Position numbers and translations under genes: made by a program. From contig JAGYJG010000001.1 of the NCBI GenBank assembly GCA_018402155.1, positions 1,469,001-1,533,000 on the forward strand: a DNA stretch of 64,000 bases. Direction: 5' to 3'. Shown piece after piece: positions 1 through 64,000 of this stretch (position 1 is the stretch's first letter; each line of letters begins with the position of its first letter). This stretch comes from Bacteroidia bacterium. Its GTDB lineage: Bacteria > Bacteroidota > Bacteroidia > NS11-12g > UBA9320. Below the pieces are notes generated by a model. That model was not told the DNA's origin and did not search any database. It worked only from the letters and a program-made list of their open reading frames with translations.

Positions 1-839
1 TAGCATACAACTACCCCGTTTGTGCAGACACTGCTACGAGCAAAGTAACCATTCTCGCCCCTCCTAGTGTTACCCTTCAAGCGCTAGACCTCTGTACCAA
101 CGAGAAAGGGGAAGCAAGACTACATTGGCAATCAGACACCCCACTATCATGGCTCAAAGTGTACAACAATAACACCCAGATAGAAACATACAGCGAACTA
201 CCAAAAAGTGGCAGCATAACCCAAGAATATCTAGCTGGGTTGCAGACCAATATACTACTTGCAAGGGCTAGAGACACACTAGGCTGTACAGCCAGCAGCA
301 CCCAGCAATATAGAACAGTAGAAAAACCTGTGGCCACCTTTGATGCTGCCTACCTCAGGACTGACGATTTAGCGGTCACCTATATGTTTACTGATAAATC
401 TCAGAACCACAGCACCTCCTTACTCATTTATGGCGATGGCATATCAGAGACACTAGTACCATTTTTTGAGCAGAGACATACCTACACCGACACGGGGGGG
501 TATACCGCTACGCTTGTAGTTTCAAATGAAAATATATGTGCAGATACCGCCCAACTTACGGTCTGGGCACAGCCCTCTATCACGTTTTATGTACCTACAA
601 GCATCACACCAAATGGTGACCAGCTCAATGATTATTTGCATTTTGATACTAGGCTAGTGAAGGCACTAAACGTGCGCATATACAACAGATGGGGAGCAAA
701 AGTAATGACGATAACCAACCCCGAACAGCTAGAAAAAACCAGAGAATTGCCTGCCAGCGTGTACCTTGTGCGTTTTTCGATTACCGATATTTATGGAAAA
801 ACCCATCGCGGCCAACAAACCCTCACCGTGCTGCGATAG
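1..839 (+). CDS. T9SS type B sorting-domain surface protein, C-terminal part (5' end outside window)
   Basis: The reading frame is open from base 3, so the gene begins before the window; 278 residues are visible. The central part (about bases 350-570) resembles a PKD-like beta-sandwich, with a GDG stretch and a GGYTATLVVSN strand followed by a Cys. The last 80 or so residues carry the pattern SITPNGDQLND followed by VRIYNRWGAKV and end in a Leu-Arg tail. This is the gliding-motility-associated (type B) C-terminal sorting signal of the type IX secretion system. The protein should therefore cross the outer membrane by T9SS and stay on the surface or be released. Its function cannot be told from the visible part. 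An ATG at 159 lies inside the domain and is not the true start. Confidence 0.85.
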   Translation, partial: AYNYPVCADTATSKVTILAPPSVTLQALDLCTNEKGEARLHWQSDTPLSWLKVYNNNTQIETYSELPKSGSITQEYLAGLQTNILLARARDTLGCTASSTQQYRTVEKPVATFDAAYLRTDDLAVTYMFTDKSQNHSTSLLIYGDGISETLVPFFEQRHTYTDTGGYTATLVVSNENICADTAQLTVWAQPSITFYVPTSITPNGDQLNDYLHFDTRLVKALNVRIYNRWGAKVMTITNPEQLEKTRELPASVYLVRFSITDIYGKTHRGQQTLTVLR

Positions 840-948
840 AGCAGCAGGATGCAGCGGCAAAAAACAAGCAGACAGGAGTAAGTTTGTCTATTATTTGTGT
901 TAAATGGTAACATCCGCACTAATTTTACGTACATTATCTAAAAAATCA

Positions 949-956
949 TACCTTTG
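949..956 (+). promoter_or_regulatory. Bacteroidota -7 box before bamD
   Basis: TACCTTTG matches the TAnnTTTG consensus of the Bacteroidota housekeeping sigma factor. Only 12 nt separate it from the GTG start, so the leader must be very short. Confidence 0.6.
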
Positions 957-968
957 TAAGCATTTTCA

Positions 969-1775
969 GTGAAAAATATCATATACATCGTACTAGCATT
1001 CAGTCTTTTTTCGTGCTCTGGCTACCAGAAGCTGGTGAAAGACGGTACTCCTGTGGAAAAACTAGAGGCTGCCACAAAGTACTATAAATCGAAAGATTAT
1101 GTGCGAGCACAGATGTTATTTGAGGAGCTACTAGGGCTGTACTATGGAAAACCGGAGCGTGAAGAGATACAATACATGTATGCCTACGCCTACTATGGTA
1201 CTAGTGAATATTTGCTTGCTGGCTATTACTTCAACTCATTTGCCCAGACCTATGCCAATAGCCCAAAAGCAGAAGAAGCCAGCTATATGGCTGCAGTGTG
1301 CAAATATAAAAAAGCAATGCCGGTAGAGCTAGATCAAGAGCCCACAAGCGCGGCAATATCGAGTTTACAATCTTTTATAAACCAGTATCCTAACAGCAAA
1401 TATGTTGCAGAGTGCAATGATAAAATAGACCAATTGCGTGCACGAATACTCGCTAAAGTATATGAAAATGCCAAATTGTACCATAGCTTGGGCTACTACA
1501 AGAGTGCTATGGTAGCGTGTGAAAATGCACTATCAGACTACCCTGACATGGTACATAGAGACGAGCTACATTACCTAATGGCAGATGCCGCTTTCTTGTA
1601 TGCCAAGAACAGCATTGCAAAAAAACAAGCTGAACGCTATGAGGATGCGGTATCAAAAGCAACCGAGTACCTATCCGAATTTGGACCATCGTCTGAATAT
1701 CAGTCTATGGTACGCAAAATAATTAATAAAAGTACATCAGCAATTACTGAATTAAAAACCATACAACAAGGATAA
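969..1775 (+). CDS. bamD: Outer-membrane assembly lipoprotein BamD
   Basis: 268 residues starting at GTG. The N-terminus is a lipoprotein signal peptide with the lipobox LFSCSG (Cys at about residue 16). The rest is TPR-like helical hairpins rich in Tyr/Ala pairs, with a BamD-type segment around residues 70-100 (YAYAYYGTSEYLLAGYYF). BamD is the essential partner of BamA in inserting beta-barrel proteins into the outer membrane. The gene leads a run with the omega gene (1 nt downstream), coaBC and porD, an order I recall as common in Bacteroidota. Start choice: no upstream ATG fits the signal peptide, and a -7 box lies 12 nt upstream. Confidence 0.9.
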   Translation: MKNIIYIVLAFSLFSCSGYQKLVKDGTPVEKLEAATKYYKSKDYVRAQMLFEELLGLYYGKPEREEIQYMYAYAYYGTSEYLLAGYYFNSFAQTYANSPKAEEASYMAAVCKYKKAMPVELDQEPTSAAISSLQSFINQYPNSKYVAECNDKIDQLRARILAKVYENAKLYHSLGYYKSAMVACENALSDYPDMVHRDELHYLMADAAFLYAKNSIAKKQAERYEDAVSKATEYLSEFGPSSEYQSMVRKIINKSTSAITELKTIQQG

Positions 1776-1776
1776 T

Positions 1777-2106
1777 ATGAACAAAGAAGAGATCTCAATC
1801 CCAAACACTACTATCACTAGAGACACACGCGATATAAGCGAACCAACAGGAAATCTTTACGAGGCTGTAGCAGTTATTTCTAAAAGAGCAAATCAGATAG
1901 CCGCTGCCACCAAAGAGGAGCTTGTAGCTAAATTAGATGAATTTGCATCGGAGCACGATAACTTAGAGGAAATTTTTGAAAACAGAGAGCAAATAGAAAT
2001 TTCTAAGTACTATGAAAGCATGCCCAAAGCGACAATAATAGCGATAGAGGAATTTTTGAATAATAAAGTTTATCACCGCAACCCTGCAAACGAAGAGCCT
2101 AAATAG
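1777..2106 (+). CDS. rpoZ: RpoZ-like DNA-directed RNA polymerase omega family protein
   Basis: 109 residues. The segment from about residue 28 (NLYEAVAVISKRANQI) is the conserved Rpb6/omega helix that clamps the C-terminus of the beta' subunit. The family in Bacteroidota carries an acidic insertion (FASEHDNLEEIF), seen here, before the second helix (SKYYESMPKATIIAIEEFL). Predicted role: assembly and stability of RNA polymerase. It starts 1 nt after the bamD stop, so the two are probably translationally coupled. Its 3' end overlaps the likely start of coaBC. The symbol is by family; some databases list it only as DNA-directed RNA polymerase subunit omega-like. Confidence 0.8.
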   Translation: MNKEEISIPNTTITRDTRDISEPTGNLYEAVAVISKRANQIAAATKEELVAKLDEFASEHDNLEEIFENREQIEISKYYESMPKATIIAIEEFLNNKVYHRNPANEEPK

Positions 2107-3292
2107 CAAAAAGATTTTAGTAGGTATAACGGGAGGCATTGCCGCTTATAAGGCAATTTCGCTTATACGACTTTTTACCAAAAGCGGTGCACAAGTAAAA
2201 GTAATTTGCACACCAAGTGCACTCGATTTTGTAACACCGCTCACTCTTTCTACTTTATCAACTAGTGCCGTTCACTCACATTTTTTTGTAAAAGAAACTG
2301 GAGAATGGATTAACCATGTGGAGCTAGGTAAATGGGCCGACGCTTTTGTAATAGCTCCAGCCACTGCAAACACACTTGCCAAAATGTCACACGGTTTTTG
2401 TGATAACCTTTTGCTAGCTACCTACCTATCGGCTGACTGTCCGGTGTTTTTTGCTCCTGCGATGGATTTAGACATGTACGCACATCCTACAACAGCAAAC
2501 AACATTTTACGATTAAACAATTTTGGCAATATAACTCTGCCCGCAGGAAACGGAGAACTAGCGAGTGGCCTAGTTGGCCATGGCCGTATGTGCGAACCCG
2601 AGGAAATACATCAAACTCTCGAAAATTATTTTGCCCTACACACATCACTCAAAGGAAAAACTATATTAGTAAATGCAGGACCAACATACGAAAAGATAGA
2701 TCCTGTCCGATTTGTAGGAAACTACAGCAGCGGCAAAATGGGCAAAGCCATAGCTAATGCTCTAGCACAGCGGGGAGCTACAGTTCATTTAGTTTTAGGT
2801 CCGGTAAGCTCAGAGGGTCTTCATCATACTATACAGCTTACATGCATTGAAAGCGCTGAGGAGATGTATGACGCTTGCACAGAACTATTTGCTGTATGTG
2901 ATGCCGCTATACTAAGTGCTGCCGTGGCAGACTACAAACCGGTATCACAAGCCAAGCAAAAAATCAAGAAAAAATCGGATGAATTTACACTAGACCTGGT
3001 AAAGACTAAAGATATATTAAAAACCTTGGGCGCACAAAAAAATGAAAAACAAATACTTGTAGGTTTTGCCTTAGAAACACAAAACGAATATGAGAATGCT
3101 CTGACAAAGCTTAAAAAGAAAAACCTAGATTTTATCGTTTTAAACTCTATGAATGACGCTGACGCAGGATTTGGAAAAGAAACCAATAAAGTTACCTTAA
3201 TAGAAAAGAATGGCAAAAAGCATACCTTTGATACCAAACCAAAAGCCGAAGTAGCCGAAGATATACTAAATCTATTAAGTACTTATCTATGA
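2084..3292 (+). CDS. coaBC: Bifunctional phosphopantothenoylcysteine decarboxylase / phosphopantothenate-cysteine ligase
   Basis: The two central steps of coenzyme A synthesis. The CoaC half (flavoprotein) shows KKILVGITGGIAAYK at bases 2108-2152, the His in NHVELGKWAD and the APATANT motif. The CoaB half shows GPTYEKIDPVRFVGN and NYSSGKMG. The coding frame is open back to the stop at 2057, but no ATG, GTG or TTG lies upstream of the conserved N-terminus. The first ordinary start (GTG 2318) would delete about 70 essential residues. CTG at 2084 gives a sensible 402-residue protein overlapping the omega gene by 23 nt. ATT or ATA codons are other options, and a sequence error cannot be excluded. 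The stop overlaps the next gene as ATGA. Confidence 0.85.
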   Translation: MQTKSLNSKKILVGITGGIAAYKAISLIRLFTKSGAQVKVICTPSALDFVTPLTLSTLSTSAVHSHFFVKETGEWINHVELGKWADAFVIAPATANTLAKMSHGFCDNLLLATYLSADCPVFFAPAMDLDMYAHPTTANNILRLNNFGNITLPAGNGELASGLVGHGRMCEPEEIHQTLENYFALHTSLKGKTILVNAGPTYEKIDPVRFVGNYSSGKMGKAIANALAQRGATVHLVLGPVSSEGLHHTIQLTCIESAEEMYDACTELFAVCDAAILSAAVADYKPVSQAKQKIKKKSDEFTLDLVKTKDILKTLGAQKNEKQILVGFALETQNEYENALTKLKKKNLDFIVLNSMNDADAGFGKETNKVTLIEKNGKKHTFDTKPKAEVAEDILNLLSTYL

Positions 3293-4176
3293 GATATATA
3301 ATAATACTAGCCTTGGCTCTGCTCGCTATGAAAAGTCAAGCACAAGACTTGCAATGTAATGTACAGGTAGTTGCAGATAACGTACAAACTAGTAATAAAG
3401 CCATATTTGAAGATATGGAAAACGCTATATCGCAATTTATGAATCAGAGGAAATGGATAAGTGATAAGGTACAAATACAGGAGAAAATTAATTGTAATTT
3501 TGTTATTAATATTAAAAATTTCAACATTGACCAATTTGAGGCGGAGGTAAACATAACGAGCAGCAGACCCGTATATGGTACTACGTACAACACCCCTATC
3601 TTTCAGCACTTTGACCAGGATTGGCATTTTAGCTATGCACAGTTTCAATCACTAGACTACCAAGAAAACGCGAATGTGATGGCACTTACTACGCTCTTAG
3701 CATTTTATGCGAACTTATTAATTGGATTAGACTTTGACACTTTTGCACCTGAAGGAGGTCAAGCATACTATAACAAGGCACTGCAACTGCGCAATCTAGC
3801 TCAAGGATCCTTTGGCTGGGAACCAAGCTCTGGGAGAGGTAATAGAAATAGATACTACATCATAGATCAACTAATGGATGACCGATTTAAATCTGTGAGA
3901 ACCGTACTTTACCAATACCACATGAAAGGAATGGATAAATTCAAGGACGATAATGATGCTGCTCGAAGAGTCGTTTATGAGTCTTTAGAAAAAATAAGAA
4001 CCATACAAGAGCAACTACCCAATAGTGTTATTTTTAAAATATTTTTTAACACCAAGAGGCAAGAGCTGATCAATATTTTTCAACAAGCCGATCCCGGACT
4101 GAAAAACCGAGCCATTGAAATACTCAGCAGACTAGACCCATCTAACGTAAGCAGTTACGAAAAAATAAAGAATTAG
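3289..4176 (+). CDS. porD: DUF4835 family protein, T9SS component PorD
   Basis: 295 residues with a clean signal peptide (MRYIIILALALLAMKSQAQ). The family is recognised by the N-terminal 'QDLQCNVQV' strand, the conserved FNIDQFEAEVNI and SSRPVYGTTYNTP segments, and the FFNTKRQELINIF region near the end. DUF4835 proteins have been linked to type IX secretion as PorD; they are periplasmic or outer-membrane associated and their exact job is not established. The gene overlaps coaBC by 4 nt (ATGA), as usual for coupled expression. It ends 20 nt before a convergent gene. Confidence 0.8.
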   Translation: MRYIIILALALLAMKSQAQDLQCNVQVVADNVQTSNKAIFEDMENAISQFMNQRKWISDKVQIQEKINCNFVINIKNFNIDQFEAEVNITSSRPVYGTTYNTPIFQHFDQDWHFSYAQFQSLDYQENANVMALTTLLAFYANLLIGLDFDTFAPEGGQAYYNKALQLRNLAQGSFGWEPSSGRGNRNRYYIIDQLMDDRFKSVRTVLYQYHMKGMDKFKDDNDAARRVVYESLEKIRTIQEQLPNSVIFKIFFNTKRQELINIFQQADPGLKNRAIEILSRLDPSNVSSYEKIKN

Positions 4177-4195
4177 TCATTCGAGTAAGAAAATT

Positions 4196-5053
4196 TTAAT
4201 GGTTTTCGAACTGCATAGAAAATTTTTTTACACATTCTGTTGCAACTTTAAGCCTAACTATACCCTGCTTTGACCATATATCTTTGTTGTGTGATTCAAA
4301 ATCTGCAAGACCTTGCCACGGCTCCAAGCATACAAAAGGGGCGCTTGGTTTGGCCCAAATACCCAAATAAGGAAATTCCGAAATATCAAGTGTTACTTTA
4401 TGCTCACTTTTGCGGTGAACCAAACTTACCATTTTACTTTTTAAGTTTCTAAAAATAAGAGCATCTTGGTCAAACGTATGGTCATCTAGCCTAATAGTAT
4501 CTCCTTGAATGGACTCGATTTCTTGATCACCTATCAATGAACCGTTGAGCACGTTGCTCATTGCCGTCTCTGAAGAGGAAAAGACTATGGTATAATCGGT
4601 TATGGGATTTGCATTAAAAGCGGGGTGTCCACCAAAAGAAATTGGTATATCTTTGGTATCATTATTAATAACTCTAAACCTTTGCTCAAGGCTATTTCCC
4701 GTCAAAGTGTACGTGACAAGAAAATTAAACCTAAACGGAAAAAATTGCAGTGTAGAGGGTGAGTGGGTAAGCACAAAAGCTATACTATTTTCGCTTTGAT
4801 GAAGCATGTCAAAGTCTAAATCCCTTGCAAAACCGTGGTGTTTCATAGAGTACGTTGTCCCCTCATAAACATATTGATGATCTACCAAAGTACCTACGAT
4901 AGGGAATAAATTCGGGGCGTGGCGCGGCCATACTGCCTCAGCTTGCCACATATATTCAAATCCTTGATTGTCTATCACTGAGCAGAGTTCGGCTCCTTTT
5001 CTATTTATAGTCACCTTCAGGTTTTTGTTATATATTATGTATTGGTTTAACAT
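4196..5053 (-). CDS. Aldose 1-epimerase family protein (LacX-like)
   Basis: 285 residues with the galactose-mutarotase beta-sandwich pattern. The N-terminus has GAELCSVIDNQGFEYMWQ, then WPRHAPNLFPIVGTL, a His in KHHGFARDL, FGGHPAFN (second conserved His) and a Glu-containing CLEPWQGLAD near residue 245. It probably interconverts anomers of a hexose or hexose phosphate; the physiological sugar is not evident. No signal peptide, so cytoplasmic. It stands alone, convergent with porD. A -7 box lies 5 nt before its ATG. Confidence 0.8.
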   Translation of the reverse strand: MLNQYIIYNKNLKVTINRKGAELCSVIDNQGFEYMWQAEAVWPRHAPNLFPIVGTLVDHQYVYEGTTYSMKHHGFARDLDFDMLHQSENSIAFVLTHSPSTLQFFPFRFNFLVTYTLTGNSLEQRFRVINNDTKDIPISFGGHPAFNANPITDYTIVFSSSETAMSNVLNGSLIGDQEIESIQGDTIRLDDHTFDQDALIFRNLKSKMVSLVHRKSEHKVTLDISEFPYLGIWAKPSAPFVCLEPWQGLADFESHNKDIWSKQGIVRLKVATECVKKFSMQFENH

Positions 5054-5058
5054 AGTCG

Positions 5059-5066
5059 CAAAAATA
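5059..5066 (-). promoter_or_regulatory. -7 box before the aldose-epimerase-like gene
   Basis: On the minus strand the sequence is TATTTTTG, a full TAnnTTTG match, 5 nt before the ATG at 5053. Confidence 0.5.
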
Positions 5067-5286
5067 CTTGATAAGATGTCTTCACTTTCTTGTATCTCTT
5101 GTTTCTTTCAGACTATTGATTCTTTTGACAAATTAGATGTACCTATCTACCATCAAAAATACAAGAAATCATTTTATATTAGAGCAGTTTTGGTCAGACG
5201 ACTTTGAGTTATTTTCTAGTATGCAGTTATATATCTTTTGGCGCTCAGCACAAACAGTGTATGGTCGCACTGTAAACAAATATTTG

Positions 5287-5360
5287 TGGAGAATACCGGA
5301 TTCGAACCGGTGGCCTTTTGACTGCCAGTCAAACGCTCTAGCCAACTGAGCTAATCCCCC
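5287..5360 (-). tRNA. tRNA-Ala (anticodon GGC)
   Basis: Reading the minus strand, the 74 nt fold as a cloverleaf. The acceptor stem is GGGGGAT/ATTCTCC with two G-U pairs. The D-arm holds GCTCAGTTGG. The anticodon stem is TTTGA/TCAAA around the loop CTGGCAG, giving anticodon GGC. The T-arm is ACCGG-TTCGAAT-CCGGT and the discriminator base is A. CCA is not encoded. The first 11 nt of the gene are also found in two repeat copies just upstream. Confidence 0.93.
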
Positions 5361-5500
5361 ATTTGAAAAATACTATTTAGCGAAGTTGCCTGTCCGCCGT
5401 AGCTTGCGGAGGAGGAAGCTAATCCCCCATTTGAAAAATACTATTTAGCGAAGTTGCCTGTCCGCCGTAGCCTGCGGAGGAGGAAGCTAATCCCCCATTT
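5350..5500. repeat. 68-bp tandem repeat that includes the tRNA-Ala 5' end
   Basis: Units run 5350-5417 and 5418-5485, then a partial third copy 5486-5500. The two full units appear to differ at one base (T or C near 5404/5472). Each unit begins with GCTAATCCCCC, the complement of the tRNA 5' end (11 nt), followed by an AT-rich stretch and a GC-rich block. In that block TCCGC and GCGGA can pair around an 8-nt loop. The pattern looks like a duplicated tRNA-leader segment, possibly built around a small REP-like palindrome. There are no spacers, so this is not CRISPR. Confidence 0.85.
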
Positions 5501-5575
5501 TATGCCGTTTATTACAACACACTTAAAAGACCATAGCGCCAACTAATTGCCTCTAATTAAGCCTCAAAAATAAAC

Positions 5576-6748
5576 CTATTCTACAAATAACAAACTAGAA
5601 TCTCCGTAGCTTAAAAATCTGTAGTCCATTTTTAGGGCTTCTTCATAAATATTCTTCCATTCGGCCCCTACTACACTAGCTATTAGCAATAGTAACGTAC
5701 TTTCTGGCAAATGAAAATTAGTCAGTAATGCGTGAATACTTTTTGGTTTGTAGTGCGGTAAAATCATAATCTCAGTAGCACCTTGAAGTGTTGCAATATT
5801 TTTGGAGTTCATGTAATCCACTATATGCTCTATAGCCGCTTGATAAGTCAGACTTGCAGCTACCTCGTATGGCTCCAACTTGGTTACCATTAGACTAGTG
5901 TCGCCATTGCTAAGCTGCACTCCTATCCAGTACAAGCTTTCCAAAACTCTTAGGCTTGTGGTTCCGACTGCCACTCTCATTGGTTTACAAATCAATCTTT
6001 GTAGCGTAGAAAAATTTACTTCAAAATGCTCTTTGTGCATATTATGGTCTACTACGTTTTCTTCTTTTACAGGCAAAAATGTTCCTGCTCCCACATGCAG
6101 AGTTAACTCCGCGGTTTCTATACCATTGTCAGCTATGTCTGCCAGCACTTCTGGCGTAAAGTGCAACCCCGCTGTTGGCGCAGCTACGGATCCAGCGTTA
6201 CTAGCAAATACGGTTTGGTAGGTTTGTGAATCCGCCTCTTCTGTATCTCTATTGAGGTATGGCGGCAGGGGTAATTCACCTATTTTGTCTAACATTTCTG
6301 AGAAAGGCTTGCCTCCTTGCCATGTCAACTCTACTATGCGCTCTGCTCTATCGACGAGCCTTGCAGTCATAAGTTCCTCATAATCTACCAAGCCAATATT
6401 TTCTTCATCTTTCCACTTTTTACTGTTGCCTATAATGCATTTCCATTGGCATAACGAAGTAGCCGCAAATGCCTTTTCGTAGTTGCTTGGTAAAGTGGGC
6501 TCCAAAAGTAAAATTTCTATAAGTGCACCTGTATCTCTTTTAAAATACAATCTGGCTGGAATCACCTTGGCATTATTGCGTATAATGAGAGCATCCGAAT
6601 TTAGAAATCTAGTAATGTCGCGAAAGACATTATGATTTATTTTCCCATCTTTATATACTAGAAGTTTAGATAAGTCTCTTTGCTCTAGCGGATATTTTGC
6701 TATGCGATCGTCGTTCAGCTGAAAATAGAAGTCAGATTTTTTTATCAT
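5576..6748 (-). CDS. queA: S-adenosylmethionine:tRNA ribosyltransferase-isomerase
   Basis: 390 residues, slightly longer than the usual 340-360. QueA transfers and isomerises the ribosyl part of SAM onto 7-aminomethyl-7-deazaguanine in tRNA to give epoxyqueuosine. Family signatures are the N-terminal FYFQLNDDRIAKYPLEQRD, the central AGSVAAPTAGLHFT, LHVGAGTFLPVK and the late TNFHLPESTLLLL. Cytoplasmic. The start lies 5 nt after the dprA stop, so the two are probably co-transcribed. Other queuosine genes in the window are queD (32.5 kb) and tgt (44 kb). Confidence 0.93.
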   Translation of the reverse strand: MIKKSDFYFQLNDDRIAKYPLEQRDLSKLLVYKDGKINHNVFRDITRFLNSDALIIRNNAKVIPARLYFKRDTGALIEILLLEPTLPSNYEKAFAATSLCQWKCIIGNSKKWKDEENIGLVDYEELMTARLVDRAERIVELTWQGGKPFSEMLDKIGELPLPPYLNRDTEEADSQTYQTVFASNAGSVAAPTAGLHFTPEVLADIADNGIETAELTLHVGAGTFLPVKEENVVDHNMHKEHFEVNFSTLQRLICKPMRVAVGTTSLRVLESLYWIGVQLSNGDTSLMVTKLEPYEVAASLTYQAAIEHIVDYMNSKNIATLQGATEIMILPHYKPKSIHALLTNFHLPESTLLLLIASVVGAEWKNIYEEALKMDYRFLSYGDSSLLFVE

Positions 6749-6753
6749 ATTTT

Positions 6754-7854
6754 TTAAAAAATTGTTTGGTAGCGTTTACCAGGCAACGAACTTACGTAAT
6801 TTTTCATTTCAAGTTCTAGCAAGGTCATGGCAAGCACGCTACTAGTAAGCCCAGACAAGGCCATCAGTTGGTCTATACCCATCTCTTTACTTTCGCGTAT
6901 CATATCTACTACCAGTTGCTCATTTTCTGACAGTTCTACAAACAATCTTTGTTGGTTATTTTTTTGAATTTTTACATCCCAATTGAGTAATTTAACTAAA
7001 TCATCTACCCCTTCTAAAAGATTTGCCTTATGTGCTTTTATGAGGTAATTGCACCCTGCACTATACTTCTCACCGATACTTCCGGGTAGCGCAAGTACAT
7101 CTCTATTGTATTGATTTGCTAGTTCTGCGGTAATGAGTGAACCTCCACTAGCAGCACTTTCTATCACTATAACAGCATCTACCAAGCCTGCTACTATCCT
7201 ATTTCTCATAGGAAAATGCTCTCTATCCGGATTGGTACCACTTGTATATTCTGTAATAATAGCCCCATTACTGGCTATCATATCTGTGGCTATGTTACTG
7301 TGCATTGGCGGATAAATTCTATCCATACCGTGAGCAACCACACCAAAGGTATCTACACCGTGTTTTAAGCACTGTTTGTGTGCCCATATGTCTACTCCAT
7401 AGGCTAAGCCACTGACTACCGTAGGTTTGTAGTGTGCTATTTCTTCTACAAATTGATTGATAAACTGTTTTCCATACTCGGTCATTTTGCGCGTACCCAC
7501 TATGGCAATGCACTTTTCGGGGCTCAAATTTTGGTTGCCCCGCACATACAAAAGTATAGGGCAATCGGGGATATTTTTTAATCGAACAGGATAGTCGTGG
7601 TCTAGGAAAAAAATAGGTCTTATATTATTTTTGGCAATGAACTCTACTTCTTTTTCAGCTTGGCTAAAATCATTAAAAGCCTTGATATTGCTAGAGAGCA
7701 CATCACCAACGCCTGGGGCTCTTTTCAAAAATTCGCGCGATTTTTCAAAAACTGCTTTTACCCCACCACAATAGCCAATAAGACTTTTCGCTAAAACACT
7801 ACCTATACCAGGTATATTAGTGAGCGCAATTTTATAGACTAAATCGTTATCCAT
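6754..7854 (-). CDS. dprA: DNA-processing protein DprA
   Basis: 366 residues from ATG 7854. DprA loads RecA onto incoming single-stranded DNA during natural transformation. The N-terminal third is helix-hairpin-helix-like (LTNIPGIGSVLAKSLI). The Rossmann-like core has IVGTRKMTEYG, VSGLAYGVDIWAH, VVAHGMDRIYPP, REHFPMRNRIVAGL and ALPGS. A C-terminal winged-helix-like segment follows (residues about 300-366). A TTG at 7863 is possible but lies only 2 nt after the -7 box, so ATG is preferred. It heads a dprA-queA pair. Confidence 0.93.
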   Translation of the reverse strand: MDNDLVYKIALTNIPGIGSVLAKSLIGYCGGVKAVFEKSREFLKRAPGVGDVLSSNIKAFNDFSQAEKEVEFIAKNNIRPIFFLDHDYPVRLKNIPDCPILLYVRGNQNLSPEKCIAIVGTRKMTEYGKQFINQFVEEIAHYKPTVVSGLAYGVDIWAHKQCLKHGVDTFGVVAHGMDRIYPPMHSNIATDMIASNGAIITEYTSGTNPDREHFPMRNRIVAGLVDAVIVIESAASGGSLITAELANQYNRDVLALPGSIGEKYSAGCNYLIKAHKANLLEGVDDLVKLLNWDVKIQKNNQQRLFVELSENEQLVVDMIRESKEMGIDQLMALSGLTSSVLAMTLLELEMKNYVSSLPGKRYQTIF

Positions 7855-7865
7855 GCCAAACAAGG

Positions 7866-7873
7866 CGAAAATA
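7866..7873 (-). promoter_or_regulatory. -7 box before dprA-queA
   Basis: Minus-strand TATTTTCG, one change from TAnnTTTG, 11 nt before ATG 7854. It decides against the TTG at 7863 as start. Confidence 0.5.
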
Positions 7874-7902
7874 GAATTACCAAGTTAAAAACAAAGCACC
7901 AT

Positions 7903-9171
7903 TTATTTTTTTAATGTATTTGTGTTTCGGGTAGTAGCCCCTATTAGCTCATCGTATCCATAAAATACATTTTTATGGTAAATGAGTATAGTGTAGTCAT
8001 TTTCTGTTTCTTGATGATTTCCTTCGGTAAAGGTATAATCAAGATGTCCATCCTCGTCTTGTAATACAAAATGGTAATTATAATAACTTTGTTTTAGTAA
8101 AATTGATGCACCGTACATATCAAAATCTGGAAAATACTTCATTTTGAACTTTTGTTTTGTCTGCCAATCACTTAATTCGCCGTAGATATACACATCACCT
8201 AGTTCACTAAGGTCATTACTTTTTAGATAAAAGTGCATCATAGCATAGTCTCCATCTTCTACTATATTCACCCCATCATCATTTACAATTACGCGTTTAC
8301 CGTTGTAGTCTAGCCAGCGTACATAGCTAAGGTGTCCTCTAGTCTCCTCAGGACGTAGCACTCCGTTTTGTACACTGTCTGTATATTTTTTTATCACATT
8401 ATTACTAAAAAACCGCAATGATCGTATATCAAAAAAGCGAAACTCATTAGTTCCTGGAAAAAGGTTCTCTTCTTCATAATTAAAATTCAACTCATTACCA
8501 TTTACAAAAAGCGGTTTTAGGTTGTAGATGGCGTTATTCCAGCTATTATTTTGCAAAATAGTTGCATTCACATCCAAAAACGGATTTGGGATACTAAAGC
8601 CTTCGTAATTTACCATAAAATCTACTTCTTGATGTGTAAATCTTTTTTCTGCGAGTGTAGCGCTTCGCACATCTGCTTGTATTTTTGTTTGATTATCAAG
8701 CACCATAAATCTTCTTGTAAGTAAGACATCCTCATCATCAAAATTGCGATATACCTTTACAATATAATTACCACTTTTGGTTATTTGCATCTCGTTTGTC
8801 GGAAATTTTAATGCGTAGTGAGTATACCTAGTATAGGTATTGGTCGAAAATTTAAAATCGGTGATCTCCCCCATGCTTTGCCCACTTACGTATTCCATGG
8901 GTTGCAAATCACTGGGTTTCCAATTTCTATCACAATGAACAAAGGAATAGTTAAAAAACTCATTAGTAGGTGACAGCATATCAAAACTGAGTTGCAGTTG
9001 TTCGCTTGAGGCAAGATTGAGCAGAGGCAGTGGGTCGTAAATAGTTAGTTCCTTTTGCAAAATGACAGTTGCTATTTTATCATCAAAATTGGTATTATCA
9101 TACACCGTAGATTGAGACATAGCAGCCAAAGCTAGAGCTACAAGAGTTAGGCTTAAAAATACTTTTTTCAT
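7903..9171 (-). CDS. T9SS plug protein (DUF5103 family)
   Basis: 422 residues with a signal peptide (MKKVFLSLTLVALALAAMSQS). The family pattern is seen in the segment LQLSFDMLSPTNEFFNYSFVHCDRNW, written here in parts: LSFDML, then YSFVHCDRNWKPSDLQPMEY, then TRYTHYALKFPTNEM and a late YDMYGASILLKQSYYNYHFV-like stretch. Established knowledge: DUF5103 proteins act as the plug that closes the periplasmic side of the T9SS translocon SprA. Periplasmic or outer-membrane associated. It is monocistronic, with 39 nt to dprA and about 86 nt to mazG. Confidence in the plug role is by family only. Confidence 0.78.
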   Translation of the reverse strand: MKKVFLSLTLVALALAAMSQSTVYDNTNFDDKIATVILQKELTIYDPLPLLNLASSEQLQLSFDMLSPTNEFFNYSFVHCDRNWKPSDLQPMEYVSGQSMGEITDFKFSTNTYTRYTHYALKFPTNEMQITKSGNYIVKVYRNFDDEDVLLTRRFMVLDNQTKIQADVRSATLAEKRFTHQEVDFMVNYEGFSIPNPFLDVNATILQNNSWNNAIYNLKPLFVNGNELNFNYEEENLFPGTNEFRFFDIRSLRFFSNNVIKKYTDSVQNGVLRPEETRGHLSYVRWLDYNGKRVIVNDDGVNIVEDGDYAMMHFYLKSNDLSELGDVYIYGELSDWQTKQKFKMKYFPDFDMYGASILLKQSYYNYHFVLQDEDGHLDYTFTEGNHQETENDYTILIYHKNVFYGYDELIGATTRNTNTLKK

Positions 9172-9257
9172 TATTATAAATCGTGTATCAAATTTGAGCC
9201 CATCTGTGAGCGTATTATATTAAAAACAACGAAGTACGTATAAAAGTATGTGAATAT

Positions 9258-10013
9258 CTATTTTTTCTTAGCTGCCTCCCACACTTTATCCATTTCTTCT
9301 AGGGTCATTTCTTCTAGCTTTTTACCGGTGCTTTTGGCGTGCGCTTCTATGGCTTCAAATCGGTATTTAAATTTACGGTTGGTTTTTTCTAGTGCGTCAT
9401 CAGGATTTATTTTTAGCCATCGGGCATAATTTACCAAACTAAAAAGTAAGTCCCCAAACTCCTCTTCCTTGTTGGCTCCTTCAGCTTCTTTAAACTCTTG
9501 CAGCTCTTCGTCTACCTTTTCCCAAACATATTCTTTGCTAGGCCAGTCAAACCCAACTTGAGCCGCCTTATCTTGCATCCTAGCAGCTTTTACCAGACTA
9601 GGCATACTGCTAGGCACACCACTCAATACTCCATTGTTTCCTTTTTCCTTTAGCTTGAGCTGTTCCCAATTTTGTTTTACTTCTTCCTCATCTGACACTG
9701 TCACGTCTCCATATATATGAGGGTGTCTACTTATTAGTTTTTCGCATACCCCATTAAGCACATCAGCCACATCAAAGGCGTTTTTTTCTGCGCCTATTTT
9801 CGCATAAAATACCAAGTGTAAAAAGAGATCACCGAGTTCTTTCCTTATTTCTAGGTTATTACCAGACAGCAAGGCATCACTTAGCTCATAGGTTTCTTCT
9901 ATGGTAAGGTGGCGTAGTGATTCATTGGTTTGTTTTTTATCCCAAGGACATTGCTCCCGCAGCTCGTCCATTATGGTGAGCAATCGCCCAAAAGCCTTTA
10001 AACGTTTGTCCAT
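9258..10013 (-). CDS. mazG: Nucleoside triphosphate pyrophosphohydrolase MazG
   Basis: 251 residues, the typical two-domain length. MazG hydrolyses NTPs and dNTPs to monophosphates, cleaning the nucleotide pool. The N-terminal domain has CPWDKKQTNESLR, then the metal-binding pattern EETYELSDAL with EIRKELGDLFLHLVFYA (the E..E and E..D ligands). A degenerate second domain follows (EFGDLLFSLVNYARWL). The gene lies 4 nt after the LytTR regulator stop, so it is the last gene of that operon, perhaps incidentally. Confidence 0.92.
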   Translation of the reverse strand: MDKRLKAFGRLLTIMDELREQCPWDKKQTNESLRHLTIEETYELSDALLSGNNLEIRKELGDLFLHLVFYAKIGAEKNAFDVADVLNGVCEKLISRHPHIYGDVTVSDEEEVKQNWEQLKLKEKGNNGVLSGVPSSMPSLVKAARMQDKAAQVGFDWPSKEYVWEKVDEELQEFKEAEGANKEEEFGDLLFSLVNYARWLKINPDDALEKTNRKFKYRFEAIEAHAKSTGKKLEEMTLEEMDKVWEAAKKK

Positions 10014-10017
10014 AGCA

Positions 10018-10728
10018 CTACAATATTTTGTTGTCCTTCATCAAACTCACAAATGTATCCTTGTAGTTTTTCCCAATTGGAATTTTTATTTTATTTACCT
10101 CACAAATCGATGTGCTAAAAGAAGCTACATGTTTTCTATTCACAATAAAACTTCGGTGTACTCGGCTAAAAAGTTCGGTAGGTAATTTTTTTTCCATGTT
10201 TTTCATAGTCTGCAAAGTGACTATTTTTTTATCCTCTAAAAATATTTTGACATAGTCGGCAAATGCTTCTACATAGTAAATATCACTATAGGAAAGTTTA
10301 ATTAGTTTTTGATTTGCTTTTACGAAAATATGCTCACTTTCTAGGTTAGACTCAGCTATATCACTTGTATTTTTTAGTTTAAAATATTCTTTAGCTTTTT
10401 CCACACCTTTTTCAAACCTTTCATACGCTATAGGTTTCAATAAATAATCTATGGCATCTAGCTCAAAACCTTCTACCGCATGATCTGGATAGGCTGTAGT
10501 GAATATAAATAAAGGTTTAGTTTCCAAAGATCTTACGAAGCTTAGCCCATTTATCTCGGGCATATTAATATCCAAAAACATTAAATCTACCTTATGTTTT
10601 TTGAGCACCTCGCTTGCTTCTGCTGCGTTGTTGCACCTAGCGACTAGAGTGAGGTCTGGATTTTTGGCTACATATGCCTCTATAACATCTAGTGCTAATG
10701 GTTCGTCGTCTACGGCTATACAATTCAT
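10018..10728 (-). CDS. LytTR-family response regulator
   Basis: 236 residues. The N-terminal receiver domain (1-115) has the acidic pair in AVDDEP, the phospho-acceptor Asp in LMFLDINMPEI and a Lys in YLLKPIAYERF. The C-terminal LytTR DNA-binding domain (about 130-236) shows FVKANQKLIKLSYSDIYYVEA, an Asp-Tyr-Val-Lys strand and FSRVHRSFIVNRKHV. It should bind promoter direct repeats once phosphorylated by the kinase encoded 14 nt upstream. The regulon is unknown; some LytTR pairs autoregulate. Confidence 0.92.
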   Translation of the reverse strand: MNCIAVDDEPLALDVIEAYVAKNPDLTLVARCNNAAEASEVLKKHKVDLMFLDINMPEINGLSFVRSLETKPLFIFTTAYPDHAVEGFELDAIDYLLKPIAYERFEKGVEKAKEYFKLKNTSDIAESNLESEHIFVKANQKLIKLSYSDIYYVEAFADYVKIFLEDKKIVTLQTMKNMEKKLPTELFSRVHRSFIVNRKHVASFSTSICEVNKIKIPIGKNYKDTFVSLMKDNKIL

Positions 10729-10742
10729 TCTTTTTATTATTT

Positions 10743-11813
10743 TTATACGTTAAATTTAATATTCAAATCTACTCTAAATTCATGATCACTACTCCCTACT
10801 TGTAGCCTATGTTTATGAGGGTAAAGTAGATTAAGTCTTTTTTGTACATTGATAAGCCCAATTCCTCCTTTGTATCCTGCTTGTTGTGTCACTAGACTTC
10901 CATTCTCTGGTTTACTATTGGCTATACTAAAATGTAAATCATCTTCGCTTGTATACACTTCTACCTTCACATAACCTTTAGCTTTGTCCTTTCCCAATCC
11001 GTGTTTAAAGCTATTTTCTACAAACGGAATAAGAAGCATAGGTGCAATTTCCTTAGAATCAGTATCCCCTTTTACAATTATATCTAATTGCATACGGCTA
11101 CCGTGTCTCACCTTTTCTAGCTCCAAGTAACTTTTTAGATATTTCAGTTCTTGGGAAAGGCTAACTTTTTTTTCACTCCCCTCATAGAGTATGTATCGAA
11201 GTATATCACTTAGTTTCAAAATAAGATCGGGAGTTAAATCACTTTTTTGTAACGACAGAGAATAAATACTATTGAGACTATTGAATAAGAAATGCGGATT
11301 GATTTGAGACTTGAGGTATTTGAGCTCAGTTTCTACATTTAGTTTAGCCAGTTCCTTGGCAAGCCGCTCTTTTTCATACCAGTGTTTTACAAGTTTTAGA
11401 CTCATAGTAATAGCTGTAGTATAAGTAATGGCCATAGCTGTAGATAGCAAAAACCGAAGAGACAATAGTCCACTTTTAAACTCCGGACCTATGGTATTTA
11501 TAAAAGTGAATACAGCAGCTTCAAACAAGGCTCCTAAAGATATGACAAGTATTATTGCTAAAAAATATTTTGCATATACTCGCTTTTGTAGAAAGACGGG
11601 AAACAAAAAATAGATATTAAAATAGCTCACTACTGCATGTATGGCTACTATCACAAAAGAATTTATATAAAAATCTGTTTGGGTAACGCCAGGGCTCAAT
11701 ACATAAACCCAAAATAAAAAGTATATTACCCACAAAAAAACATGATGAATATTATACTTAGTTGCTTTTTTGTACAACGCTGAATTCACAAAAGAGTCTT
11801 GCGTAGTGTTCAT
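10743..11813 (-). CDS. LytS/YehU-type sensor histidine kinase
   Basis: 356 residues from ATG 11813. Four predicted transmembrane helices (about residues 20-140) are followed by a His_kinase domain with the phospho-acceptor in NPHFLFNSLNSIYSLS. An HATPase domain follows (N-box PFVENSFKHGLG, G-box YKGGIGLINVQKRL). This is the usual partner of a LytTR regulator, which follows directly. An upstream TTG at 11891 would add 26 residues and place the start 6 nt after the small membrane-protein gene, hinting at coupling. The ATG fits the family better because the membrane domain starts soon after it. Confidence 0.88.
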   Translation of the reverse strand: MNTTQDSFVNSALYKKATKYNIHHVFLWVIYFLFWVYVLSPGVTQTDFYINSFVIVAIHAVVSYFNIYFLFPVFLQKRVYAKYFLAIILVISLGALFEAAVFTFINTIGPEFKSGLLSLRFLLSTAMAITYTTAITMSLKLVKHWYEKERLAKELAKLNVETELKYLKSQINPHFLFNSLNSIYSLSLQKSDLTPDLILKLSDILRYILYEGSEKKVSLSQELKYLKSYLELEKVRHGSRMQLDIIVKGDTDSKEIAPMLLIPFVENSFKHGLGKDKAKGYVKVEVYTSEDDLHFSIANSKPENGSLVTQQAGYKGGIGLINVQKRLNLLYPHKHRLQVGSSDHEFRVDLNIKFNV

Positions 11814-11897
11814 TTTTAAGGATAACGAAAGTATACTAGACAATCCTAGAAATGAAACCTTGCGGCTAAAAGAGTCATAAATATCTACCAATAGGGT

Positions 11898-12119
11898 TTA
11901 TTTACGAAAATATCGAAGCAATTTGTAGCTCCAATCTAGCACATTAACTCCCGATTTAAAATAATTATTGTCATGCGCAGAAGAAGATGAAGACTCTGTG
12001 GTGGTGGTATAGTGCTGTTTTATATTTGACGATGCTACTGCAAACGTCAAAAAATTAAGAATAAGCAATACCAAAATTACAAGGGTAGATTTTTTGGTGG
12101 ATTTTAATTTGTCTAACAT
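11898..12119 (-). CDS. Small single-pass membrane protein upstream of the LytS-type kinase
   Basis: 73 residues, no family recognised. It has a basic N-terminus (KLKSTKKS), one strong transmembrane helix (residues about 13-32) and then a low-complexity Thr/Ser linker (TTTTESSSSSAHD). It ends in a basic aromatic tail (WSYKLLRYFRK). The likely topology is N-in with the linker outside the cytoplasm. It has its own -7 box and is the first gene of the kinase-regulator-mazG unit. A role as sensor accessory or signal peptide of the kinase is only inference from position. Confidence 0.6.
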   Translation of the reverse strand: MLDKLKSTKKSTLVILVLLILNFLTFAVASSNIKQHYTTTTESSSSSAHDNNYFKSGVNVLDWSYKLLRYFRK

Positions 12120-12147
12120 AAAGCGAACACTTTTGTGAACGACGCTA

Positions 12148-12155
12148 CGAATATA
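12148..12155 (-). promoter_or_regulatory. -7 box before the small membrane protein / LytTR operon
   Basis: Minus-strand TATATTCG, one change from TAnnTTTG, 28 nt before ATG 12119. Confidence 0.45.
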
Positions 12156-12467
12156 GTGCCAAAAAGGTTACAGTCGTTATTTCATCGGAAAAAATGACAG
12201 ATATGTCGTTAAAATAAGCTTGTATAGCGGAAACTTAAATTCTTATGAATGTAGATTAGAACCGTATTTGATGATTTCAACCACTGAAAGTACAGTGAAA
12301 TAAAAGCGCACTAGTATTTTTTGTAATTCATACTTATATACGAGGTATTTTAGAAATTTCAAGAGTACAGATTTCGGCCACTGTCTTGCGACCTTGAAGC
12401 TCCTAATACATCTAATTAAGCTCCCCAAGTAAAAAACAATACACACCCTGTTTCTGTAATACTTTAA
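12156..12467. other. Intergenic region, about 310 bp, between divergent units
   Basis: AT-rich DNA between the LytTR operon (leftward) and the NqrM-like gene (rightward). Stops occur often in all frames, and the two open stretches on the minus strand lack any protein-like pattern. No RNA fold stood out. Confidence 0.6.
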
Positions 12468-12475
12468 TATCTTTG
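12468..12475 (+). promoter_or_regulatory. -7 box before nqrM-like gene
   Basis: TATCTTTG, a full TAnnTTTG match, 18 nt before ATG 12494. It overlaps a TTG at 12473 that could otherwise be taken as the start. Confidence 0.6.
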
Positions 12476-12493
12476 CGGTATAGAAAAGAAAAC

Positions 12494-12697
12494 ATGCAAT
12501 TTTTGGTATTATTTGGTTTGATTTTGGCCGTTATGTCACTAGCATTTATAGGTATGGCTGTTCGCGTATTTCTTGTAAAAGGTGGCGAAGTGCGTGGCGG
12601 TTGTGCTGGCAAAAACCCTATGATGCAAGAAGAAGGTACTGCGTGCACTATGTGCGGGGCTAAACCAACAGAAGAGTGCAAAGCAGAGCCTGCTTAA
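12494..12697 (+). CDS. nqrM: NqrM-like Na+-NQR maturation protein
   Basis: 67 residues: an N-terminal transmembrane helix (2-28) and a short cytoplasmic tail with four cysteines at positions 37, 51, 54 and 62 (GGCAGKN, CTMCG, EEC). One helix followed by a GC-G turn and four Cys is the pattern of the DUF539/NqrM family. NqrM is needed to put iron in place between NqrD and NqrE. The complete nqr operon lies 3 kb away, which supports the call. Many databases name Bacteroidota members only 'membrane or secreted protein'. ATG 12494 is chosen over TTG 12473, which overlaps the -7 box. Confidence 0.7.
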   Translation: MQFLVLFGLILAVMSLAFIGMAVRVFLVKGGEVRGGCAGKNPMMQEEGTACTMCGAKPTEECKAEPA

Positions 12698-12712
12698 CCC
12701 GTCTATTTAATC

Positions 12713-13960
12713 TTAATCTCCTTTTTCTTCATACACCTGCACAAGCTCAATACACGTATTTATTGCAGCTTCCATATCTTGTACACTTACATATTCTTGC
12801 TTACTATGTATAGCCATTTCACCAGTAAAAATATTGGGACACGGCAACCCCATAAACGAGAGGCGAGAACCATCTGTACCACCACGTACCAAATCTTGTT
12901 TAGGGACTACGCCGGCTCTTTTCATAGCTTCTACTGCATAAGCTTCTATATGAGGATATCTATTCAAAATTTCACGCATGTTGCGATACTGTTCTTTTAC
13001 CTTAGTATGATAACGCGCCCCCGGAAATTTAGCAATTGTTTTTTCGGCCAAATCTGTTAGTACCTGTTCGTATTTGACTAGATTAGAAGTATCAAAATCA
13101 CGAATGATGAAATCTACACTCGCAATTTCTAACTCTCCTTTAATACTATTTGGATGCACAAAGCCTTGGTCGCCACTCGTTGTTTCTGGCGAAAACGCTG
13201 TGCTAGGTAGTAAATCCAAAAAATGGCTCAATACTTTAATTGCGTTTACCATCTTACCTTTAGCATAGCCGGGGTGCGCGCTTATACCAAAAAAAGTAAC
13301 CGTCATAGCATCAGCAGAAAACGTGTCACCTTCTAACGAGCCACGCATTCCCCCATCTAACGTATAACCCACATCAGCATTCAATTTTTTCATATCTAGC
13401 TTTTCTACACCTCTTCCAACTTCCTCATCTGGGGTAAACAGTATACGAATATCTCCATGCTTTATGACCGTGTTTTGGCAAAGCTCCTCTGCTAATTGCA
13501 TTATAATCGCCACTCCTGCCTTATCGTCTGCACCCAACAACGTCGTTCCACTAGCTGTTATAATATCGTCCCCTATGCGCTCCAAGAGGTAAGGATGGCG
13601 CTTTGCAGTAATGACTTGGGTTTTGTCATGGGGTAGCACAATATCCTGCCCCTGATAGTTTGTATGTAAAATGGGCTTCACGTCTTTACCGCTGCAATCT
13701 GGCGCAGTGTCCATGTGAGAGCAGAAGCAAATTGTTTCAATATTTTTAGTGGTGTTGCTAGGAACTGTGCCAAAAACGTAACCCCACTCATCCATATGAG
13801 CATCAATTATACCGATTGATTTTAGCTCGTCTACCAAGATACGGCTCAGGTTCTTTTGCTTTTCTGTACTGGGGAATGTAGCGCTGTACGGATCACTTTG
13901 AGTATCTACTTGTACATATCTTATAAGTCTATCTGCTACTTTTCGGGCTTTTTCGGTCAT
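12713..13960 (-). CDS. pepT: Peptidase T (tripeptide aminopeptidase)
   Basis: 415 residues, M20 family with two zinc ions. It removes the N-terminal residue from tripeptides in the cytoplasm. Ligand motifs are CSHMDTAPD (His, Asp), LLGADDKAGVAI (bridging Asp), FTPDEEVGRG (Glu pair), FSADAMTVTFFG leading into the dimerisation domain, and the C-terminal HSKQEYVSV (His). The conserved VRGGTDGSRLSFMGLPCPN is also present. A GTG at 13963 is adjacent to the ATG. It converges with the nqrM-like gene with 15 nt between stops. Confidence 0.95.
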   Translation of the reverse strand: MTEKARKVADRLIRYVQVDTQSDPYSATFPSTEKQKNLSRILVDELKSIGIIDAHMDEWGYVFGTVPSNTTKNIETICFCSHMDTAPDCSGKDVKPILHTNYQGQDIVLPHDKTQVITAKRHPYLLERIGDDIITASGTTLLGADDKAGVAIIMQLAEELCQNTVIKHGDIRILFTPDEEVGRGVEKLDMKKLNADVGYTLDGGMRGSLEGDTFSADAMTVTFFGISAHPGYAKGKMVNAIKVLSHFLDLLPSTAFSPETTSGDQGFVHPNSIKGELEIASVDFIIRDFDTSNLVKYEQVLTDLAEKTIAKFPGARYHTKVKEQYRNMREILNRYPHIEAYAVEAMKRAGVVPKQDLVRGGTDGSRLSFMGLPCPNIFTGEMAIHSKQEYVSVQDMEAAINTCIELVQVYEEKGD

Positions 13961-14149
13961 CACAATTTATAAATGGATGCAATTTAAAACAATACCTACT
14001 ATTGTAAACAACAAAATGAGTATATATAGATATACTTAACCTAAATATCTGCAAAACTGCTCCCGAGTTAAACCATTACAAGCAGATTAAACTATGCTAT
14101 TAAACTCTCACTATTTAGTTGGAAGTGTAGATCATTAATTAAACTGATA

Positions 14150-15157
14150 TTACTCCACAAACTCGCCCTCGAGCCCGTTGCCAGTGTCAAAAATAAAGTA
14201 TGCGGATAAAGTACTATCTTCTGCTATTAACTTGCGTGATTTAGTTAACCCGAAAACCATACAAGCTGTGGCATAAGCATCAGCTACTGCACATTGACGG
14301 TGTAGTACACTTACACTTTTCAGATTTGTAATGACGTGGCTCCCATTTCGGGAATCAAGCGTGTGCCCAATCACCTGATCATTGACAGTATAAAAGTTTT
14401 CATAGTTACCACTAGTTGCTAAGGCACAATCTTCCAACTCTAGCACTTTGAACAATTCTGTTGGTCCGGCATCTGATACTGGCAAGTTTATACCCACTCT
14501 CCATGGCTTTCCACTAGCATTTTTTCCTTTAATGCGCATTTCTCCGCCTACTTCCACCATATATTTCGTCAAGCCCCTTTGTGAAAGATAATCCGCAACC
14601 AAATCTACACAATAACCTTTGGCAATGGCGTTAAAATTTAATTGGATCAAAGAGTCTATTTTATATGGAAATCCTTGGGGATCTAATTGTATGTTATGCA
14701 TACCCTTGTGGTTCATTGCAAATCGGACTGCAGAGTCGTTCATATACCTATTTTGTTTTTTAGCCTTAACATATTCATCAAATAGGAGTTTAGCACTAGG
14801 ATCAAACGCACCAGAAGTTTGTTTGTAAATCATTTTACTCAAATTTACCATTTTTACAAAATGTTGCATATCACTATCAAAATGAATGGCTTCACTTAAC
14901 TGTTGCCACAGGGTATCATTATTAGAATTAAATGCACTAATCAATGAATTTTGCTGATAAGTAGATAAGCTTCTATTGACAACAAATACAATCGAATCTA
15001 CCTTTTCGATTAAATCTTGTAGCTCTTCACCGAGATAGGTAATATGATAGGTGGTACCCAGGGCATTACCAGCGATTTTATAAATAGAGCTAGTTTTTGA
15101 CTTGCTACAAGCTTGAGAAAATACCGTTAGTAGCAGCAGAAAAGTATATTTATTCAT
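14150..15157 (-). CDS. apbE: FAD:protein FMN transferase (lipoprotein)
   Basis: 335 residues with a lipoprotein signal (LLLTVFSQACSKS, Cys at about 17). ApbE splits FAD and attaches FMN covalently to a Thr in the motif S-G-A-T of NqrB and NqrC. Seen here: ALGTTYHITY, TSGAFDPSAKLLFD (substrate loop), LNFNAIAKGYCVD, VGGEMRIKG, ATSGNYENFY and the metal-site HTLDSRNGSH. It lies 236 nt downstream of nqrF, with its own -7 box and separated by a terminator, so it belongs to the Nqr group by function more than by transcript. Confidence 0.93.
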   Translation of the reverse strand: MNKYTFLLLLTVFSQACSKSKTSSIYKIAGNALGTTYHITYLGEELQDLIEKVDSIVFVVNRSLSTYQQNSLISAFNSNNDTLWQQLSEAIHFDSDMQHFVKMVNLSKMIYKQTSGAFDPSAKLLFDEYVKAKKQNRYMNDSAVRFAMNHKGMHNIQLDPQGFPYKIDSLIQLNFNAIAKGYCVDLVADYLSQRGLTKYMVEVGGEMRIKGKNASGKPWRVGINLPVSDAGPTELFKVLELEDCALATSGNYENFYTVNDQVIGHTLDSRNGSHVITNLKSVSVLHRQCAVADAYATACMVFGLTKSRKLIAEDSTLSAYFIFDTGNGLEGEFVE

Positions 15158-15164
15158 CTTGGCG

Positions 15165-15172
15165 CAAAGTTA
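15165..15172 (-). promoter_or_regulatory. -7 box before apbE
   Basis: Minus-strand TAACTTTG, a full TAnnTTTG match, 7 nt before ATG 15157. Confidence 0.6.
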
Positions 15173-15333
15173 TCTATATCCACTCTTTTTTGAAACAACA
15201 ATGAGTAAAACCTATCTTGATTGCGTATCTCAACCATAAACTATGTAGGATTAAGACCATTGCTAATTAACAATTTTGTGTAAATAGACTTTAGAAAAGA
15301 GATACTCTACAATTCACTATTTATCATACTAAA

Positions 15334-15372
15334 TAAAAAAAGGCATTTTGATTAGTTTCAAAACGCCTTTTC
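15334..15372 (-). terminator. Rho-independent terminator of the nqr operon
   Basis: Hairpin with arms AAAAGGC/GCCTTTT extended by TTTTGA/TCAAAA with one mismatch and a short loop. On the minus strand it is followed by a run of T. It lies about 20 nt after the nqrF stop. Confidence 0.8.
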
Positions 15373-15393
15373 GATTATCATTTTATAAAGAAG

Positions 15394-16716
15394 TTAACCA
15401 CCGAAGTCGTCAAAAGCGACGTTTTCTGGTGGAACCCCCCAATCATCGCACATTTTCAAAACAGCTTGATTCATTAAAGGCGGACCACAGAAATAAAACT
15501 CGATATCTTCTGGAGCTTCATGCTTCGATAAGTATTCATCGATAACTGCTTGATGAACAAAACCAGCAAAACCATCGCCATTTTTGTCATTCACATCAGA
15601 TTTTAATACCCAGTTGTCTTCGGGTAGAGCATCAGAGAGTACTACAAAAAATTTAAAATTAGGGAATTCTTCTGCTATTCTATTAAAATGGTCGAGATAA
15701 AATAGCTCTCGTTTAGATCTACCTCCGTACCAATAAGTAACTTGTCTACCGGTTTTCAATGTATGAAAAAGATGGAATAAGTGAGATCTCATGGGAGCCA
15801 TACCTGCACCACCGCCAATATAAAGCATTTCAGCATCGGTTTCTTTAATAAAGAACTCTCCGTAAGGACCAGATATAGTCACTTTGTCTCCAGGTTTGCA
15901 ACCAAATACATACGATGAGCAGATACCAGGATTTACATCCATCCACTTATTGTTTTTTCTATCCCACGGTGGAGTTGCAATTCGAATATTTAGCATTACA
16001 ATATTACCTTCAGCTGGATGATTTGCCATAGAATATGCTCTAAATATAAGCTCGTCATTAACCATTTTTAAGTCCCAAAGACCATATTTATCCCACTCAG
16101 ATTTAAAATCCATTGGATCTCTTCCTAATGCAACAAGCTCTGGATGAGCTGTAATATCCATTTCACTAAAATCAACAGTAGTTGCAGGCACGTCTACTTG
16201 TATATATCCTCCTGCTTCGAAATCAAGATTTTCACCCTCAGGAAGTTTTACGACAAACTCTTTTATAAATGAGGCCACATTGTAGTTAGACACTACTTCA
16301 CATTCCCATTTCTTAATGCCAAAAACTTCTTCGGGCACTTCCACCACCATATCCTCTTTCACCTTAACCTGACACGCAAGACGCCAATCTTCTTTTTGTT
16401 CTTTACGTTTGATATGTCCAGTTTCTGTCGCTAAAATTTCTCCACCACCAGAGAGTACTTGGCATTTGCACATAGCACAAGTACCACCCCCTCCACAGGC
16501 AGAAGGCAAAAAGATATCAGCTTGCTGCAAAGCGCTCAACAATGTACCACCAGCTTCTATCTCTACTTCTCTTTCTCCATTGATAGTTAGTTTTACGGCA
16601 CCTTGATTCACCAATCTTTTGGCGGCCACCATAAGCATAGATACTAAAAGAATGATGACTGAAGTAAATACAGCCGCTGCTAAAACTACTACTGTTATAT
16701 TTAATGCTATAATCAT
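15394..16716 (-). CDS. nqrF: Na+-translocating NADH:quinone reductase subunit F
   Basis: 440 residues. NqrF oxidises NADH and passes electrons through FAD and a 2Fe-2S centre into the membrane part of the pump. It has an N-terminal transmembrane helix (3-32). The ferredoxin domain has Cys 74, 80, 83 and 115 (SACGGGGTCAMC). The FAD domain shows FRAYSMANHP and GPYGEFF. The NADH domain shows YIGGGAGMAPMRSHL and FYFCGPPLMNQAVL, ending in the conserved AFDDFGG. Last gene of the operon; its start is 4 nt after nqrE. Confidence 0.97.
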   Translation of the reverse strand: MIIALNITVVVLAAAVFTSVIILLVSMLMVAAKRLVNQGAVKLTINGEREVEIEAGGTLLSALQQADIFLPSACGGGGTCAMCKCQVLSGGGEILATETGHIKRKEQKEDWRLACQVKVKEDMVVEVPEEVFGIKKWECEVVSNYNVASFIKEFVVKLPEGENLDFEAGGYIQVDVPATTVDFSEMDITAHPELVALGRDPMDFKSEWDKYGLWDLKMVNDELIFRAYSMANHPAEGNIVMLNIRIATPPWDRKNNKWMDVNPGICSSYVFGCKPGDKVTISGPYGEFFIKETDAEMLYIGGGAGMAPMRSHLFHLFHTLKTGRQVTYWYGGRSKRELFYLDHFNRIAEEFPNFKFFVVLSDALPEDNWVLKSDVNDKNGDGFAGFVHQAVIDEYLSKHEAPEDIEFYFCGPPLMNQAVLKMCDDWGVPPENVAFDDFGG

Positions 16717-16720
16717 TGTA

Positions 16721-17443
16721 TTAAGGTGTTGTATTTTCTACAGAGATAACTAATTGTTCTACACTTTTGTTTTCAATTTTAGCAGAAGATTTTTCTTGAT
16801 CAGCTTGCTGTTGCTCTGTGGTTTTAAAAGGTAACTCAAAACCGCCAAAGCTCATAAAACCGAAAGCCATCAGACCTACTATAATAAAGGTAATACCCAA
16901 GCCTCTTAGTGGTTTTGGAACATCAGCATAGGCCATTTTTTCACGAATAGCTGCCAAAGAAACCACAGCTAGAAACCATCCAATACCAGATCCTAGTCCA
17001 AAAGTTACCGCTTCTGCAAATTGGTAATCTCTAGTAGGCAAAAAGAGTGCTCCTCCCAAAATTGAGCAGTTTACTGCAATAAGAGGCAGAAATATACCTA
17101 AAGAATTGTACAAGGACGGTGAAAATTTTTCAACCACCATTTCTGTAAGCTGCACAAAAGCAGCAACAATGGCAATAAAAACTATGAACTTGAGAACCTC
17201 AAGGTCTACACTTGCAAATTCTGCACTAATCCAGGTCAATGCACCCTCTTTTAGTAAAAAATTGTAAGCTAACCAATTAAGAGGAACGGTGATACCCAGA
17301 ACAAAAATAACCGCCATACCGAGACCGGCGGCAGTTTTATACTTTTTGGATACTGCTAGGTAAGAACACATACCAAGGAAGTAAGCAAAAATCATATTAT
17401 CAATGAATATTGATTTTATGAATATATTTAATAAATTCTCCAT
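16721..17443 (-). CDS. nqrE: Na+-translocating NADH:quinone reductase subunit E
   Basis: 240 residues, six predicted transmembrane helices, with the family motifs [16 protein letters not shown] and [11 protein letters not shown]. Each holds one of the cysteines that share an iron centre with NqrD. The C-terminus carries an extra hydrophilic tail (about 35 residues, [14 protein letters not shown]) not found in the short gamma-proteobacterial proteins. Follows nqrD after 28 nt. Confidence 0.96.
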
Positions 17444-17471
17444 TTCTAACTTTCTTTACAAAATACTTAAA

Positions 17472-18140
17472 TTAATCTTCTACGTATCCGCTTTTGCTTC
17501 GTACTACCCAAATAATCAAACCCAATAGGAGACATGCTCCCGCGGGCGACATCATAACTCCGTTTCCAATGTAGCTATCTGGCATCACTTGATAGCCAAA
17601 CAATTTTCCGCTACCGAATAACTCACGAAAAAAAGCTATAGCTAGGATAATCCAAGCATACCCAAAGGAATTACCTAAACCATCAAGGAAAGCGTCCCAC
17701 GGCTTGTTTCCCAATGCAAATGCTTCTAGACGACCCATCACTATACAATTGGTAATAATAAGACCTATGAACACGGATAATTCTTTCCATATATCATAGC
17801 TATATGCTTTCAGTACCTGATCTACAATAGCTACTAGTGATGCTACAACCACAAGCTGAACAATAATTCTTATCCTATTGGGTATGGTTTTTCTTAACGC
17901 CGAAATAACCACATTGGCCAATACCAAAACAGCTGTTACAGCTATTGCCATTACGAATGTTGGTTTTAGTGCTACAGTCACAGCAAGTGCAGAGCATATC
18001 CCAAGCACTTGAATAGTAATTGGGTTATCTTCATCTAGCGGATTGGTAAGTAATTGTTTTCGTTTTTTACTTAAAAGCGGTTCAGTGGGTTTTGCCACCT
18101 CTACTCCTTGTTTTGTGTTTTCTATTGTCTCTGTACTCAT
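17472..18140 (-). CDS. nqrD: Na+-translocating NADH:quinone reductase subunit D
   Basis: 222 residues with six transmembrane helices. It has a hydrophilic N-terminal extension of about 30 residues, then NPLDEDNPITIQVLGICSALAVT (split across the first helix). The second half-helix motif IGLIITNCIVMGRLEAFA supplies the second iron ligand Cys. It is the mirror-image partner of NqrE. It overlaps nqrC by 1 nt (TAATG). Confidence 0.96.
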   Translation of the reverse strand: MSTETIENTKQGVEVAKPTEPLLSKKRKQLLTNPLDEDNPITIQVLGICSALAVTVALKPTFVMAIAVTAVLVLANVVISALRKTIPNRIRIIVQLVVVASLVAIVDQVLKAYSYDIWKELSVFIGLIITNCIVMGRLEAFALGNKPWDAFLDGLGNSFGYAWIILAIAFFRELFGSGKLFGYQVMPDSYIGNGVMMSPAGACLLLGLIIWVVRSKSGYVED

Positions 18141-18871
18141 TATTTTTGTGCATTAATAAATGATTTATACATGGCTAAATAATCATCTAGCATATTATTC
18201 ACTCCTACTGCGGTTATGGTAGCACCACTAAGGCCGTCTACTTGGTGTGCACCTTCATAGGAATTTCCTTCTCCCTTTTGAAAATGAGGAGGGTCTAACT
18301 CACCAGCTTCGTTAAATATTTTCTTACCAATGAATCTATTTTGCACACCTTGTTCCGTGATGCGAGCGCCCAAACCGGGAGTTTCTCCCTTATGATCAAG
18401 CACCAAACCGCCTATTGTAGCCAAATCAGATTCTACCGCTACATATCCCCAAATAAAATCCCATAAACCTTTCCCGTAAACCGGAAAAACATACGCTATT
18501 ATTTTATTCGCATCATTTATGTCATACACTTGATAAACAGGTAATTCACGAATATCTTTGGGTTTTTTATACTCCTTAAATACGTTTACACTTGCCTCTG
18601 ATATTTCAGATTTTTCTCCATCGGACTTTACCACTACAGTTTTCACTGTTTCATTGTAAAGTGCTGTTATTTCCAAATCAGACATGGAGCTAACTGTCTC
18701 TTCGCCTAAAGCTGCTTTAAGAATGAAATTTTGCTTCTCTAGCAAAACTTCTGCATCTTGTTTCGGCTTTAATGCAAGGGCAACAAGGGCCAGCACAGAG
18801 CCAAACACTAGTGTCATTATAACCGCGTAGGTTATGATGTACTTATTGTCATTTTTATTAAGCTTGGACAC
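18140..18871 (-). CDS. nqrC: Na+-translocating NADH:quinone reductase subunit C
   Basis: 243 residues: a single N-terminal transmembrane helix (12-34) and a periplasmic FMN-binding domain. The flavinylation motif is LSGATIT, with the acceptor Thr at position 218. GETPGLGARI is the usual preceding motif. FMN is attached by ApbE. It overlaps nqrB by 14 nt. Confidence 0.97.
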   Translation of the reverse strand: MSKLNKNDNKYIITYAVIMTLVFGSVLALVALALKPKQDAEVLLEKQNFILKAALGEETVSSMSDLEITALYNETVKTVVVKSDGEKSEISEASVNVFKEYKKPKDIRELPVYQVYDINDANKIIAYVFPVYGKGLWDFIWGYVAVESDLATIGGLVLDHKGETPGLGARITEQGVQNRFIGKKIFNEAGELDPPHFQKGEGNSYEGAHQVDGLSGATITAVGVNNMLDDYLAMYKSFINAQK

Positions 18872-20042
18872 GTTTTAATCTTGTTTTAATGTTAGACTGA
18901 ACTACATAGTAGTCTATAAGTGGGGCAAATACATTCATAAGTAGTACAGCCATCATAATACCTTCTGGATAACCAGGATTAAACACACGTATTAGTACAG
19001 TGATTACACCTATGAGAAATCCGTAGACCCATTTTCCTTTTTCTGTTTGTGCGGCAGACACAGGGTCTGTAGCCATAAATACTGCACCAAAAGCAAATCC
19101 TCCAATAATGAGGTGATAAAAAGCTGGAATATCCATCCAAGCACCCGAAGACCCAGAGATATTAAAAATCCATCCCATAAATAGTCCTCCTAAGAAAGTA
19201 CTTGCCATTATTTTCCAACTACCTACACCTGAGGCTACTAGGATAACAGCTCCTATGAGTATAGCAACTACAGATGTTTCACCAATACTACCTTGTATAT
19301 TTCCCCAAAAAGCTGGCATTATACTACCCCCAGCCAGCAGCTCATTACTCCACCCCGTGCCAGAAGAAGTAGCAGAAGCTAGATTTCCAAGTGCTGTAGC
19401 ACCAGAATATCCTTCTACTGTAGTCGCACCATCAGGTAAAGCAGCCCAAACCGTATCGCCGCTCATACTACTAGGATAACCTATATAAAGAAACATACGA
19501 GCAGTAAGTGCTGGGTTGAGTAGATTCATACCTGTACCTCCAAAAACTTCTTTACCAATAACCACGGCAAAAGCAGTAGCCAATCCTACCATCCAAAGAG
19601 GAACATCAGGCGGCATACAGAGTGGAATAAGCAGTCCGGTAACAAGAAATCCTTCGTTTACAGGGTGCCCTCTAAACTGTGCAAAACCCATTTCGATACC
19701 CAGGCCGACAGCATATGATACTATGATAATGGGTAAGGTTTGCAATAATCCAACCCAAAAATTATCTAGTAAATTACCATTTGCACCAGTAAGTGCTAAG
19801 CTTTGCTGATGACCCACATTCCACATACCAAATAGAAGAGCAGGAATCATAGCTATCACCACAATAAACATGGTGCGTTTCAGATCTATGCCATCGCGAA
19901 TGTGCGATCCACTTTTTGTAGTATGGTTGGGAACAAACAAAAATGTTTCAAATGCATCAAATGTAGAATGCAAAAAACTCAACTTGCCTCCTTCAGAGAA
20001 GGTGGGCTTCAACTTGTCAACTTGATCTCTTAAAAACTTCAT
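18858..20042 (-). CDS. nqrB: Na+-translocating NADH:quinone reductase subunit B
   Basis: 394 residues with about ten transmembrane helices. It carries riboflavin and a covalent FMN on Thr 216 (GYSGATALG), a GKEVFGGTGMNLLNPALTAR-type loop and the FMATDPVSAAQT motif. NqrB forms the main sodium path. It starts 1 nt after the nqrA stop. Confidence 0.97.
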   Translation of the reverse strand: MKFLRDQVDKLKPTFSEGGKLSFLHSTFDAFETFLFVPNHTTKSGSHIRDGIDLKRTMFIVVIAMIPALLFGMWNVGHQQSLALTGANGNLLDNFWVGLLQTLPIIIVSYAVGLGIEMGFAQFRGHPVNEGFLVTGLLIPLCMPPDVPLWMVGLATAFAVVIGKEVFGGTGMNLLNPALTARMFLYIGYPSSMSGDTVWAALPDGATTVEGYSGATALGNLASATSSGTGWSNELLAGGSIMPAFWGNIQGSIGETSVVAILIGAVILVASGVGSWKIMASTFLGGLFMGWIFNISGSSGAWMDIPAFYHLIIGGFAFGAVFMATDPVSAAQTEKGKWVYGFLIGVITVLIRVFNPGYPEGIMMAVLLMNVFAPLIDYYVVQSNIKTRLKRVQA

Positions 20043-20043
20043 A

Positions 20044-21390
20044 TTAACTTTCTTCTACCATTAATTCTAACCCTTGTGATAAAACCTTTTGTACTTCAAT
20101 TTTTGAGGTACATACAAATTCGCAAAGGGCCATATCCTCTTCCAAGACCTCAAAAATACCAAGGCTCTCCATTAGCTCTAAATCTTTAGCCATAACTGCT
20201 TTGATAAGCTGTTGAGGCATAATATCCATCGGCATTACCTTTTCATATTGCCCAGTAACCACGTATGCTCTCGGCTCACCATGTGGATTTGTATTTACCT
20301 TAAATGTCTTTTTCAAAAATTTCGAAATAGGCAGTGATGAACTAAGAGTAGGGCGAGGATAAGTTGGGAATAGCCATCCTAACATTTCATACTGATCACC
20401 TTCCGGAATTACAGAAAGCTGATTATCTCTAAAACCTAGGTACCCGTCTTTTTCGATTTGCTTACCTGTAAGCACATTGCCACTTATGACGCGTACATTA
20501 TCTTGTTTCAGATTATTTTCCAATAATGTATTGACACAAGCCCCTATACGTGCAGTATAGTATGCAGGTTTCTGGATTTCAGAGCCTGCTACCACAATGG
20601 TTTGTTCTAAGTTGAGGTTGCCGGTCGCAAAAAACTTACCTAAGAATGCTACGTGTTGTGGTTTAATAGTCCATACTATATCTCCTTTGTTTATGGGGTC
20701 TATTTTATTTATCTGAACACCTACAAGGCCACTAGGATGCGGGCCATCAAAAGTATTTATTTCTACACCACTTACTTTGGAGTATACTTCGTTCCCTTTT
20801 TTGTTGTGTATATTGAGATGTACTTTGCCATCTGTGAGCATATTAAGCACCTCGAAACCTACTTTCAGATACTCTTCTTCTCCTTTTAAGGTAACATTCA
20901 AGTCTGCGCTCAATGGTGAAGAATCAAAGCCTGAGACGTGAATAGCTTTTGGTGAAATCGTAGTATCGGCTAATGTACCAAAGGGACGCTGCACTATGAA
21001 GGGCCACAGACCTGCGTCAAGCATCAATGATTTTATTTCTTCACGTGATTTAGACGTGTAATTAGCTGTTTCAAAGGATGCATATTGGATTTCAGAATCT
21101 GCCAATATTTTGACTTCTAAAACTGCTCGTCTGTCTCCGCGCACTATCTCAGCTACCTCTCCACTTACTGGAGATGTAAACTGAATTCTATCATTGCCTT
21201 TGTCTACAAAAAGAACATCTCCTGCTTTCACCTCATCACCCTGCTTTACTTGCAGTTTTGGCACCAAACCTTTGAAATCAGTTGGTTTTATGGCATATGT
21301 GGCAGGAGCATCAACGCTCAGTACATCTGTGTGAGGCTCACCCTCTAACGCGATGTCCATTCCACGTTTGATTTTTACATTAATACCCAT
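20044..21390 (-). CDS. nqrA: Na+-translocating NADH:quinone reductase subunit A
   Basis: 448 residues, soluble and membrane-associated, with no transmembrane helix. The N-terminal barrel-sandwich shows KLQVKQGDEVKAGDVLFVDK. FDGPHPSGLVGVQINKIDP and the late SKFLKKTFKVNTNPHGEPRA are family patterns. First gene of nqrABCDEF; the -7 box is 21 nt upstream. Confidence 0.97.
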   Translation of the reverse strand: MGINVKIKRGMDIALEGEPHTDVLSVDAPATYAIKPTDFKGLVPKLQVKQGDEVKAGDVLFVDKGNDRIQFTSPVSGEVAEIVRGDRRAVLEVKILADSEIQYASFETANYTSKSREEIKSLMLDAGLWPFIVQRPFGTLADTTISPKAIHVSGFDSSPLSADLNVTLKGEEEYLKVGFEVLNMLTDGKVHLNIHNKKGNEVYSKVSGVEINTFDGPHPSGLVGVQINKIDPINKGDIVWTIKPQHVAFLGKFFATGNLNLEQTIVVAGSEIQKPAYYTARIGACVNTLLENNLKQDNVRVISGNVLTGKQIEKDGYLGFRDNQLSVIPEGDQYEMLGWLFPTYPRPTLSSSLPISKFLKKTFKVNTNPHGEPRAYVVTGQYEKVMPMDIMPQQLIKAVMAKDLELMESLGIFEVLEEDMALCEFVCTSKIEVQKVLSQGLELMVEES

Positions 21391-21411
21391 AAATGCTTAT
21401 ATAATTTGGCG

Positions 21412-21419
21412 CAAATGTA
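21412..21419 (-). promoter_or_regulatory. -7 box before the nqr operon
   Basis: Minus-strand TACATTTG, a full TAnnTTTG match, 21 nt before the nqrA ATG. Confidence 0.6.
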
Positions 21420-21546
21420 TGAATTTGACTAAACAATAAACAGCCTTTTGGTAACTTTTGCAAACCTTTAAAAAAATCACCTGAATTTGGCCTGAAACTA
21501 CAGTAAAACAAGGGATTATAACCCTATTTTAAACAAATCCAAATAA

Positions 21547-22716
21547 CTAAATTGACACTATTTTATTTTTTTTGTTTTTCACGCCTCTAAAAAGATAAAT
21601 CAAAGCACTACCATTGATCAGTGCCACAGCAAAAAAAACTTCAGTAAAATTACTAAACAAATTGTCGTAAATAAAGGCAGAGACTATAGCTCCTATTGTA
21701 ATCCCAGCCTCTAACGCTATAAATAAGGTAGCCATAGCTCTGCCAGCTCGTTCACCGTTAGCAACATCCACTGCCCAAGCAAATAAGGCAGGAGAATTAA
21801 TACCCGAGGCTAAACCGCAAAAAACAGCTGCGACGTAAAAAAATTCCACCTGTCTAAACATCAGTAAAATTGCTGCTACAACCCAAAAGCTAGTACCAAT
21901 TTTACAGCTGTAAATACGTCCACGGATATCTGACAGCTTGCTCGTAAATAAACGTGTAAAAATCGTAGAAACGGTCATAATTGAAATAAATAATCCTTTA
22001 TTTTGGATGCCTAAACCTACAGAATAATCGGGAATGAGTGTTATAATAGTACCAAACATCGTAACGGTGAGGAGCATCAACACTGCTGGCTCTTTGGCTC
22101 TATTATCCCAAACATCGGCCAATTTTAATTTAAAATGGGTAAGTTTAAGGCTCTCTGGTTTGGGCAAACTTTCTTTCATAGTGAAAATAAAGAACACCGA
22201 AAGAAAGGCCAATATACCCGAAAGGTAAAACATATTGGTTAGACCCAAATAACGAACTATAATACTACTACTAGCGTAGCCGCTCATCATTCCTATATTA
22301 TTCATAATTCCTATAAGGCCCATAGCTTCTCCACGTCTACTTGCAGGAATTATATCAGCTAAATAAGCTACTGTACCTGTTGGCATAAAACCCGTACTCA
22401 ACCCGTGAAAAAAACGTATAATAAGAAAGCCCGATACAAATACAAACAAAGGATAAAGTAATGACATGGCAATACAAATTGCACCCCCAAAAATCATAAT
22501 AGGTTTTCGGCCTATGCTGTCGGCTAGTTTACCACTTATTGGCCTAGACAAACCTGCGGCAATGGTAAACAAACCTATGGTCCATCCTTTGTATTTGGCC
22601 CCGCCTAAATGAGTGATGTAATCTGGCAACTCGGGTATGAGTATAGTAAAACTAAAAAAAAACAGTAAAGTACTGAGGCACAAGAGCCAAAACTGGAGGG
22701 GATACGACCTAAACAT
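21547..22716 (-). CDS. Major facilitator superfamily transporter
   Basis: 389 residues, twelve predicted transmembrane helices. Motif A is GKLADSIGRKPIMIFG between helices 2 and 3, with a second copy (TSKLSDIRGRIYSC) between helices 8 and 9. RFFHGLSTGFMPTGTVAYLAD is the typical helix 4-5 stretch. It belongs near the drug-efflux (DHA1) antiporters by pattern, but the substrate cannot be read from sequence. It stands alone in the inner membrane, 50 nt after a terminator hairpin. Confidence 0.85.
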   Translation of the reverse strand: MFRSYPLQFWLLCLSTLLFFFSFTILIPELPDYITHLGGAKYKGWTIGLFTIAAGLSRPISGKLADSIGRKPIMIFGGAICIAMSLLYPLFVFVSGFLIIRFFHGLSTGFMPTGTVAYLADIIPASRRGEAMGLIGIMNNIGMMSGYASSSIIVRYLGLTNMFYLSGILAFLSVFFIFTMKESLPKPESLKLTHFKLKLADVWDNRAKEPAVLMLLTVTMFGTIITLIPDYSVGLGIQNKGLFISIMTVSTIFTRLFTSKLSDIRGRIYSCKIGTSFWVVAAILLMFRQVEFFYVAAVFCGLASGINSPALFAWAVDVANGERAGRAMATLFIALEAGITIGAIVSAFIYDNLFSNFTEVFFAVALINGSALIYLFRGVKNKKNKIVSI

Positions 22717-22730
22717 TTACTATTTTATAA

Positions 22731-22763
22731 CAAAAAAGGGCTGCTTTTAGCAACCCTTTTTTT
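22731..22763 (-). terminator. Rho-independent terminator after the Lys-rich protein gene
   Basis: Arms AAAAAGGG.TGC / GCA.CCCTTTTT around a short loop with A- and T-runs on both sides. It may act in both directions, but the gene that needs it ends at 22766 on the minus strand. Confidence 0.75.
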
Positions 22764-22765
22764 AC

Positions 22766-23044
22766 TTATTTCGTTCGTGCTTTCAAAAACTCAATGAGCT
22801 CTGGTACTTTTTCGTAAGATTTACCATTCCAATAGCCTAGTAGTTCTACTTTTTGAGGAGACCTTGCAATTAACTGTTTAATCTCAGGTATGGTATCTTT
22901 ACTAATAAGCACATTAGTGGTTTGATAGTTCATAGAGTTATTCACCTTCACATTTACATAATATGCGGGCCTTTTGGTTACTGGTTTCGTAGGCGGCCTA
23001 CCCATTTTTTTCTTGTCTTCTTTTTTATCTTTTTTCTTTGCCAT
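22766..23044 (-). CDS. Lysine-rich hypothetical protein
   Basis: 92 residues; no family recognised. The first 30 residues are highly basic (MAKKKDKKEDKKKMGRPPTKP), and the GRPPTKP part resembles an AT-hook or ribosome/nucleic-acid binding tail. The rest is a compact alpha/beta domain (VNVKVNNSMNYQTTNVLISKD, then a helix and a GYWNGKSYEKV turn). It stands alone with its own promoter and terminator. A TTG at 23083 could extend it, but it lies upstream of the -7 box, so ATG 23044 is used. Confidence 0.65.
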   Translation of the reverse strand: MAKKKDKKEDKKKMGRPPTKPVTKRPAYYVNVKVNNSMNYQTTNVLISKDTIPEIKQLIARSPQKVELLGYWNGKSYEKVPELIEFLKARTK

Positions 23045-23071
23045 TTTATTCCTCTCGTAGTGAAAACGCTG

Positions 23072-23100
23072 CAAACATATCAAAGTTTGTCTATATACAA
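23072..23100 (-). promoter_or_regulatory. Promoter of the Lys-rich protein gene
   Basis: Minus-strand -7 box TATGTTTG (23072-23079) with TTG at 23098-23100, 18 nt apart, fits the Bacteroidota consensus (TTG -33, TAnnTTTG -7). It lies 27 nt before ATG 23044. Confidence 0.6.
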
Positions 23101-23398
23101 ATTTTTATTGGATTTAATGTAGTGCCATTTGTCTGAATTTTTTTTTTAATCAAGTGGCGTATAAACATTTACAGTTTGTAAGATAGCTAATTTTAATAGT
23201 ATGCTCACGCTTCAATCTAAATTCACATTGCATACTTATTGCAGTTACTATTTGTCTGCTCTTACTTTTGAAGTCAGGCAACTTTATATTTTTAAAGGCC
23301 TCAAAAAACAGTGGTACTAGACAGAGATCTACTACTGATTCTTCTTTTTATTTTCAGCAAATGGCTACTATTATATAGTTTGACTTTAGCCAAACTGT
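23101..23398. other. Intergenic region without a clear gene
   Basis: Between divergent-promoter DNA and the end of the DUF2797 gene. A plus-strand frame of 39 codons (ATG 23200) has no recognisable pattern, promoter or neighbour support. Confidence 0.5.
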
Positions 23399-24214
23399 TT
23401 AAACATGAAATTTGACCCGCGCACCTGAATGACTTCTTATATTCATAACACCATTTTCAAAGATAAGATACTGCCCTTTTATGCCAACTAGTTTATCTTC
23501 TAGTATCTTTACCTTATCTAGTTTTATACTATTCACTTTGTTGGGGGATACCAATATAGGATAGTTTATTTGTGTAATGTCGGCACTTGCACTGACGTAT
23601 GATAGATACTCTTCCGGCAATAAATCTACCATCTCATTACGCACTTGTGTGATGGTTCGCTGGTCTTCTACTATACCCTTGAGCATCCTCTGCCATGCTG
23701 TTTTATCACTTATATGTGATTTTAGACTTACCTCTATGAGCCCTGCGAGCTGCCTGTAAGGTACCTCAGCAAGCACAGTAGCTTGTGTAGCCCCTTGATC
23801 TATCCAGCGGCAGGGCATATTACTAAGTCGTGTTACACCTACTTTATAGTTGCTTGTCAGCGAGATGTAAACCACGTGTGGCTGAAGATGATGTTTCACT
23901 TCCCACTCGTAGTCGCGCAGGGCTATGCCATTATGTATTTCACTGAGTTCTGGCCGCATAATACTAGGGCTAGCCAAAGGACTCTCCATGAACTCTCTAT
24001 ACGTCAGTCCTTCTCCAAAAGTCTTATTTATTTTTTCGCCTGAAACTATCGAATTGTAGTATCCTTCATATTCTAGCCTGAGCACCTTTCCTATGAGTTC
24101 ATTCATATTTAGCGGTGGAAGAGGACTTAATACGTCAAAAAGGCACAAACTGTATTGTGGTATATTACCTACCAATTTAGTATTCATTTTTCGAAGATTA
24201 CCTGTTATCTGCAT
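23399..24214 (-). CDS. DUF2797 family protein
   Basis: 271 residues with no signal peptide. The family opening is ITGNLRKMNTKL; the central YISLTSNYKVGVTRLSNMPCRWIDQGA is its hallmark and resembles a GIY-YIG-like strand order. QLAGLIEVSLKSHISDKTAW follows. Function is not established for the family. A second ATG at 24187 would remove the family's usual opening, so the longer form is kept. The -7 element TTGCTTTG is 5 nt before the start (7 of 8 positions). Confidence 0.8.
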   Translation of the reverse strand: MQITGNLRKMNTKLVGNIPQYSLCLFDVLSPLPPLNMNELIGKVLRLEYEGYYNSIVSGEKINKTFGEGLTYREFMESPLASPSIMRPELSEIHNGIALRDYEWEVKHHLQPHVVYISLTSNYKVGVTRLSNMPCRWIDQGATQATVLAEVPYRQLAGLIEVSLKSHISDKTAWQRMLKGIVEDQRTITQVRNEMVDLLPEEYLSYVSASADITQINYPILVSPNKVNSIKLDKVKILEDKLVGIKGQYLIFENGVMNIRSHSGARVKFHV

Positions 24215-24228
24215 CGCGACAAAGCAAA

Positions 24229-24252
24229 CACCAAATCACCAAATCACCAAAT
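24229..24252. repeat. Short tandem repeat, three copies of CACCAAAT
   Basis: Three exact 8-bp units in the 5' region of the DUF2797 gene. Probably slippage; it could sit in or near its promoter. Confidence 0.8.
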
Positions 24253-24448
24253 TCACTTAAACACTAGTTTTTTCAAGACAACTTATTTAGTTAAAGGGTA
24301 ACTAAAGTCACCTTCAACAAAAAATAGCACGCATACTTTTGAAGCGTGATTGGCAGTATAATCGTTGAAGAGAAAATTCTTGGATTTTAAATAGCGTAAA
24401 CAATGGTAATTTTATACCAGTTTTAGCCTCCTTACTTGTAAAATATAA

Positions 24449-24748
24449 ATGATACACGAAAAACTAGGAATAAACAATGTGAAATGTGATGGATGCACTC
24501 ACAGCATTACCAAACAACTTTATCAAATATCTGGAGTTCGGAAAGCGCAGTTAAATGCAGAAAATGCAACTTTAGAGATAGACTATGAATGTGTTACAAC
24601 AAGAAAGGAAGTAATAACCAAACTCAACGCTATGGGGTATCCACTAGCTACTGAAGAAAACGGCTTTGTGATGCAAGCCAAGAGCTATGCCAATTGTATA
24701 ATTGGGAAATCATCGGTATATTTAGAATCCACCAAGTCAAAGCTATGA
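24449..24748 (+). CDS. Heavy-metal-associated (HMA) domain protein
   Basis: 99 residues. The ferredoxin-like HMA fold fits residues 4-70, with the metal-binding pair in VKCDGCTHSI (CxxC), a strand DYECVTTRKEVITKLNAMGYP and a typical Gly-Tyr-Pro turn. Such proteins act as copper or zinc chaperones or as regulators. The last 30 residues hold one more Cys and have no recognised pattern. A rhodanese gene follows 65 nt later on the same strand; shared transcription is possible but not shown. Confidence 0.75.
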   Translation: MIHEKLGINNVKCDGCTHSITKQLYQISGVRKAQLNAENATLEIDYECVTTRKEVITKLNAMGYPLATEENGFVMQAKSYANCIIGKSSVYLESTKSKL

Positions 24749-24813
24749 GCAAAAATTTAAAAACTAGACAATATTAATTAATACAGTACAAAGCATATTA
24801 AAAACAAATATAA

Positions 24814-25095
24814 ATGACAATACAAGAATTATTACAAAACGGAGCACAAGTAGTAGATGTACGTACACCAGAGGAATTTATGGGAGGAAACGTACCAGGT
24901 TCTATCAACATACCACTAAATGAGGTGCAAGAGCGCGTGGCAGAAATTAAAGCCCTAAATGGGCCTCTAATTTTATGCTGTTTAAGTGGTGGAAGAAGTG
25001 GCCAAGCCACAGGTTTCTTGCAAGCGCAAGGGGTAAATTGCTACAACGGTGGAGGCTGGATGGATGTAAACTTTGCGGTAAACCAAGTATCATAA
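24814..25095 (+). CDS. Rhodanese-like domain protein (sulfurtransferase)
   Basis: 93 residues, a single rhodanese domain. It starts with VVDVRTPEEFMGGNVPGSINIPL, given here in parts: DVRTPEEF and PGSINIPL. The active-site loop is CCLSGGRSGQA with the catalytic Cys. It then has the GG-W turn near the end. Likely moves sulfane sulphur in the cytoplasm; the acceptor is unknown. A terminator follows. Confidence 0.88.
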   Translation: MTIQELLQNGAQVVDVRTPEEFMGGNVPGSINIPLNEVQERVAEIKALNGPLILCCLSGGRSGQATGFLQAQGVNCYNGGGWMDVNFAVNQVS

Positions 25096-25127
25096 TACAG
25101 TAAGCGCAATAACAAACGAGAAAATAG

Positions 25128-25162
25128 AAACTCTACCATGCTAGTCTCGTAGAGTTTTTTTT
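25128..25162 (+). terminator. Rho-independent terminator after rhodanese gene
   Basis: Stem AAACTCTAC / GTAGAGTTT (9 bp) with a 12-nt loop, followed by a T-run. Confidence 0.85.
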
Positions 25163-25177
25163 ATTCGTAAGATCAGT

Positions 25178-25684
25178 TTATTGTCTCACTTGGCGCAGCC
25201 CTTTGGTAGCTCCGGTTAACAATAATGACAAAGCTAATAAACCGCTGCCCACTGTAAATAACTCATTACAATATTCTAGCTTTGCTATTTTCATAATGCC
25301 ACTAATTAGATAAATAGATAAGGCGGTAAGGTTTAACTTTTTCAAAAAGTGAATCTCATTGGTATCTAAAAAATCTTTGACCAGTAAATGGAATCCGGTG
25401 TATCCCGCCAAAAAAACATAGACTACTAGGCCCATATACGAAAAGTTAGCTCCTATTTTAAAGATAGCCACCAAGACCACAACAGAGAGTGCAGTAAGTG
25501 GATAAATTATGCGAGTATCTCGTTCTATGATCATTAGCGAGTAAAGTAAATAAGCTCCAACGTGAAGCCAAAGTACACCAACTGCAACATTTTGAAAGCC
25601 AGGCCACCGCATGGTACTAAATAGGTAAATGAGTACAATACAGGCTAAGCTACCATAAATAAGTGTGGTTAAAAATTTTTTCAT
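25178..25684 (-). CDS. Multi-pass membrane protein of unknown function
   Basis: 168 residues with five or six predicted transmembrane helices (roughly 5-24, 31-52, 59-78, 83-101, 116-134, 142-160) and few polar loops. No family recognised. It starts 11 nt downstream of the gpsA stop, so it is the second gene of a gpsA operon. Not obviously related to GldL despite the small size. Confidence 0.6.
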   Translation of the reverse strand: MKKFLTTLIYGSLACIVLIYLFSTMRWPGFQNVAVGVLWLHVGAYLLYSLMIIERDTRIIYPLTALSVVVLVAIFKIGANFSYMGLVVYVFLAGYTGFHLLVKDFLDTNEIHFLKKLNLTALSIYLISGIMKIAKLEYCNELFTVGSGLLALSLLLTGATKGLRQVRQ

Positions 25685-25695
25685 CCCATTATTAA

Positions 25696-26688
25696 TTAAT
25701 TTAGTTTTGAGGAAAGAACTACCGCCTCATCCCTGGCATTTTCATTGCAATAAATAACGTTATACACAAAAGTCAAAATCGGCATCTCTACGCGGTAACT
25801 TTCATTTAGTTTATATATACTCTCGGTGGCATAATATCCTTCAGCTATCATTTCCATTTCCATTAGTGCGGAGGTCACCGAGTAACCCTTACCAAGCATA
25901 GCGCCTAGGGTACGGTTTCTGCTGTATTGGGAGTAGGCTGTTACAAGTAGGTCTCCCAAGTATGCACTTTCGTCCGTATTTCGGTTTATAGGATGTACAG
26001 CAGCTATGAACAGGCTAATTTCTCGTATGGCATTGCTCACTAGCACAGCCTGAAAATTGTCGCCATAACCCAAGCTGTGACATATACCAGCTGCTATAGC
26101 ATATACGTTTTTGAGCACTGCACTTATCTCTGTGCCATAAATATCGGCACTAGGAGTTACGCGTATGTAGTCGCAATCTAAGGCTTCGCATACTTGCTGA
26201 CAAAAGTTTTGATTGGTACTTGCTACGGTAAGGTAGCTTAGTTTTTCTTGTGCTACTTCTTCAGCATGACAAGGCCCCGTAATTACACCAAAGTCTTGCT
26301 CATTTATTCCTTTGTTTTCTATGAGATATTCACCTACAATTTTTAAGGTAATGGGTTCTACGCCTTTAATGGCTGAGAGTATCTTTTTACCTGTCAATTG
26401 ATCATTATTTAGCTGGTCTAGCACTTCAGTCACAAAAGCAGATGGAGTAACAAGCACAATAGTTTGGTTGCGTGCTACTAATGCGGCTATGTCATTACTA
26501 GCTGTGAGTCTTTCGGTATCAAATTTTACAGAGCGTAGGTATTTGGGATTTCGTCCTTTGGTATTTATATGCTGTGCCATTTCTGCACCACGCACCCACC
26601 AGTCTATTTGCATGTTAGGATCTTCTAGCAAAATTTTCACCAAAGCTGTTCCCCAACTGCCACTTCCTACCACTAGCATTTTATTCAT
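25696..26688 (-). CDS. gpsA: NAD(P)+-dependent glycerol-3-phosphate dehydrogenase
   Basis: 330 residues from ATG 26688. It reduces dihydroxyacetone phosphate to sn-glycerol 3-phosphate for phospholipid synthesis. Signatures are the NAD site VVGSGSWGTALVKIL, the ITGPCHAEEVA loop, the catalytic Lys in AVLKNVYAIAAGICHSLGYGDN and the late ALMEMEMIAEGYY. A TTG at 26697 overlaps the -7 box and is not used. Confidence 0.95.
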   Translation of the reverse strand: MNKMLVVGSGSWGTALVKILLEDPNMQIDWWVRGAEMAQHINTKGRNPKYLRSVKFDTERLTASNDIAALVARNQTIVLVTPSAFVTEVLDQLNNDQLTGKKILSAIKGVEPITLKIVGEYLIENKGINEQDFGVITGPCHAEEVAQEKLSYLTVASTNQNFCQQVCEALDCDYIRVTPSADIYGTEISAVLKNVYAIAAGICHSLGYGDNFQAVLVSNAIREISLFIAAVHPINRNTDESAYLGDLLVTAYSQYSRNRTLGAMLGKGYSVTSALMEMEMIAEGYYATESIYKLNESYRVEMPILTFVYNVIYCNENARDEAVVLSSKLN

Positions 26689-26694
26689 GGGGTT

Positions 26695-26702
26695 CAAAAG
26701 TA
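26695..26702 (-). promoter_or_regulatory. -7 box before gpsA
   Basis: Minus-strand TACTTTTG, a full TAnnTTTG match, 6 nt before ATG 26688. Confidence 0.55.
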
Positions 26703-26759
26703 TACGATTTTATAACACTCCGGGTTTTGAATGGTAAATAATATTCTAATGACAGTTTT

Positions 26760-28607
26760 TTAGTCTATGTACACTTTTTTGGCCAAACGTGTAGATCCGT
26801 CAGTTGAGGTAATAGTTAAAACATAGTTTCCAGCTGTTATCATTGAGACATCAATCAGAAACTCAATATTCCCTGGTGCTACTTTTTGCTCTTTTATACT
26901 TTTCACCTCACGTCCGAGCAAATCTGTGAGGGCTATATTCACTAATTCATTTTTATGGAATATGGTAGAAATTTTAATAAAATCTTGCGAGGGATTTGGA
27001 TACACAAAAAGCTCTTCTACCCCAAGGAGAACATTGTTTGCACGCACTTTAGCTATCCACACATTATTTCGGCCATCAGCATCACCATAGCTACCTACAA
27101 GCCATACAGCACCCAAGTCGTTATACTGTGGTTGTATGTCGGTATAGTCTCCCCACCGCTCCATACTGTCTGGCAAAAAAGAGTTAATTTCACTTTCTCC
27201 CTGTTTCACCATAAAAACTGGGCTGTAGTTGTGATATAAACCGTCTTTAAAATTGTAAAACATCGCGCTAGTACCTGGATAATCTGACTCACTAACGTGC
27301 GAAAAAGTAACTACCATAGAATTTTCATTGACAGTTTCTCCAGCAAAAGCGATAGACGGATAGGCATAATCCATATTCTCTGATGATATGATACGGCCTT
27401 CTACACGAGGCGAAGTGCCCACATCGAAAACAGTACCATGATAGATGCCAGAACTTAATAAAGTCGGATGCAAGGTAGACTGCACATACTGTATTTGCCC
27501 CAGATGAAGTGCAGCAGAAAGCACTCGAGTATCGTTAGTTTGTAGTCTGAAGCCTTGGGTAGGTTGAAAAGCCGAGGGAGGCACACCATAATTTTCATTA
27601 GAGGTAAGCACTGTAAGCTTATATGTGGCATCTGGTGATGTTGTCTTATTTGTAATTTCATGCAAAAAAACGGTGTCATTTGCTTCGGCATCTGGTCTTA
27701 CAGATAAGAAATACATATTATCCATATCCATGTCTACAGCTGGCTGCACAGGGCATATACTCCAAACAGGCGCATCGCCAAAGTTTATGTTTTGATACAA
27801 ATTTTGTACTAGAGTGTCTCCAGCATACCCCGAAGCTTTATTTACCTGCCATATAACACTTTGTACAAACCCCTCTTGCCAACTTTCGTTATCTCGCAGA
27901 ATATTTACGGTGATATATAGGTCTTCTTTGTTATGAGCTATAATAGGATAATCGCTCCATTTTGCTCCGCCGTTTGGTCGTCCATTTATGGCATAAAAAT
28001 TCCAATCTCCTGTGGGGTCGTTGGTTTGGCTAAAACCAGTAATGATGCGTGTATCACTACTATTGCTTCCCTCCAAAAATATTAGAATAAAGCGGTCAGA
28101 CAAAGGGTCGTAAAGTACTTTAGGATCATAAAACCTGTCTAATAAGCCTAGTTGTCCTTTTACCATACCAGACAACGACCGAAATTTGAGAGATTTTCCT
28201 GTAGAGTCAAGTATATTAACATTCGTATTTATGGCACTCATAATAAAGCCCCCATTACTCACAGCTATTGTATTGTCTAACGGTATACCAGTAGATCCGA
28301 GCGGTTTTCCATTAAAATCAGAAAGTACATTAGGAACTAAATCTGGGTTAACATCTACTTTTGTTTTTTGGATGTATTGTCTTTTGCGTTTAGCATCTAG
28401 TGCTGCTTTTACCTCCTTTACTTTAGAATAGGGTGCTGGTGCAGCAGCTCCTTCATTTAGGCTAATTATGTCGAGGTCGTCGTTTTCTAAGAAATTTACT
28501 GTCCATTGGTCTATAGTTGGTACATTTTCAATTTTTTGGAAAGTAGACTGAGCATAGGAAGTGCTTATAGCAGCAAAAAGAGTTAGAATTACCGTACATT
28601 TTTTCAT
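26760..28607 (-). CDS. T9SS type A sorting-domain secreted protein, beta-propeller-like
   Basis: 615 residues with a signal peptide (MKKCTVILTLFAAISTSYAQ). The body (about 100-520) is rich in repeated strands with Trp, Asp and Gly, with DPKVLYDPLSDRFILIFLEG and RWGDYTDIQPQ typical of propeller-like surface proteins. The end (about 535-615) is the type A C-terminal sorting signal: VYPNPSQDFIKI, then VNIALTDLLGREVKS and a final GNYVLTITSTDG. It is exported by T9SS. The ligand or enzyme activity is not evident. Confidence 0.82.
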   Translation of the reverse strand: MKKCTVILTLFAAISTSYAQSTFQKIENVPTIDQWTVNFLENDDLDIISLNEGAAAPAPYSKVKEVKAALDAKRKRQYIQKTKVDVNPDLVPNVLSDFNGKPLGSTGIPLDNTIAVSNGGFIMSAINTNVNILDSTGKSLKFRSLSGMVKGQLGLLDRFYDPKVLYDPLSDRFILIFLEGSNSSDTRIITGFSQTNDPTGDWNFYAINGRPNGGAKWSDYPIIAHNKEDLYITVNILRDNESWQEGFVQSVIWQVNKASGYAGDTLVQNLYQNINFGDAPVWSICPVQPAVDMDMDNMYFLSVRPDAEANDTVFLHEITNKTTSPDATYKLTVLTSNENYGVPPSAFQPTQGFRLQTNDTRVLSAALHLGQIQYVQSTLHPTLLSSGIYHGTVFDVGTSPRVEGRIISSENMDYAYPSIAFAGETVNENSMVVTFSHVSESDYPGTSAMFYNFKDGLYHNYSPVFMVKQGESEINSFLPDSMERWGDYTDIQPQYNDLGAVWLVGSYGDADGRNNVWIAKVRANNVLLGVEELFVYPNPSQDFIKISTIFHKNELVNIALTDLLGREVKSIKEQKVAPGNIEFLIDVSMITAGNYVLTITSTDGSTRLAKKVYID

Positions 28608-28615
28608 TAGAAGTT

Positions 28616-28623
28616 CAAATATA
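28616..28623 (-). promoter_or_regulatory. -7 box before the T9SS cargo gene
   Basis: Minus-strand TATATTTG, a full TAnnTTTG match, 8 nt before ATG 28607. Confidence 0.55.
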
Positions 28624-28635
28624 GTATAAGAGCAC

Positions 28636-29424
28636 TTAAGGTTTTACATTTGGCATGTTTGCTTTGGTAAAAAACGTATTATTTATAGCTTGATTGAAAG
28701 CCATAGAGCGGTATACAACAGTGGTGCTTTGCCCCACTTTACCGGCGGGTGTCATCACCATTTTACTCGCAATCATCTTGCCACCTAATATTTTAACATC
28801 ACTTGCTATCATTGTATTCACTGGCTCCAAGTCCTCATCATAAAATACTACTTTCATTTGAATATAATCTTTTTTATCGATACAAGTCACAAGCTTCCCC
28901 CAAAGAACATTTGCAGTGGCCCTCGGAATTAAGGTTATTTCATAGCACTCTCTACCGCTCACAATTTGGTTACCAGTCACTGTGGCACTATAGTCTTTAG
29001 TAAGTTGGGTGAGTTTCACTAGGTCATCTGTACTCATATCGGTTCCCATCCAGTTTTGAGTAAGCAAAGTAGCCGGTAGTTTTACGGTCTTTTTTATTTT
29101 TGGTAAATAATTGTACACCTCGTTTTGAGTTTTCAGAAACACAGTACCCTTGTCTTTTTCTGGACCTGTAATGTAGGCCAAAGTATAATTAGCTCCTTTA
29201 GACCATGTTTTTAGGCTCATATTTTTAGTCCATCGAGGCCTTTTAATAGTGATATCGATGTCGGCTATCACTGAGCTAGCAATTAATTTCTGTTCAGCAT
29301 TTTTCAAAATTTGGTCTGCAGTGGGTGTTGTCATGTTCATGGCAATCGCACTAATAGAAAGCACCGCAATTCCTATAAATTTTAACCGATAAATTTTTGA
29401 ATATCTATTTTGAACCTGACTCAC
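28636..29424 (-). CDS. LolA-like outer-membrane lipoprotein-sorting protein
   Basis: 262 residues from GTG. It has an N-terminal hydrophobic segment (residues about 14-30). The LolA-like half-barrel pattern is seen as DQILKNAEQKLIASS, ITIKRPRWTKNMSLK, TWSKGANYTLAYITGPEKDKGT, MGTDMSTDDLVKLTQL, and GRECYEITLIPRATANVLWG. These proteins sit in the periplasm and may bind lipoproteins or other lipids; the exact ligand is not shown for this branch. It starts 14 nt after the M48 gene stop, as the second gene of a pair. Confidence 0.8.
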   Translation of the reverse strand: MSQVQNRYSKIYRLKFIGIAVLSISAIAMNMTTPTADQILKNAEQKLIASSVIADIDITIKRPRWTKNMSLKTWSKGANYTLAYITGPEKDKGTVFLKTQNEVYNYLPKIKKTVKLPATLLTQNWMGTDMSTDDLVKLTQLTKDYSATVTGNQIVSGRECYEITLIPRATANVLWGKLVTCIDKKDYIQMKVVFYDEDLEPVNTMIASDVKILGGKMIASKMVMTPAGKVGQSTTVVYRSMAFNQAINNTFFTKANMPNVKP

Positions 29425-29438
29425 TTATTTTTAACAAC

Positions 29439-30266
29439 CTAGTCTTTGTTTTGATTGTAAATTTTCATTGCGTTGGGCAGAAGTTTCTTCAAATCTTGCT
29501 GTCGGGTTCCGGGATCTGGGTGAGTACTGAGAAGAACTGGTGGCCGCTGCCCACCTATCTTGTTCATCCTATCCCAAAACTTTGGGGCTTCGCTGGGGTC
29601 ATAACCAGCCATAGCCATAAATGTAAGACCCATCTCATCACTTTCACTTTCGTGCTTTCTACTAAATGCCAACATACCCACTTGACCTCCAACTCCCATT
29701 GCTAAATTAACCACCTCTCTGGCAGCCTCCGGTTTTTGGTTTAGTAGCATTGCAAAGTCCAAACCAGCAGTTAAACCGCGCAGTGCCAAACTTTGGCTTA
29801 ATCGCTCATTTCCGTGTCCAGCTATAGCGTGAGCTATTTCATGACCCATGACCACAGCTACACCAGTTTCATCTTGACACATGGGCATAATTCCGGTATA
29901 AAATGCAACCTTTCCACCACTCATACACCACGCATTCACATTATTGTCTTCTATCAAATTAAATTGCCAATTAAAACCTGTAAGTCTGCCTTCTAGTCCC
30001 TCTGCCTTCATATACTTTTCTACTGCGGCAGATATCCGATTGCCAGCACGTTTTACCATGTCAGCTTGAGGTCCTGAACGTATAATATTTGCAGTATCTA
30101 GCACCTGCTGATAACTCAGTGAGCTAGCCTGAATAAGGGTAGACTCGGGCACCAGTCTTATCTGTTTTCGACCGGTTAATGGTACCTTGGAGCAACCCCA
30201 AACAAAAACCCCAAAAACCGAAACGAAAAGTAAAATTTTATTAGCTTTAATAGTATTAGATAGCAT
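29439..30266 (-). CDS. M48-family zinc metallopeptidase, lipoprotein
   Basis: 275 residues with a lipobox (GVFVWGCSKVP, Cys at about 25). The zinc site is MGHEIAHAIAGHG (HExxH), with the third ligand Glu in ESDEMGLTFMAMAGYDP. LLSTHPDPGTRQQDL near the end is typical of BepA/LoiP-like periplasmic proteases that check outer-membrane proteins. Paired with the LolA-like gene, so a role in envelope quality control is likely. Confidence 0.9.
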   Translation of the reverse strand: MLSNTIKANKILLFVSVFGVFVWGCSKVPLTGRKQIRLVPESTLIQASSLSYQQVLDTANIIRSGPQADMVKRAGNRISAAVEKYMKAEGLEGRLTGFNWQFNLIEDNNVNAWCMSGGKVAFYTGIMPMCQDETGVAVVMGHEIAHAIAGHGNERLSQSLALRGLTAGLDFAMLLNQKPEAAREVVNLAMGVGGQVGMLAFSRKHESESDEMGLTFMAMAGYDPSEAPKFWDRMNKIGGQRPPVLLSTHPDPGTRQQDLKKLLPNAMKIYNQNKD

Positions 30267-30451
30267 AGAACTTTTTTATTGCAAATTAAAGTAAAACTTG
30301 GGCAACAGTAGCACGTAAATGAGTGGAATTTTACCACCGATCACTTTATACTTTAGCTATGACAAAATAATACCATAGCAACCCAAAAACCTTTCGGAAC
30401 AAATCATCTAATCTGTACTGAAAGAATTTGTATTCTGTTCTGTAATTAGCA

Positions 30452-30459
30452 TACCTTCG
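30452..30459 (+). promoter_or_regulatory. -7 box before the M20 dipeptidase gene
   Basis: TACCTTCG, one change from TAnnTTTG, 4 nt before ATG 30464. Confidence 0.5.
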
Positions 30460-30463
30460 CCCA

Positions 30464-31828
30464 ATGACCAGAGAAGAATATGTAGAAATCCACAAGGATA
30501 CTTTTTTAGAAGAACTATTTGACCTTTTAAGAATACCAAGTATAAGTGCAGACTCTGCCTACGCTAGTGACGTTCAGAAATGTGCTGAATATGTAGCAAA
30601 ACGCTTGAAAGAAGCTGGAGCAGAAAATGTAACATTAGAAAAAACTGCTGGAAATCCCATAGTATACGGAGATAAAATGATAGACCCAAGTAAGCCTACT
30701 GTTTTGGTCTATGGACATTACGATGTACAGCCCAGTGTGCCTGATAATTTGTGGCACACACCACCTTTTGAGCCTACAATAAAAAACGGCAACATTTACG
30801 CCCGCGGAGCTTGTGATGACAAAGGACAGATGTATATGCACGTAAAAGCACTACAAACTATGTTAGAAACTGGAACGCTGGCCTGCAATGTAAAATTCAT
30901 GATAGAAGGCGAAGAAGAAATAGGCTCCACTAACTTGGGGATTTACGTAAAAGAAAATTCTGAAAAACTAAAAGCAGATGTAGTACTTATATCTGACACT
31001 GGCATGATAGCAAACGATATACCGAGCATAGATACGGGGTTACGTGGGCTGAGCTATGTAGAAGTGGAGGTAACAGGACCAAATATAGACCTACACTCAG
31101 GCACATTCGGTGGTGCCATTGCCAATCCTATAAATGTGCTTTGCGATATGATAAGCAGCCTACATGACGAAAACAGGCATATTACTATACCTGGATTTTA
31201 TGATAACGTAGATGAAGTTAGTGATAAGGATAGAGCAGAAATGGATAAAACGCCCTTTGATCTAGAAAACTATAAAACCGAATTAGAGGTGTTTGACGTG
31301 ATGGGCGAAAAAGGATACTCTACCATAGAGCGCACAGGCATACGACCTACTCTAGACGTAAATGGAATCTGGGGAGGATATATAGGAGAAGGAGCAAAAA
31401 CGGTATTACCTAGTAAGGCCTATGCCAAAATAAGCATGCGGCTTGTACCCAGCCAAACTAGTACAGAAATTACCGAGAAATTTCAGCGCCATTTTGAAAG
31501 TATAGCACCCAAAGCTGTAAGAGTAAAAGTAACACCACACCATGGCGGAGAGGCAGCCGTTACTCCTACTGACAGCCCGGCTTACCTTGCAGCAAGTAGA
31601 GCTATGGAAAAAACCTTTGGCAAAAAACCTATACCCACTAGAGGCGGAGGTAGTATCCCAATTGTAGCTCTTTTTGAAAAAGTACTGGGTATAAAAACTG
31701 TTCTACTAGGTTTTGGACTAGATAGCGATGCTATACACTCCCCCAACGAGAAATATGGTTTGTTCAATTTTTATAAAGGCATAGAAACTATTCCATATTT
31801 TTACGAATATTTTGCAGAAGTAAAATAA
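30464..31828 (+). CDS. M20-family dipeptidase (CNDP-like)
   Basis: 454 residues, cytoplasmic, with no signal peptide. It hydrolyses dipeptides using two metal ions. The ligands are in VLVYGHYDVQP (His, Asp), RGACDDKGQMYMH (bridging Asp), FMIEGEEEIGS (Glu pair), VLISDTGM, and a late His (DSDAIHSPNEKYGLFNF). The dimerisation domain carries DLHSGTFGGAIANP. It is longer than peptidase T and more like the carnosinase/CNDP branch. The natural peptide is unknown. Single gene, divergent from the M48 gene. Confidence 0.92.
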   Translation: MTREEYVEIHKDTFLEELFDLLRIPSISADSAYASDVQKCAEYVAKRLKEAGAENVTLEKTAGNPIVYGDKMIDPSKPTVLVYGHYDVQPSVPDNLWHTPPFEPTIKNGNIYARGACDDKGQMYMHVKALQTMLETGTLACNVKFMIEGEEEIGSTNLGIYVKENSEKLKADVVLISDTGMIANDIPSIDTGLRGLSYVEVEVTGPNIDLHSGTFGGAIANPINVLCDMISSLHDENRHITIPGFYDNVDEVSDKDRAEMDKTPFDLENYKTELEVFDVMGEKGYSTIERTGIRPTLDVNGIWGGYIGEGAKTVLPSKAYAKISMRLVPSQTSTEITEKFQRHFESIAPKAVRVKVTPHHGGEAAVTPTDSPAYLAASRAMEKTFGKKPIPTRGGGSIPIVALFEKVLGIKTVLLGFGLDSDAIHSPNEKYGLFNFYKGIETIPYFYEYFAEVK

Positions 31829-31851
31829 TATTTTACCAAAATATGAATAGG

Positions 31852-31863
31852 CGTCAATTGACG
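31852..31863. repeat. 12-bp perfect palindrome
   Basis: CGTCAATTGACG, 24 nt after the M20 dipeptidase stop. It could be a transcription-factor site or just chance; it has no T-run, so it is not a terminator. Confidence 0.5.
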
Positions 31864-31973
31864 ACGTAACCATATACCTATTTTTACTTTTCGTTTGTGA
31901 TAATAATGGTTTTTCATTTTCAGCTGATTTTTCTTTTAACTTCCGAGCTAAAATTATCTGAGGTATAAAACGT

Positions 31974-31981
31974 TATATTCG
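31974..31981 (+). promoter_or_regulatory. -7 box before the TspO gene
   Basis: TATATTCG, one change from TAnnTTTG, 6 nt before ATG 31988. Confidence 0.5.
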
Positions 31982-31987
31982 TGCAGA

Positions 31988-32452
31988 ATGACACCATTTA
32001 TAAAAAACGTTATATTGTTTCTAGTGATAAACTTTGCAGCCTTGGGAATTGGCGGATTCCTGATGGGCGAAGGCCCATCAGGAGGCTATTATCAATCACT
32101 GAACAAAGCTCCGTGGACACCTCCTGGATGGCTTTTTGGCGCAGCTTGGACCACAATAATGGTTTGTTTTAGTTTTTATATGGCTTACCTTGTAAAGGCA
32201 GATAGTAGCAACGCGATTATTGGCTTATTTACTCTACAGTGGGTGCTAAATGTAAGCTGGAATCCCTTGTTTTTTAATTTTCATCTACCACTTGCTGCCC
32301 TATTAATTATCATATCACTCGCTGTACTGGTAGGCTATCTTCTATTTAGTAAATGGAGTATTTTGGGTATGCCGTCATTGCTTATTGCTCCGTACTTTAT
32401 ATGGCTATGTATAGCTATTTCGCTTAATTGGTACGTTTTGTTAAAAAATTAA
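31988..32452 (+). CDS. tspO: TspO/MBR family protein
   Basis: 154 residues with five transmembrane helices. Family pattern: the loop WTPPGWLFGAAWT between helices 1 and 2, and the Trp-rich helix LQWVLNVSWNPLFFNF. TspO binds porphyrins and related ligands in the membrane and is linked to stress and tetrapyrrole handling. Single gene, convergent with queD. Confidence 0.92.
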   Translation: MTPFIKNVILFLVINFAALGIGGFLMGEGPSGGYYQSLNKAPWTPPGWLFGAAWTTIMVCFSFYMAYLVKADSSNAIIGLFTLQWVLNVSWNPLFFNFHLPLAALLIIISLAVLVGYLLFSKWSILGMPSLLIAPYFIWLCIAISLNWYVLLKN

Positions 32453-32475
32453 CTCATTACGTACTACATCTATCT

Positions 32476-32895
32476 CTAACCGAAATATTCTACATATTGA
32501 TTCTCAGTCTCATAGAGTTTTACAGAGTGCAATTGAACACCACTAGGTAACTCAATAGCTATTTCCTCCCATATTTTCATGGCAATGTTTTCTATGCTTG
32601 GCATTACATCTTTTAGAAAATCTACGTCGAGATTAAAATTACTGTGATCTAGCTTTGAAACCACTTTTTCTTGAAGTATTATTTTAAGTTTTTTTAAATC
32701 CATAACGAAACCCGTATCTGGATTTGGACAACCTTTTACAGTTACAAATAGGTCAAAATTATGGCCGTGCCAATTTTTATTAGCACACTTGCCAAAAACC
32801 TCCTCATTTTTTTCCTCGCTCCATTTAGGATTGTAAAGTTTGTGAGCACCATTAAAGTGTACTCTACGCGTCACGTATACCAGCTTTTCTGACAT
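32476..32895 (-). CDS. queD: 6-pyruvoyl-tetrahydropterin synthase / 6-carboxytetrahydropterin synthase family
   Basis: 139 residues from ATG 32895. The zinc ligands are His in FNGAHKLY and two His in KNWHGHNFD. The catalytic Cys is in FGKCANKNWHGH; the late FLKDVMPSIENIAMKIWEE and KLYETENQYVEY are typical. QueD makes 6-carboxytetrahydropterin for queuosine; the PTPS branch for biopterin differs little, so the substrate is inferred from queA and tgt being in the same region. A GTG at 32913 is ruled out because the -7 box lies between it and the ATG. Confidence 0.88.
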   Translation of the reverse strand: MSEKLVYVTRRVHFNGAHKLYNPKWSEEKNEEVFGKCANKNWHGHNFDLFVTVKGCPNPDTGFVMDLKKLKIILQEKVVSKLDHSNFNLDVDFLKDVMPSIENIAMKIWEEIAIELPSGVQLHSVKLYETENQYVEYFG

Positions 32896-32902
32896 TTGGG
32901 TG

Positions 32903-32910
32903 CAAAGGTA
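32903..32910 (-). promoter_or_regulatory. -7 box before queD
   Basis: Minus-strand TACCTTTG, a full TAnnTTTG match, 7 nt before ATG 32895. It fixes the queD start. Confidence 0.6.
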
Positions 32911-33431
32911 CACAACACGGCAAATAGTCTATGCATTAAACTTTAGTCAATTACTACTTTAGTTTATTATCTATACTCTTTACTCATGGCATAAAAGATT
33001 TTTAATAAACAATACCGAATAATATGACTATAAAAAAACCTGCACCTGGCTTAAAATAAGTACTTATTAGCTTATAAGTTTAATTTATCATCACATTTAA
33101 ACCTTCACTTGCAGAAGTCATTATAGCCAATAAATTTTTTTTATAATTCAGATCGATGTACGGGATTTATATATGTAAAAGAATAGGAAGTTTAAGGCTC
33201 TTGACTATTACCATAAAAGCCATAAAAAAGCTGTAATCATTCCTTACCTAAAGTGTTGGCCAATTGCTTTTTCTAATTTATCAAGCAATTGGACTACGCT
33301 GATATGCGGTGCTGGGGTCGGGAAAGGTTATTTGCATTACTATTTTCTGGATTACTCAAATCACTTTATTCGACGTATTTTTAAAAAGCAGCGCCATTTT
33401 AAATTTGCGATAACGCTCAAGGTCTAAAAAT
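32911..33431. other. Intergenic region of about 520 bp
   Basis: No gene-like frame is seen. It holds the 10-bp inverted repeat at 33260-33292 and AT-rich DNA upstream of queD. It may contain an RNA or a degraded gene, but nothing was recognised. Confidence 0.5.
33260..33292. repeat. Perfect 10-bp inverted repeat (hairpin)
   Basis: Arms CCAATTGCTT and AAGCAATTGG, separated by 13 nt, about 140 nt beyond the rlmH stop. No T-run follows on either strand, so a terminator is unlikely. It could protect the 3' end of the mRNA or bind a protein. Confidence 0.6.
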
Positions 33432-33896
33432 TTAGTCGTTATGGTACTTACCTCCGTTTAAAATGGTAAAAGCCCTGTACAGCTGTTCCAAAAAAATAGT
33501 ACGAACTAAATGGTGCGGGAAAGTAAGTTTACTCAAACTCCACTTCGCATTCGCACGCTTTTTTATACTATCGGAAAACCCAAATGCACCACCAATGACA
33601 AATGTTAAATTTGGGTGATTAGTCAACTTTTCATTGAGATTTGCTGCCCAATTTCTACTGTTATATTCCTCACCATTCTCATCAAGCAATATTACAAAAT
33701 CTGTAGCTGATATGTATTTATTGATCTGTTCCTCCTCCATCTTTAGACAGTCTTCCCTAATGGAAGATTTTTTTGACCCAGCCACTTTCACATAGTTTAG
33801 TTTCACAAATTTGGTGAGCCTTTTCAGATATTCTGACTCACTTTGCGCAAAAAACAGCTCTTTGGTATCTCCTACCACTAAAAGCTTTATAGACAT
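33432..33896 (-). CDS. rlmH: 23S rRNA (pseudouridine-1915 N3) methyltransferase RlmH
   Basis: 154 residues, a small SPOUT methyltransferase. The SAM-binding knot is FVIGGAFGFSDSIKKRA and the end shows SLSKLTFPHHLVRTIFLEQLYRA with the conserved Tyr-rich tail GGKYHND. It overlaps the rng stop by 1 nt (TAATG), so the two are coupled. Confidence 0.95.
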   Translation of the reverse strand: MSIKLLVVGDTKELFFAQSESEYLKRLTKFVKLNYVKVAGSKKSSIREDCLKMEEEQINKYISATDFVILLDENGEEYNSRNWAANLNEKLTNHPNLTFVIGGAFGFSDSIKKRANAKWSLSKLTFPHHLVRTIFLEQLYRAFTILNGGKYHND

Positions 33897-35458
33897 TATG
33901 GTTTATCTATATCTATAGGATCTTCGGCATGGTCTAAAAAGACATAATCAAGCATCCCTTGTTTGATGTCTGGTTTAATATTTACCCATTTTTTATACTT
34001 CACAAACCACCGCAAACGTTTACTGGGCACTCCTTCTTTCAGGTATGCTGCCAAGTATGGATTAGTTAATATGGTGATAACTTTGTGCTTTGCCACCGTG
34101 AGCAAATAATCGAGATGGTGCTCTATGTCATCTATTATCATAACACTAGTGGTTATAGACCCAGAACCTCGACAAGTTGGACATTTCTCAGCAGTTTTAA
34201 TAGACATTTCAGGGCGCACACGCTGACGAGTTATCTGTATCAGACCAAACTTACTCATCGGTAAAATTGTATGTTTAGCCTTATCGTCTTCCATTGCTTC
34301 AGTGAGCGTATTGAATAGTTGCTTTTTAAAATTTGGACTTCTAAGGTCAATAAAATCTATTACTACAATACCACCCATATCTCTCAGGCGAAGCTGCCTA
34401 GCGATTTCTCTGGCGGCATCTAAATTTGCAGCAAGCGCATTTTCCTCTTGATTGCTAGAGCGCGCTGTTTTGCTACCACTATTCACATCTATAGAATGTA
34501 GCGCCTCAGTATGTTCGATAATGAGGTATGCACCACCTTGGCAGGAAACTGTTTTCCCAAAAGATCCTTGTATTTGCTTATCTACACCAAAATGATTAAA
34601 AATATCTTCTTTGCCTGAATAATGTTTGAGCACTTTGGGCAATTTAGGATCTATAGAATGTAAATGAGTTTTCATGTCTTCATAAAGCAATTTTTGGTTG
34701 ACGGTTATGGCATGAAAATCGTAGCTAAGTAAATCTCTGAGAATAGCAAAGCTTTTCTGAGCCTCACCAAGCACTTGGTCTCGTGGTTTAGCATTTGGTA
34801 ACTTTGTAAAAATACTCTCCCATTTTTGCTGTAATTCCAATATATCTTGGTGAAGAGCTTGTCCGCCTTTTTGCTCTGCAGCAGTGCGGCAGATAAGCCC
34901 AAGTTTTGGAGTTTTTAAGCTGTTGCCTAAATTTTTTAGCCGCTTGCGTTCATCAAGTGTACTTACTTTTTTACTCACGTTTACTGTGTCGTAAAAAGGT
35001 ACCAAGATGAAATACCTCCCAGCGATGGAAATTTCTGTTGTAAGTCTAGGACCTTTCGTAGAAATAGGTTCTTTTGCTATTTGGACAAGGATTTGTTGAT
35101 TACGTTTCAGAACTTGGCTTATTTTACCAGTCTTAACGGTTTCGGGCTCCAACTCAAACGCAGATAAATCTCCGTTTGTTCGTTTACCATCTAATGTGTC
35201 GTTGGTTATTTTTACCCAAGACTTTATATATGGACCTAAATCGTGGTAGTGTAAAAAGGCATCTTTTTCGTGCCCCACATCGACAAATGCCGCGTTTAGT
35301 CCTGGCATTATCTTTTTTACTTTACCTAAATAAATTTCACCAACTAAGAAATTACTGTTTCCAGCTTTCTCTTGGTGCAACTCAACAAGCTTCTTATCCT
35401 TAAGCAGAGCTATTCTTTCTCCTTCAGACCCTACGTCTATTATCATTTCGTAGGCCAT
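33896..35458 (-). CDS. rng: Ribonuclease G/E family protein
   Basis: 520 residues. The N-terminal S1-like domain starts at MIIDVGSEGERIALLKD and has GLNAAFVDVGHEKDAFLHYHDLG. The catalytic DNase-I-like region shows GGAYLIIEHTEALHSIDVNSG, GGIVVIDFIDLR (metal-binding Asp pair) and LPMSKFGLIQITRQRVRP. The zinc-link Cys pair is in CPTCRGSG. It processes rRNA and starts mRNA decay. Shorter than RNase E and without its C-terminal scaffold, so RNase G type. Fourth gene of an operon with HU, the TPR protein and bL38. Confidence 0.94.
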   Translation of the reverse strand: MAYEMIIDVGSEGERIALLKDKKLVELHQEKAGNSNFLVGEIYLGKVKKIMPGLNAAFVDVGHEKDAFLHYHDLGPYIKSWVKITNDTLDGKRTNGDLSAFELEPETVKTGKISQVLKRNQQILVQIAKEPISTKGPRLTTEISIAGRYFILVPFYDTVNVSKKVSTLDERKRLKNLGNSLKTPKLGLICRTAAEQKGGQALHQDILELQQKWESIFTKLPNAKPRDQVLGEAQKSFAILRDLLSYDFHAITVNQKLLYEDMKTHLHSIDPKLPKVLKHYSGKEDIFNHFGVDKQIQGSFGKTVSCQGGAYLIIEHTEALHSIDVNSGSKTARSSNQEENALAANLDAAREIARQLRLRDMGGIVVIDFIDLRSPNFKKQLFNTLTEAMEDDKAKHTILPMSKFGLIQITRQRVRPEMSIKTAEKCPTCRGSGSITTSVMIIDDIEHHLDYLLTVAKHKVITILTNPYLAAYLKEGVPSKRLRWFVKYKKWVNIKPDIKQGMLDYVFLDHAEDPIDIDKP

Positions 35459-35477
35459 GTTACTTAAGAATTAAATA

Positions 35478-35570
35478 TTACTTCTTTTTCTTGTGTCTAT
35501 TTTTTCTCAGACGTTTTTTGCGTTTATGTGTCGCTATCTTGTGTCTCTTTCTTTTTTTACCACTTGGCAT
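35478..35570 (-). CDS. Ribosomal protein bL38 (AURKAIP1/COX24 domain)
   Basis: 30 residues: it begins MPSGKKRKRHKIATHKRKKR, continues LRKNRHKKKK and then stops. More than half the residues are Lys, Arg or His. This matches the AURKAIP1/COX24-type mini-proteins of Bacteroidota, found as an extra large-subunit protein (bL38) in a Flavobacterium ribosome structure. It lies 19 nt before rng and 23 nt after the TPR gene, in the same direction. It is easily missed because of its length; identification rests on composition and the MPSGKKRKRHK opening. Confidence 0.85.
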   Translation of the reverse strand: MPSGKKRKRHKIATHKRKKRLRKNRHKKKK

Positions 35571-35593
35571 AATGTATAATATTTTAAAATGTT

Positions 35594-36076
35594 TTAATTT
35601 AATTTTTCTCGAATTTCAGTAAGTGTTCTTTGATACTCCTGATTTTCGGGCTGCAAAAATACTAATTTTTTAAATCTTTTCTCAGCTTTTTCTAATTGCC
35701 CTGACTCGATTGAAAAAAGACCCAAGTGATAAATCGCTCTGATGTTGTTGGTATCTGCTCGACTTACTGCCAAGAGTTTCATTATACCCTCATTCATAAC
35801 CAATGCCATATCATTGGTTTCCTTCCCTTTAGCTATATTTTTTAATGCCTCGTCTACCTCATTTTCAAGGTTAGCCTCGGCGCTTACTACCGTGTCACTT
35901 GCGGTTATCTGTGCTTGTGTTGACTCAGCTACAGCTACATCTTGATGTTCATGACCTGCATGATTATCTGAAATTTCTTTGGACGCACTATTACAACCGA
36001 TCTGTGTAAAAAACGCGGTACTAGCTATGCCAAATACAATAATTAGGGCGTTTGTCGCTTTGCTATTTACTTTCAA
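35594..36076 (-). CDS. TPR-like lipoprotein or periplasmic protein
   Basis: 160 residues from TTG. It has a hydrophobic N-terminus (ALIIVFGIASTAFFTQIGC) ending in a Cys that could be lipidated; the site is slightly late. A low-complexity His/Glu/Ala stretch follows (40-80). Two TPR units are then seen (DTNNIRAIYHLGLFSIESGQLEKAEKRFKKLV and a partial second, given here as regions 110-140 and 141-160). Function unknown; probably a protein-protein contact in the envelope. It sits between HU and bL38, separated by 21 and 23 nt. Confidence 0.65.
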   Translation of the reverse strand: MKVNSKATNALIIVFGIASTAFFTQIGCNSASKEISDNHAGHEHQDVAVAESTQAQITASDTVVSAEANLENEVDEALKNIAKGKETNDMALVMNEGIMKLLAVSRADTNNIRAIYHLGLFSIESGQLEKAEKRFKKLVFLQPENQEYQRTLTEIREKLN

Positions 36077-36097
36077 ATGTTTCTTTGGAATGCTTAT

Positions 36098-36376
36098 CTA
36101 GCTGTTTTTGACTTTTTCAGTAAACGTTTTTGCAGGCTTAAACTTAGGAATATTGTGCGCTGGTATGGTTAGCTGGGTATTTTTGGAAATATTCCTAGCA
36201 ATTTTTTCTGCTCTTCGTTGAACAATAAAACTACCAAAACCCCTAAAATAAACATTTTCACCTTGCACCAAAGACCCCGATACTACTTGGAAAAAACTTT
36301 CTACTGTTTCTTGTACAACAGCTTTCTCAACACCTGTGCGTTGCGAAATTTCGTTAACTACTTCTGCTTTAGTCAT
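36098..36376 (-). CDS. HU-family DNA-binding protein
   Basis: 92 residues from ATG 36376 (MTKAEVVNEISQRTGVEK). The DNA-binding arms are seen as FRGFGSFIVQRRAEKIARNI with the Pro turn in IPAHNIPKFKPAKTF. HU bends and compacts DNA. The frame is open upstream to 36547, but that extension overlaps the mutY region and its sequence is not HU-like. First gene of the HU-TPR-bL38-rng-rlmH operon. Confidence 0.92.
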   Translation of the reverse strand: MTKAEVVNEISQRTGVEKAVVQETVESFFQVVSGSLVQGENVYFRGFGSFIVQRRAEKIARNISKNTQLTIPAHNIPKFKPAKTFTEKVKNS

Positions 36377-36406
36377 TTGTATCTCAATTTGTTTTTTGTT
36401 TGAAGG

Positions 36407-36414
36407 CAAAAGTA
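36407..36414 (-). promoter_or_regulatory. -7 box before the HU operon
   Basis: Minus-strand TACTTTTG, a full TAnnTTTG match, 30 nt before the HU ATG. Confidence 0.5.
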
Positions 36415-36464
36415 TATTATTTATTATTAAATATTCGTGCATAGTTCTTTTTTTTGCAAAATAT

Positions 36465-37514
36465 TTGGAAATACATAAACTTCTTATAAAGTGGTACGAG
36501 AGTAATAAACGCGAATTGCCTTGGCGCTCTACGAAAGACGCATACAAAATTTGGCTCTCAGAGATTATGTTGCAGCAAACTAGGGTTGCACAAGGTCTTC
36601 CTTTTTACCTTAAATTTATAGAACGTTACCCTTCTATTGAACATATGGCTTTGGCAGATGAACAAGAAATTCTATCATTATGGCAGGGATTGGGGTACTA
36701 TTCTCGCGCCAGAAATATGCATGCTACAGCTCAATTCATCGTGCAAAATCACTCTGGGGTTTTTCCATCAGATTACAATGATATCAGAGCTTTAAAAGGA
36801 GTAGGCGAATACACTGCAGCTGCAATTGCTAGCTTTTCTTTTGATTTACCTCATCCAGTTATTGATGGAAATGTTTATCGAGTGATATCTCGCTTATTTG
36901 CAATAGAGCAGCCAATAGACAAACCTAGCGGTCAAAAGCAAATAAAATTAGCTGTTTCTGCAATTTTCGACTACAAAAAACCTGCACTATTCAATCAAGC
37001 AATAATGGAATTTGGCGCTTTGCAATGCACACCAAAAAAGCCTAATTGTTTGCATTGTCCGTTGCAAAATAAATGTATGGCACTAGGATTAGGGCTAGTG
37101 AGTTCCCTTCCAATAAAAGCGGGAAAAACTAAAATTAAAACCATATCTCACAGTTATTTTCAATTACGCTACCGAAACAAAACGTATATCCAAAAACGTA
37201 CATCAGGAATTTGGCAAAACCTATATCAGTTTATTTTGACTGAACAAAAGCTCGAAACTTCAGAAGCAATAGAACACCTTAAAAAATTAATAACGAACAA
37301 CATAAATTTAGAGGTAAAAGATATTTATAGCACGACACACCTTCTTTCTCATCGGAAAATAAATGCTTATTTTTACACAATATTGCTAAAAACTCAACCT
37401 GTTTTTTCAGAAAATAATATATTTGAAATTGATTTGAAAGATTTAGGAAAAAAGTACCCAACTAGTGTGCTTACTCAAAATTTTTTAGACCACTATAAAA
37501 CGGTAGAAACATAA
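36465..37514 (+). CDS. mutY: A/G-specific adenine glycosylase
   Basis: 349 residues from TTG 36465. MutY removes adenine paired with 8-oxoguanine. Signatures: ELPWRSTKDAYKIWLSEIMLQQT (in parts: LPWR and EIMLQQT with the catalytic Glu), the helix-hairpin-helix LKGVGEYTAAAIASFSF, the catalytic Asp in VIDGNVYRVISR and the 4Fe-4S Cys set C-x6-C-x2-C-x5-C (CTPKKPNCLHCPLQNKC). The frame is open upstream to a GTG at 36336, but that lies within HU on the other strand and adds non-conserved residues. The gene order mutY-ssb-gldE-gldD is one I recall from flavobacteria. Confidence 0.92.
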   Translation: MEIHKLLIKWYESNKRELPWRSTKDAYKIWLSEIMLQQTRVAQGLPFYLKFIERYPSIEHMALADEQEILSLWQGLGYYSRARNMHATAQFIVQNHSGVFPSDYNDIRALKGVGEYTAAAIASFSFDLPHPVIDGNVYRVISRLFAIEQPIDKPSGQKQIKLAVSAIFDYKKPALFNQAIMEFGALQCTPKKPNCLHCPLQNKCMALGLGLVSSLPIKAGKTKIKTISHSYFQLRYRNKTYIQKRTSGIWQNLYQFILTEQKLETSEAIEHLKKLITNNINLEVKDIYSTTHLLSHRKINAYFYTILLKTQPVFSENNIFEIDLKDLGKKYPTSVLTQNFLDHYKTVET

Positions 37515-37969
37515 TGATAAATAAAGTAATTCTTGTAGGACGACTAGGAAAAGACCCAGAAGTAAAATATCTGGAGGCAGATAAGTTGGTAGCATCTCTG
37601 GCATTAGCCACCAGTGAAAGATATACCGACCGTAACGGTAATAAAGTAGAAAATACGGAATGGCATAACTTAGAAATGTGGGATGGATTGGCGAAAGTAG
37701 CAGAAAAATATCTCAAAAAAGGCAGTTTAGTATATGTAGAAGGTAAACTAAAAACGGATTCTTACGAAAAAGAGGGCATAACAAGATACAACACCAAAAT
37801 AAGGGTAAACACTATGAATATGCTTGGTTCTGGAACTGAAGGCAAAATTGATACAGGTGCCCAACCGGGCAACCAATCAGCAGATAGTTCTTCCAAACAA
37901 GTGGAAAAACACAATGAAGAAGTCATGGATAGCCTCATAGAGGAAAACGATGACGACTTACCGTTTTAA
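37514..37969 (+). CDS. ssb: Single-stranded DNA-binding protein
   Basis: 151 residues. The OB fold (1-105) begins INKVILVGRLGKDPEVKY and has TEWHNLEMWDGLAKVAEKYLKKG. A flexible linker follows, and the acidic tip EENDDDLPF binds partner proteins. It overlaps the mutY stop by 1 nt (TAATG). Confidence 0.96.
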   Translation: MINKVILVGRLGKDPEVKYLEADKLVASLALATSERYTDRNGNKVENTEWHNLEMWDGLAKVAEKYLKKGSLVYVEGKLKTDSYEKEGITRYNTKIRVNTMNMLGSGTEGKIDTGAQPGNQSADSSSKQVEKHNEEVMDSLIEENDDDLPF

Positions 37970-37980
37970 TACTCACCAAA

Positions 37981-39390
37981 TTGAAAAACGACTCCGAACC
38001 GTATCAACAGATTTTAATATTGCTACAAACTGTGGGCGACACAGCTGTAGGCTCTAATGTATTATTGGGCATATTTGGGTTTGCACTTATTTTTGTATTT
38101 TTAGGACTGTCCGCCTTATTCTCAAGTTCTGAGAATGCATTTTTTAGCTTGAGTCCTAGTCATTTAGTAGAACTAAACGAGGAAAATTCTCCTGCAAGTA
38201 TTGTGGCGCTAGACCTCATTAATGAGCCTGACCGAAAAACAGCTACCCGAAGATTGCTTGCTACTATTCTGCTTATGAATAATCTCGTCAATATCTTTAT
38301 AGTGATATTTTCTAGCTGGCTTTTTGAACAAATCTTTTCTTTTGGCAGTATAAACATAGGTTTTGTAAATCTTCCAGCTGCTGCTACTTCTTTTTTATTT
38401 CAAGTAGTACTTATCACTTTTTTACTAGTGCTCTTAGGAGAAATCATTCCAAAAATATATGCCGCACAATACAACCTAAAAATAGTACGTTTCATGGGTA
38501 AACCATTGAAAATATGCTATACTATTTTGAAACCTATTGTATTGGGCCTCGCCGGCAGCTCTTCTCTATTTGATAAATATTTAAAAAATAGACACCATAA
38601 TATTTCCATGCAAGAAATAAGTCAGGCTATAGATATAGCCGACGAAAACAAAGAAATAGAAGAAAAGCATATTTTAAAGGGTTTAATAAACTTTGGTAAC
38701 ACTAGTGTGAAACAAATAATGAAACCCCGCACAGAAGTAAGCTGTATAGATATATCTACGGATGCCCAAGATCTTCTGAGCACAATATTGGAGTGGAGCT
38801 ATAGTAGAATACCCGTATATGAAGAAAACTTTGACCAAGTGCGCGGCATACTTTATATAAAAGATTTATTACCGTTCATACACAAAAAAACTAATTTCAA
38901 TTGGAAAGAGCTAATTAGGCCGACAATGTTTGTGCCGGAGCACAAAAAAATAGACGATCTTCTCCAAGAATTTCAAGATAAACGCGTCCACATGGCTATA
39001 GTAGTAGATGAGTATGGGGGCACAAGTGGTATTGTTACAATGGAAGATATTCTAGAAGAAGTTTTTGGAGAAATAAAAGATGAATTTGACGAAAAAGACC
39101 TTTCCTATTCCAAACTAGATGAAGACACTTATATTTTTGAGGGGAAAACTGCATTACACGACATCTCTAAAATACTTCTATTATCACCAGATTATTTTGA
39201 AAAAGTAAAAGGAGACGCAGACACCTTAGGTGGTCTACTTATGGAAATACAGGGCGAAATTCCGTTAAAGGGTGAAAAAATACTCTTAAACAACATAACG
39301 TTTACGGTAGAGAGTGCAGACACTCGCAGAATCAAACGCGTAAAAATGCACATAGCTAAAATATCAACAGTAACTGATGCAGGCGAATAA
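37981..39390 (+). CDS. gldE: Gliding motility protein GldE (CNNM/CorC-type membrane protein)
   Basis: 469 residues from TTG. The DUF21-type membrane domain has about four helices (20-210), with the [14 protein letters not shown] stretch and the [17 protein letters not shown] helix. Two CBS domains follow (about 250-370; [59 protein letters not shown]) and then a CorC_HlyC domain. GldE is genetically tied to GldD in flavobacteria. It overlaps gldD by 14 nt. Confidence 0.9.
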
Positions 39391-39967
39391 AACTTCAATT
39401 ACTTTAGTCTGTTTTTGCCTGCTTTTTGCAGCTTGTGCAGATTACATCCCAAAGCCTAATGGCTACCCTCGTATTTACTACCCTGAGCGTATTTTTGAGC
39501 CCGTATCTGTGGACTGTCCGTTTTCTTTTGATATACCCACCTACAGTAAACTGACACCCTACAACCTAGAGAGTCAGCCTTGCTGGTATAACTTGCAATA
39601 TCCGCAATTTAACGCAACCCTCCACTTGAGCTATATCCCTATAAAATCAAAGGCAGACTTAGATAGCCTTACCGAAGATGCCTATAAAATGGTATTTAAA
39701 CCTCACTTACAAAGGGCTGAGGAAATCATAGAACGAGAAATAAGAGACACATCCAAAGGAATTAGTGGTTTAATTTATGACCTTGAAGGAAAAACTGCCA
39801 CTCCTCTTAATTTTTATATTACCGATGAGAATAAACATTTTTTCAGAGGGTCTTTTTACTTTAATAAACATACAACAAGGGACAGCGTTCTTCCTATTTA
39901 TAATTTCATAAATGAAGACATAATGCGCAGCATACAGAGTTTCGAATTTAAAAACAAAAAGATATGA
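39377..39967 (+). CDS. gldD: Gliding motility lipoprotein GldD
   Basis: 196 residues with a lipobox (LLFAACADYIP; Cys at about 20). The family start after the Cys is PKPNGYPRIYYPERIFEP, then FSFDIPTYSKL and PCWYNLQYPQFNATLHLSYIPI. GldD is essential for gliding and is thought to act with GldE near the T9SS/gliding motor; the mechanism is unknown. Last gene of the run mutY-ssb-gldE-gldD. Confidence 0.93.
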   Translation: MQANKTSITLVCFCLLFAACADYIPKPNGYPRIYYPERIFEPVSVDCPFSFDIPTYSKLTPYNLESQPCWYNLQYPQFNATLHLSYIPIKSKADLDSLTEDAYKMVFKPHLQRAEEIIEREIRDTSKGISGLIYDLEGKTATPLNFYITDENKHFFRGSFYFNKHTTRDSVLPIYNFINEDIMRSIQSFEFKNKKI

Positions 39968-39990
39968 TAAAACCTATCTACGGGGCAGTG

Positions 39991-40872
39991 CTACTTCACT
40001 CGCAACGATCTGCCTATACGAAGTGTGGTGTTTCTACTTATTCGGTTTAGCCTACAAATGGAATTTACAGTAGTTCCGTGCTTTCTTGCAATGCCATAGA
40101 GGGTATCTCCTTTTCTTACGCGGTGATACCGCCGAGCACTAGCGGGTGGGGCGGCTGTCTTAGTATCCTGGCCGTTTATGTACGGAAACCAAGTATGATT
40201 GACATAGGTCTGGGAATCCAGTAACCCATACATTTCAAAATCAATAATCTTGCATGGGTTAAACGCTTGACCCATCAGCATAGTCTGAAAATGTAAGTGA
40301 GCACCGGTACTACGGCCTGTACTTCCGCCAAATCCTATCATTTGGCCAGCACGAACAGTTTGGTTTCGCTCCACAATAGATTCGCTAAGGTGAGCATACA
40401 ATGTCTCTAATCCATTGTAATGACGTATCATCACATAATTACCGAACCCACCTTGGTCATACTTTTGAATACGAACCACCCCATCAAACGCTGCGAAAAC
40501 TGGATCTCCAATATCTAGATTGATATCAATACCCTTATGCCACCTTCCTCCTCTCCAGCCGTAATGGCTAGTCACTTCGCCACAAAAAGGGTGAACATAC
40601 TCACAGTCATCTTCCACCAAATTTAGCAGATATCCCCATTTCATCATTTGATAATTATAGGCTGGACTATCTATATTTTTTTCATCCCAACTGCGGCCAT
40701 ATATACTTTGTGCAGGAATCAAATCTGAGTTAAATTCCCACTGATTTATTTCTTTAATTTCTTGTTCTGTATACACATTGGCCGTATCAACCTGTGAGTA
40801 TGCAAACAAGCACACAGTGCACATATATAAAGTTAAACTACTTTTCCAGTATCGCTCTAATCTCTCTTTCAT
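39991..40872 (-). CDS. M23 peptidoglycan endopeptidase with LysM domain
   Basis: 293 residues with a signal-peptide-like start (residues about 10-27, ending FAYSQ). The M23 zinc domain (about 90-205) shows RWHKGIDINLDIGDPV (His, Asp), ETLYAHLSESIV and GAHLHFQTMLMG (two His). A LysM unit closes the protein (residues about 248-293, HRVRKGDTLYGIARKHGTTV). It should cut peptide bridges in the periplasm. The start overlaps the 3' end of ribF by 35 nt, so the two are coupled. Last of an eight-gene run. Confidence 0.9.
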   Translation of the reverse strand: MKERLERYWKSSLTLYMCTVCLFAYSQVDTANVYTEQEIKEINQWEFNSDLIPAQSIYGRSWDEKNIDSPAYNYQMMKWGYLLNLVEDDCEYVHPFCGEVTSHYGWRGGRWHKGIDINLDIGDPVFAAFDGVVRIQKYDQGGFGNYVMIRHYNGLETLYAHLSESIVERNQTVRAGQMIGFGGSTGRSTGAHLHFQTMLMGQAFNPCKIIDFEMYGLLDSQTYVNHTWFPYINGQDTKTAAPPASARRYHRVRKGDTLYGIARKHGTTVNSICRLNRISRNTTLRIGRSLRVK

Positions 40873-41767
40873 CCTCTTTCAATTGATTCAGAAGCGTTTT
40901 CGTACCTTCAAACTTTTTCTCAGCGCGCGTATGCGCCACAAAGGCAATAGCTATATCTTGATGATATATATTTTGATCAAAATCAAAAATATGAACTTCA
41001 ACGCTCCACTTCTTGTCTTCAAAAGTAGGATTGTAACCTATATTGAGCATCCCGTGAAATTTTTTTTCTTCAATATATACCCACACTGCATACACACCAT
41101 TTTTTGGAATGAGTTTAAAACTGCTATTTACCCTCAAATTGGCAGTGGGGTATCCTATGCTAGTTCCTCGCTGTAAGCCTTCCTCAACCTTCCCCCGAAG
41201 CACATATGGTGTACCTAAGTAGTTGCCTGCTAGGTGTACTTCTCCGTTCAGTAATGCTTGTCTTATTTTAGTGCTACTCACTATGCTTTCACTCACATCT
41301 TGAGCAGATATTTCTTCTAGTTCGAAGCCATAGATTTCGGCAAATTGTCTCATTTCTTGCATGCCTCCTTCTCGGTTTCTGCCAAAACGGTGATCGTAGC
41401 CAATGATAAGCTTAGAAAGGTGCAATTGCTCTAAGAGTATGTTACGAACAAACTCGTCTGCCCTCAGCCGGCTTAGCTCTTGGGTAAAGGGCATTATAAT
41501 AAGATAATCGATACCCAACTCAGCTACTAGATCTATTTTTTCTTCAATAGTTGATAATAGTTTTAGCTCGTTATCATCTGGATAAAGTACGAGACGCGGA
41601 TGTGGATAGAATGTAAGTAAAACACTAATCCCATTTATCTTTTTAGCCTCTTGAGCTACCTGTTTCAATATTTTCTGGTGCCCCAAGTGTACCCCATCAA
41701 ATGTACCTTGGGTAACTACTACAGGCTGCTGCGGGTCAAATTCTGTTATATCATACAACACGTTCAT
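40838..41767 (-). CDS. ribF: Bifunctional riboflavin kinase / FAD synthetase
   Basis: 309 residues. Makes FMN and FAD from riboflavin. The N-terminal adenylyltransferase shows TQGTFDGVHLGHQKIL and YDHRFGRNREG. The C-terminal kinase shows GTSIGYPTANLRV, NGVYAVWVYIE and FHGMLNIGYNPTF. It supplies cofactors for the NqrB/C/F flavins and for ApbE. It starts 3 nt after the truB stop. Confidence 0.95.
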   Translation of the reverse strand: MNVLYDITEFDPQQPVVVTQGTFDGVHLGHQKILKQVAQEAKKINGISVLLTFYPHPRLVLYPDDNELKLLSTIEEKIDLVAELGIDYLIIMPFTQELSRLRADEFVRNILLEQLHLSKLIIGYDHRFGRNREGGMQEMRQFAEIYGFELEEISAQDVSESIVSSTKIRQALLNGEVHLAGNYLGTPYVLRGKVEEGLQRGTSIGYPTANLRVNSSFKLIPKNGVYAVWVYIEEKKFHGMLNIGYNPTFEDKKWSVEVHIFDFDQNIYHQDIAIAFVAHTRAEKKFEGTKTLLNQLKEDEREIRAILEK

Positions 41768-41770
41768 AGG

Positions 41771-42463
41771 CTAAAACTGTTGTGCAAATTTGAAAAAATC
41801 TTCAGAATCTTTAATATTTTCAACTGTCACTGCACTATCCAAAGAAAATTTGCCGATACGTGTACGCACCAAACTACTCATAAATGCACCACTACCCAAT
41901 GCCACCCCTAAGTCTCTAGCCAAAGAGCGAATATAGGTTCCTTTACTACAGTGTATATCAAAGCTTAATTCAGGAAAACGAGTAGCATCCACCTCATATT
42001 TGCTGATATTAGCCTCTCGTGTTTTTAGCTCAACCTCTTTGCCGGCTCTAGCATGCTCATACGCTCGTTTACCCTTCACTTTTACTGCACTGTACTGAGG
42101 AGGTACTTGTTTTATAACTCCTCTAAACAGGTTTACTTTTTCTTCTAAAAACGCTGGAGTAATATGCTTAGTAGGATATATGCCATCTACTTCTGTTTCT
42201 CGGTCAAAGGAAGGAGTTGTTTGTCCTATAATAAAAGTACCAGAATACGCTTTCCCCATAGCCTGTATTTCCTCTATTTTTTTTGTGTACTTGCCATAGC
42301 AAACTATTAGCACGCCAGTTGCCAATGGATCTAAAGTACCCGCATGGCCTATTTTTTTTATTTGTGATATATTCCGGAGTTTTTTGACCACATCAAAGCT
42401 TGTCCATCTGAGGGGTTTATTGACTATTAAAAAGCCTCCTTCTTTTATAGATATTTCAGTCAT
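41771..42463 (-). CDS. truB: tRNA pseudouridine-55 synthase
   Basis: 230 residues, short form without a PUA domain. The catalytic Asp is in KIGHAGTLDPLATGVLIVC. VPPQYSAVKVKGKRAYEHARAG and CSKGTYIRSLARDLG are conserved. It modifies U55 of the T-loop in tRNAs. Starts 2 nt after the permease stop. Confidence 0.95.
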   Translation of the reverse strand: MTEISIKEGGFLIVNKPLRWTSFDVVKKLRNISQIKKIGHAGTLDPLATGVLIVCYGKYTKKIEEIQAMGKAYSGTFIIGQTTPSFDRETEVDGIYPTKHITPAFLEEKVNLFRGVIKQVPPQYSAVKVKGKRAYEHARAGKEVELKTREANISKYEVDATRFPELSFDIHCSKGTYIRSLARDLGVALGSGAFMSSLVRTRIGKFSLDSAVTVENIKDSEDFFKFAQQF

Positions 42464-42465
42464 TA

Positions 42466-43548
42466 TTATTTTTGTGCTAACTTGTACAGAATAAAAGCGA
42501 TACTAGCAAAGAGCAGGTTTGGTATAGACACAGCAAGCAATGGATGTAATGCACCACTACTACCATAGGCTAAAAAAAACTGAAACACCACTAAAAAGGT
42601 AAAGCTAATTAGAAGCCCTACTCCCAAGTTTAGACCAATGCCACCTCGAGTCTTTTTAGAGGACACAGTTACGCCTATTATGGTAAGTATAACAATTGAA
42701 AAAGGCATAGCAAATCGCTTGTATCTTTCGGTAACATAAAAAAATGTGTTACCCGTTCCTCTCATTTCCTCTAATTCTATCATTTCGTCTAGCTCGCCGA
42801 GGTTAAACATTTGGACGTCATCATTTTTTCTAAAAAAATCTTCAGGATTGAAAGGAATCATTGTGTCCAATAACTCACCGTTGTTCAATATTTCTCTACC
42901 ATCTACAAACTCTCTACTCCACCATTTGTGCAATGTCCAGCTTGCTTTATCTTTATTCCAATCAATTTTATCCGCATAGATTTTTGACTGTAGATTACCA
43001 TTTTTTATGTGTTCTAATCTAAGTTGAAATCCTGTACTATCTCCAAAATTAAAATTACTCATACTCATAATCATCCCGGGAGATATTTGGGTTTTAATTT
43101 GAGAGGCAGAGTAGTGATTGCGGTCTCTTATGTATTGATTTTCAAATACCACTCTGGTTTTGTCTGCTTTAGGAATAATCCAAGCATATAACGAGAAAGA
43201 TAACAGAGCTAAAAAAATACTGGTTATAAAGTAAGGTCTTAAAAGTCGTTTGTAGGATACCCCACCAGCAAGCATAGCTATAATTTCACTATTTTGAGCC
43301 ATTTTAGATGTAAAAAAAATAACTGAAATAAATACAAATACGGGACTAAACAAATTTAGTAGAAAAGGAACCCAATTGATATAATAATCAAAAATAACCT
43401 CGCCAAACGGGGCTTTGTTTTCCATAAACTCATCTATTTTTTCTGACAAGTCAAAGACAATTATGATAACTGTAAACAGGCCAAGTGCTAAAAAAAAAGC
43501 ACCCAAAAAGCGTTTAATAATATACCAATCTATCTTTGTTAGTTTCAT
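42466..43548 (-). CDS. LptF/LptG-type lipopolysaccharide export permease
   Basis: 360 residues. Three transmembrane helices at the start (about 12-34, 52-76, 95-122), a large periplasmic beta-jellyroll (130-255) and three at the end (about 280-355). Family patterns: IIKRFLGAFFLALGLFTVI, MAQNSEIIAMLAGGVSYKRLLRP and YVTERYKRFAMPFSIVIL. Together with LptB and the LptC/A bridge it drives LPS to the outer membrane. F or G cannot be decided from one copy. Starts 24 nt after the four-helix-bundle gene. Confidence 0.88.
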   Translation of the reverse strand: MKLTKIDWYIIKRFLGAFFLALGLFTVIIIVFDLSEKIDEFMENKAPFGEVIFDYYINWVPFLLNLFSPVFVFISVIFFTSKMAQNSEIIAMLAGGVSYKRLLRPYFITSIFLALLSFSLYAWIIPKADKTRVVFENQYIRDRNHYSASQIKTQISPGMIMSMSNFNFGDSTGFQLRLEHIKNGNLQSKIYADKIDWNKDKASWTLHKWWSREFVDGREILNNGELLDTMIPFNPEDFFRKNDDVQMFNLGELDEMIELEEMRGTGNTFFYVTERYKRFAMPFSIVILTIIGVTVSSKKTRGGIGLNLGVGLLISFTFLVVFQFFLAYGSSGALHPLLAVSIPNLLFASIAFILYKLAQK

Positions 43549-43572
43549 ACAAATATCACCTACAAAAATTTA

Positions 43573-43926
43573 CTAATAATTTGGTTTTACCTTTCTTATG
43601 GCGTGTGCAAATAAATTGGAAATAGCCATACTTTCTTCTAATATTGGATTAATAATAGCAGAATCAAGATGGTTTTCTTCTGAGATGATTTCTAACCAAT
43701 ATTGACAACCGTCGCATGCTTCTTTAGCATCACCAAGTTTTTTTAAAAAAAAATCAGGATTTTGGGTCACCATTAGTCCTTTCGATTTTATGGCCATATC
43801 TGTGGCACGATCTACTAACTGTGCTCGTATCAGATTGCACAAGGCCACGTCAGCTGGAAGCACTAACGCTATTTTTAAACATGTTTTACTTAACAGTTTT
43901 GCACGTTTGTATATATCATCTATCAT
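43573..43926 (-). CDS. Four-helix-bundle (S23/IVP-type) protein
   Basis: 117 residues. Amphipathic helices match the S23 / 23S-rRNA-intervening-sequence family: YKRAKLLSKTCLKIALVLP, then LCNLIRAQLVDRATDMAIKSK, DAKEACDGCQYWLEIISEE and a final SMAISNLFAHAIRKVK. The function of such proteins outside rRNA insertions is unknown; they are common as single genes in Bacteroidota. Here it overlaps tgt by 4 nt (ATGA) inside a large operon, which suggests a housekeeping partner. Confidence 0.75.
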   Translation of the reverse strand: MIDDIYKRAKLLSKTCLKIALVLPADVALCNLIRAQLVDRATDMAIKSKGLMVTQNPDFFLKKLGDAKEACDGCQYWLEIISEENHLDSAIINPILEESMAISNLFAHAIRKVKPNY

Positions 43927-45041
43927 AAACGTTGGTCTAGTTTGTTCATAAGGCTATTTTTCCAATTCAAAAAAGTATCAGCTAAGATATGATTGCGAGC
44001 CTCAGTAACCAGCCACAAATAAAACTTGAGATTGTGCTCACTCGCTATTTGCGCAGCTAGGTATTCTTTAGCTTTAAAAAGATGCTTGAGATAAGCCTTA
44101 CTATACTGTGGAGTAAGCTCATCGTCTATAGCGGAGTAGTCAGCTTCCCACTTTTTGTTACGCATGTTAAGTGTACCATCTTTAGTAAAAAGCATACCGT
44201 TGCGTGCATTTCTGGTGGGCATTACACAATCAAACATATCTATTCCTAAGTGTATGCATTCTAGCAAGTTAGCTGGCGTACCTACCCCCATAAGGTACCT
44301 CGCTTTGTGCTGTGGAACAATGGCTGTAATTTGATCTGTTATACGATACATGTCCTCATGAGGTTCACCTACGGACAGCCCGCCAATAGCTATGCCATCA
44401 GTATCATGTTTTAGGCAATAGTCTGTGCTTTGCATGCGTAAGTCATCAAAAACACTGCCCTGAATAATTGGAAAAAGCTGCTGATGGTGTCCATATATTG
44501 GATCTGTCTCATTAAAACGAGTGATGCATCGATCTAGCCAGCGATGGGTGGTTTGCATAGAGTTGGTAGCATACTCGCGCGTAGCAGGATAGGGAGTGCA
44601 CTCATCAAATGCCATTATAATGTCTGCACCAATGATGCGCTGTGTATCCATCACATTTTCTGGAGTAAAAAGCAGCTTATGCCCATCTATGTGACTTCTA
44701 AAAACAACACCTTCTTCTGTTATTTTGCGTTGGTCTGAGATACTATATACCTGAAAACCCCCACTATCGGTTAGCATTGGTCTATCCCAATTGATAAACT
44801 TATGTAGGCCTCCAGCACCTCTGATAATTTCTAGGCCTGGCCGCAGATAGAGGTGGTAGGTATTACCAAGGATAATTTTGGCATTTATATTATTTTTGAG
44901 AATAGCTTGATCTACTGTTTTCACTGTACCTTGTGTACCTACAGGCATAAAAATAGGTGTAGGTATTTCACCGTGATCTGTAGTTATGACACCTGCTCTG
45001 GCTTTAGTATCCTTTTCGTTGTGTTGTAATTTGAAAAACAC
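43923..45041 (-). CDS. tgt: tRNA-guanine transglycosylase
   Basis: 372 residues. It exchanges G34 of certain tRNAs for preQ1, the entry step of queuosine. Catalytic Asp motifs are LTDSGGFQVYSI, and the nucleophile region is HLGIDMFDCVMPTRNARNG. The usual zinc-binding CxCxxC near the C-terminus is absent: the segment reads KKWEADYSAIDDELTPQYSKAYLKHL with no Cys, while the later His (SEHNLKFYLWL) is kept. As I recall, this loss is common in Bacteroidota. It overlaps porT by 1 nt. Confidence 0.93.
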   Translation of the reverse strand: MFFKLQHNEKDTKARAGVITTDHGEIPTPIFMPVGTQGTVKTVDQAILKNNINAKIILGNTYHLYLRPGLEIIRGAGGLHKFINWDRPMLTDSGGFQVYSISDQRKITEEGVVFRSHIDGHKLLFTPENVMDTQRIIGADIIMAFDECTPYPATREYATNSMQTTHRWLDRCITRFNETDPIYGHHQQLFPIIQGSVFDDLRMQSTDYCLKHDTDGIAIGGLSVGEPHEDMYRITDQITAIVPQHKARYLMGVGTPANLLECIHLGIDMFDCVMPTRNARNGMLFTKDGTLNMRNKKWEADYSAIDDELTPQYSKAYLKHLFKAKEYLAAQIASEHNLKFYLWLVTEARNHILADTFLNWKNSLMNKLDQRL

Positions 45042-45736
45042 TATTGAAATATGAGGCTAAATTGTAAAAGTTTGGGAGAAACACGCTCTACGCTATTTGC
45101 AAAAATAAAACTATCGGGTACTTTCTGGTTGCCTATACCATTGCTGAGTTTCACCTCTGGACTAAATTTAAAATATTCAAAATAAAAGTCAAAACCAAAA
45201 CCTATATCGTAGGAAAATGTATTGGGGTATAGTGCCAATATTGGTTTAGTATTACTGCGGTCAGTTTCTATATCACTTGTAAAATCAAAACGATACGTAG
45301 CGCCAGCAAGCAGATATATACGCGCATTTTTGTGTCGCTCAGATTTATACTCAAACGTAAGTGGTATCTCCATATAGGTTGCTTCCATTTCTGCTATTTT
45401 AGTATTATTTTGGGTGAAATGGTAGTTCATATCCCTACGAGCAAACTGAATATTGAGCATGGTACGTGCATCCCAATGTTCTGCAAGCCTAAAATTGACC
45501 AATCCACCTAAGCCAAATCCTGGATAAAATCTAGACTCGATGGTTTTTAAACTATCGTAATTGAGGTTATTATCTGCTACGGTATATTTTAATTTAGCGG
45601 TATTTCCCATAATACCAAAGCCAAAACGAATAGGCCTTCTATCGTAGAGCGGATTAATTTGTTGTGCTTGCACTCTTAGTCCTGCCAAGACGACAATGAA
45701 AATGACTATTACTTTATACCGGTATAAATGGAGCAT
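45041..45736 (-). CDS. porT: T9SS outer-membrane protein PorT
   Basis: 231 residues with a signal peptide (ending VQAQQ, about residue 25). The body is an eight-strand barrel pattern: RPIRFGFGIMGNTAKLKYTV, FYPGFGLGGLVNFRLAEHWDAR, IYLLAGATYRFDFTSD and a final KLLQFSLIFQ with a C-terminal aromatic. PorT is needed for T9SS secretion. The place next to ubiE is the conserved position in Bacteroidota that I know of. Overlaps ubiE by 28 nt. Confidence 0.85.
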   Translation of the reverse strand: MLHLYRYKVIVIFIVVLAGLRVQAQQINPLYDRRPIRFGFGIMGNTAKLKYTVADNNLNYDSLKTIESRFYPGFGLGGLVNFRLAEHWDARTMLNIQFARRDMNYHFTQNNTKIAEMEATYMEIPLTFEYKSERHKNARIYLLAGATYRFDFTSDIETDRSNTKPILALYPNTFSYDIGFGFDFYFEYFKFSPEVKLSNGIGNQKVPDSFIFANSVERVSPKLLQFSLIFQ

Positions 45737-46428
45737 ACGCCAAATGTTAAACGCCGATCTTCTACTTTATGGTATGCACATCCGCGCATTATGTTTTTAA
45801 AAATATCACCCTCTGGAAATGCTGCTACGGACTCGGGCAGATAGGTATATGCTGCGCTATCTCCAGAAAAAAGTTTACCCCATAGAGGTAAAAGTGTTTT
45901 ATTGTAAACTTTGAAAAATAAGCCAAACAAACCTTTTGGTTTAGAAAATTCTAAAATCATCGCAATACCGCCTGGTTTTAAAACCCGATTTATTTCTTTC
46001 AATCCTTGTTCTAAGTTTTCAAAATTTCTCACTCCAAAAGCAACAATAACTGCATCAAAGCTATCATCTTCAAAGCGAAGATTTTCGCTATCCCCATTTT
46101 CAAGCCTCACATTGGCAATCGCTTTATTGGCTATTTTTTTACGACCAATATCTAGCATGCCTTCGGATATGTCTATGCCTATAACTTCATCAGGATTTAA
46201 TTTTAGTGTAGCAAGAGCAAAATCAGCTGTTCCGGTTGCTACGTCAAGTATGCGCTTCGGTTGGTGTTTTTCTAACATCGCTACAGCTTTTTTACGCCAG
46301 CCTATATCTATTCCCAAAGACAAAAACCTGTTTAAAAAATCGTACCGATGAGCAATATTGTCAAACATTTGTTGTACTTGCTCTTTTTTAGAATTCTCGG
46401 TTTGGTATGGTTTTACTTTAGTACCCAT
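45709..46428 (-). CDS. ubiE: Demethylmenaquinone / ubiquinone methyltransferase
   Basis: 239 residues, class I methyltransferase. SAM motif I is ILDVATGTADFALATLKL, and motif II has VIGIDISEGMLDIGRKK. FDAVIVAFGVRNFENLEQGLKEI and GGIAMILEFSKPKG follow. In Bacteroidota the product is menaquinone, the electron acceptor of Na+-NQR. First gene of the operon; -7 box 14 nt upstream. Confidence 0.95.
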   Translation of the reverse strand: MGTKVKPYQTENSKKEQVQQMFDNIAHRYDFLNRFLSLGIDIGWRKKAVAMLEKHQPKRILDVATGTADFALATLKLNPDEVIGIDISEGMLDIGRKKIANKAIANVRLENGDSENLRFEDDSFDAVIVAFGVRNFENLEQGLKEINRVLKPGGIAMILEFSKPKGLFGLFFKVYNKTLLPLWGKLFSGDSAAYTYLPESVAAFPEGDIFKNIMRGCAYHKVEDRRLTFGVCSIYTGIK

Positions 46429-46442
46429 TAATTTTTACTTTG

Positions 46443-46450
46443 CAAATGTA
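46443..46450 (-). promoter_or_regulatory. -7 box before the ubiE-porT-tgt operon
   Basis: Minus-strand TACATTTG, a full TAnnTTTG match, 14 nt before the ubiE ATG. A TTTG further upstream could be the -33 element, though the spacing is a little short. Confidence 0.55.
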
Positions 46451-46545
46451 ACAATTATGTTCACCCAAAGGATTTGGAAAGCTAGTAATTCATTGATTTG
46501 GTATATCTAAGAATTTTTAGCGGTACGCAGTCTAACTCAAGATAG

Positions 46546-46553
46546 TACCTTTG
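46546..46553 (+). promoter_or_regulatory. -7 box before engB
   Basis: TACCTTTG, a full match, 4 nt before the GTG start of engB. Transcription would begin at or a few nt before the start codon, so the mRNA may be leaderless. Confidence 0.6.
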
Positions 46554-46557
46554 TATC

Positions 46558-47154
46558 GTGAAATTTGAAAAGGCAAAATTTTTAAGAAGCTACGGATCAG
46601 TTCAGCAGATACAAGACGACAAGACTCCCCAGTTTGCATTTATAGGCAGAAGTAATGTGGGCAAAAGTTCACTTATTAATGCATTAGCGTGCAAAAAAGA
46701 TATGGCCAAAACAAGCTCTAAACCGGGAAAAACGCAGCTAATTAATGTCTTTGACGTTGAGGGGCATGTACATTTGGTAGATTTACCAGGCTATGGTTAC
46801 GCAAAGGTTTCGAAACAACAACGAGAAGTATTTGAAGGACTGATTACCGACTACCTACTTCACAGTGAGACTTTGTATATTGTTTTTATCTTGATAGATG
46901 CATCTATCCCTCCGCAGCGTATTGATTTAGAATTTGTGGCTTGGTGTGGGGAGCACAAAGTGCCTCTTGGAATTGTTTTCACCAAAACAGACAAAAAAAA
47001 GAAGAAAAATACCGAGGCCAATATGGTTGCTTTTGAAAAAGCCGTATCGGAATTTTTTGAAGAACTACCAATAATCCTAGAAACCAGTGCAAGCAGCAAG
47101 CATGGTATCCCGGAACTCGGGCGATGGATAAACGAACAAATTGGCCACGTTTAG
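46558..47154 (+). CDS. engB: Ribosome biogenesis GTPase EngB (YsxC/YihA)
   Basis: 198 residues from GTG. G motifs: FIGRSNVGKSSLINAL (G1), the Thr of SSKPGKTQLIN (G2), VDLPGYGYAKVS (G3), VFTKTDKKKKK (G4) and ETSASSKHG (G5). It helps assemble the large ribosomal subunit. The N-terminus (KFEKAKFLRSYGSVQQI) matches the family length, so the GTG is right even though a -7 box ends only 4 nt earlier. Confidence 0.95.
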   Translation: MKFEKAKFLRSYGSVQQIQDDKTPQFAFIGRSNVGKSSLINALACKKDMAKTSSKPGKTQLINVFDVEGHVHLVDLPGYGYAKVSKQQREVFEGLITDYLLHSETLYIVFILIDASIPPQRIDLEFVAWCGEHKVPLGIVFTKTDKKKKKNTEANMVAFEKAVSEFFEELPIILETSASSKHGIPELGRWINEQIGHV

Positions 47155-47189
47155 CTTTTACAAGTTGTAGCGATTAACAAGTTAAAGCA

Positions 47190-49586
47190 CTATTGAACAA
47201 CAAATTTCCGGAAATCATATGCTTTATTTTCGCTTATTACACCCAAAAAATAAGTGCCTGGAACTAGTTCTGAAACATCTATATCAAGTTCTACAGTTTT
47301 TTTCTCAAGCTTTTGTGTTTTCACTACCTTACCTTGTAAATCTGTAATTTCTAGAATGCAGTAATCTTGTTTGGTCGCAAAAACAACGTGTAGCGCGTCG
47401 TTCACAGGATTTGGAAATAGATTAAATACCACTGGTTTTTTTGTTGTTTTTTTTGTGTTCGCTAGATTTTGATCATACATAGCCAAGCAGTATTGCCCTT
47501 TTTTTAACTTGCTAATGCTAATTGTACCTCTTTTGTCAAACAAGCTTCCTGTGTTTTTGATATAGTTTGTAGCGAGTTCCCACGGACTACCCGCATTTGG
47601 TCTGTAGAGCAACACTAGGCTATCTTCCGTTATTCGTATCAGCTCGTTGTCTAGGTAGCCAAATTGTAAGGAGTTTGCTCGCAATCCACTGTAGATAAGA
47701 GTAGCAGAAATACTGACTCCATCTTGCCAAATACCATCTATGCTCCAATATCGTTGACGACTTAGAACTGTTTTTTCTGGTTTTCCATAGGTTCCATCTG
47801 CAGGTGCCCAATGGTGTTCTACTCGAAGTAAAATAGAATCGTTAGAATTATTATCAATTTCTACATCTGATAGTAAGCCTTGAGGCATATTTATACTATG
47901 TTTTCCGGGTTGCAAGATGGCCCAGTCAGTAGTCACTGCATCACTTATTTTATCATCAAAATCAAAAGCCCAATACACGGGCTCGAATGGACAGTTTACA
48001 TCAAAAGTTTGCTCTTTATTGAAAATAATAACTTGAGCATCGTGTCTTTCCCAGTTTTTGCCAAAAGCAGTAACGGTAGCTACAGTACCAGCATAGTTTA
48101 TATCATTGAAACGAGGAGTTTGCTTGATGTGTACTTTATAAAAGCCATCTTGACGTATCACCCAATTGATGTCAAAATGAGCAAATCCGGCTTCCTTTAT
48201 CCAATAATCAAAAAAGCCCCTTAGATTAAGGGGTGTATATTGACCAAAGTGATTGGCCATATCTTGGGTAGATACTGCTTTAAACTTATAGGCTTTTTGA
48301 AAGCCAGCACACGCTCGAAAAAAATCTTGATCACCCATCATACCCCTTAGAGTGTGTACCATATCTGCACCTTTATTGTAAACATGACGCCCGTATGTAT
48401 TGGCATGACCTATACCGCTTACGGGCAAAACAGCTCCGTCTTGTACGTGAGCAAACTGCAAGACTTGGCGATGATTTTCTTCTATTTCTTCGTCATACCG
48501 CTTTTTACCGTAAACAGCCTCTAGAAATATACGCTCAGAGTACGAAGCCCAGCCCTCGTTGAGCCACATATCCTCTTGAGTGCGGCAGGTTGTAGTATTT
48601 CCCCACCAGTGGTGAGCTAGCTCATGAGCAAAAAGTGTTTCATAATCTTTATCTCCGTTGGCTATAGCATAACGGGGATAGGCTATATTGGTAGCATGCT
48701 CCATAGCTCCCGAATTGAAAGGTACAATATTAAACCCGATACGATCAAAGTTATGATCTCCGTATACCTCGATAAACCTACGGATACAGTTAGGCAAGTT
48801 TTCAAAACTACTTCGTAAATTAGCTGTATCTGCAGCCAGCGAGGTAAGTAAAACCGGAATTTCATTCGTATTCATTGTTACTTCTTCATAGCTTGCAATA
48901 GCTACAGAAGCCAAGTAAGTGGGTATAGGCTCGTCCATCAGCCATTTATAGGTCGTGGTTTGGTTGCCGTTATCTATTTCATCCGTTAAGTATCCATTGG
49001 CGTACGCTTTTTTGCCACTATCTACGGTGATATTGGTGTAGTAAATTGCTCTATCTACAAAATTATCAAAACATGGAAACCACGCGCGGCCAAAATTATG
49101 GGGGTCTGCGGCAAAACCAACTCCCAGGTTAAAAGCATATTCTCCATTAAAATAAAATCCACCCCATTGCTCATCTTGCTTCGGATTTCCTCGGTATTTT
49201 ATCGATACCTGAAAGGTATCAGCAACAGCGATACTAGGTAAATTTATGCTGAGTGCAGGGCTGGTGTATAAAAATGATTGTGAAATCCCATTGACAGAGA
49301 CCTCATCTACTTGCAAGTCTAGTAAATCTAAGACTACTGTAGAAGCGGGTTTGAGTAAAATAATCTCTAGCGTTGTGGTGGCTACTATCTCTTTTTTTTT
49401 TTGGTAATCCAAAAAAGCTGCATTTATCTCATATATCAACACATCAAAAGTGTCTGCTCTAGGATCTAACGTATTGTTCATTGCTGCTTGGTGCTCTATA
49501 CGCAAGTGATTGCACATTTTTTGTGCAAAACTCCAATGCGAAATAAATCCCATTGCGGCTAGAAAAAGAATCAATCGTGTTCTCAT
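47190..49586 (-). CDS. M1-family metallo-aminopeptidase with T9SS type A sorting domain
   Basis: 798 residues with a signal peptide (ending FISHWSFAQ). The substrate motif is SGAMEHATNIAYP (a GAMEN variant) and the zinc site LFAHELAHHWWGNTTTC with the third Glu in EDMWLNEGWASYSERIFLEAVYGKKRYDEE. The sorting domain (about 715-798) has VFNLFPNPVNDALHVVF, LEITDLQGKVVK and ELVPGTYFLGV. It should trim N-terminal residues from peptides outside the cell. It shares a 38-bp divergent start region with the gingipain-like gene. Confidence 0.92.
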   Translation of the reverse strand: MRTRLILFLAAMGFISHWSFAQKMCNHLRIEHQAAMNNTLDPRADTFDVLIYEINAAFLDYQKKKEIVATTTLEIILLKPASTVVLDLLDLQVDEVSVNGISQSFLYTSPALSINLPSIAVADTFQVSIKYRGNPKQDEQWGGFYFNGEYAFNLGVGFAADPHNFGRAWFPCFDNFVDRAIYYTNITVDSGKKAYANGYLTDEIDNGNQTTTYKWLMDEPIPTYLASVAIASYEEVTMNTNEIPVLLTSLAADTANLRSSFENLPNCIRRFIEVYGDHNFDRIGFNIVPFNSGAMEHATNIAYPRYAIANGDKDYETLFAHELAHHWWGNTTTCRTQEDMWLNEGWASYSERIFLEAVYGKKRYDEEIEENHRQVLQFAHVQDGAVLPVSGIGHANTYGRHVYNKGADMVHTLRGMMGDQDFFRACAGFQKAYKFKAVSTQDMANHFGQYTPLNLRGFFDYWIKEAGFAHFDINWVIRQDGFYKVHIKQTPRFNDINYAGTVATVTAFGKNWERHDAQVIIFNKEQTFDVNCPFEPVYWAFDFDDKISDAVTTDWAILQPGKHSINMPQGLLSDVEIDNNSNDSILLRVEHHWAPADGTYGKPEKTVLSRQRYWSIDGIWQDGVSISATLIYSGLRANSLQFGYLDNELIRITEDSLVLLYRPNAGSPWELATNYIKNTGSLFDKRGTISISKLKKGQYCLAMYDQNLANTKKTTKKPVVFNLFPNPVNDALHVVFATKQDYCILEITDLQGKVVKTQKLEKKTVELDIDVSELVPGTYFLGVISENKAYDFRKFVVQ

Positions 49587-49604
49587 TATTTCTATAATTT
49601 TGTA

Positions 49605-49612
49605 CGAAGATA
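49605..49612 (-). promoter_or_regulatory. -7 box before the M1 aminopeptidase gene
   Basis: Minus-strand TATCTTCG, one change from TAnnTTTG, 18 nt before ATG 49586. Confidence 0.45.
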
Positions 49613-49624
49613 TAACTATTTACG

Positions 49625-51631
49625 ATGATGAAATTAAGCGCAAAACTTATTACCCTACTTTTACTTGTATGTATACACTCATTACTATTTGCCCAAACCT
49701 CGTCAGAATCACGCTCTGCCCATGGATATGTCACAACCAACCAAGTCACAAAAACAATAACACTACACTGGAACACCACTGCAAACACAACGGCATTTAG
49801 AATTTATAGAAGAGCACTGAACAGTACAAATTGGGGTACAGCGTTAGCTACGCTAGACGCCACCACAATTAGTTATACTGACACAGACATAACTACAGGC
49901 AATATTTATGAGTACGCCATAGAACGTGAAACCAATACTAATGACCCTTTTCGTTCGGGAAACATACTAGGATACAGCTATATAAGTGCAGGAATAGAAA
50001 CGCCTGCCAAACACCAACGCGGTACACTTTGGATATTTACTACTACTTTAATAAACGATAGTCTGCCTAACGAGATCAGCACTCTAGTGGCTGATTTAGT
50101 TGCCGACGGATGGGATGTACACCAAGAAGTTATAGACACTAATACGACCGTAGTGGATATGAAATTGCTCATAAAAAATAAGCAAAGCACTATTGGATGT
50201 GACGCTATTTATCTACTCGGACATCTACCAGTACCCTACTCTGGTGTATATTGCGAAGACGATGAATATCTCTTTCCGCCAGATGGACATAACGAGACCG
50301 ACCCAAACTCTCACTGTGGGGCGTGGCCTGCAGATGTATTTTACGGAGATATGGAGGGCACCTGGACAGACAACGACTCTACTTCGTTAGCCAAAAGGGA
50401 CGAGAATAATAACGAAATAGGCGACAACAAGTGGGACCAACATAGAATACCGGGCGAAGTGTCAATAGCAGTAGGACGTGTAGATATGAGCGATTTACCT
50501 CTATTTGGGGTAGGTGAAGTGGCACTTACGAAACGCTACCTGGACAAAGTACATACCTACAAGATAGGTAATACCGAATTAGAAAATAAAGGAGTTGTAG
50601 AAAATAATTTTGCAAGCTTTGCCGAAGGGTTCAGCTCTGCTGCTTTGCGGGATTTTCATGCAATTTGTGGACAAAATGCTGTGGTACAAGAAGATGTATT
50701 CGCTGCAGCACGCCAAAAAGACTATCTCTTTTCGTATGTATGTGGCGCAGGTTCTTATAGTTCTTGCGCTGGTTTTGGGACAAGTGATAGTTTTACTAAT
50801 AACAATATGGCCGCTTTCAATCATCTATTTGGAAGTTTTTTTGGTGATTGGGATATACAAAACAATCTACTAAGAGCTTCACTGGCCACTGAAAGACTTG
50901 GGTTTAATGTAATTTGGAGTGGAAGACCTAAGTGGGTTACCCACACTTTAGCCATTGGTGAAAGCTATACAGATGTGGTGAAAAGATCGCAAAATAATGT
51001 ACTTGATTATGACGCTGGATTTTATCAAAACGGAGCACACATTGCCTTATTAGGCGACCCAAGCTTACGTTTGTATCCACTGAAGCCAGCCAAAAATATC
51101 ATCGCTGAAACCAATGAAATTAGAGATAAAACCATACTTCGTTGGGAGGCTACCGATGAAACAGATATACTAGGCTACTATGTTTATCGTAGCAAAAAAA
51201 AAACTGGCAAATTTAAAATGCTAAATACTTCACCTACAACCGAAACTACCTACACCGACAATGCTCCCTATGACGGTACTAATCACTATATGGTTCGTGT
51301 TGCTAAAAAACAAGAAACAGGTAGCGGTAGCTATATCAATCTAAGTTTGGGTATACCTGCAGAAATAAATGACATGAAAGGCGAAATAGCACATAAAGAA
51401 GAAGTGAAGCTGTCAAATACAAGACTCTATCCTACGGTAGCTACTACACGCATCAGCATAGACCAGGGATTTCCACAGAATAATAGCTATCTGATTATGA
51501 ACATAATGGGACAAGTAGTATCAAAAGGTACGCTCAACGAAATAATTACTAACGTAGCTATTACTCAACTTTCTCCGGGCACATATTTTGTAAAAACAAA
51601 CGACGCTACTTTACGATTTATTAAGCGATAA
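49625..51631 (+). CDS. T9SS-exported gingipain-like (C25-fold) protein lacking evident catalytic residues
   Basis: 668 residues with a signal peptide (ending SLLFAQ, residue 24). One FnIII-like domain precedes (40-110) and another follows (490-575) the core. The core (about 130-490) has the strand order of gingipain/C25 caspase-like proteins: DAIYLLGHLPVPY, AWPADVFYGD, VAVGRV-like AVGRVDMSD, LFSYVCGAGSYSSC, NHLFGSFFGDWD, ATERLGFNVIWSG and ALLGDPSLRL. Where gingipains have the catalytic His (GHG) and Cys, this protein has Cys-Gly-Ala-Gly and Phe-Gly-Ser. Ends with a type A sorting signal (LYPTVATTRISID; LSPGTYFVKT). Fold assignment is inference; no enzyme activity is claimed. Confidence 0.7.
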   Translation: MMKLSAKLITLLLLVCIHSLLFAQTSSESRSAHGYVTTNQVTKTITLHWNTTANTTAFRIYRRALNSTNWGTALATLDATTISYTDTDITTGNIYEYAIERETNTNDPFRSGNILGYSYISAGIETPAKHQRGTLWIFTTTLINDSLPNEISTLVADLVADGWDVHQEVIDTNTTVVDMKLLIKNKQSTIGCDAIYLLGHLPVPYSGVYCEDDEYLFPPDGHNETDPNSHCGAWPADVFYGDMEGTWTDNDSTSLAKRDENNNEIGDNKWDQHRIPGEVSIAVGRVDMSDLPLFGVGEVALTKRYLDKVHTYKIGNTELENKGVVENNFASFAEGFSSAALRDFHAICGQNAVVQEDVFAAARQKDYLFSYVCGAGSYSSCAGFGTSDSFTNNNMAAFNHLFGSFFGDWDIQNNLLRASLATERLGFNVIWSGRPKWVTHTLAIGESYTDVVKRSQNNVLDYDAGFYQNGAHIALLGDPSLRLYPLKPAKNIIAETNEIRDKTILRWEATDETDILGYYVYRSKKKTGKFKMLNTSPTTETTYTDNAPYDGTNHYMVRVAKKQETGSGSYINLSLGIPAEINDMKGEIAHKEEVKLSNTRLYPTVATTRISIDQGFPQNNSYLIMNIMGQVVSKGTLNEIITNVAITQLSPGTYFVKTNDATLRFIKR

Positions 51632-51645
51632 AATCTCACTTTCAA

Positions 51646-53394
51646 CTATTGATTTGAACCAAAAAAATCTTTATTTTGATTTTGATAAAAAGCTTTTTCA
51701 TACGATTTATCTTGAGGTGGGCTAAGATAGGATTTCATGCCAATGTCATAAGTGTTAAGCGTAGAATCTGAGACAAAGACTATACCATTATGATATGAAT
51801 AAAAGGCCCTCCCCTGCGGAGACAGTAGTGTGGCTCCTAGCTTTTTACTATTCCCAAAAAGCTGATCAAGAGTAGGAAGAACGTCCAATTGGCTCACCGT
51901 ATTGGGTACTGATATATCTGCGAGTAAAACCCCGCCTGTGAGTAGTAGTGGTATTCTAAAATTGGCCGTATCAAATATCGGGGCATTATCTGGCCGTATG
52001 GTTCCGTGGTCTGCAGTGATAATGAGTAAGGTATTTTTCCATTTTCCAGAACTTTTAAGTCCATCTACAAACACACCCAAACAACTGTCTGTATATGCTA
52101 CACTATTGAGGTATTTATTTTTGTACTTTTCAAAATGTGGCACGTCAAAAGGCTCATGGCTGCTCAACGAAAATATCATACGAAATTGTGGTTTTGATTG
52201 TTCCACAAATTCTTGAAGCTCTTGTTTAAAAACTTCTTCGTCATGCACTCCCCATACATTGGTATTTTCACTCTTATAGTCGTCTTGAGATTTCACTTTA
52301 GTTGCATCTTTAAAGAGCACTTTAATATTGGCGAACTCTAAATTTCCTCCATAGCCAAAACTAGTGTGGTAGGTATCCGGGAAAATACTAAATATACTCG
52401 GCTTACGAGCAAGATGCTGCGGAAAATTGGTAAGCGTTTGTCGCGCTCCACTAGGCACTCCGTATGTGAGGCCAAGCAACCCTTTGTCGGATCTAAAACT
52501 GCTTGCAAATGCACGACGAAAATTTATACCCTTCTTCATAAGTCGATTCAAATTTGGAGTAACGTCATAAGTTACTCCGCTCAAACCACCTACTACCTTA
52601 GCGCTAAAACTTTCTAGTACTAGGAGTATAACATTAGTACTATCATTTACAACTACGATACTATCCAAAGATGTAGACGACTTTACTTTTAATTCCAGCT
52701 CCTTTAGAGTACTTTCATCTTCAAAAAAAACCAAGGGTGCGTGCTTATCTCGCTCAAATTCCGTGGCCAAAAAATTCCAAACTGCATTTACTGCTGCATT
52801 ATTATATAAATTGTTTTCGCTAAAATAAGCACTGCTCAAATTGATAGGAACCTTACTAAAACCTCCTCTGAGTAGTACCACAGAAACACCAATTAGTAAA
52901 AGGTTTCCAAAAACACTTTTGGATTTTGTAGTAAGTAAAACTCTAATACCGTATTTAGCAAACCAACTCAATGCAATTACCAAAAATGCCACCACAATGA
53001 TGTAAGTAGAAACCTCAATAGAGGACAATCCGGCATTTTCTTTGCCCAAAAACTGTGTAAAACCCAAATTTGTTTTTTGTCCCCAATAGCTGAAAAAATA
53101 AGGGTCAACAGCCACTATGAGCAACACAAAAATAAAAACCAGCCACCAGTATACCCGCAGAAAACTAACTAGCTTTTTGGAAAATATTGACTGTACTGCG
53201 AGAATAGCCAATGAAATGAGTGAAAGATATCCTACAACCGACAAATCCAGTCTTACACCATTTTTCCAGATCGTATAAAAAGTTGAAAGACTAAAATCGT
53301 TACTGTTAACAATAAAAAAAAACAATTTAGCTACCGCAAAAAATAGTAACCATAGGACAGTCGTTCGGATAAAATGAAGAATAGCTTGTATCAA
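51646..53394 (-). CDS. LTA synthase-like sulfatase/phosphotransferase-fold membrane protein
   Basis: 582 residues. Five transmembrane helices (about 7-30, 50-70, 80-100, 125-145, 160-178), then an alkaline-phosphatase-type extracytoplasmic domain (about 245-582). Metal-site and active-site patterns: ILLVLESFSA (Glu 261), a Ser at position 302 in SFRSDKGLLG at the nucleophile site, LNSVAYTDSCLGVF, LLIITADHGTIRPD and the late Asp-His. It may move phosphoglycerol or phosphoethanolamine onto an envelope glycan; the substrate is not known. It overlaps the FAD oxidoreductase gene by 4 nt. Confidence 0.8.
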   Translation of the reverse strand: MIQAILHFIRTTVLWLLFFAVAKLFFFIVNSNDFSLSTFYTIWKNGVRLDLSVVGYLSLISLAILAVQSIFSKKLVSFLRVYWWLVFIFVLLIVAVDPYFFSYWGQKTNLGFTQFLGKENAGLSSIEVSTYIIVVAFLVIALSWFAKYGIRVLLTTKSKSVFGNLLLIGVSVVLLRGGFSKVPINLSSAYFSENNLYNNAAVNAVWNFLATEFERDKHAPLVFFEDESTLKELELKVKSSTSLDSIVVVNDSTNVILLVLESFSAKVVGGLSGVTYDVTPNLNRLMKKGINFRRAFASSFRSDKGLLGLTYGVPSGARQTLTNFPQHLARKPSIFSIFPDTYHTSFGYGGNLEFANIKVLFKDATKVKSQDDYKSENTNVWGVHDEEVFKQELQEFVEQSKPQFRMIFSLSSHEPFDVPHFEKYKNKYLNSVAYTDSCLGVFVDGLKSSGKWKNTLLIITADHGTIRPDNAPIFDTANFRIPLLLTGGVLLADISVPNTVSQLDVLPTLDQLFGNSKKLGATLLSPQGRAFYSYHNGIVFVSDSTLNTYDIGMKSYLSPPQDKSYEKAFYQNQNKDFFGSNQ

Positions 53395-54413
53395 AATCGC
53401 AACAAATTTACAGTTTCATTTAATGTCGCACGGCCATACATAAAGTCCACCATCTCAGATATTAGGAGAGGTGCAAGACTTACCGCTTTGCTTCCCATTC
53501 CGTTCACTACATAAACACCTGCATACGCTGGATGCTCCCCCAGTATTGGTTTTCTGTCTATGCTTGCTGGTCTAACTCCGCAGTAGTGACTTTTTACCAC
53601 ATAGCTAGTATTTAAAACCTTATCTAGCTTGTTAATAAGATCTTCTCTATTAGCAGTAGTAGGATTCAGTGAGCTGTCATTTTGATTATACGTAGAGCCA
53701 ACTCGCCATGTTTTTCCGATGAGATGTTGCAAAAAAACAGCGCCCAGATAGATTGTATTCTTGGGTTCTAGATCCGTTTCTATGGTTAGCAGTTCACCTT
53801 TGGTTGGTACTATTTTGACTAGAGTTTTCAACAGTGGATTTTCGGTTATTTTATAGCCTTCGGTAAATATCAATTTATCAAAATACAACCCATCGTATGT
53901 ATGCGCTAAAACATCTAGATTATGCCAGTTAAAATCTTCTTTTTGGGTAGGCAAAAATTGGTCACATGCATTTAAAAAAGCGATGGTATCCATTTCTCCT
54001 CCTTGCTTTATATTGAGCACTCCAAAACTAGTATTTAGTCCTTCAATTTGCTCATTTTCGAAAGAGCAAAATCCAGCATATTTTGATTTATGTGCCTTAC
54101 TCAGCCAAATATTTTGCTCACCTGCAGAAGATATAATTCGCTTGAAACCAACCGACCTAAAAAACGAGGCATTCAATTGTTTTTCAAGTGAAGCATAATA
54201 GTCTGCCAATGGTGGGAAAATCTCATCTGCACGCCAGCCTATAGTAAAAAACTTACCTACCAATGGATTAGCCAACCCAGCTGCTACGGCAGTACAATGA
54301 TTTGGCACAGGAGAATCATAGACCAAGGTAGATTTTCCCTCTTTTTGGAGTTGGAGCTGTAGCAATCTACCACATATACCCCCTCCTATTATGAGATTAT
54401 CTACTTTTCGCAT
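53391..54413 (-). CDS. FAD-dependent oxidoreductase (DAO family)
   Basis: 340 residues. The dinucleotide site is DNLIIGGGICGRLLQLQLQK (GxGxxG) and the conserved tail shows YCGVRPASIDRKPILGEHP, then VYVVNGMGSKAVSLAPLLI. The fold is that of D-amino-acid or glycine/sarcosine oxidases and related enzymes. The substrate cannot be assigned. No signal peptide, so cytoplasmic. It is the upstream gene of a pair, with the ATGA overlap into the sulfatase-fold gene. Confidence 0.85.
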   Translation of the reverse strand: MRKVDNLIIGGGICGRLLQLQLQKEGKSTLVYDSPVPNHCTAVAAGLANPLVGKFFTIGWRADEIFPPLADYYASLEKQLNASFFRSVGFKRIISSAGEQNIWLSKAHKSKYAGFCSFENEQIEGLNTSFGVLNIKQGGEMDTIAFLNACDQFLPTQKEDFNWHNLDVLAHTYDGLYFDKLIFTEGYKITENPLLKTLVKIVPTKGELLTIETDLEPKNTIYLGAVFLQHLIGKTWRVGSTYNQNDSSLNPTTANREDLINKLDKVLNTSYVVKSHYCGVRPASIDRKPILGEHPAYAGVYVVNGMGSKAVSLAPLLISEMVDFMYGRATLNETVNLLRF

Positions 54414-54662
54414 TTTCTAATGCAAAGATGCTCAGAATTTCTGAAACTAGAATTAGCAAAAGCTATAACAAGTCTGAACATAGCAAACAGAAGGCTCACA
54501 AAAGATTGATATAAAAGTATACTAACCAATTTCATGATCTTTGACTTAATTGCTATTCAGTAAATATAATTTGAAAGATAGCAATACCAAAAAGTAGGGA
54601 ATGTGCTAAATTCAATTTTTGCATTTTCATATCAAATCCCTAATATTTGTGTTATTTGCACT

Positions 54663-55064
54663 ATGAAAAATTTTTCAATTATTGTAGTAGCTACTTTCAC
54701 GCTATGGAGCTGCAAGGACGAATTTAATCTCCCTCAGTACTCTAGCTACATAGATGGAACAAACCCTACCATTACGTTAGTATCGCCTACCGAAAATGAT
54801 ACTTTATCGGGGAGTACCGAAATTATACTTAATTATAAATTGAAAGATGACTACAAACTAAAATCCTTTACTATTCGGATTATTCCAGAAGATATAAACC
54901 TACCGGAATACATAGACTCTATAGCGCTAACTGACAGTGCATATAACTATTTTAAGCAATACACACTACCTACAGAAACAGCCATGCGGTATGAAGTAAA
55001 TTTAGCACTAGAGGACTCTGCTAGTTGGGGAACAAATAAGGTTTACTTTTTCAATTATAAATAA
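54663..55064 (+). CDS. Small lipoprotein of unknown function
   Basis: 133 residues from ATG 54663, with a lipobox (TFTLWSCKDE, Cys at 16). The mature part (30-133) looks like one beta-sandwich: NPTITLVSPTENDTLSG, then KLKDDYKLKSFTIRIIPED and MRYEVNLALEDSASWGTNKV. This resembles the DUF4625 or Ig-like domains of Bacteroidota lipoproteins, but I do not claim a family. A GTG at 54603 would add 20 residues before the signal peptide and is not favoured. Its stop abuts the porin gene directly. Confidence 0.65.
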   Translation: MKNFSIIVVATFTLWSCKDEFNLPQYSSYIDGTNPTITLVSPTENDTLSGSTEIILNYKLKDDYKLKSFTIRIIPEDINLPEYIDSIALTDSAYNYFKQYTLPTETAMRYEVNLALEDSASWGTNKVYFFNYK

Positions 55065-56951
55065 GTGAAACACTGTAAATCTATTCGCTGTTTTATTTTC
55101 ATTATGCTGAGTTTGACGTCAGCACATATGGCAAGAGGGCAGCTTCTAGATACGTCACAAATTCACATCTTTAAACCCACAGATGTGAGCTTAATAAGTG
55201 TCAACGAGATAAGCCTACTAAAGCTAGACACAACCAAAATAGATACTCAACTCAATATATTTTATAATTACTATCCAGCCTATCATCGCCACTTCCCTAT
55301 GGTAGACCAAGGACTAGAGGCTACACCCATACTACTACTAGACGGCAGTCTACCACGCGAGGTAAATTTAAATTTGGGCACACAGCATATGGCGCCTTAT
55401 TTCTATGATAATGAAATACATATTTACCAAACAAAACGGCCATTTACCCGCTTAGAATACTCGCAAGGGCCTCTTGAATTGATAAACGTAGCAGTGAAAC
55501 ACGCCCAGCAGATAAGTACACGATTGGCTTTTGGGCTAGACTACAGACGAATCAAGAATCAAAACCTATACTACTCCAACTTGAGAAATCTCAGCACTGT
55601 GCGCATGGGAAATTTATTTAATACCAAATTTTATACTAGCTACTATTCGCAAAACCGAAAATACGAAATTGTAGCATCATACGTATGGAATAAGAGCAAA
55701 AATGCAGAACCAGGTGGTGTAGCCAATGATAGCGCTTATAATATACTAAGCGGTAGACAAAAAGAAAACAATATACCAGCGCGATATACGAGTGCTTTCA
55801 ATACACACGCTCAAAATAATTTTAAAGTAACACAGTACTACCGCCCGGGAGGTAAAAGTACTGACAGCACATTGGATATGAGTATTAGACAGTTTCGAAA
55901 TCAGTTTTTTCTGACTACAGAGCTACGCAGTGAACGAGTAGAATTTGAAGATGGCGACCCTAATCCACTAAATTATGGTTTTACGCTCGATCGCTTCAAA
56001 GATTCTATACATCTACGTACCTTTAGTAACGAGCTAGGGTACACAGTGCGTCTAAATCCCTTGACCCTAAGCACAAGTTTCATACACTCGTATAACAAAG
56101 TATACCAAAATAGTCAAATAGACCGTGTCAATAATATTTATTTGCAGGCCAAAGCAAAGATTCAAATCAAAGGTTTTAGCATAAAAGGGAAAAGCAGGTT
56201 GGGGCTTTTTGGCTACAATGCGGGAGACTACCATCTAGATGGTGAAGCAGCCTTTTTGGTTCAAAAATTTTCAGTAAAAGCGTATGTTTTGTCCCAGCTT
56301 CTGGCACCTGATTTTTTAGAGCAACAAATGTACAGCACTGCTGTAGTGTGGAACAATTCTTTCAGAAAGATAAACATAAATAAACTAGGTGGTGAGGCAC
56401 AAATATCATCAAATGGGCATAGCTTAAAAGGTGGGGTTAGTCTGGAAACATTGGGTAATTTAGTTTATTATACCAATGTTCGAGAAGTAGCACAAGAAAG
56501 CAGTTTAGTCTCGTTACTAAAAGTGCAAGCCAAATACGGTTTTTCTAATGACTATTTTGGCGGAAATACGAGCGTTATTTTACAAAACTCTAGTAATGAT
56601 CAAGCACTACCGCGGCCAGCCACAATAGCCTCGGGCAATATATACGGGCAATTCAGACTTTTCAAAAAAAATTTAGAAATTCAAGTTGGTGTTCGCACTT
56701 TTTGGTTTAGCAGTTTTAAAAGCCCTGTGTACACTCCTTACACACGACAATGGCACACTAGCGATCAACTTTTTGAAATGACTGCCCCTGTAAACCCATA
56801 TGTGCTGGCTAAAGTCCGTAGCTTTTTCTTTGGTTTGGAAATGTTTCACGTGCAGCAAGGGTTATTTACTGACAACTATTACAGCGCACCACACTTCCCA
56901 CTAATGCCGCGCAGTTTGCGCATAAATTTTAGGTGGGATTTGAGCAATTAA
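55065..56951 (+). CDS. Putative outer-membrane porin (Porin_10-like)
   Basis: 628 residues from GTG with a signal peptide (ending HMARGQ). After an N-terminal plug-like stretch (30-110) come many amphipathic strands ending at a C-terminal hydrophobic residue set (RINFRWDLSN), as expected for a barrel of 16-20 strands. LGTQHMAPYFYDNEIHIYQTK and RPFTRLEYSQGPLELINV are patterns of the Bacteroidota putative-porin family. The gene follows the lipoprotein with no gap, so a barrel with a lipoprotein partner is likely. Confidence 0.78.
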   Translation: MKHCKSIRCFIFIMLSLTSAHMARGQLLDTSQIHIFKPTDVSLISVNEISLLKLDTTKIDTQLNIFYNYYPAYHRHFPMVDQGLEATPILLLDGSLPREVNLNLGTQHMAPYFYDNEIHIYQTKRPFTRLEYSQGPLELINVAVKHAQQISTRLAFGLDYRRIKNQNLYYSNLRNLSTVRMGNLFNTKFYTSYYSQNRKYEIVASYVWNKSKNAEPGGVANDSAYNILSGRQKENNIPARYTSAFNTHAQNNFKVTQYYRPGGKSTDSTLDMSIRQFRNQFFLTTELRSERVEFEDGDPNPLNYGFTLDRFKDSIHLRTFSNELGYTVRLNPLTLSTSFIHSYNKVYQNSQIDRVNNIYLQAKAKIQIKGFSIKGKSRLGLFGYNAGDYHLDGEAAFLVQKFSVKAYVLSQLLAPDFLEQQMYSTAVVWNNSFRKININKLGGEAQISSNGHSLKGGVSLETLGNLVYYTNVREVAQESSLVSLLKVQAKYGFSNDYFGGNTSVILQNSSNDQALPRPATIASGNIYGQFRLFKKNLEIQVGVRTFWFSSFKSPVYTPYTRQWHTSDQLFEMTAPVNPYVLAKVRSFFFGLEMFHVQQGLFTDNYYSAPHFPLMPRSLRINFRWDLSN

Positions 56952-58018
56952 AGTTCTTTTAAGGTGTATATTTCTACCCTTTTATTTTGGTCTTCCTGCT
57001 CCTTATTTGTAGGTAGTTTGTGCTTCATTCTAAAATTACTCATCCCCACATAAGTTAGTTGTTTTTGGTCTATCCCGCTAGTTACCAAATAATTATTAAT
57101 AGCCTTAGCACGTTTGTAACTTAGTTCCATATTCCACTGTCGCTGCACACTATTAGTGGGTCTATCTACAGGAAAATTCATATGTCCTTGTATTTCCAAA
57201 TAGGTACCACTGTGACGCTTTAAAATAGCAAGAAGCTTGTTCAGTTCAGGCTGACTCTCAGGGCGAATTTCATCACTATCTGTAAAAAAATAAATATTTT
57301 GGAACGTAAACTTGCCAGTTATTTTTACCCTAATCAACTCAATTGTATATACCAACGTATCTATAGGTCTATCAATATCTAAGGATGGCACAGTAAAATA
57401 AGCGCTAAGATAGTGTGGAGCAGATGCCGATATTGTCACTATATCTGTCAGCAGATTAAATGCAGAAGACACACCACTATTTCCTGTGGAACTAAATTTC
57501 ATATCTTGTCCTTCATACTCAAAACCTATTGAAGCCTTTACGGCTTTTTTGGTTTTCTTATCTATAGTTTTAATGACTACCCACTTTGGTGGACTTAGCT
57601 CTGATTTATGGTCTGTTTCGTACACAAAAAATACTTTCGCCCTTCTGTTCTTATGGTGTAATTCGCTAGCTAAGTCAGACTCCCCAAAACTCTCCATTTT
57701 TATAAATCTAGCAGGCACCCCTATACGCTCTAAAATGTCAACTGTAGCCAAAGCTCTATTGCGAGCTAGCATCTCATTATATGCATCAGAAGCAAAGGTG
57801 TCAGTATGTCCTTCTATATAAATTTCTTTGATATTTGTGGCACCCATACCTACAATTTTATCCATCAACAGTTGTTGCTGTTTGGCGCTCACAGTATAGC
57901 TGTCAGAATCAAAATAGATAAAAAAATCTGTAGAAGTTAGCGAGTAGAGTTGAGCGTAAATGTGGGTGTTTACCACACTTGCTAATGCGACTACTATTAT
58001 AAAAGTAAAGAACCTCAA
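56948..58018 (-). CDS. Protein with two OmpA-like domains around a central domain
   Basis: 356 residues from TTG 58018, giving a clean signal peptide (MRFFTFIIVVALASVVNTHIYA). First OmpA-like domain about 28-135 (FIYFDSDSYTVSAKQQQLL, IEGHTDTFASDAYNEMLARNRA, NRRAKVFFVYE). The middle (about 140-245) is a beta domain with KWVVIKTIDKKTKKAVKASI. Second OmpA-like domain about 250-356 (IYFFTDSDEIRPESQPELNK, IQGHMNFPVD, NKRVEIYTL). The first has the Asp used to bind peptidoglycan (GHTD); in the second it is Asn (GHMN). TTG 58090 further upstream lies before the -7 box and is rejected. Confidence 0.85.
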   Translation of the reverse strand: MRFFTFIIVVALASVVNTHIYAQLYSLTSTDFFIYFDSDSYTVSAKQQQLLMDKIVGMGATNIKEIYIEGHTDTFASDAYNEMLARNRALATVDILERIGVPARFIKMESFGESDLASELHHKNRRAKVFFVYETDHKSELSPPKWVVIKTIDKKTKKAVKASIGFEYEGQDMKFSSTGNSGVSSAFNLLTDIVTISASAPHYLSAYFTVPSLDIDRPIDTLVYTIELIRVKITGKFTFQNIYFFTDSDEIRPESQPELNKLLAILKRHSGTYLEIQGHMNFPVDRPTNSVQRQWNMELSYKRAKAINNYLVTSGIDQKQLTYVGMSNFRMKHKLPTNKEQEDQNKRVEIYTLKEL

Positions 58019-58037
58019 TACACTATGTTTACAGAAA

Positions 58038-58045
58038 CGAAGGTA
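58038..58045 (-). promoter_or_regulatory. -7 box before the double-OmpA gene
   Basis: Minus-strand TACCTTCG, one change from TAnnTTTG, 19 nt before TTG 58018. It supports the later start. Confidence 0.5.
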
Positions 58046-58227
58046 ACGAGAAATTCTAAAAAAAATTAAACTACCAACACTGAACAGCAAAAATAACCAA
58101 GAACAAAACTATCAGACCTAAACAAAAACAACATCCAACCTAATTTACAAGGGATTATATACGGCACAAAATCTGTCTCATAATGTATTAATGAGGTATA
58201 CCGGGTAGATTTTCAGTAGCCTTAGAT

Positions 58228-59271
58228 TTACACCACCACGTTCCATTCTTCGTGCGATTTGTTTTCCAAATACTTCGAAGCATCTAGGCTTAATTTAAGA
58301 TTTTGAACTGGTGAGTATTTATGTGATTCTACCTCAAATATATTGCCGTCTATGGCTATAGAATTGATGTAGGTAATTGCTGCGGCAGTCCCTGTAGCAA
58401 ACATACAATCAACTTTATTTTTTACTAAATTATCTTCAAAACTACTGGCAGATATCACCTCTTCTACAATTTCAATTCCAGCATCGATAGCAAGTTTCAT
58501 AATCGTATCTCTCGTTATACCTTTCAGTATACTATCGTGCATTTTCGGTGTATATAGTACTCCATTTTTAACAAAAAAGAAATTTGCGCTCCCCAATTCT
58601 TCTAAACTAAAATCATTGGTAATATCCGTCCAGAGCACCTGATCGTAACCCAAGTTTTTTGCCTTTTCTGATGGATAAAATGATGCTGCATAATTACCTG
58701 CTGCTTTGGCATAGCCCACACCTCCTTTGGCTGCTCTTCTATGTTCTTTTTCTAGATAAATACTGAGTGGCTTGTTATAGTAAAAACCAACTGGACAAGC
58801 AATCACCATAAAGCGATATGATTTACTCGCAACAGCTCGAAGAGTTGTATCCGTAGAAATCATAAAAGGTCTAACATATAGAGAGCCTTGACTGCGATTC
58901 GGAATCCACGCTTTCAATCCTCCCACAAACTTAACAATTGCCTCCTTCGCTGCCTGCTCATCAAGCTGTGGCATCATCATACGATGTGCACTTTCATTTA
59001 ATCGCTTAATATTATCTGAAAGTCTAAAAATATTAACCTCTCCACTATCGTTTTTATATGCTTTTAGTCCCTCAAAAATAGCTTGGCCATAGTGCAAAAC
59101 AGAAGTCGCAGGATGCATAGAAATCGGTTGTAAAGGTTCTATTTTAAATTCACTCCAACTTTCGCCGTCAAAATCAGATACTAACATACAATCAGTGAAT
59201 ACCTTGCCAAACTCCAAGTTATTAAAATCTATGTTCAAAAAATTTGACGGGATTGATTGTACTATTTCCAT
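58228..59271 (-). CDS. ilvE: Branched-chain amino acid aminotransferase
   Basis: 347 residues from ATG 59271. PLP enzyme, fold type IV. It transaminates Leu, Ile and Val. The PLP Lys is in GYAKAAGNYAASFYPSEKAK. HYGQAIFEGLKAY, LYVRPFMI and ELGSANFFFVKNG are family patterns, and GTAAAITYINSIA is near the end. Single gene with a -7 box 6 nt upstream. A TTG at 59331 is ruled out because it lies before the box. Confidence 0.95.
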   Translation of the reverse strand: MEIVQSIPSNFLNIDFNNLEFGKVFTDCMLVSDFDGESWSEFKIEPLQPISMHPATSVLHYGQAIFEGLKAYKNDSGEVNIFRLSDNIKRLNESAHRMMMPQLDEQAAKEAIVKFVGGLKAWIPNRSQGSLYVRPFMISTDTTLRAVASKSYRFMVIACPVGFYYNKPLSIYLEKEHRRAAKGGVGYAKAAGNYAASFYPSEKAKNLGYDQVLWTDITNDFSLEELGSANFFFVKNGVLYTPKMHDSILKGITRDTIMKLAIDAGIEIVEEVISASSFEDNLVKNKVDCMFATGTAAAITYINSIAIDGNIFEVESHKYSPVQNLKLSLDASKYLENKSHEEWNVVV

Positions 59272-59277
59272 TTGGTG

Positions 59278-59285
59278 CAAATGTA
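59278..59285 (-). promoter_or_regulatory. -7 box before ilvE
   Basis: Minus-strand TACATTTG, a full TAnnTTTG match, 6 nt before ATG 59271. Confidence 0.6.
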
Positions 59286-59780
59286 GTAATCTATCTTTGA
59301 TTTTCGCAGGTATACAAGTAGCGGTTAGCAATACATTGATTTTCTCCTGCTACTAACAACCAATTAAACGCTGAAACTATATCACAACAGCTTAGCCAAT
59401 GGACCTTACTTGTGGCACATCTTTTCTATCAATATATAATGGATTATTCTAGCATAACTTGGTATCAAAAATAAGAATAATCCTCAAAAAAATGTTTAGT
59501 GCAACAACCTCTTTACAGGTTTATATTCAAACAATCCCAATCCTTAATTAATATTTCTTCCCCAAGTCTACTTTCTGCTTTACCACGATTTCTGTAAGGA
59601 ACTATGGTTATATTAAATCTACATTTAAGTGAGCTATAAAATAATGCAGATTTAAAAAAATAATTGCACCGCAGAGCGTGCGAAAATCAGGATTACTTAT
59701 TCTTTCTGATTAGTATACATTTAGGATGAAAATCTTTTATTATAAAATCAAAATACAGAAAAAGCGCTTTTCTTTGTAAA
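59286..59780. other. Intergenic region of about 500 bp
   Basis: Between divergent ilvE and the HolD-like gene. AT-rich, with no gene-like frame and no clear RNA fold. Much longer than other gaps in the window, so it may hold regulatory sites not recognised here. Confidence 0.5.
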
Positions 59781-60305
59781 GTGCAAAAATTAACTTCAAC
59801 AGATGTAGGAGTCCTTTATCGTTCTTTGGTTATTCTCCCTGATGATCGGCTCAGTAGTATGGATAATGCAGAAAAGGAACTAGCTAAAAAGAAGCCAAGC
59901 ACTCATCTTAAAGAGCCGGTGACAGACAAACCCGAAGTGGAAGACCCAAGAAGTCAATATGGATTACCACACCCTTTTGTAATATTGACAACCCCACGGT
60001 TAAAAGAAGCCTATCTCGCAGAAAATAGCCCATTTCAGAAAATAATAACTGCACTGAATATTCCACAGACAGCAAAATACCTTACTACAGATAGTGCACT
60101 GCTGCAAAATCCGAAAAATGTAGCTTGCTTGTGGTGCATTGGTTTAGATATAGCCACAGAAAAAGTAGCACTAAACTCTAATCATCCAGCCATTTTAATA
60201 TCCCCAGATTTATTAAGGCTGACGAGCAATGAGGAAAAAAAAGCAATGTACAGGCCACTCAAAACTTTTATCACAGCCAATATGTCAATCATTCAACAAA
60301 CTTAG
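59781..60305 (+). CDS. Hypothetical protein, possible HolD-like (DNA polymerase III psi) clamp-loader partner
   Basis: 174 residues from GTG; no signal peptide and no membrane segment. Residues about 25-60 are charged and probably flexible. The rest is an alpha/beta domain with PFVILTTPRLKEAYL, ITALNIPQTAKYLTTDSALL, NVACLWCIGLD and a late ISPDLLRLTSNEEKKAMYRPLKTF. By eye the order 'AL-I---YL', 'CLW-IGL' and 'SP-LL---N---K---W/Y--L' resembles the core of HolD (psi), which lies between the clamp loader and SSB. This is a weak, pattern-level inference. TTTTCTTTG ends 4 nt before the GTG and could be a -7 box (poor match). Confidence 0.4.
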   Translation: MQKLTSTDVGVLYRSLVILPDDRLSSMDNAEKELAKKKPSTHLKEPVTDKPEVEDPRSQYGLPHPFVILTTPRLKEAYLAENSPFQKIITALNIPQTAKYLTTDSALLQNPKNVACLWCIGLDIATEKVALNSNHPAILISPDLLRLTSNEEKKAMYRPLKTFITANMSIIQQT

Positions 60306-60509
60306 ACGCTCTGCTCCCAAATCAATTTTTGCAACACGCTTACTTTTTTTGAGTGAATGAAATCAATCTTGTGTAACTAAAAAAGAACACATGCCAATAA
60401 AAAAGTTATAGACCTCTTTTTGTTTCTTCTTCTTACAGTATCTTCCAAAACCATTAAAACAACTTCTAGCATTAATCGTTTTATGATTAACGATTTTACT
60501 AAAATACGT

Positions 60510-60517
60510 TACATTCG
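60510..60517 (+). promoter_or_regulatory. -7 box before the GHMP kinase gene
   Basis: TACATTCG, one change from TAnnTTTG, 17 nt before ATG 60535. Confidence 0.45.
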
Positions 60518-60534
60518 CAGTATCCGTTGTAAAT

Positions 60535-61464
60535 ATGATTAAAGAATCACTTTTTTATAGCAAAATTCTTCTTTTTGGGGAGTATGGTATCATTCAAGAT
60601 GCTATGGGCTTGTCTATTCCTTACAATTTTTACAAAGGGAAATTCCATTTTTCTAAAGATAAATACTCGGATTCTAATGAGCATTTGCGCATCTATTTCA
60701 CTTATTTATCTTATCTTGATACTTTAGGTATAGCAAAAGCACAGCTAGATTTAAAATCATTAAAAAAAGATATACAGACAGGTATTTCGTTCGATTCAAC
60801 CATACCTCAGGGATTCGGTGTGGGTAGCAGTGGGGCATTAGTAGCGGCTATCTATGACAAATATGCCCTAAAGAAAATAGACCCAGAGCGCATCACTAAA
60901 GTTCAACTCACCGAGCTAAAAGCTATATTTGGGCAGATGGAGTCTCATTTTCACGGAAAAAGTTCAGGCTTAGACCCACTAATATGTTACTTAAACCTCC
61001 CCGTTGTTATCAGGTCTAAAGAGGATCTTTCCACGGTAGGATTGCCACAAGAAACTGCTGATAGTAAAGGCGCAATTTTTCTTCTAAATACTAATCTACC
61101 TGGCGAAACACAACCAATGGTACAAATTTTTATGGAACGAATGAAAGAGCAAGGTTTTCGTAAAATGATGAAAACAGAGCTTAAGAAATATAATGATGAG
61201 TGTATTAAATCATTCCTTAAAGGTGATTTTAACCCACTTTTTGGGAATTTAAAAAAATTATCTGCACTCGTGCTACAAAATTTCAGTCCTATGATACCTG
61301 AGGGATTTAAAGAAGTATGGAAGCAAGGAATAGAATCTGGTGACTATTACTTAAAACTTTGTGGTAGCGGTGGCGGTGGATATATTCTTGGTTTCACCAG
61401 AGACTACGCACACGCCCAACAACAACTAAAAGGCTACGAGCTAGAACTTGTGCAACGTATTTAG
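60535..61464 (+). CDS. GHMP kinase, mevalonate kinase-like
   Basis: 309 residues. GHMP motifs: N-terminal KILLFGEYGI (motif 1), ATP-binding PQGFGVGSSGALVAAI (motif 2), and KLCGSGGGGYILGF (motif 3). SHFHGKSSGLDPLICYL contains the catalytic Asp. It likely phosphorylates mevalonate at the start of the isoprenoid branch; homoserine or galactose kinases differ in the N-terminus. The UbiA-family gene 25 nt downstream fits an isoprenoid role. The other mevalonate genes are not in the window. Confidence 0.85.
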   Translation: MIKESLFYSKILLFGEYGIIQDAMGLSIPYNFYKGKFHFSKDKYSDSNEHLRIYFTYLSYLDTLGIAKAQLDLKSLKKDIQTGISFDSTIPQGFGVGSSGALVAAIYDKYALKKIDPERITKVQLTELKAIFGQMESHFHGKSSGLDPLICYLNLPVVIRSKEDLSTVGLPQETADSKGAIFLLNTNLPGETQPMVQIFMERMKEQGFRKMMKTELKKYNDECIKSFLKGDFNPLFGNLKKLSALVLQNFSPMIPEGFKEVWKQGIESGDYYLKLCGSGGGGYILGFTRDYAHAQQQLKGYELELVQRI

Positions 61465-61489
61465 CACTGCACCATTGAACGCGAATAGA

Positions 61490-62344
61490 ATGCAAAAGCG
61501 CGATTCAGTATACCTAAAAATAATAGCACTAATGTCTACCGTAAGGTGGAAAAATGTATTATTTACGGTTATCGCACAATATGTCGCATTTCTTTTTGCA
61601 TTCAATACCAAATCGAATATTTGGATAACACTCTCTGAGGTTAAAGTACACCTAATCATAGCTAGTACAGCTTTTATTTTAGCAGGTGGCTATATTATAA
61701 ATAACTTCTACGATATAGAAAAGGACCTTATAAATAGACCACATCGAACACGTTTTCAAAACCTAGTAAGCAGAGGGTTCAAACTCAATTTTTATGTACT
61801 TTTAAACCTAATTGGCCTAAGTATCGCTCTTTATGCAAGCTGGCGTATTTTTGTATTCTTCTTTTTTTACGGCACTCTACTATGGTTTTACTCACACAAG
61901 TTGAGCAAGATTGTATTGATAAGAGAGTTTACTGCTAGTTTTCTTACTGTACTTGCCTTTTTTAGCCTTACTATTTATTTTAAAACATTTGGATTAGTCT
62001 TCTTTTTGTACGGAATGAATTTGTTTTTCGTGCTTTTTGCACGCGAAATATACAAGGATATTATTTCACACAAAGGAGACATATTGCTAGGATATGATAG
62101 TATAGCAACGCAAGCTGGCTTAAATCCAAGTAAGCGTATTTTTCAGGTAATTTTAATATCTAGCATCATTGTAGATGCTTTGTTTTTATGGGTTCATACC
62201 AAGCCAGAATTGTTTTATGTACTGGGCGCTATAGCTCTAATTAAAACACTAATGCTCGTTTTTATAGAACATAAACTGGAATCTGTTCACCGTCTTCTAC
62301 AGTTGGCTATTTTGCTTTTTATTTTGGGTATTGTGTGGCTATAG
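61490..62344 (+). CDS. UbiA-family prenyltransferase
   Basis: 284 residues with eight or nine transmembrane helices. The two Mg-diphosphate motifs are NNFYDIEKDLINRP (NxxxDxxxD) and REIYKDIISHKGD (DxxxxKGD). The second variant is typical of the branch annotated as geranylgeranylglycerol-phosphate geranylgeranyltransferase or chlorophyll-synthase-like in Bacteroidota. The acceptor is unknown: menaquinone precursor, heme or glycerol phosphate are all possible. A TTG at 61448 inside the kinase gene is less likely. The stop overlaps the convergent SDR gene by 6 nt. Confidence 0.83.
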   Translation: MQKRDSVYLKIIALMSTVRWKNVLFTVIAQYVAFLFAFNTKSNIWITLSEVKVHLIIASTAFILAGGYIINNFYDIEKDLINRPHRTRFQNLVSRGFKLNFYVLLNLIGLSIALYASWRIFVFFFFYGTLLWFYSHKLSKIVLIREFTASFLTVLAFFSLTIYFKTFGLVFFLYGMNLFFVLFAREIYKDIISHKGDILLGYDSIATQAGLNPSKRIFQVILISSIIVDALFLWVHTKPELFYVLGAIALIKTLMLVFIEHKLESVHRLLQLAILLFILGIVWL

Positions 62345-63235
62345 TTGAGCCATCAAAATGCCTATTCCCTGTTCAAAAGAATGGGGATTATAACCCAAAA
62401 CAGCTCTACTTTTTTTCAAATCAAAGCCTGTTATAGGGGGTCGCTTAGCTGGCTGGTTTAGGGTTTCGCTGGTTACTTTATTTATTATGGACTTGTCTAA
62501 GTCAAAATAATCCGCTACACGTTCTACAATTTCAACTATACTCATTTGGTCTCTTCCACTAATATTAAATATACCTTCCGCCTCATTTTGCTCTATCAAT
62601 TGACACCCTTTTGCCAAATCTTCAGCTAAAGTAGGGCTACGCACCTGATCATTTACGACATTTATGGATTTCCCTTTTTCTAAAGCACCTTTGGCCCAAA
62701 GTATAATATTACTTCTGCTCATATCGTGAACCACCCCATATACCAACACGGTGCGTGCTATACTCCACTTTTGGGACTGATTTTTTATCATATTCTCCGC
62801 CGCCAACTTAGTCTCACCATAATAACTTATTGGGTTTGGCTCATCGTCTTCGGTATAAGGACCGTTTTGGCCATCAAAGATAAAATCTGTACTTAAATGA
62901 ATTAAATGTGCACCTACCTCGTTGGCTGCCTCTACCACGTATTCTACTGCATCTACATTTAGTCGCTCTGCGCCCTCTCGGTCTTTTTCACACTCGTCTA
63001 CATTAGTCATTGCGGCAGTGTGAATTACAGTATGTGGTTGATATTTTGTTATTACATCCATCACATTTCGCACGTCTGATACATCCATTGTTGCATAGAT
63101 ATAGCCTTTTTTTGTGGGATATCTGTTATTTCCTCTTGAAGTGGCTATAAGTTCTACCCCTTCAGTTTGCACGTATAGATCTATCAGTTTTTGTCCAAGC
63201 AGTCCGTTACTTCCGGTTATTAGTATTTTTTTCAT
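62339..63235 (-). CDS. SDR-family sugar nucleotide reductase (RmlD-like)
   Basis: 298 residues. Rossmann motif ILITGSNGLLGQKLI, then VIHTAAMTNVDECEKD, LIHLSTDFIFDGQNGPY, the catalytic pair in ISYYGETKLAAENMI (Tyr-x3-Lys) and VNDQVRSPTLAEDLA. The pattern is that of dTDP-4-dehydrorhamnose reductase (RmlD) and of related NAD-dependent epimerases. With no other sugar genes next to it, the substrate is open. Overlaps the GSCFA gene by 4 nt. Confidence 0.85.
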   Translation of the reverse strand: MKKILITGSNGLLGQKLIDLYVQTEGVELIATSRGNNRYPTKKGYIYATMDVSDVRNVMDVITKYQPHTVIHTAAMTNVDECEKDREGAERLNVDAVEYVVEAANEVGAHLIHLSTDFIFDGQNGPYTEDDEPNPISYYGETKLAAENMIKNQSQKWSIARTVLVYGVVHDMSRSNIILWAKGALEKGKSINVVNDQVRSPTLAEDLAKGCQLIEQNEAEGIFNISGRDQMSIVEIVERVADYFDLDKSIINKVTSETLNQPAKRPPITGFDLKKSRAVLGYNPHSFEQGIGILMAQL

Positions 63236-64000
63236 ATCAAATTCAAAAAAGGATATTTGCTCATTAAGTTCTTTCGTAAGTCTTCGACTTTTTGCTCGTG
63301 CAGCAGAGGATCTACCTTAGGCCTATGCGCTACTAATTTATTGTATTTTTGAATTTTGGTGAGCGTAGTCAATGTTTCTTCAGAAAAATAAGTTTCACAA
63401 AACTGTTGCCAAATATAGATTTCTGCTTGTTCCGTAGGGTGCATCATATCTTCCTTTGCAAAACGGTAATCACGCAATTCGTCCATAAAAATCTCGTATG
63501 CAGGAAAATACAATTGCTTCGGATTGTTTATCAATATGTGGTGTATGGCAGCAAGTAAGGTTGACTTACTTCTACTGCTCTGTATTACTCCGCTGCGTAA
63601 ATGGCGTATAGGACTTAGCGTCCAGATGAGTTGAGTTTTATTATTTATTTTGGAAATACTATCTGTTATACGTTGCAAACTTTCCGTTATTTCTGCAAAA
63701 CTAAGTTGTCTTTGTTCAAAATAGTGACTAGATAACTTATGGCAGTTGGCTACTACTTGCTGCTCGCAGGTAAAAACCAATGAAGTCCCCAAAGTAATTA
63801 TAACCACATCCGCTTGTTCCAAATCAGTTCGGGTTTTAGAAAGTAGCTGATTGCTGTATGTTACGGCATCATCGTCGTTTTTATATTTAAAATCTCCGTG
63901 ATGCTCCCAAGAGAAGTATTTTTTATGCTTCTGGAAGTCAATATTTTGATAGCCTATACTAAGTGCACAACGTTCTAAAATACGTGCTATACTGATAGGA
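63232..64000 (-). CDS. GSCFA-domain protein (5' end outside window)
   Basis: 255 residues visible. The open frame continues upstream of a TTG at 63822 to the window edge, with in-frame protein-like residues (for instance KYFSWEHHGDFKY and LSKTRTDLEQADVV). The start is therefore outside. The GSCFA family pattern is seen as VVIITLGTSLVFT, LIWTLSPIRHLR, a SRSKSTLLAAIHHI stretch and YFPAYEIFMDELRDYRF. This is an SGNH-hydrolase-like fold of unknown substrate. ATGA overlap with the SDR gene suggests one transcript. Confidence 0.85.
   Translation of the reverse strand, partial: PISIARILERCALSIGYQNIDFQKHKKYFSWEHHGDFKYKNDDDAVTYSNQLLSKTRTDLEQADVVIITLGTSLVFTCEQQVVANCHKLSSHYFEQRQLSFAEITESLQRITDSISKINNKTQLIWTLSPIRHLRSGVIQSSRSKSTLLAAIHHILINNPKQLYFPAYEIFMDELRDYRFAKEDMMHPTEQAEIYIWQQFCETYFSEETLTTLTKIQKYNKLVAHRPKVDPLLHEQKVEDLRKNLMSKYPFLNLI

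Follow-up and report, generated by a model that had tools for sequence, protein, structure and literature searches.

A secreted gingipain-like protein family without the His/Cys dyad and its probable reuse for another job

The window, a stretch of 64,000 nucleotides from a Bacteroidia bacterium, encodes a 668-residue protein whose core is, by profile–profile comparison, a homologue of the C25 peptidases (gingipains and PorU). Across the family to which this protein belongs, the old catalytic Cys appears to have been replaced by an invariant Ser, and conservation has moved from the old catalytic half of the domain to an N-terminal subdomain rich in Asp and His. The gingipain scaffold now probably serves a different purpose. 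Our best explanation, to which we assign a probability of about one half, is that the protein would be a secreted pseudo-peptidase of the C25 fold with a Ca-stabilised insertion, reused for ligand binding. The gene, its parts and its divergent neighbour are as follows.

49625..51631, plus strand: open reading frame encoding 668 residues
49625..49693, plus strand: putative signal peptide, residues 1-23, ending before Q24 (signal-peptide-like N-terminus read from the sequence)
49694..49978, plus strand: N-terminal Fn3-like domain, residues 24-118 (phmmer against the Fn3-like structure 3mpc, E 0.021)
50006..51100, plus strand: C25-like (gingipain/PorU) core, residues 128-492 (hhalign against 19 C25 domains)
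50219..50485, plus strand: conserved insertion region, residues 199-287, with PVPYSG, PPDGH, H.GAW.AD, GDNKWD and VGRVD (columns of the 106-row alignment)
50741..50767, plus strand: former His loop CGAGSYSSC, residues 373-381 (hhalign pairing with the C25 GHG loop)
50828..50854, plus strand: former Cys site FGSFFGDWD, residues 402-410, with S404 at 50834-50836 (hhalign pairing with the C25 Cys)
51047..51073, plus strand: closing LLGDPSLRL, residues 475-483, equivalent to the C25 GDP motif (hhalign pairing and 106 rows)
51101..51394, plus strand: second Fn3-like domain, residues 493-590 (family profile positions 482-552 against 3mpc, E 7.4e-8)
51428..51625, plus strand: type A T9SS sorting tail, residues 602-667 (NCBIfam TIGR04183, 24.7 bits, cut-off 23)
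47190..49586, minus strand: M1 peptidase with a T9SS tail, divergent, 38 bp between the starts (PF01433, E 1.6e-27; PF18962, 57.7 bits)

Export, C25 relationship and distribution

The first-pass annotation had proposed that the protein is T9SS cargo, and this is borne out by a TIGR04183 match above the cut-off together with the signal-peptide-like N-terminus. The Pfam tail model PF18962 scores 23.7 in a scan of the protein (cut-off 27) and 28.9 bits in a search of the host genome (G000, 2.49 Mb), where the gene is one of 84 matches to the T9SS tail model at E values up to 0.001. In a 67-row alignment, from which the protein itself (L001) and L031, a duplicate of L012, were left out, all 63 rows with a residue opposite Q24 have Gln there, the remaining 4 being gapped. 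Fn3 structures are also matched by the family profile over residues 24-118. The host genome holds a single copy of the gene and also carries a full-length PorU-type C25 gene (G000:C1:355407-356528). Another T9SS-tailed protein, without any other Pfam domain, is encoded elsewhere in the window (26760-28607, minus strand; PF18962, 44.6 bits).

A Pfam scan of the whole 668-residue protein returns the tail and no C25 domain, and the Pfam C25 model reaches the isolated domain at E 0.15. For profile comparison, family members were gathered from related genomes, a wider phylum sample and plasmids, and a C25 reference was assembled from 19 domains of the same and related genomes; the reference profile finds PorU (6za2, E 1.8e-60) and RgpB (1cvr, E 1e-16) among solved structures. 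Aligned by hhalign, the family and the reference match at E 4.8e-8 and 6.8e-8 (1.1e-8 or 1.7e-9 in local runs). The score is 71.7; of the controls, the highest of 200 column shuffles reaches 23.7, a reversed profile 17.8 and five unrelated neighbour families no more than 22.2. The C25-like core, suggested earlier from strand order and the closing LLGDPSLRL, is thereby supported at the level of sequence profiles. Three family genes (G039:C3, G038:C2 and G037:C2) contain a PF01364 match above the cut-off, and the same model hits 18 of 31 family domains scanned in isolation with E values of 1 or below. At the end of the core, G477, D478 and P479 are kept in 105/105 rows with letters and pair with the C25 GDP motif at a posterior of 0.997 (full reference). 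A search of the domain profile against solved structures gave no match, and AlphaFold2 returned a mean pLDDT of 44.9 for the mature protein without its tail and 35.1 for the domain alone (5 sequences each).

The domain is present in 50 of 58 relative genomes with a best E of 1.3e-82 or lower; a tally of 53/58 includes tail-only matches. The domain model matches 34 of the 395 genomes in the phylum sample at E values of 0.001 or less, a count that includes G295, where the match is partial and falls on a different, dyad-bearing protein. One scan of genome contigs for homologues outside the phylum yielded four loci, all in Bacteroidetes or Bacteroidia records, and 118 pattern stretches from IMG/VR viral contigs contained no relative. 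Plasmids of the proteobacteria Methylomagnum and Roseobacter carry relatives annotated only as hypothetical; similar hypothetical proteins presumably occur in Planctomycetes as well. Neither Pfam nor NCBIfam has a model specific to the family, and the literature searched yielded no description of it and none of the strings PVPYSG, GAWPAD, FGSYFGD, FGSFFGD and GDGKFDQ. In a tree, the 105 family sequences included group together (support 0.73), with a trio from Methylomagnum and Roseobacter placed beside the other 102 at a support of 0.52, too low to tell whether Cys or His was lost first. On the Roseobacter plasmids (L099 and L100), the family relatives adjoin a sulfate adenylyltransferase gene; the same plasmids carry VPLPA-CTERM proteins, and glycosyltransferase or polysaccharide-export genes.

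The former catalytic positions

Clan CD enzymes depend on a His/Cys dyad, which in RgpB lies at the ends of two neighbouring strands, according to a review (PMC4357240). Both residues are present in 19/19 of the C25 reference domains. The equivalent family positions were read from an alignment of 106 rows that excludes the exact duplicate L202, still counts the L066 gene twice, the second time as a truncated reading (second ORF of L023), includes genes cut by contig ends (e.g., L012, L014, L025 and L067), and holds part of the phylum-search matches.

S404 pairs with the C25 Cys at a posterior of 0.86 with the 106-row profile and 0.83 with a 31-row profile, and position 404 is Ser in every one of the 106 rows; columns 400-406 hold Cys in a single row, at 406. 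This register is best with the full reference and weaker with sub-profiles. Against 10 PorU sequences alone, S404 still pairs with Cys at 0.19-0.20; against 9 PorU-like sequences the two runs differ, one pairing it with Cys (0.27) and the other with Ser (0.48); and against a group of C25-like proteins with HEAT repeats, considered below, the two runs give 0.70 for Cys and 0.49 for Ser, respectively. In a three-group MAFFT alignment the C25 Cys is shifted a few columns from S404. Our preference for the hhalign register is a matter of judgement and rests on the agreement of the neighbouring columns (SxxGDW versus CxxGDF in RgpB); from the nucleophile position on, RgpB reads CVNGDF and the window protein SFFGDW. 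The expected Cys site had first been described as lacking an evident catalytic residue. The Cys is indeed absent, but the position is not blank, being held by the invariant Ser.

The former His loop pairs with the C25 GHG loop in a loose register (posterior 0.38-0.50) that places C373 opposite the C25 His. No row among the 106 has His in columns 372-378. Within the former loop as a whole, His occurs only in two Roseobacter plasmid proteins, which read FGHHKG in a shorter loop and keep the same invariant Ser. In RgpB, a pair of Gly residues flanking the dyad His bonds the P1 residue, as stated in the review (PMC4357240), where this His is printed as His221; by count of the 1cvr chain it is residue 211. 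Since the equivalents of this Gly pair are kept (G374 in 98 of 106 rows, G376 in 101), a pocket may survive.

With the His/Cys dyad absent, the protein should therefore not be a C25 cysteine peptidase, and the loss of the catalytic pair, first noticed in the window protein, extends to the whole family. Both motifs had also been thought well conserved. An alignment of homologues upholds this for the Cys site, where G407 is kept in 99/106 rows, D408 in 98, W409 in 85 and D410 in 94, but not for the cysteines of CGAGSYSSC, C373 being present in 72/106 rows and C381 in 61. A C373-C381 disulphide was considered and rejected, the two columns showing no co-occurrence at p below 1e-4. It is very improbable that the protein has remained a cysteine peptidase by drawing its Cys and His from other parts of the fold: the weak register of the His loop, with C373 itself opposite the C25 His, gives this idea some room, but no Cys column is invariant, C373 being the best, and Cys is nearly missing from the columns around S404. 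Because the dyad is absent while the core is strongly conserved, plain decay is unlikely as well, and the scaffold would be under selection for something else.

Conservation in the N-terminal subdomain and candidate functions

When only columns with a residue in 90% or more of the 106 rows are considered, identity reaches 95% or more in 28 of them, 19 lying in residues 128-310 and 9 in residues 311-492. This N-terminal concentration, the strongest in the protein, had not been mentioned in the first-pass annotation. The N-terminal set comprises, among others, D220, H222, H230, D237, D249, N263, D267, K269, D271, R285, D287 and Y305; the first eleven of these, with G199, lie in the insertion region and are each found in at least 95% of rows with a letter. 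Among the nine C-terminal columns, S404 and the Asp of GDP provide the sole hydroxyl or charged side chains; no His column reaches 95% in residues 311-492, H440 being His in 92 of the 105 rows with letters. D220 is kept in 105/105 and H222 in 104/105 rows with letters, and all 31 rows of a domain alignment extended to the proteobacterial members have D220, H222, D237, R285, D287, Y305 and S404.

D237 and R285 match conserved C25 residues (posterior 0.83-0.96 with the full reference, the register of the aspartate being perhaps off by one), and the family-specific part therefore lies in and around the insertion. The third Ca site of RgpB, given as Asp103 and Glu107 in the review (PMC4357240), falls between the equivalents of D237 and R285 when residues are counted along the RgpB alignment. 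Because this is where the family has its insertion, we infer that the insertion carries a putative Ca site. C210 and C231 bracket D220-H222 (the PPDGH loop). Every row that has one of these cysteines also has the other (21 of 106 rows), a pattern suggestive of a lineage-specific disulphide that spans the insertion region. The GDGKFD loop presumably resembles a Ca loop.

On the ligand-binding explanation, the protein would be exported via the T9SS and then displayed or released. Its insertion would bind Ca and shape a ligand surface, and this surface or the old cleft would hold a conserved ligand, a peptide or glycoconjugate. The protein would then act as a binding partner, possibly together with the co-located M1 peptidase. 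Of the steps in this explanation, the binding function is the least certain. An invariant Ser at the nucleophile position and the invariant D220, H222, D237 and Y305 are no less compatible with an enzyme than with a binder.

A possible, if tentative, alternative is that the gingipain fold has acquired a new active site, made either by S404 and some base in place of the lost His or by the N-terminal Asp/His cluster. If it were true, the two Roseobacter proteins that combine the Ser with a His in the old loop would be close to an intermediate, and to our knowledge the family would provide the first non-cysteine enzyme of the C25 fold. One form of this idea, which we regard as doubtful, is a Ser-dependent hydrolase or transferase in which S404 is the nucleophile and H222 or D408/D410 replaces the lost His. 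The fixation of S404, D220 and H222 throughout the family, the invariance of these residues along with D237, R285, D287 and Y305 when proteobacterial members are included, and the pairing of Ser with an old-loop His in the Roseobacter proteins all speak for such an enzyme. The shortage of a conserved His in residues 311-492 speaks against it, as does the topology of RgpB, whose four N-terminal strands run antiparallel to the catalytic ones according to the review (PMC4357240); this would place the insertion after them, at the edge of the sheet opposite to S404. Conservation makes H222 attractive as a relocated base, but these strand directions make that role less likely, and it is kept as a rival only.

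Another form, quite unlikely in our assessment, is a divalent-metal site for catalysis or binding in the N-terminal subdomain, built from D220, H222, H230, D237 and neighbours, with S404 as a remnant. Such a site would coincide with the densest conservation of the protein and could draw on two His and many Asp residues, but H230 and W234 are missing from the Methylomagnum and Roseobacter relatives, D237 and R285 are common to ordinary C25 enzymes and so may be structural, and the GDGKFD loop appears closer to a Ca loop.

Genomic neighbourhood and comparison with known systems

The neighbouring M1 peptidase had been pointed out earlier as T9SS cargo; its sorting tail and divergent orientation are as listed above, and the linkage recurs in relatives. 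HELAH and downstream NEGW motifs can be read from its sequence. An M1 gene is present in at least 13 of 62 loci, mostly of the same genus, a lower bound since many loci have only 1.5 kb of flank or are cut by a contig end. Among 21 wider neighbourhoods five contain it, and in four of these five a further protein family (cluster 3), with a T9SS tail in both members scanned, lies between the two genes. On the other side, a sulfatase-family membrane protein gene (51646-53394, minus strand) ends 14 bp from the end of the gene studied here; such a gene is found downstream in 14 of the 62 loci. At three loci of order relatives (L230, L233 and L234) the gene lies, in conserved order, between an OmpA-domain protein gene and an H+-pyrophosphatase gene.

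Gingipains and PorU are part of the Bacteroidota machinery for cutting and anchoring T9SS cargo. A widespread C25 sister group in which the dyad was dropped, a Ser fixed and conservation moved would be a natural test of a protease scaffold changing its job. With the C25 enzymes (PF01364; RgpB/Kgp, PorU) the family shares profile homology over about 300 columns, the GDP motif, a conserved Asp and Arg of the N-terminal subdomain, T9SS export and an Ig-like domain after the core, which in RgpB is an IgSF domain according to the review (PMC4357240). It differs from them in the absent His and Cys, the fixed Ser, the expanded Asp/His-rich insertion and the Fn3-like domain in front.

The C25-like/HEAT-repeat proteins of Bacteroides and related genomes share with the family a GDIP/GHVP strand and the aspartate region, and match it by profile in the N-terminal half (E 2.7e-6). 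In contrast to the family, they have an invariant HHHG and Cys in 7/7 aligned sequences, and HEAT repeats instead of a T9SS tail. This group includes L198:865-3117 (G295) and L223:3031-5223 (a Bacteroides finegoldii plasmid) and occurs as tandem copies in some genomes; Pfam detects only the HEAT repeats in its members. A further parallel is cFLIP, a pseudo-enzyme with which the family would have in common a caspase-like fold, here judged from the sequence profile, without a working site. Whereas cFLIP is a eukaryotic signalling protein, the members of the present family are bacterial and secreted; their Ser is invariant, and their N-terminal site is newly conserved.
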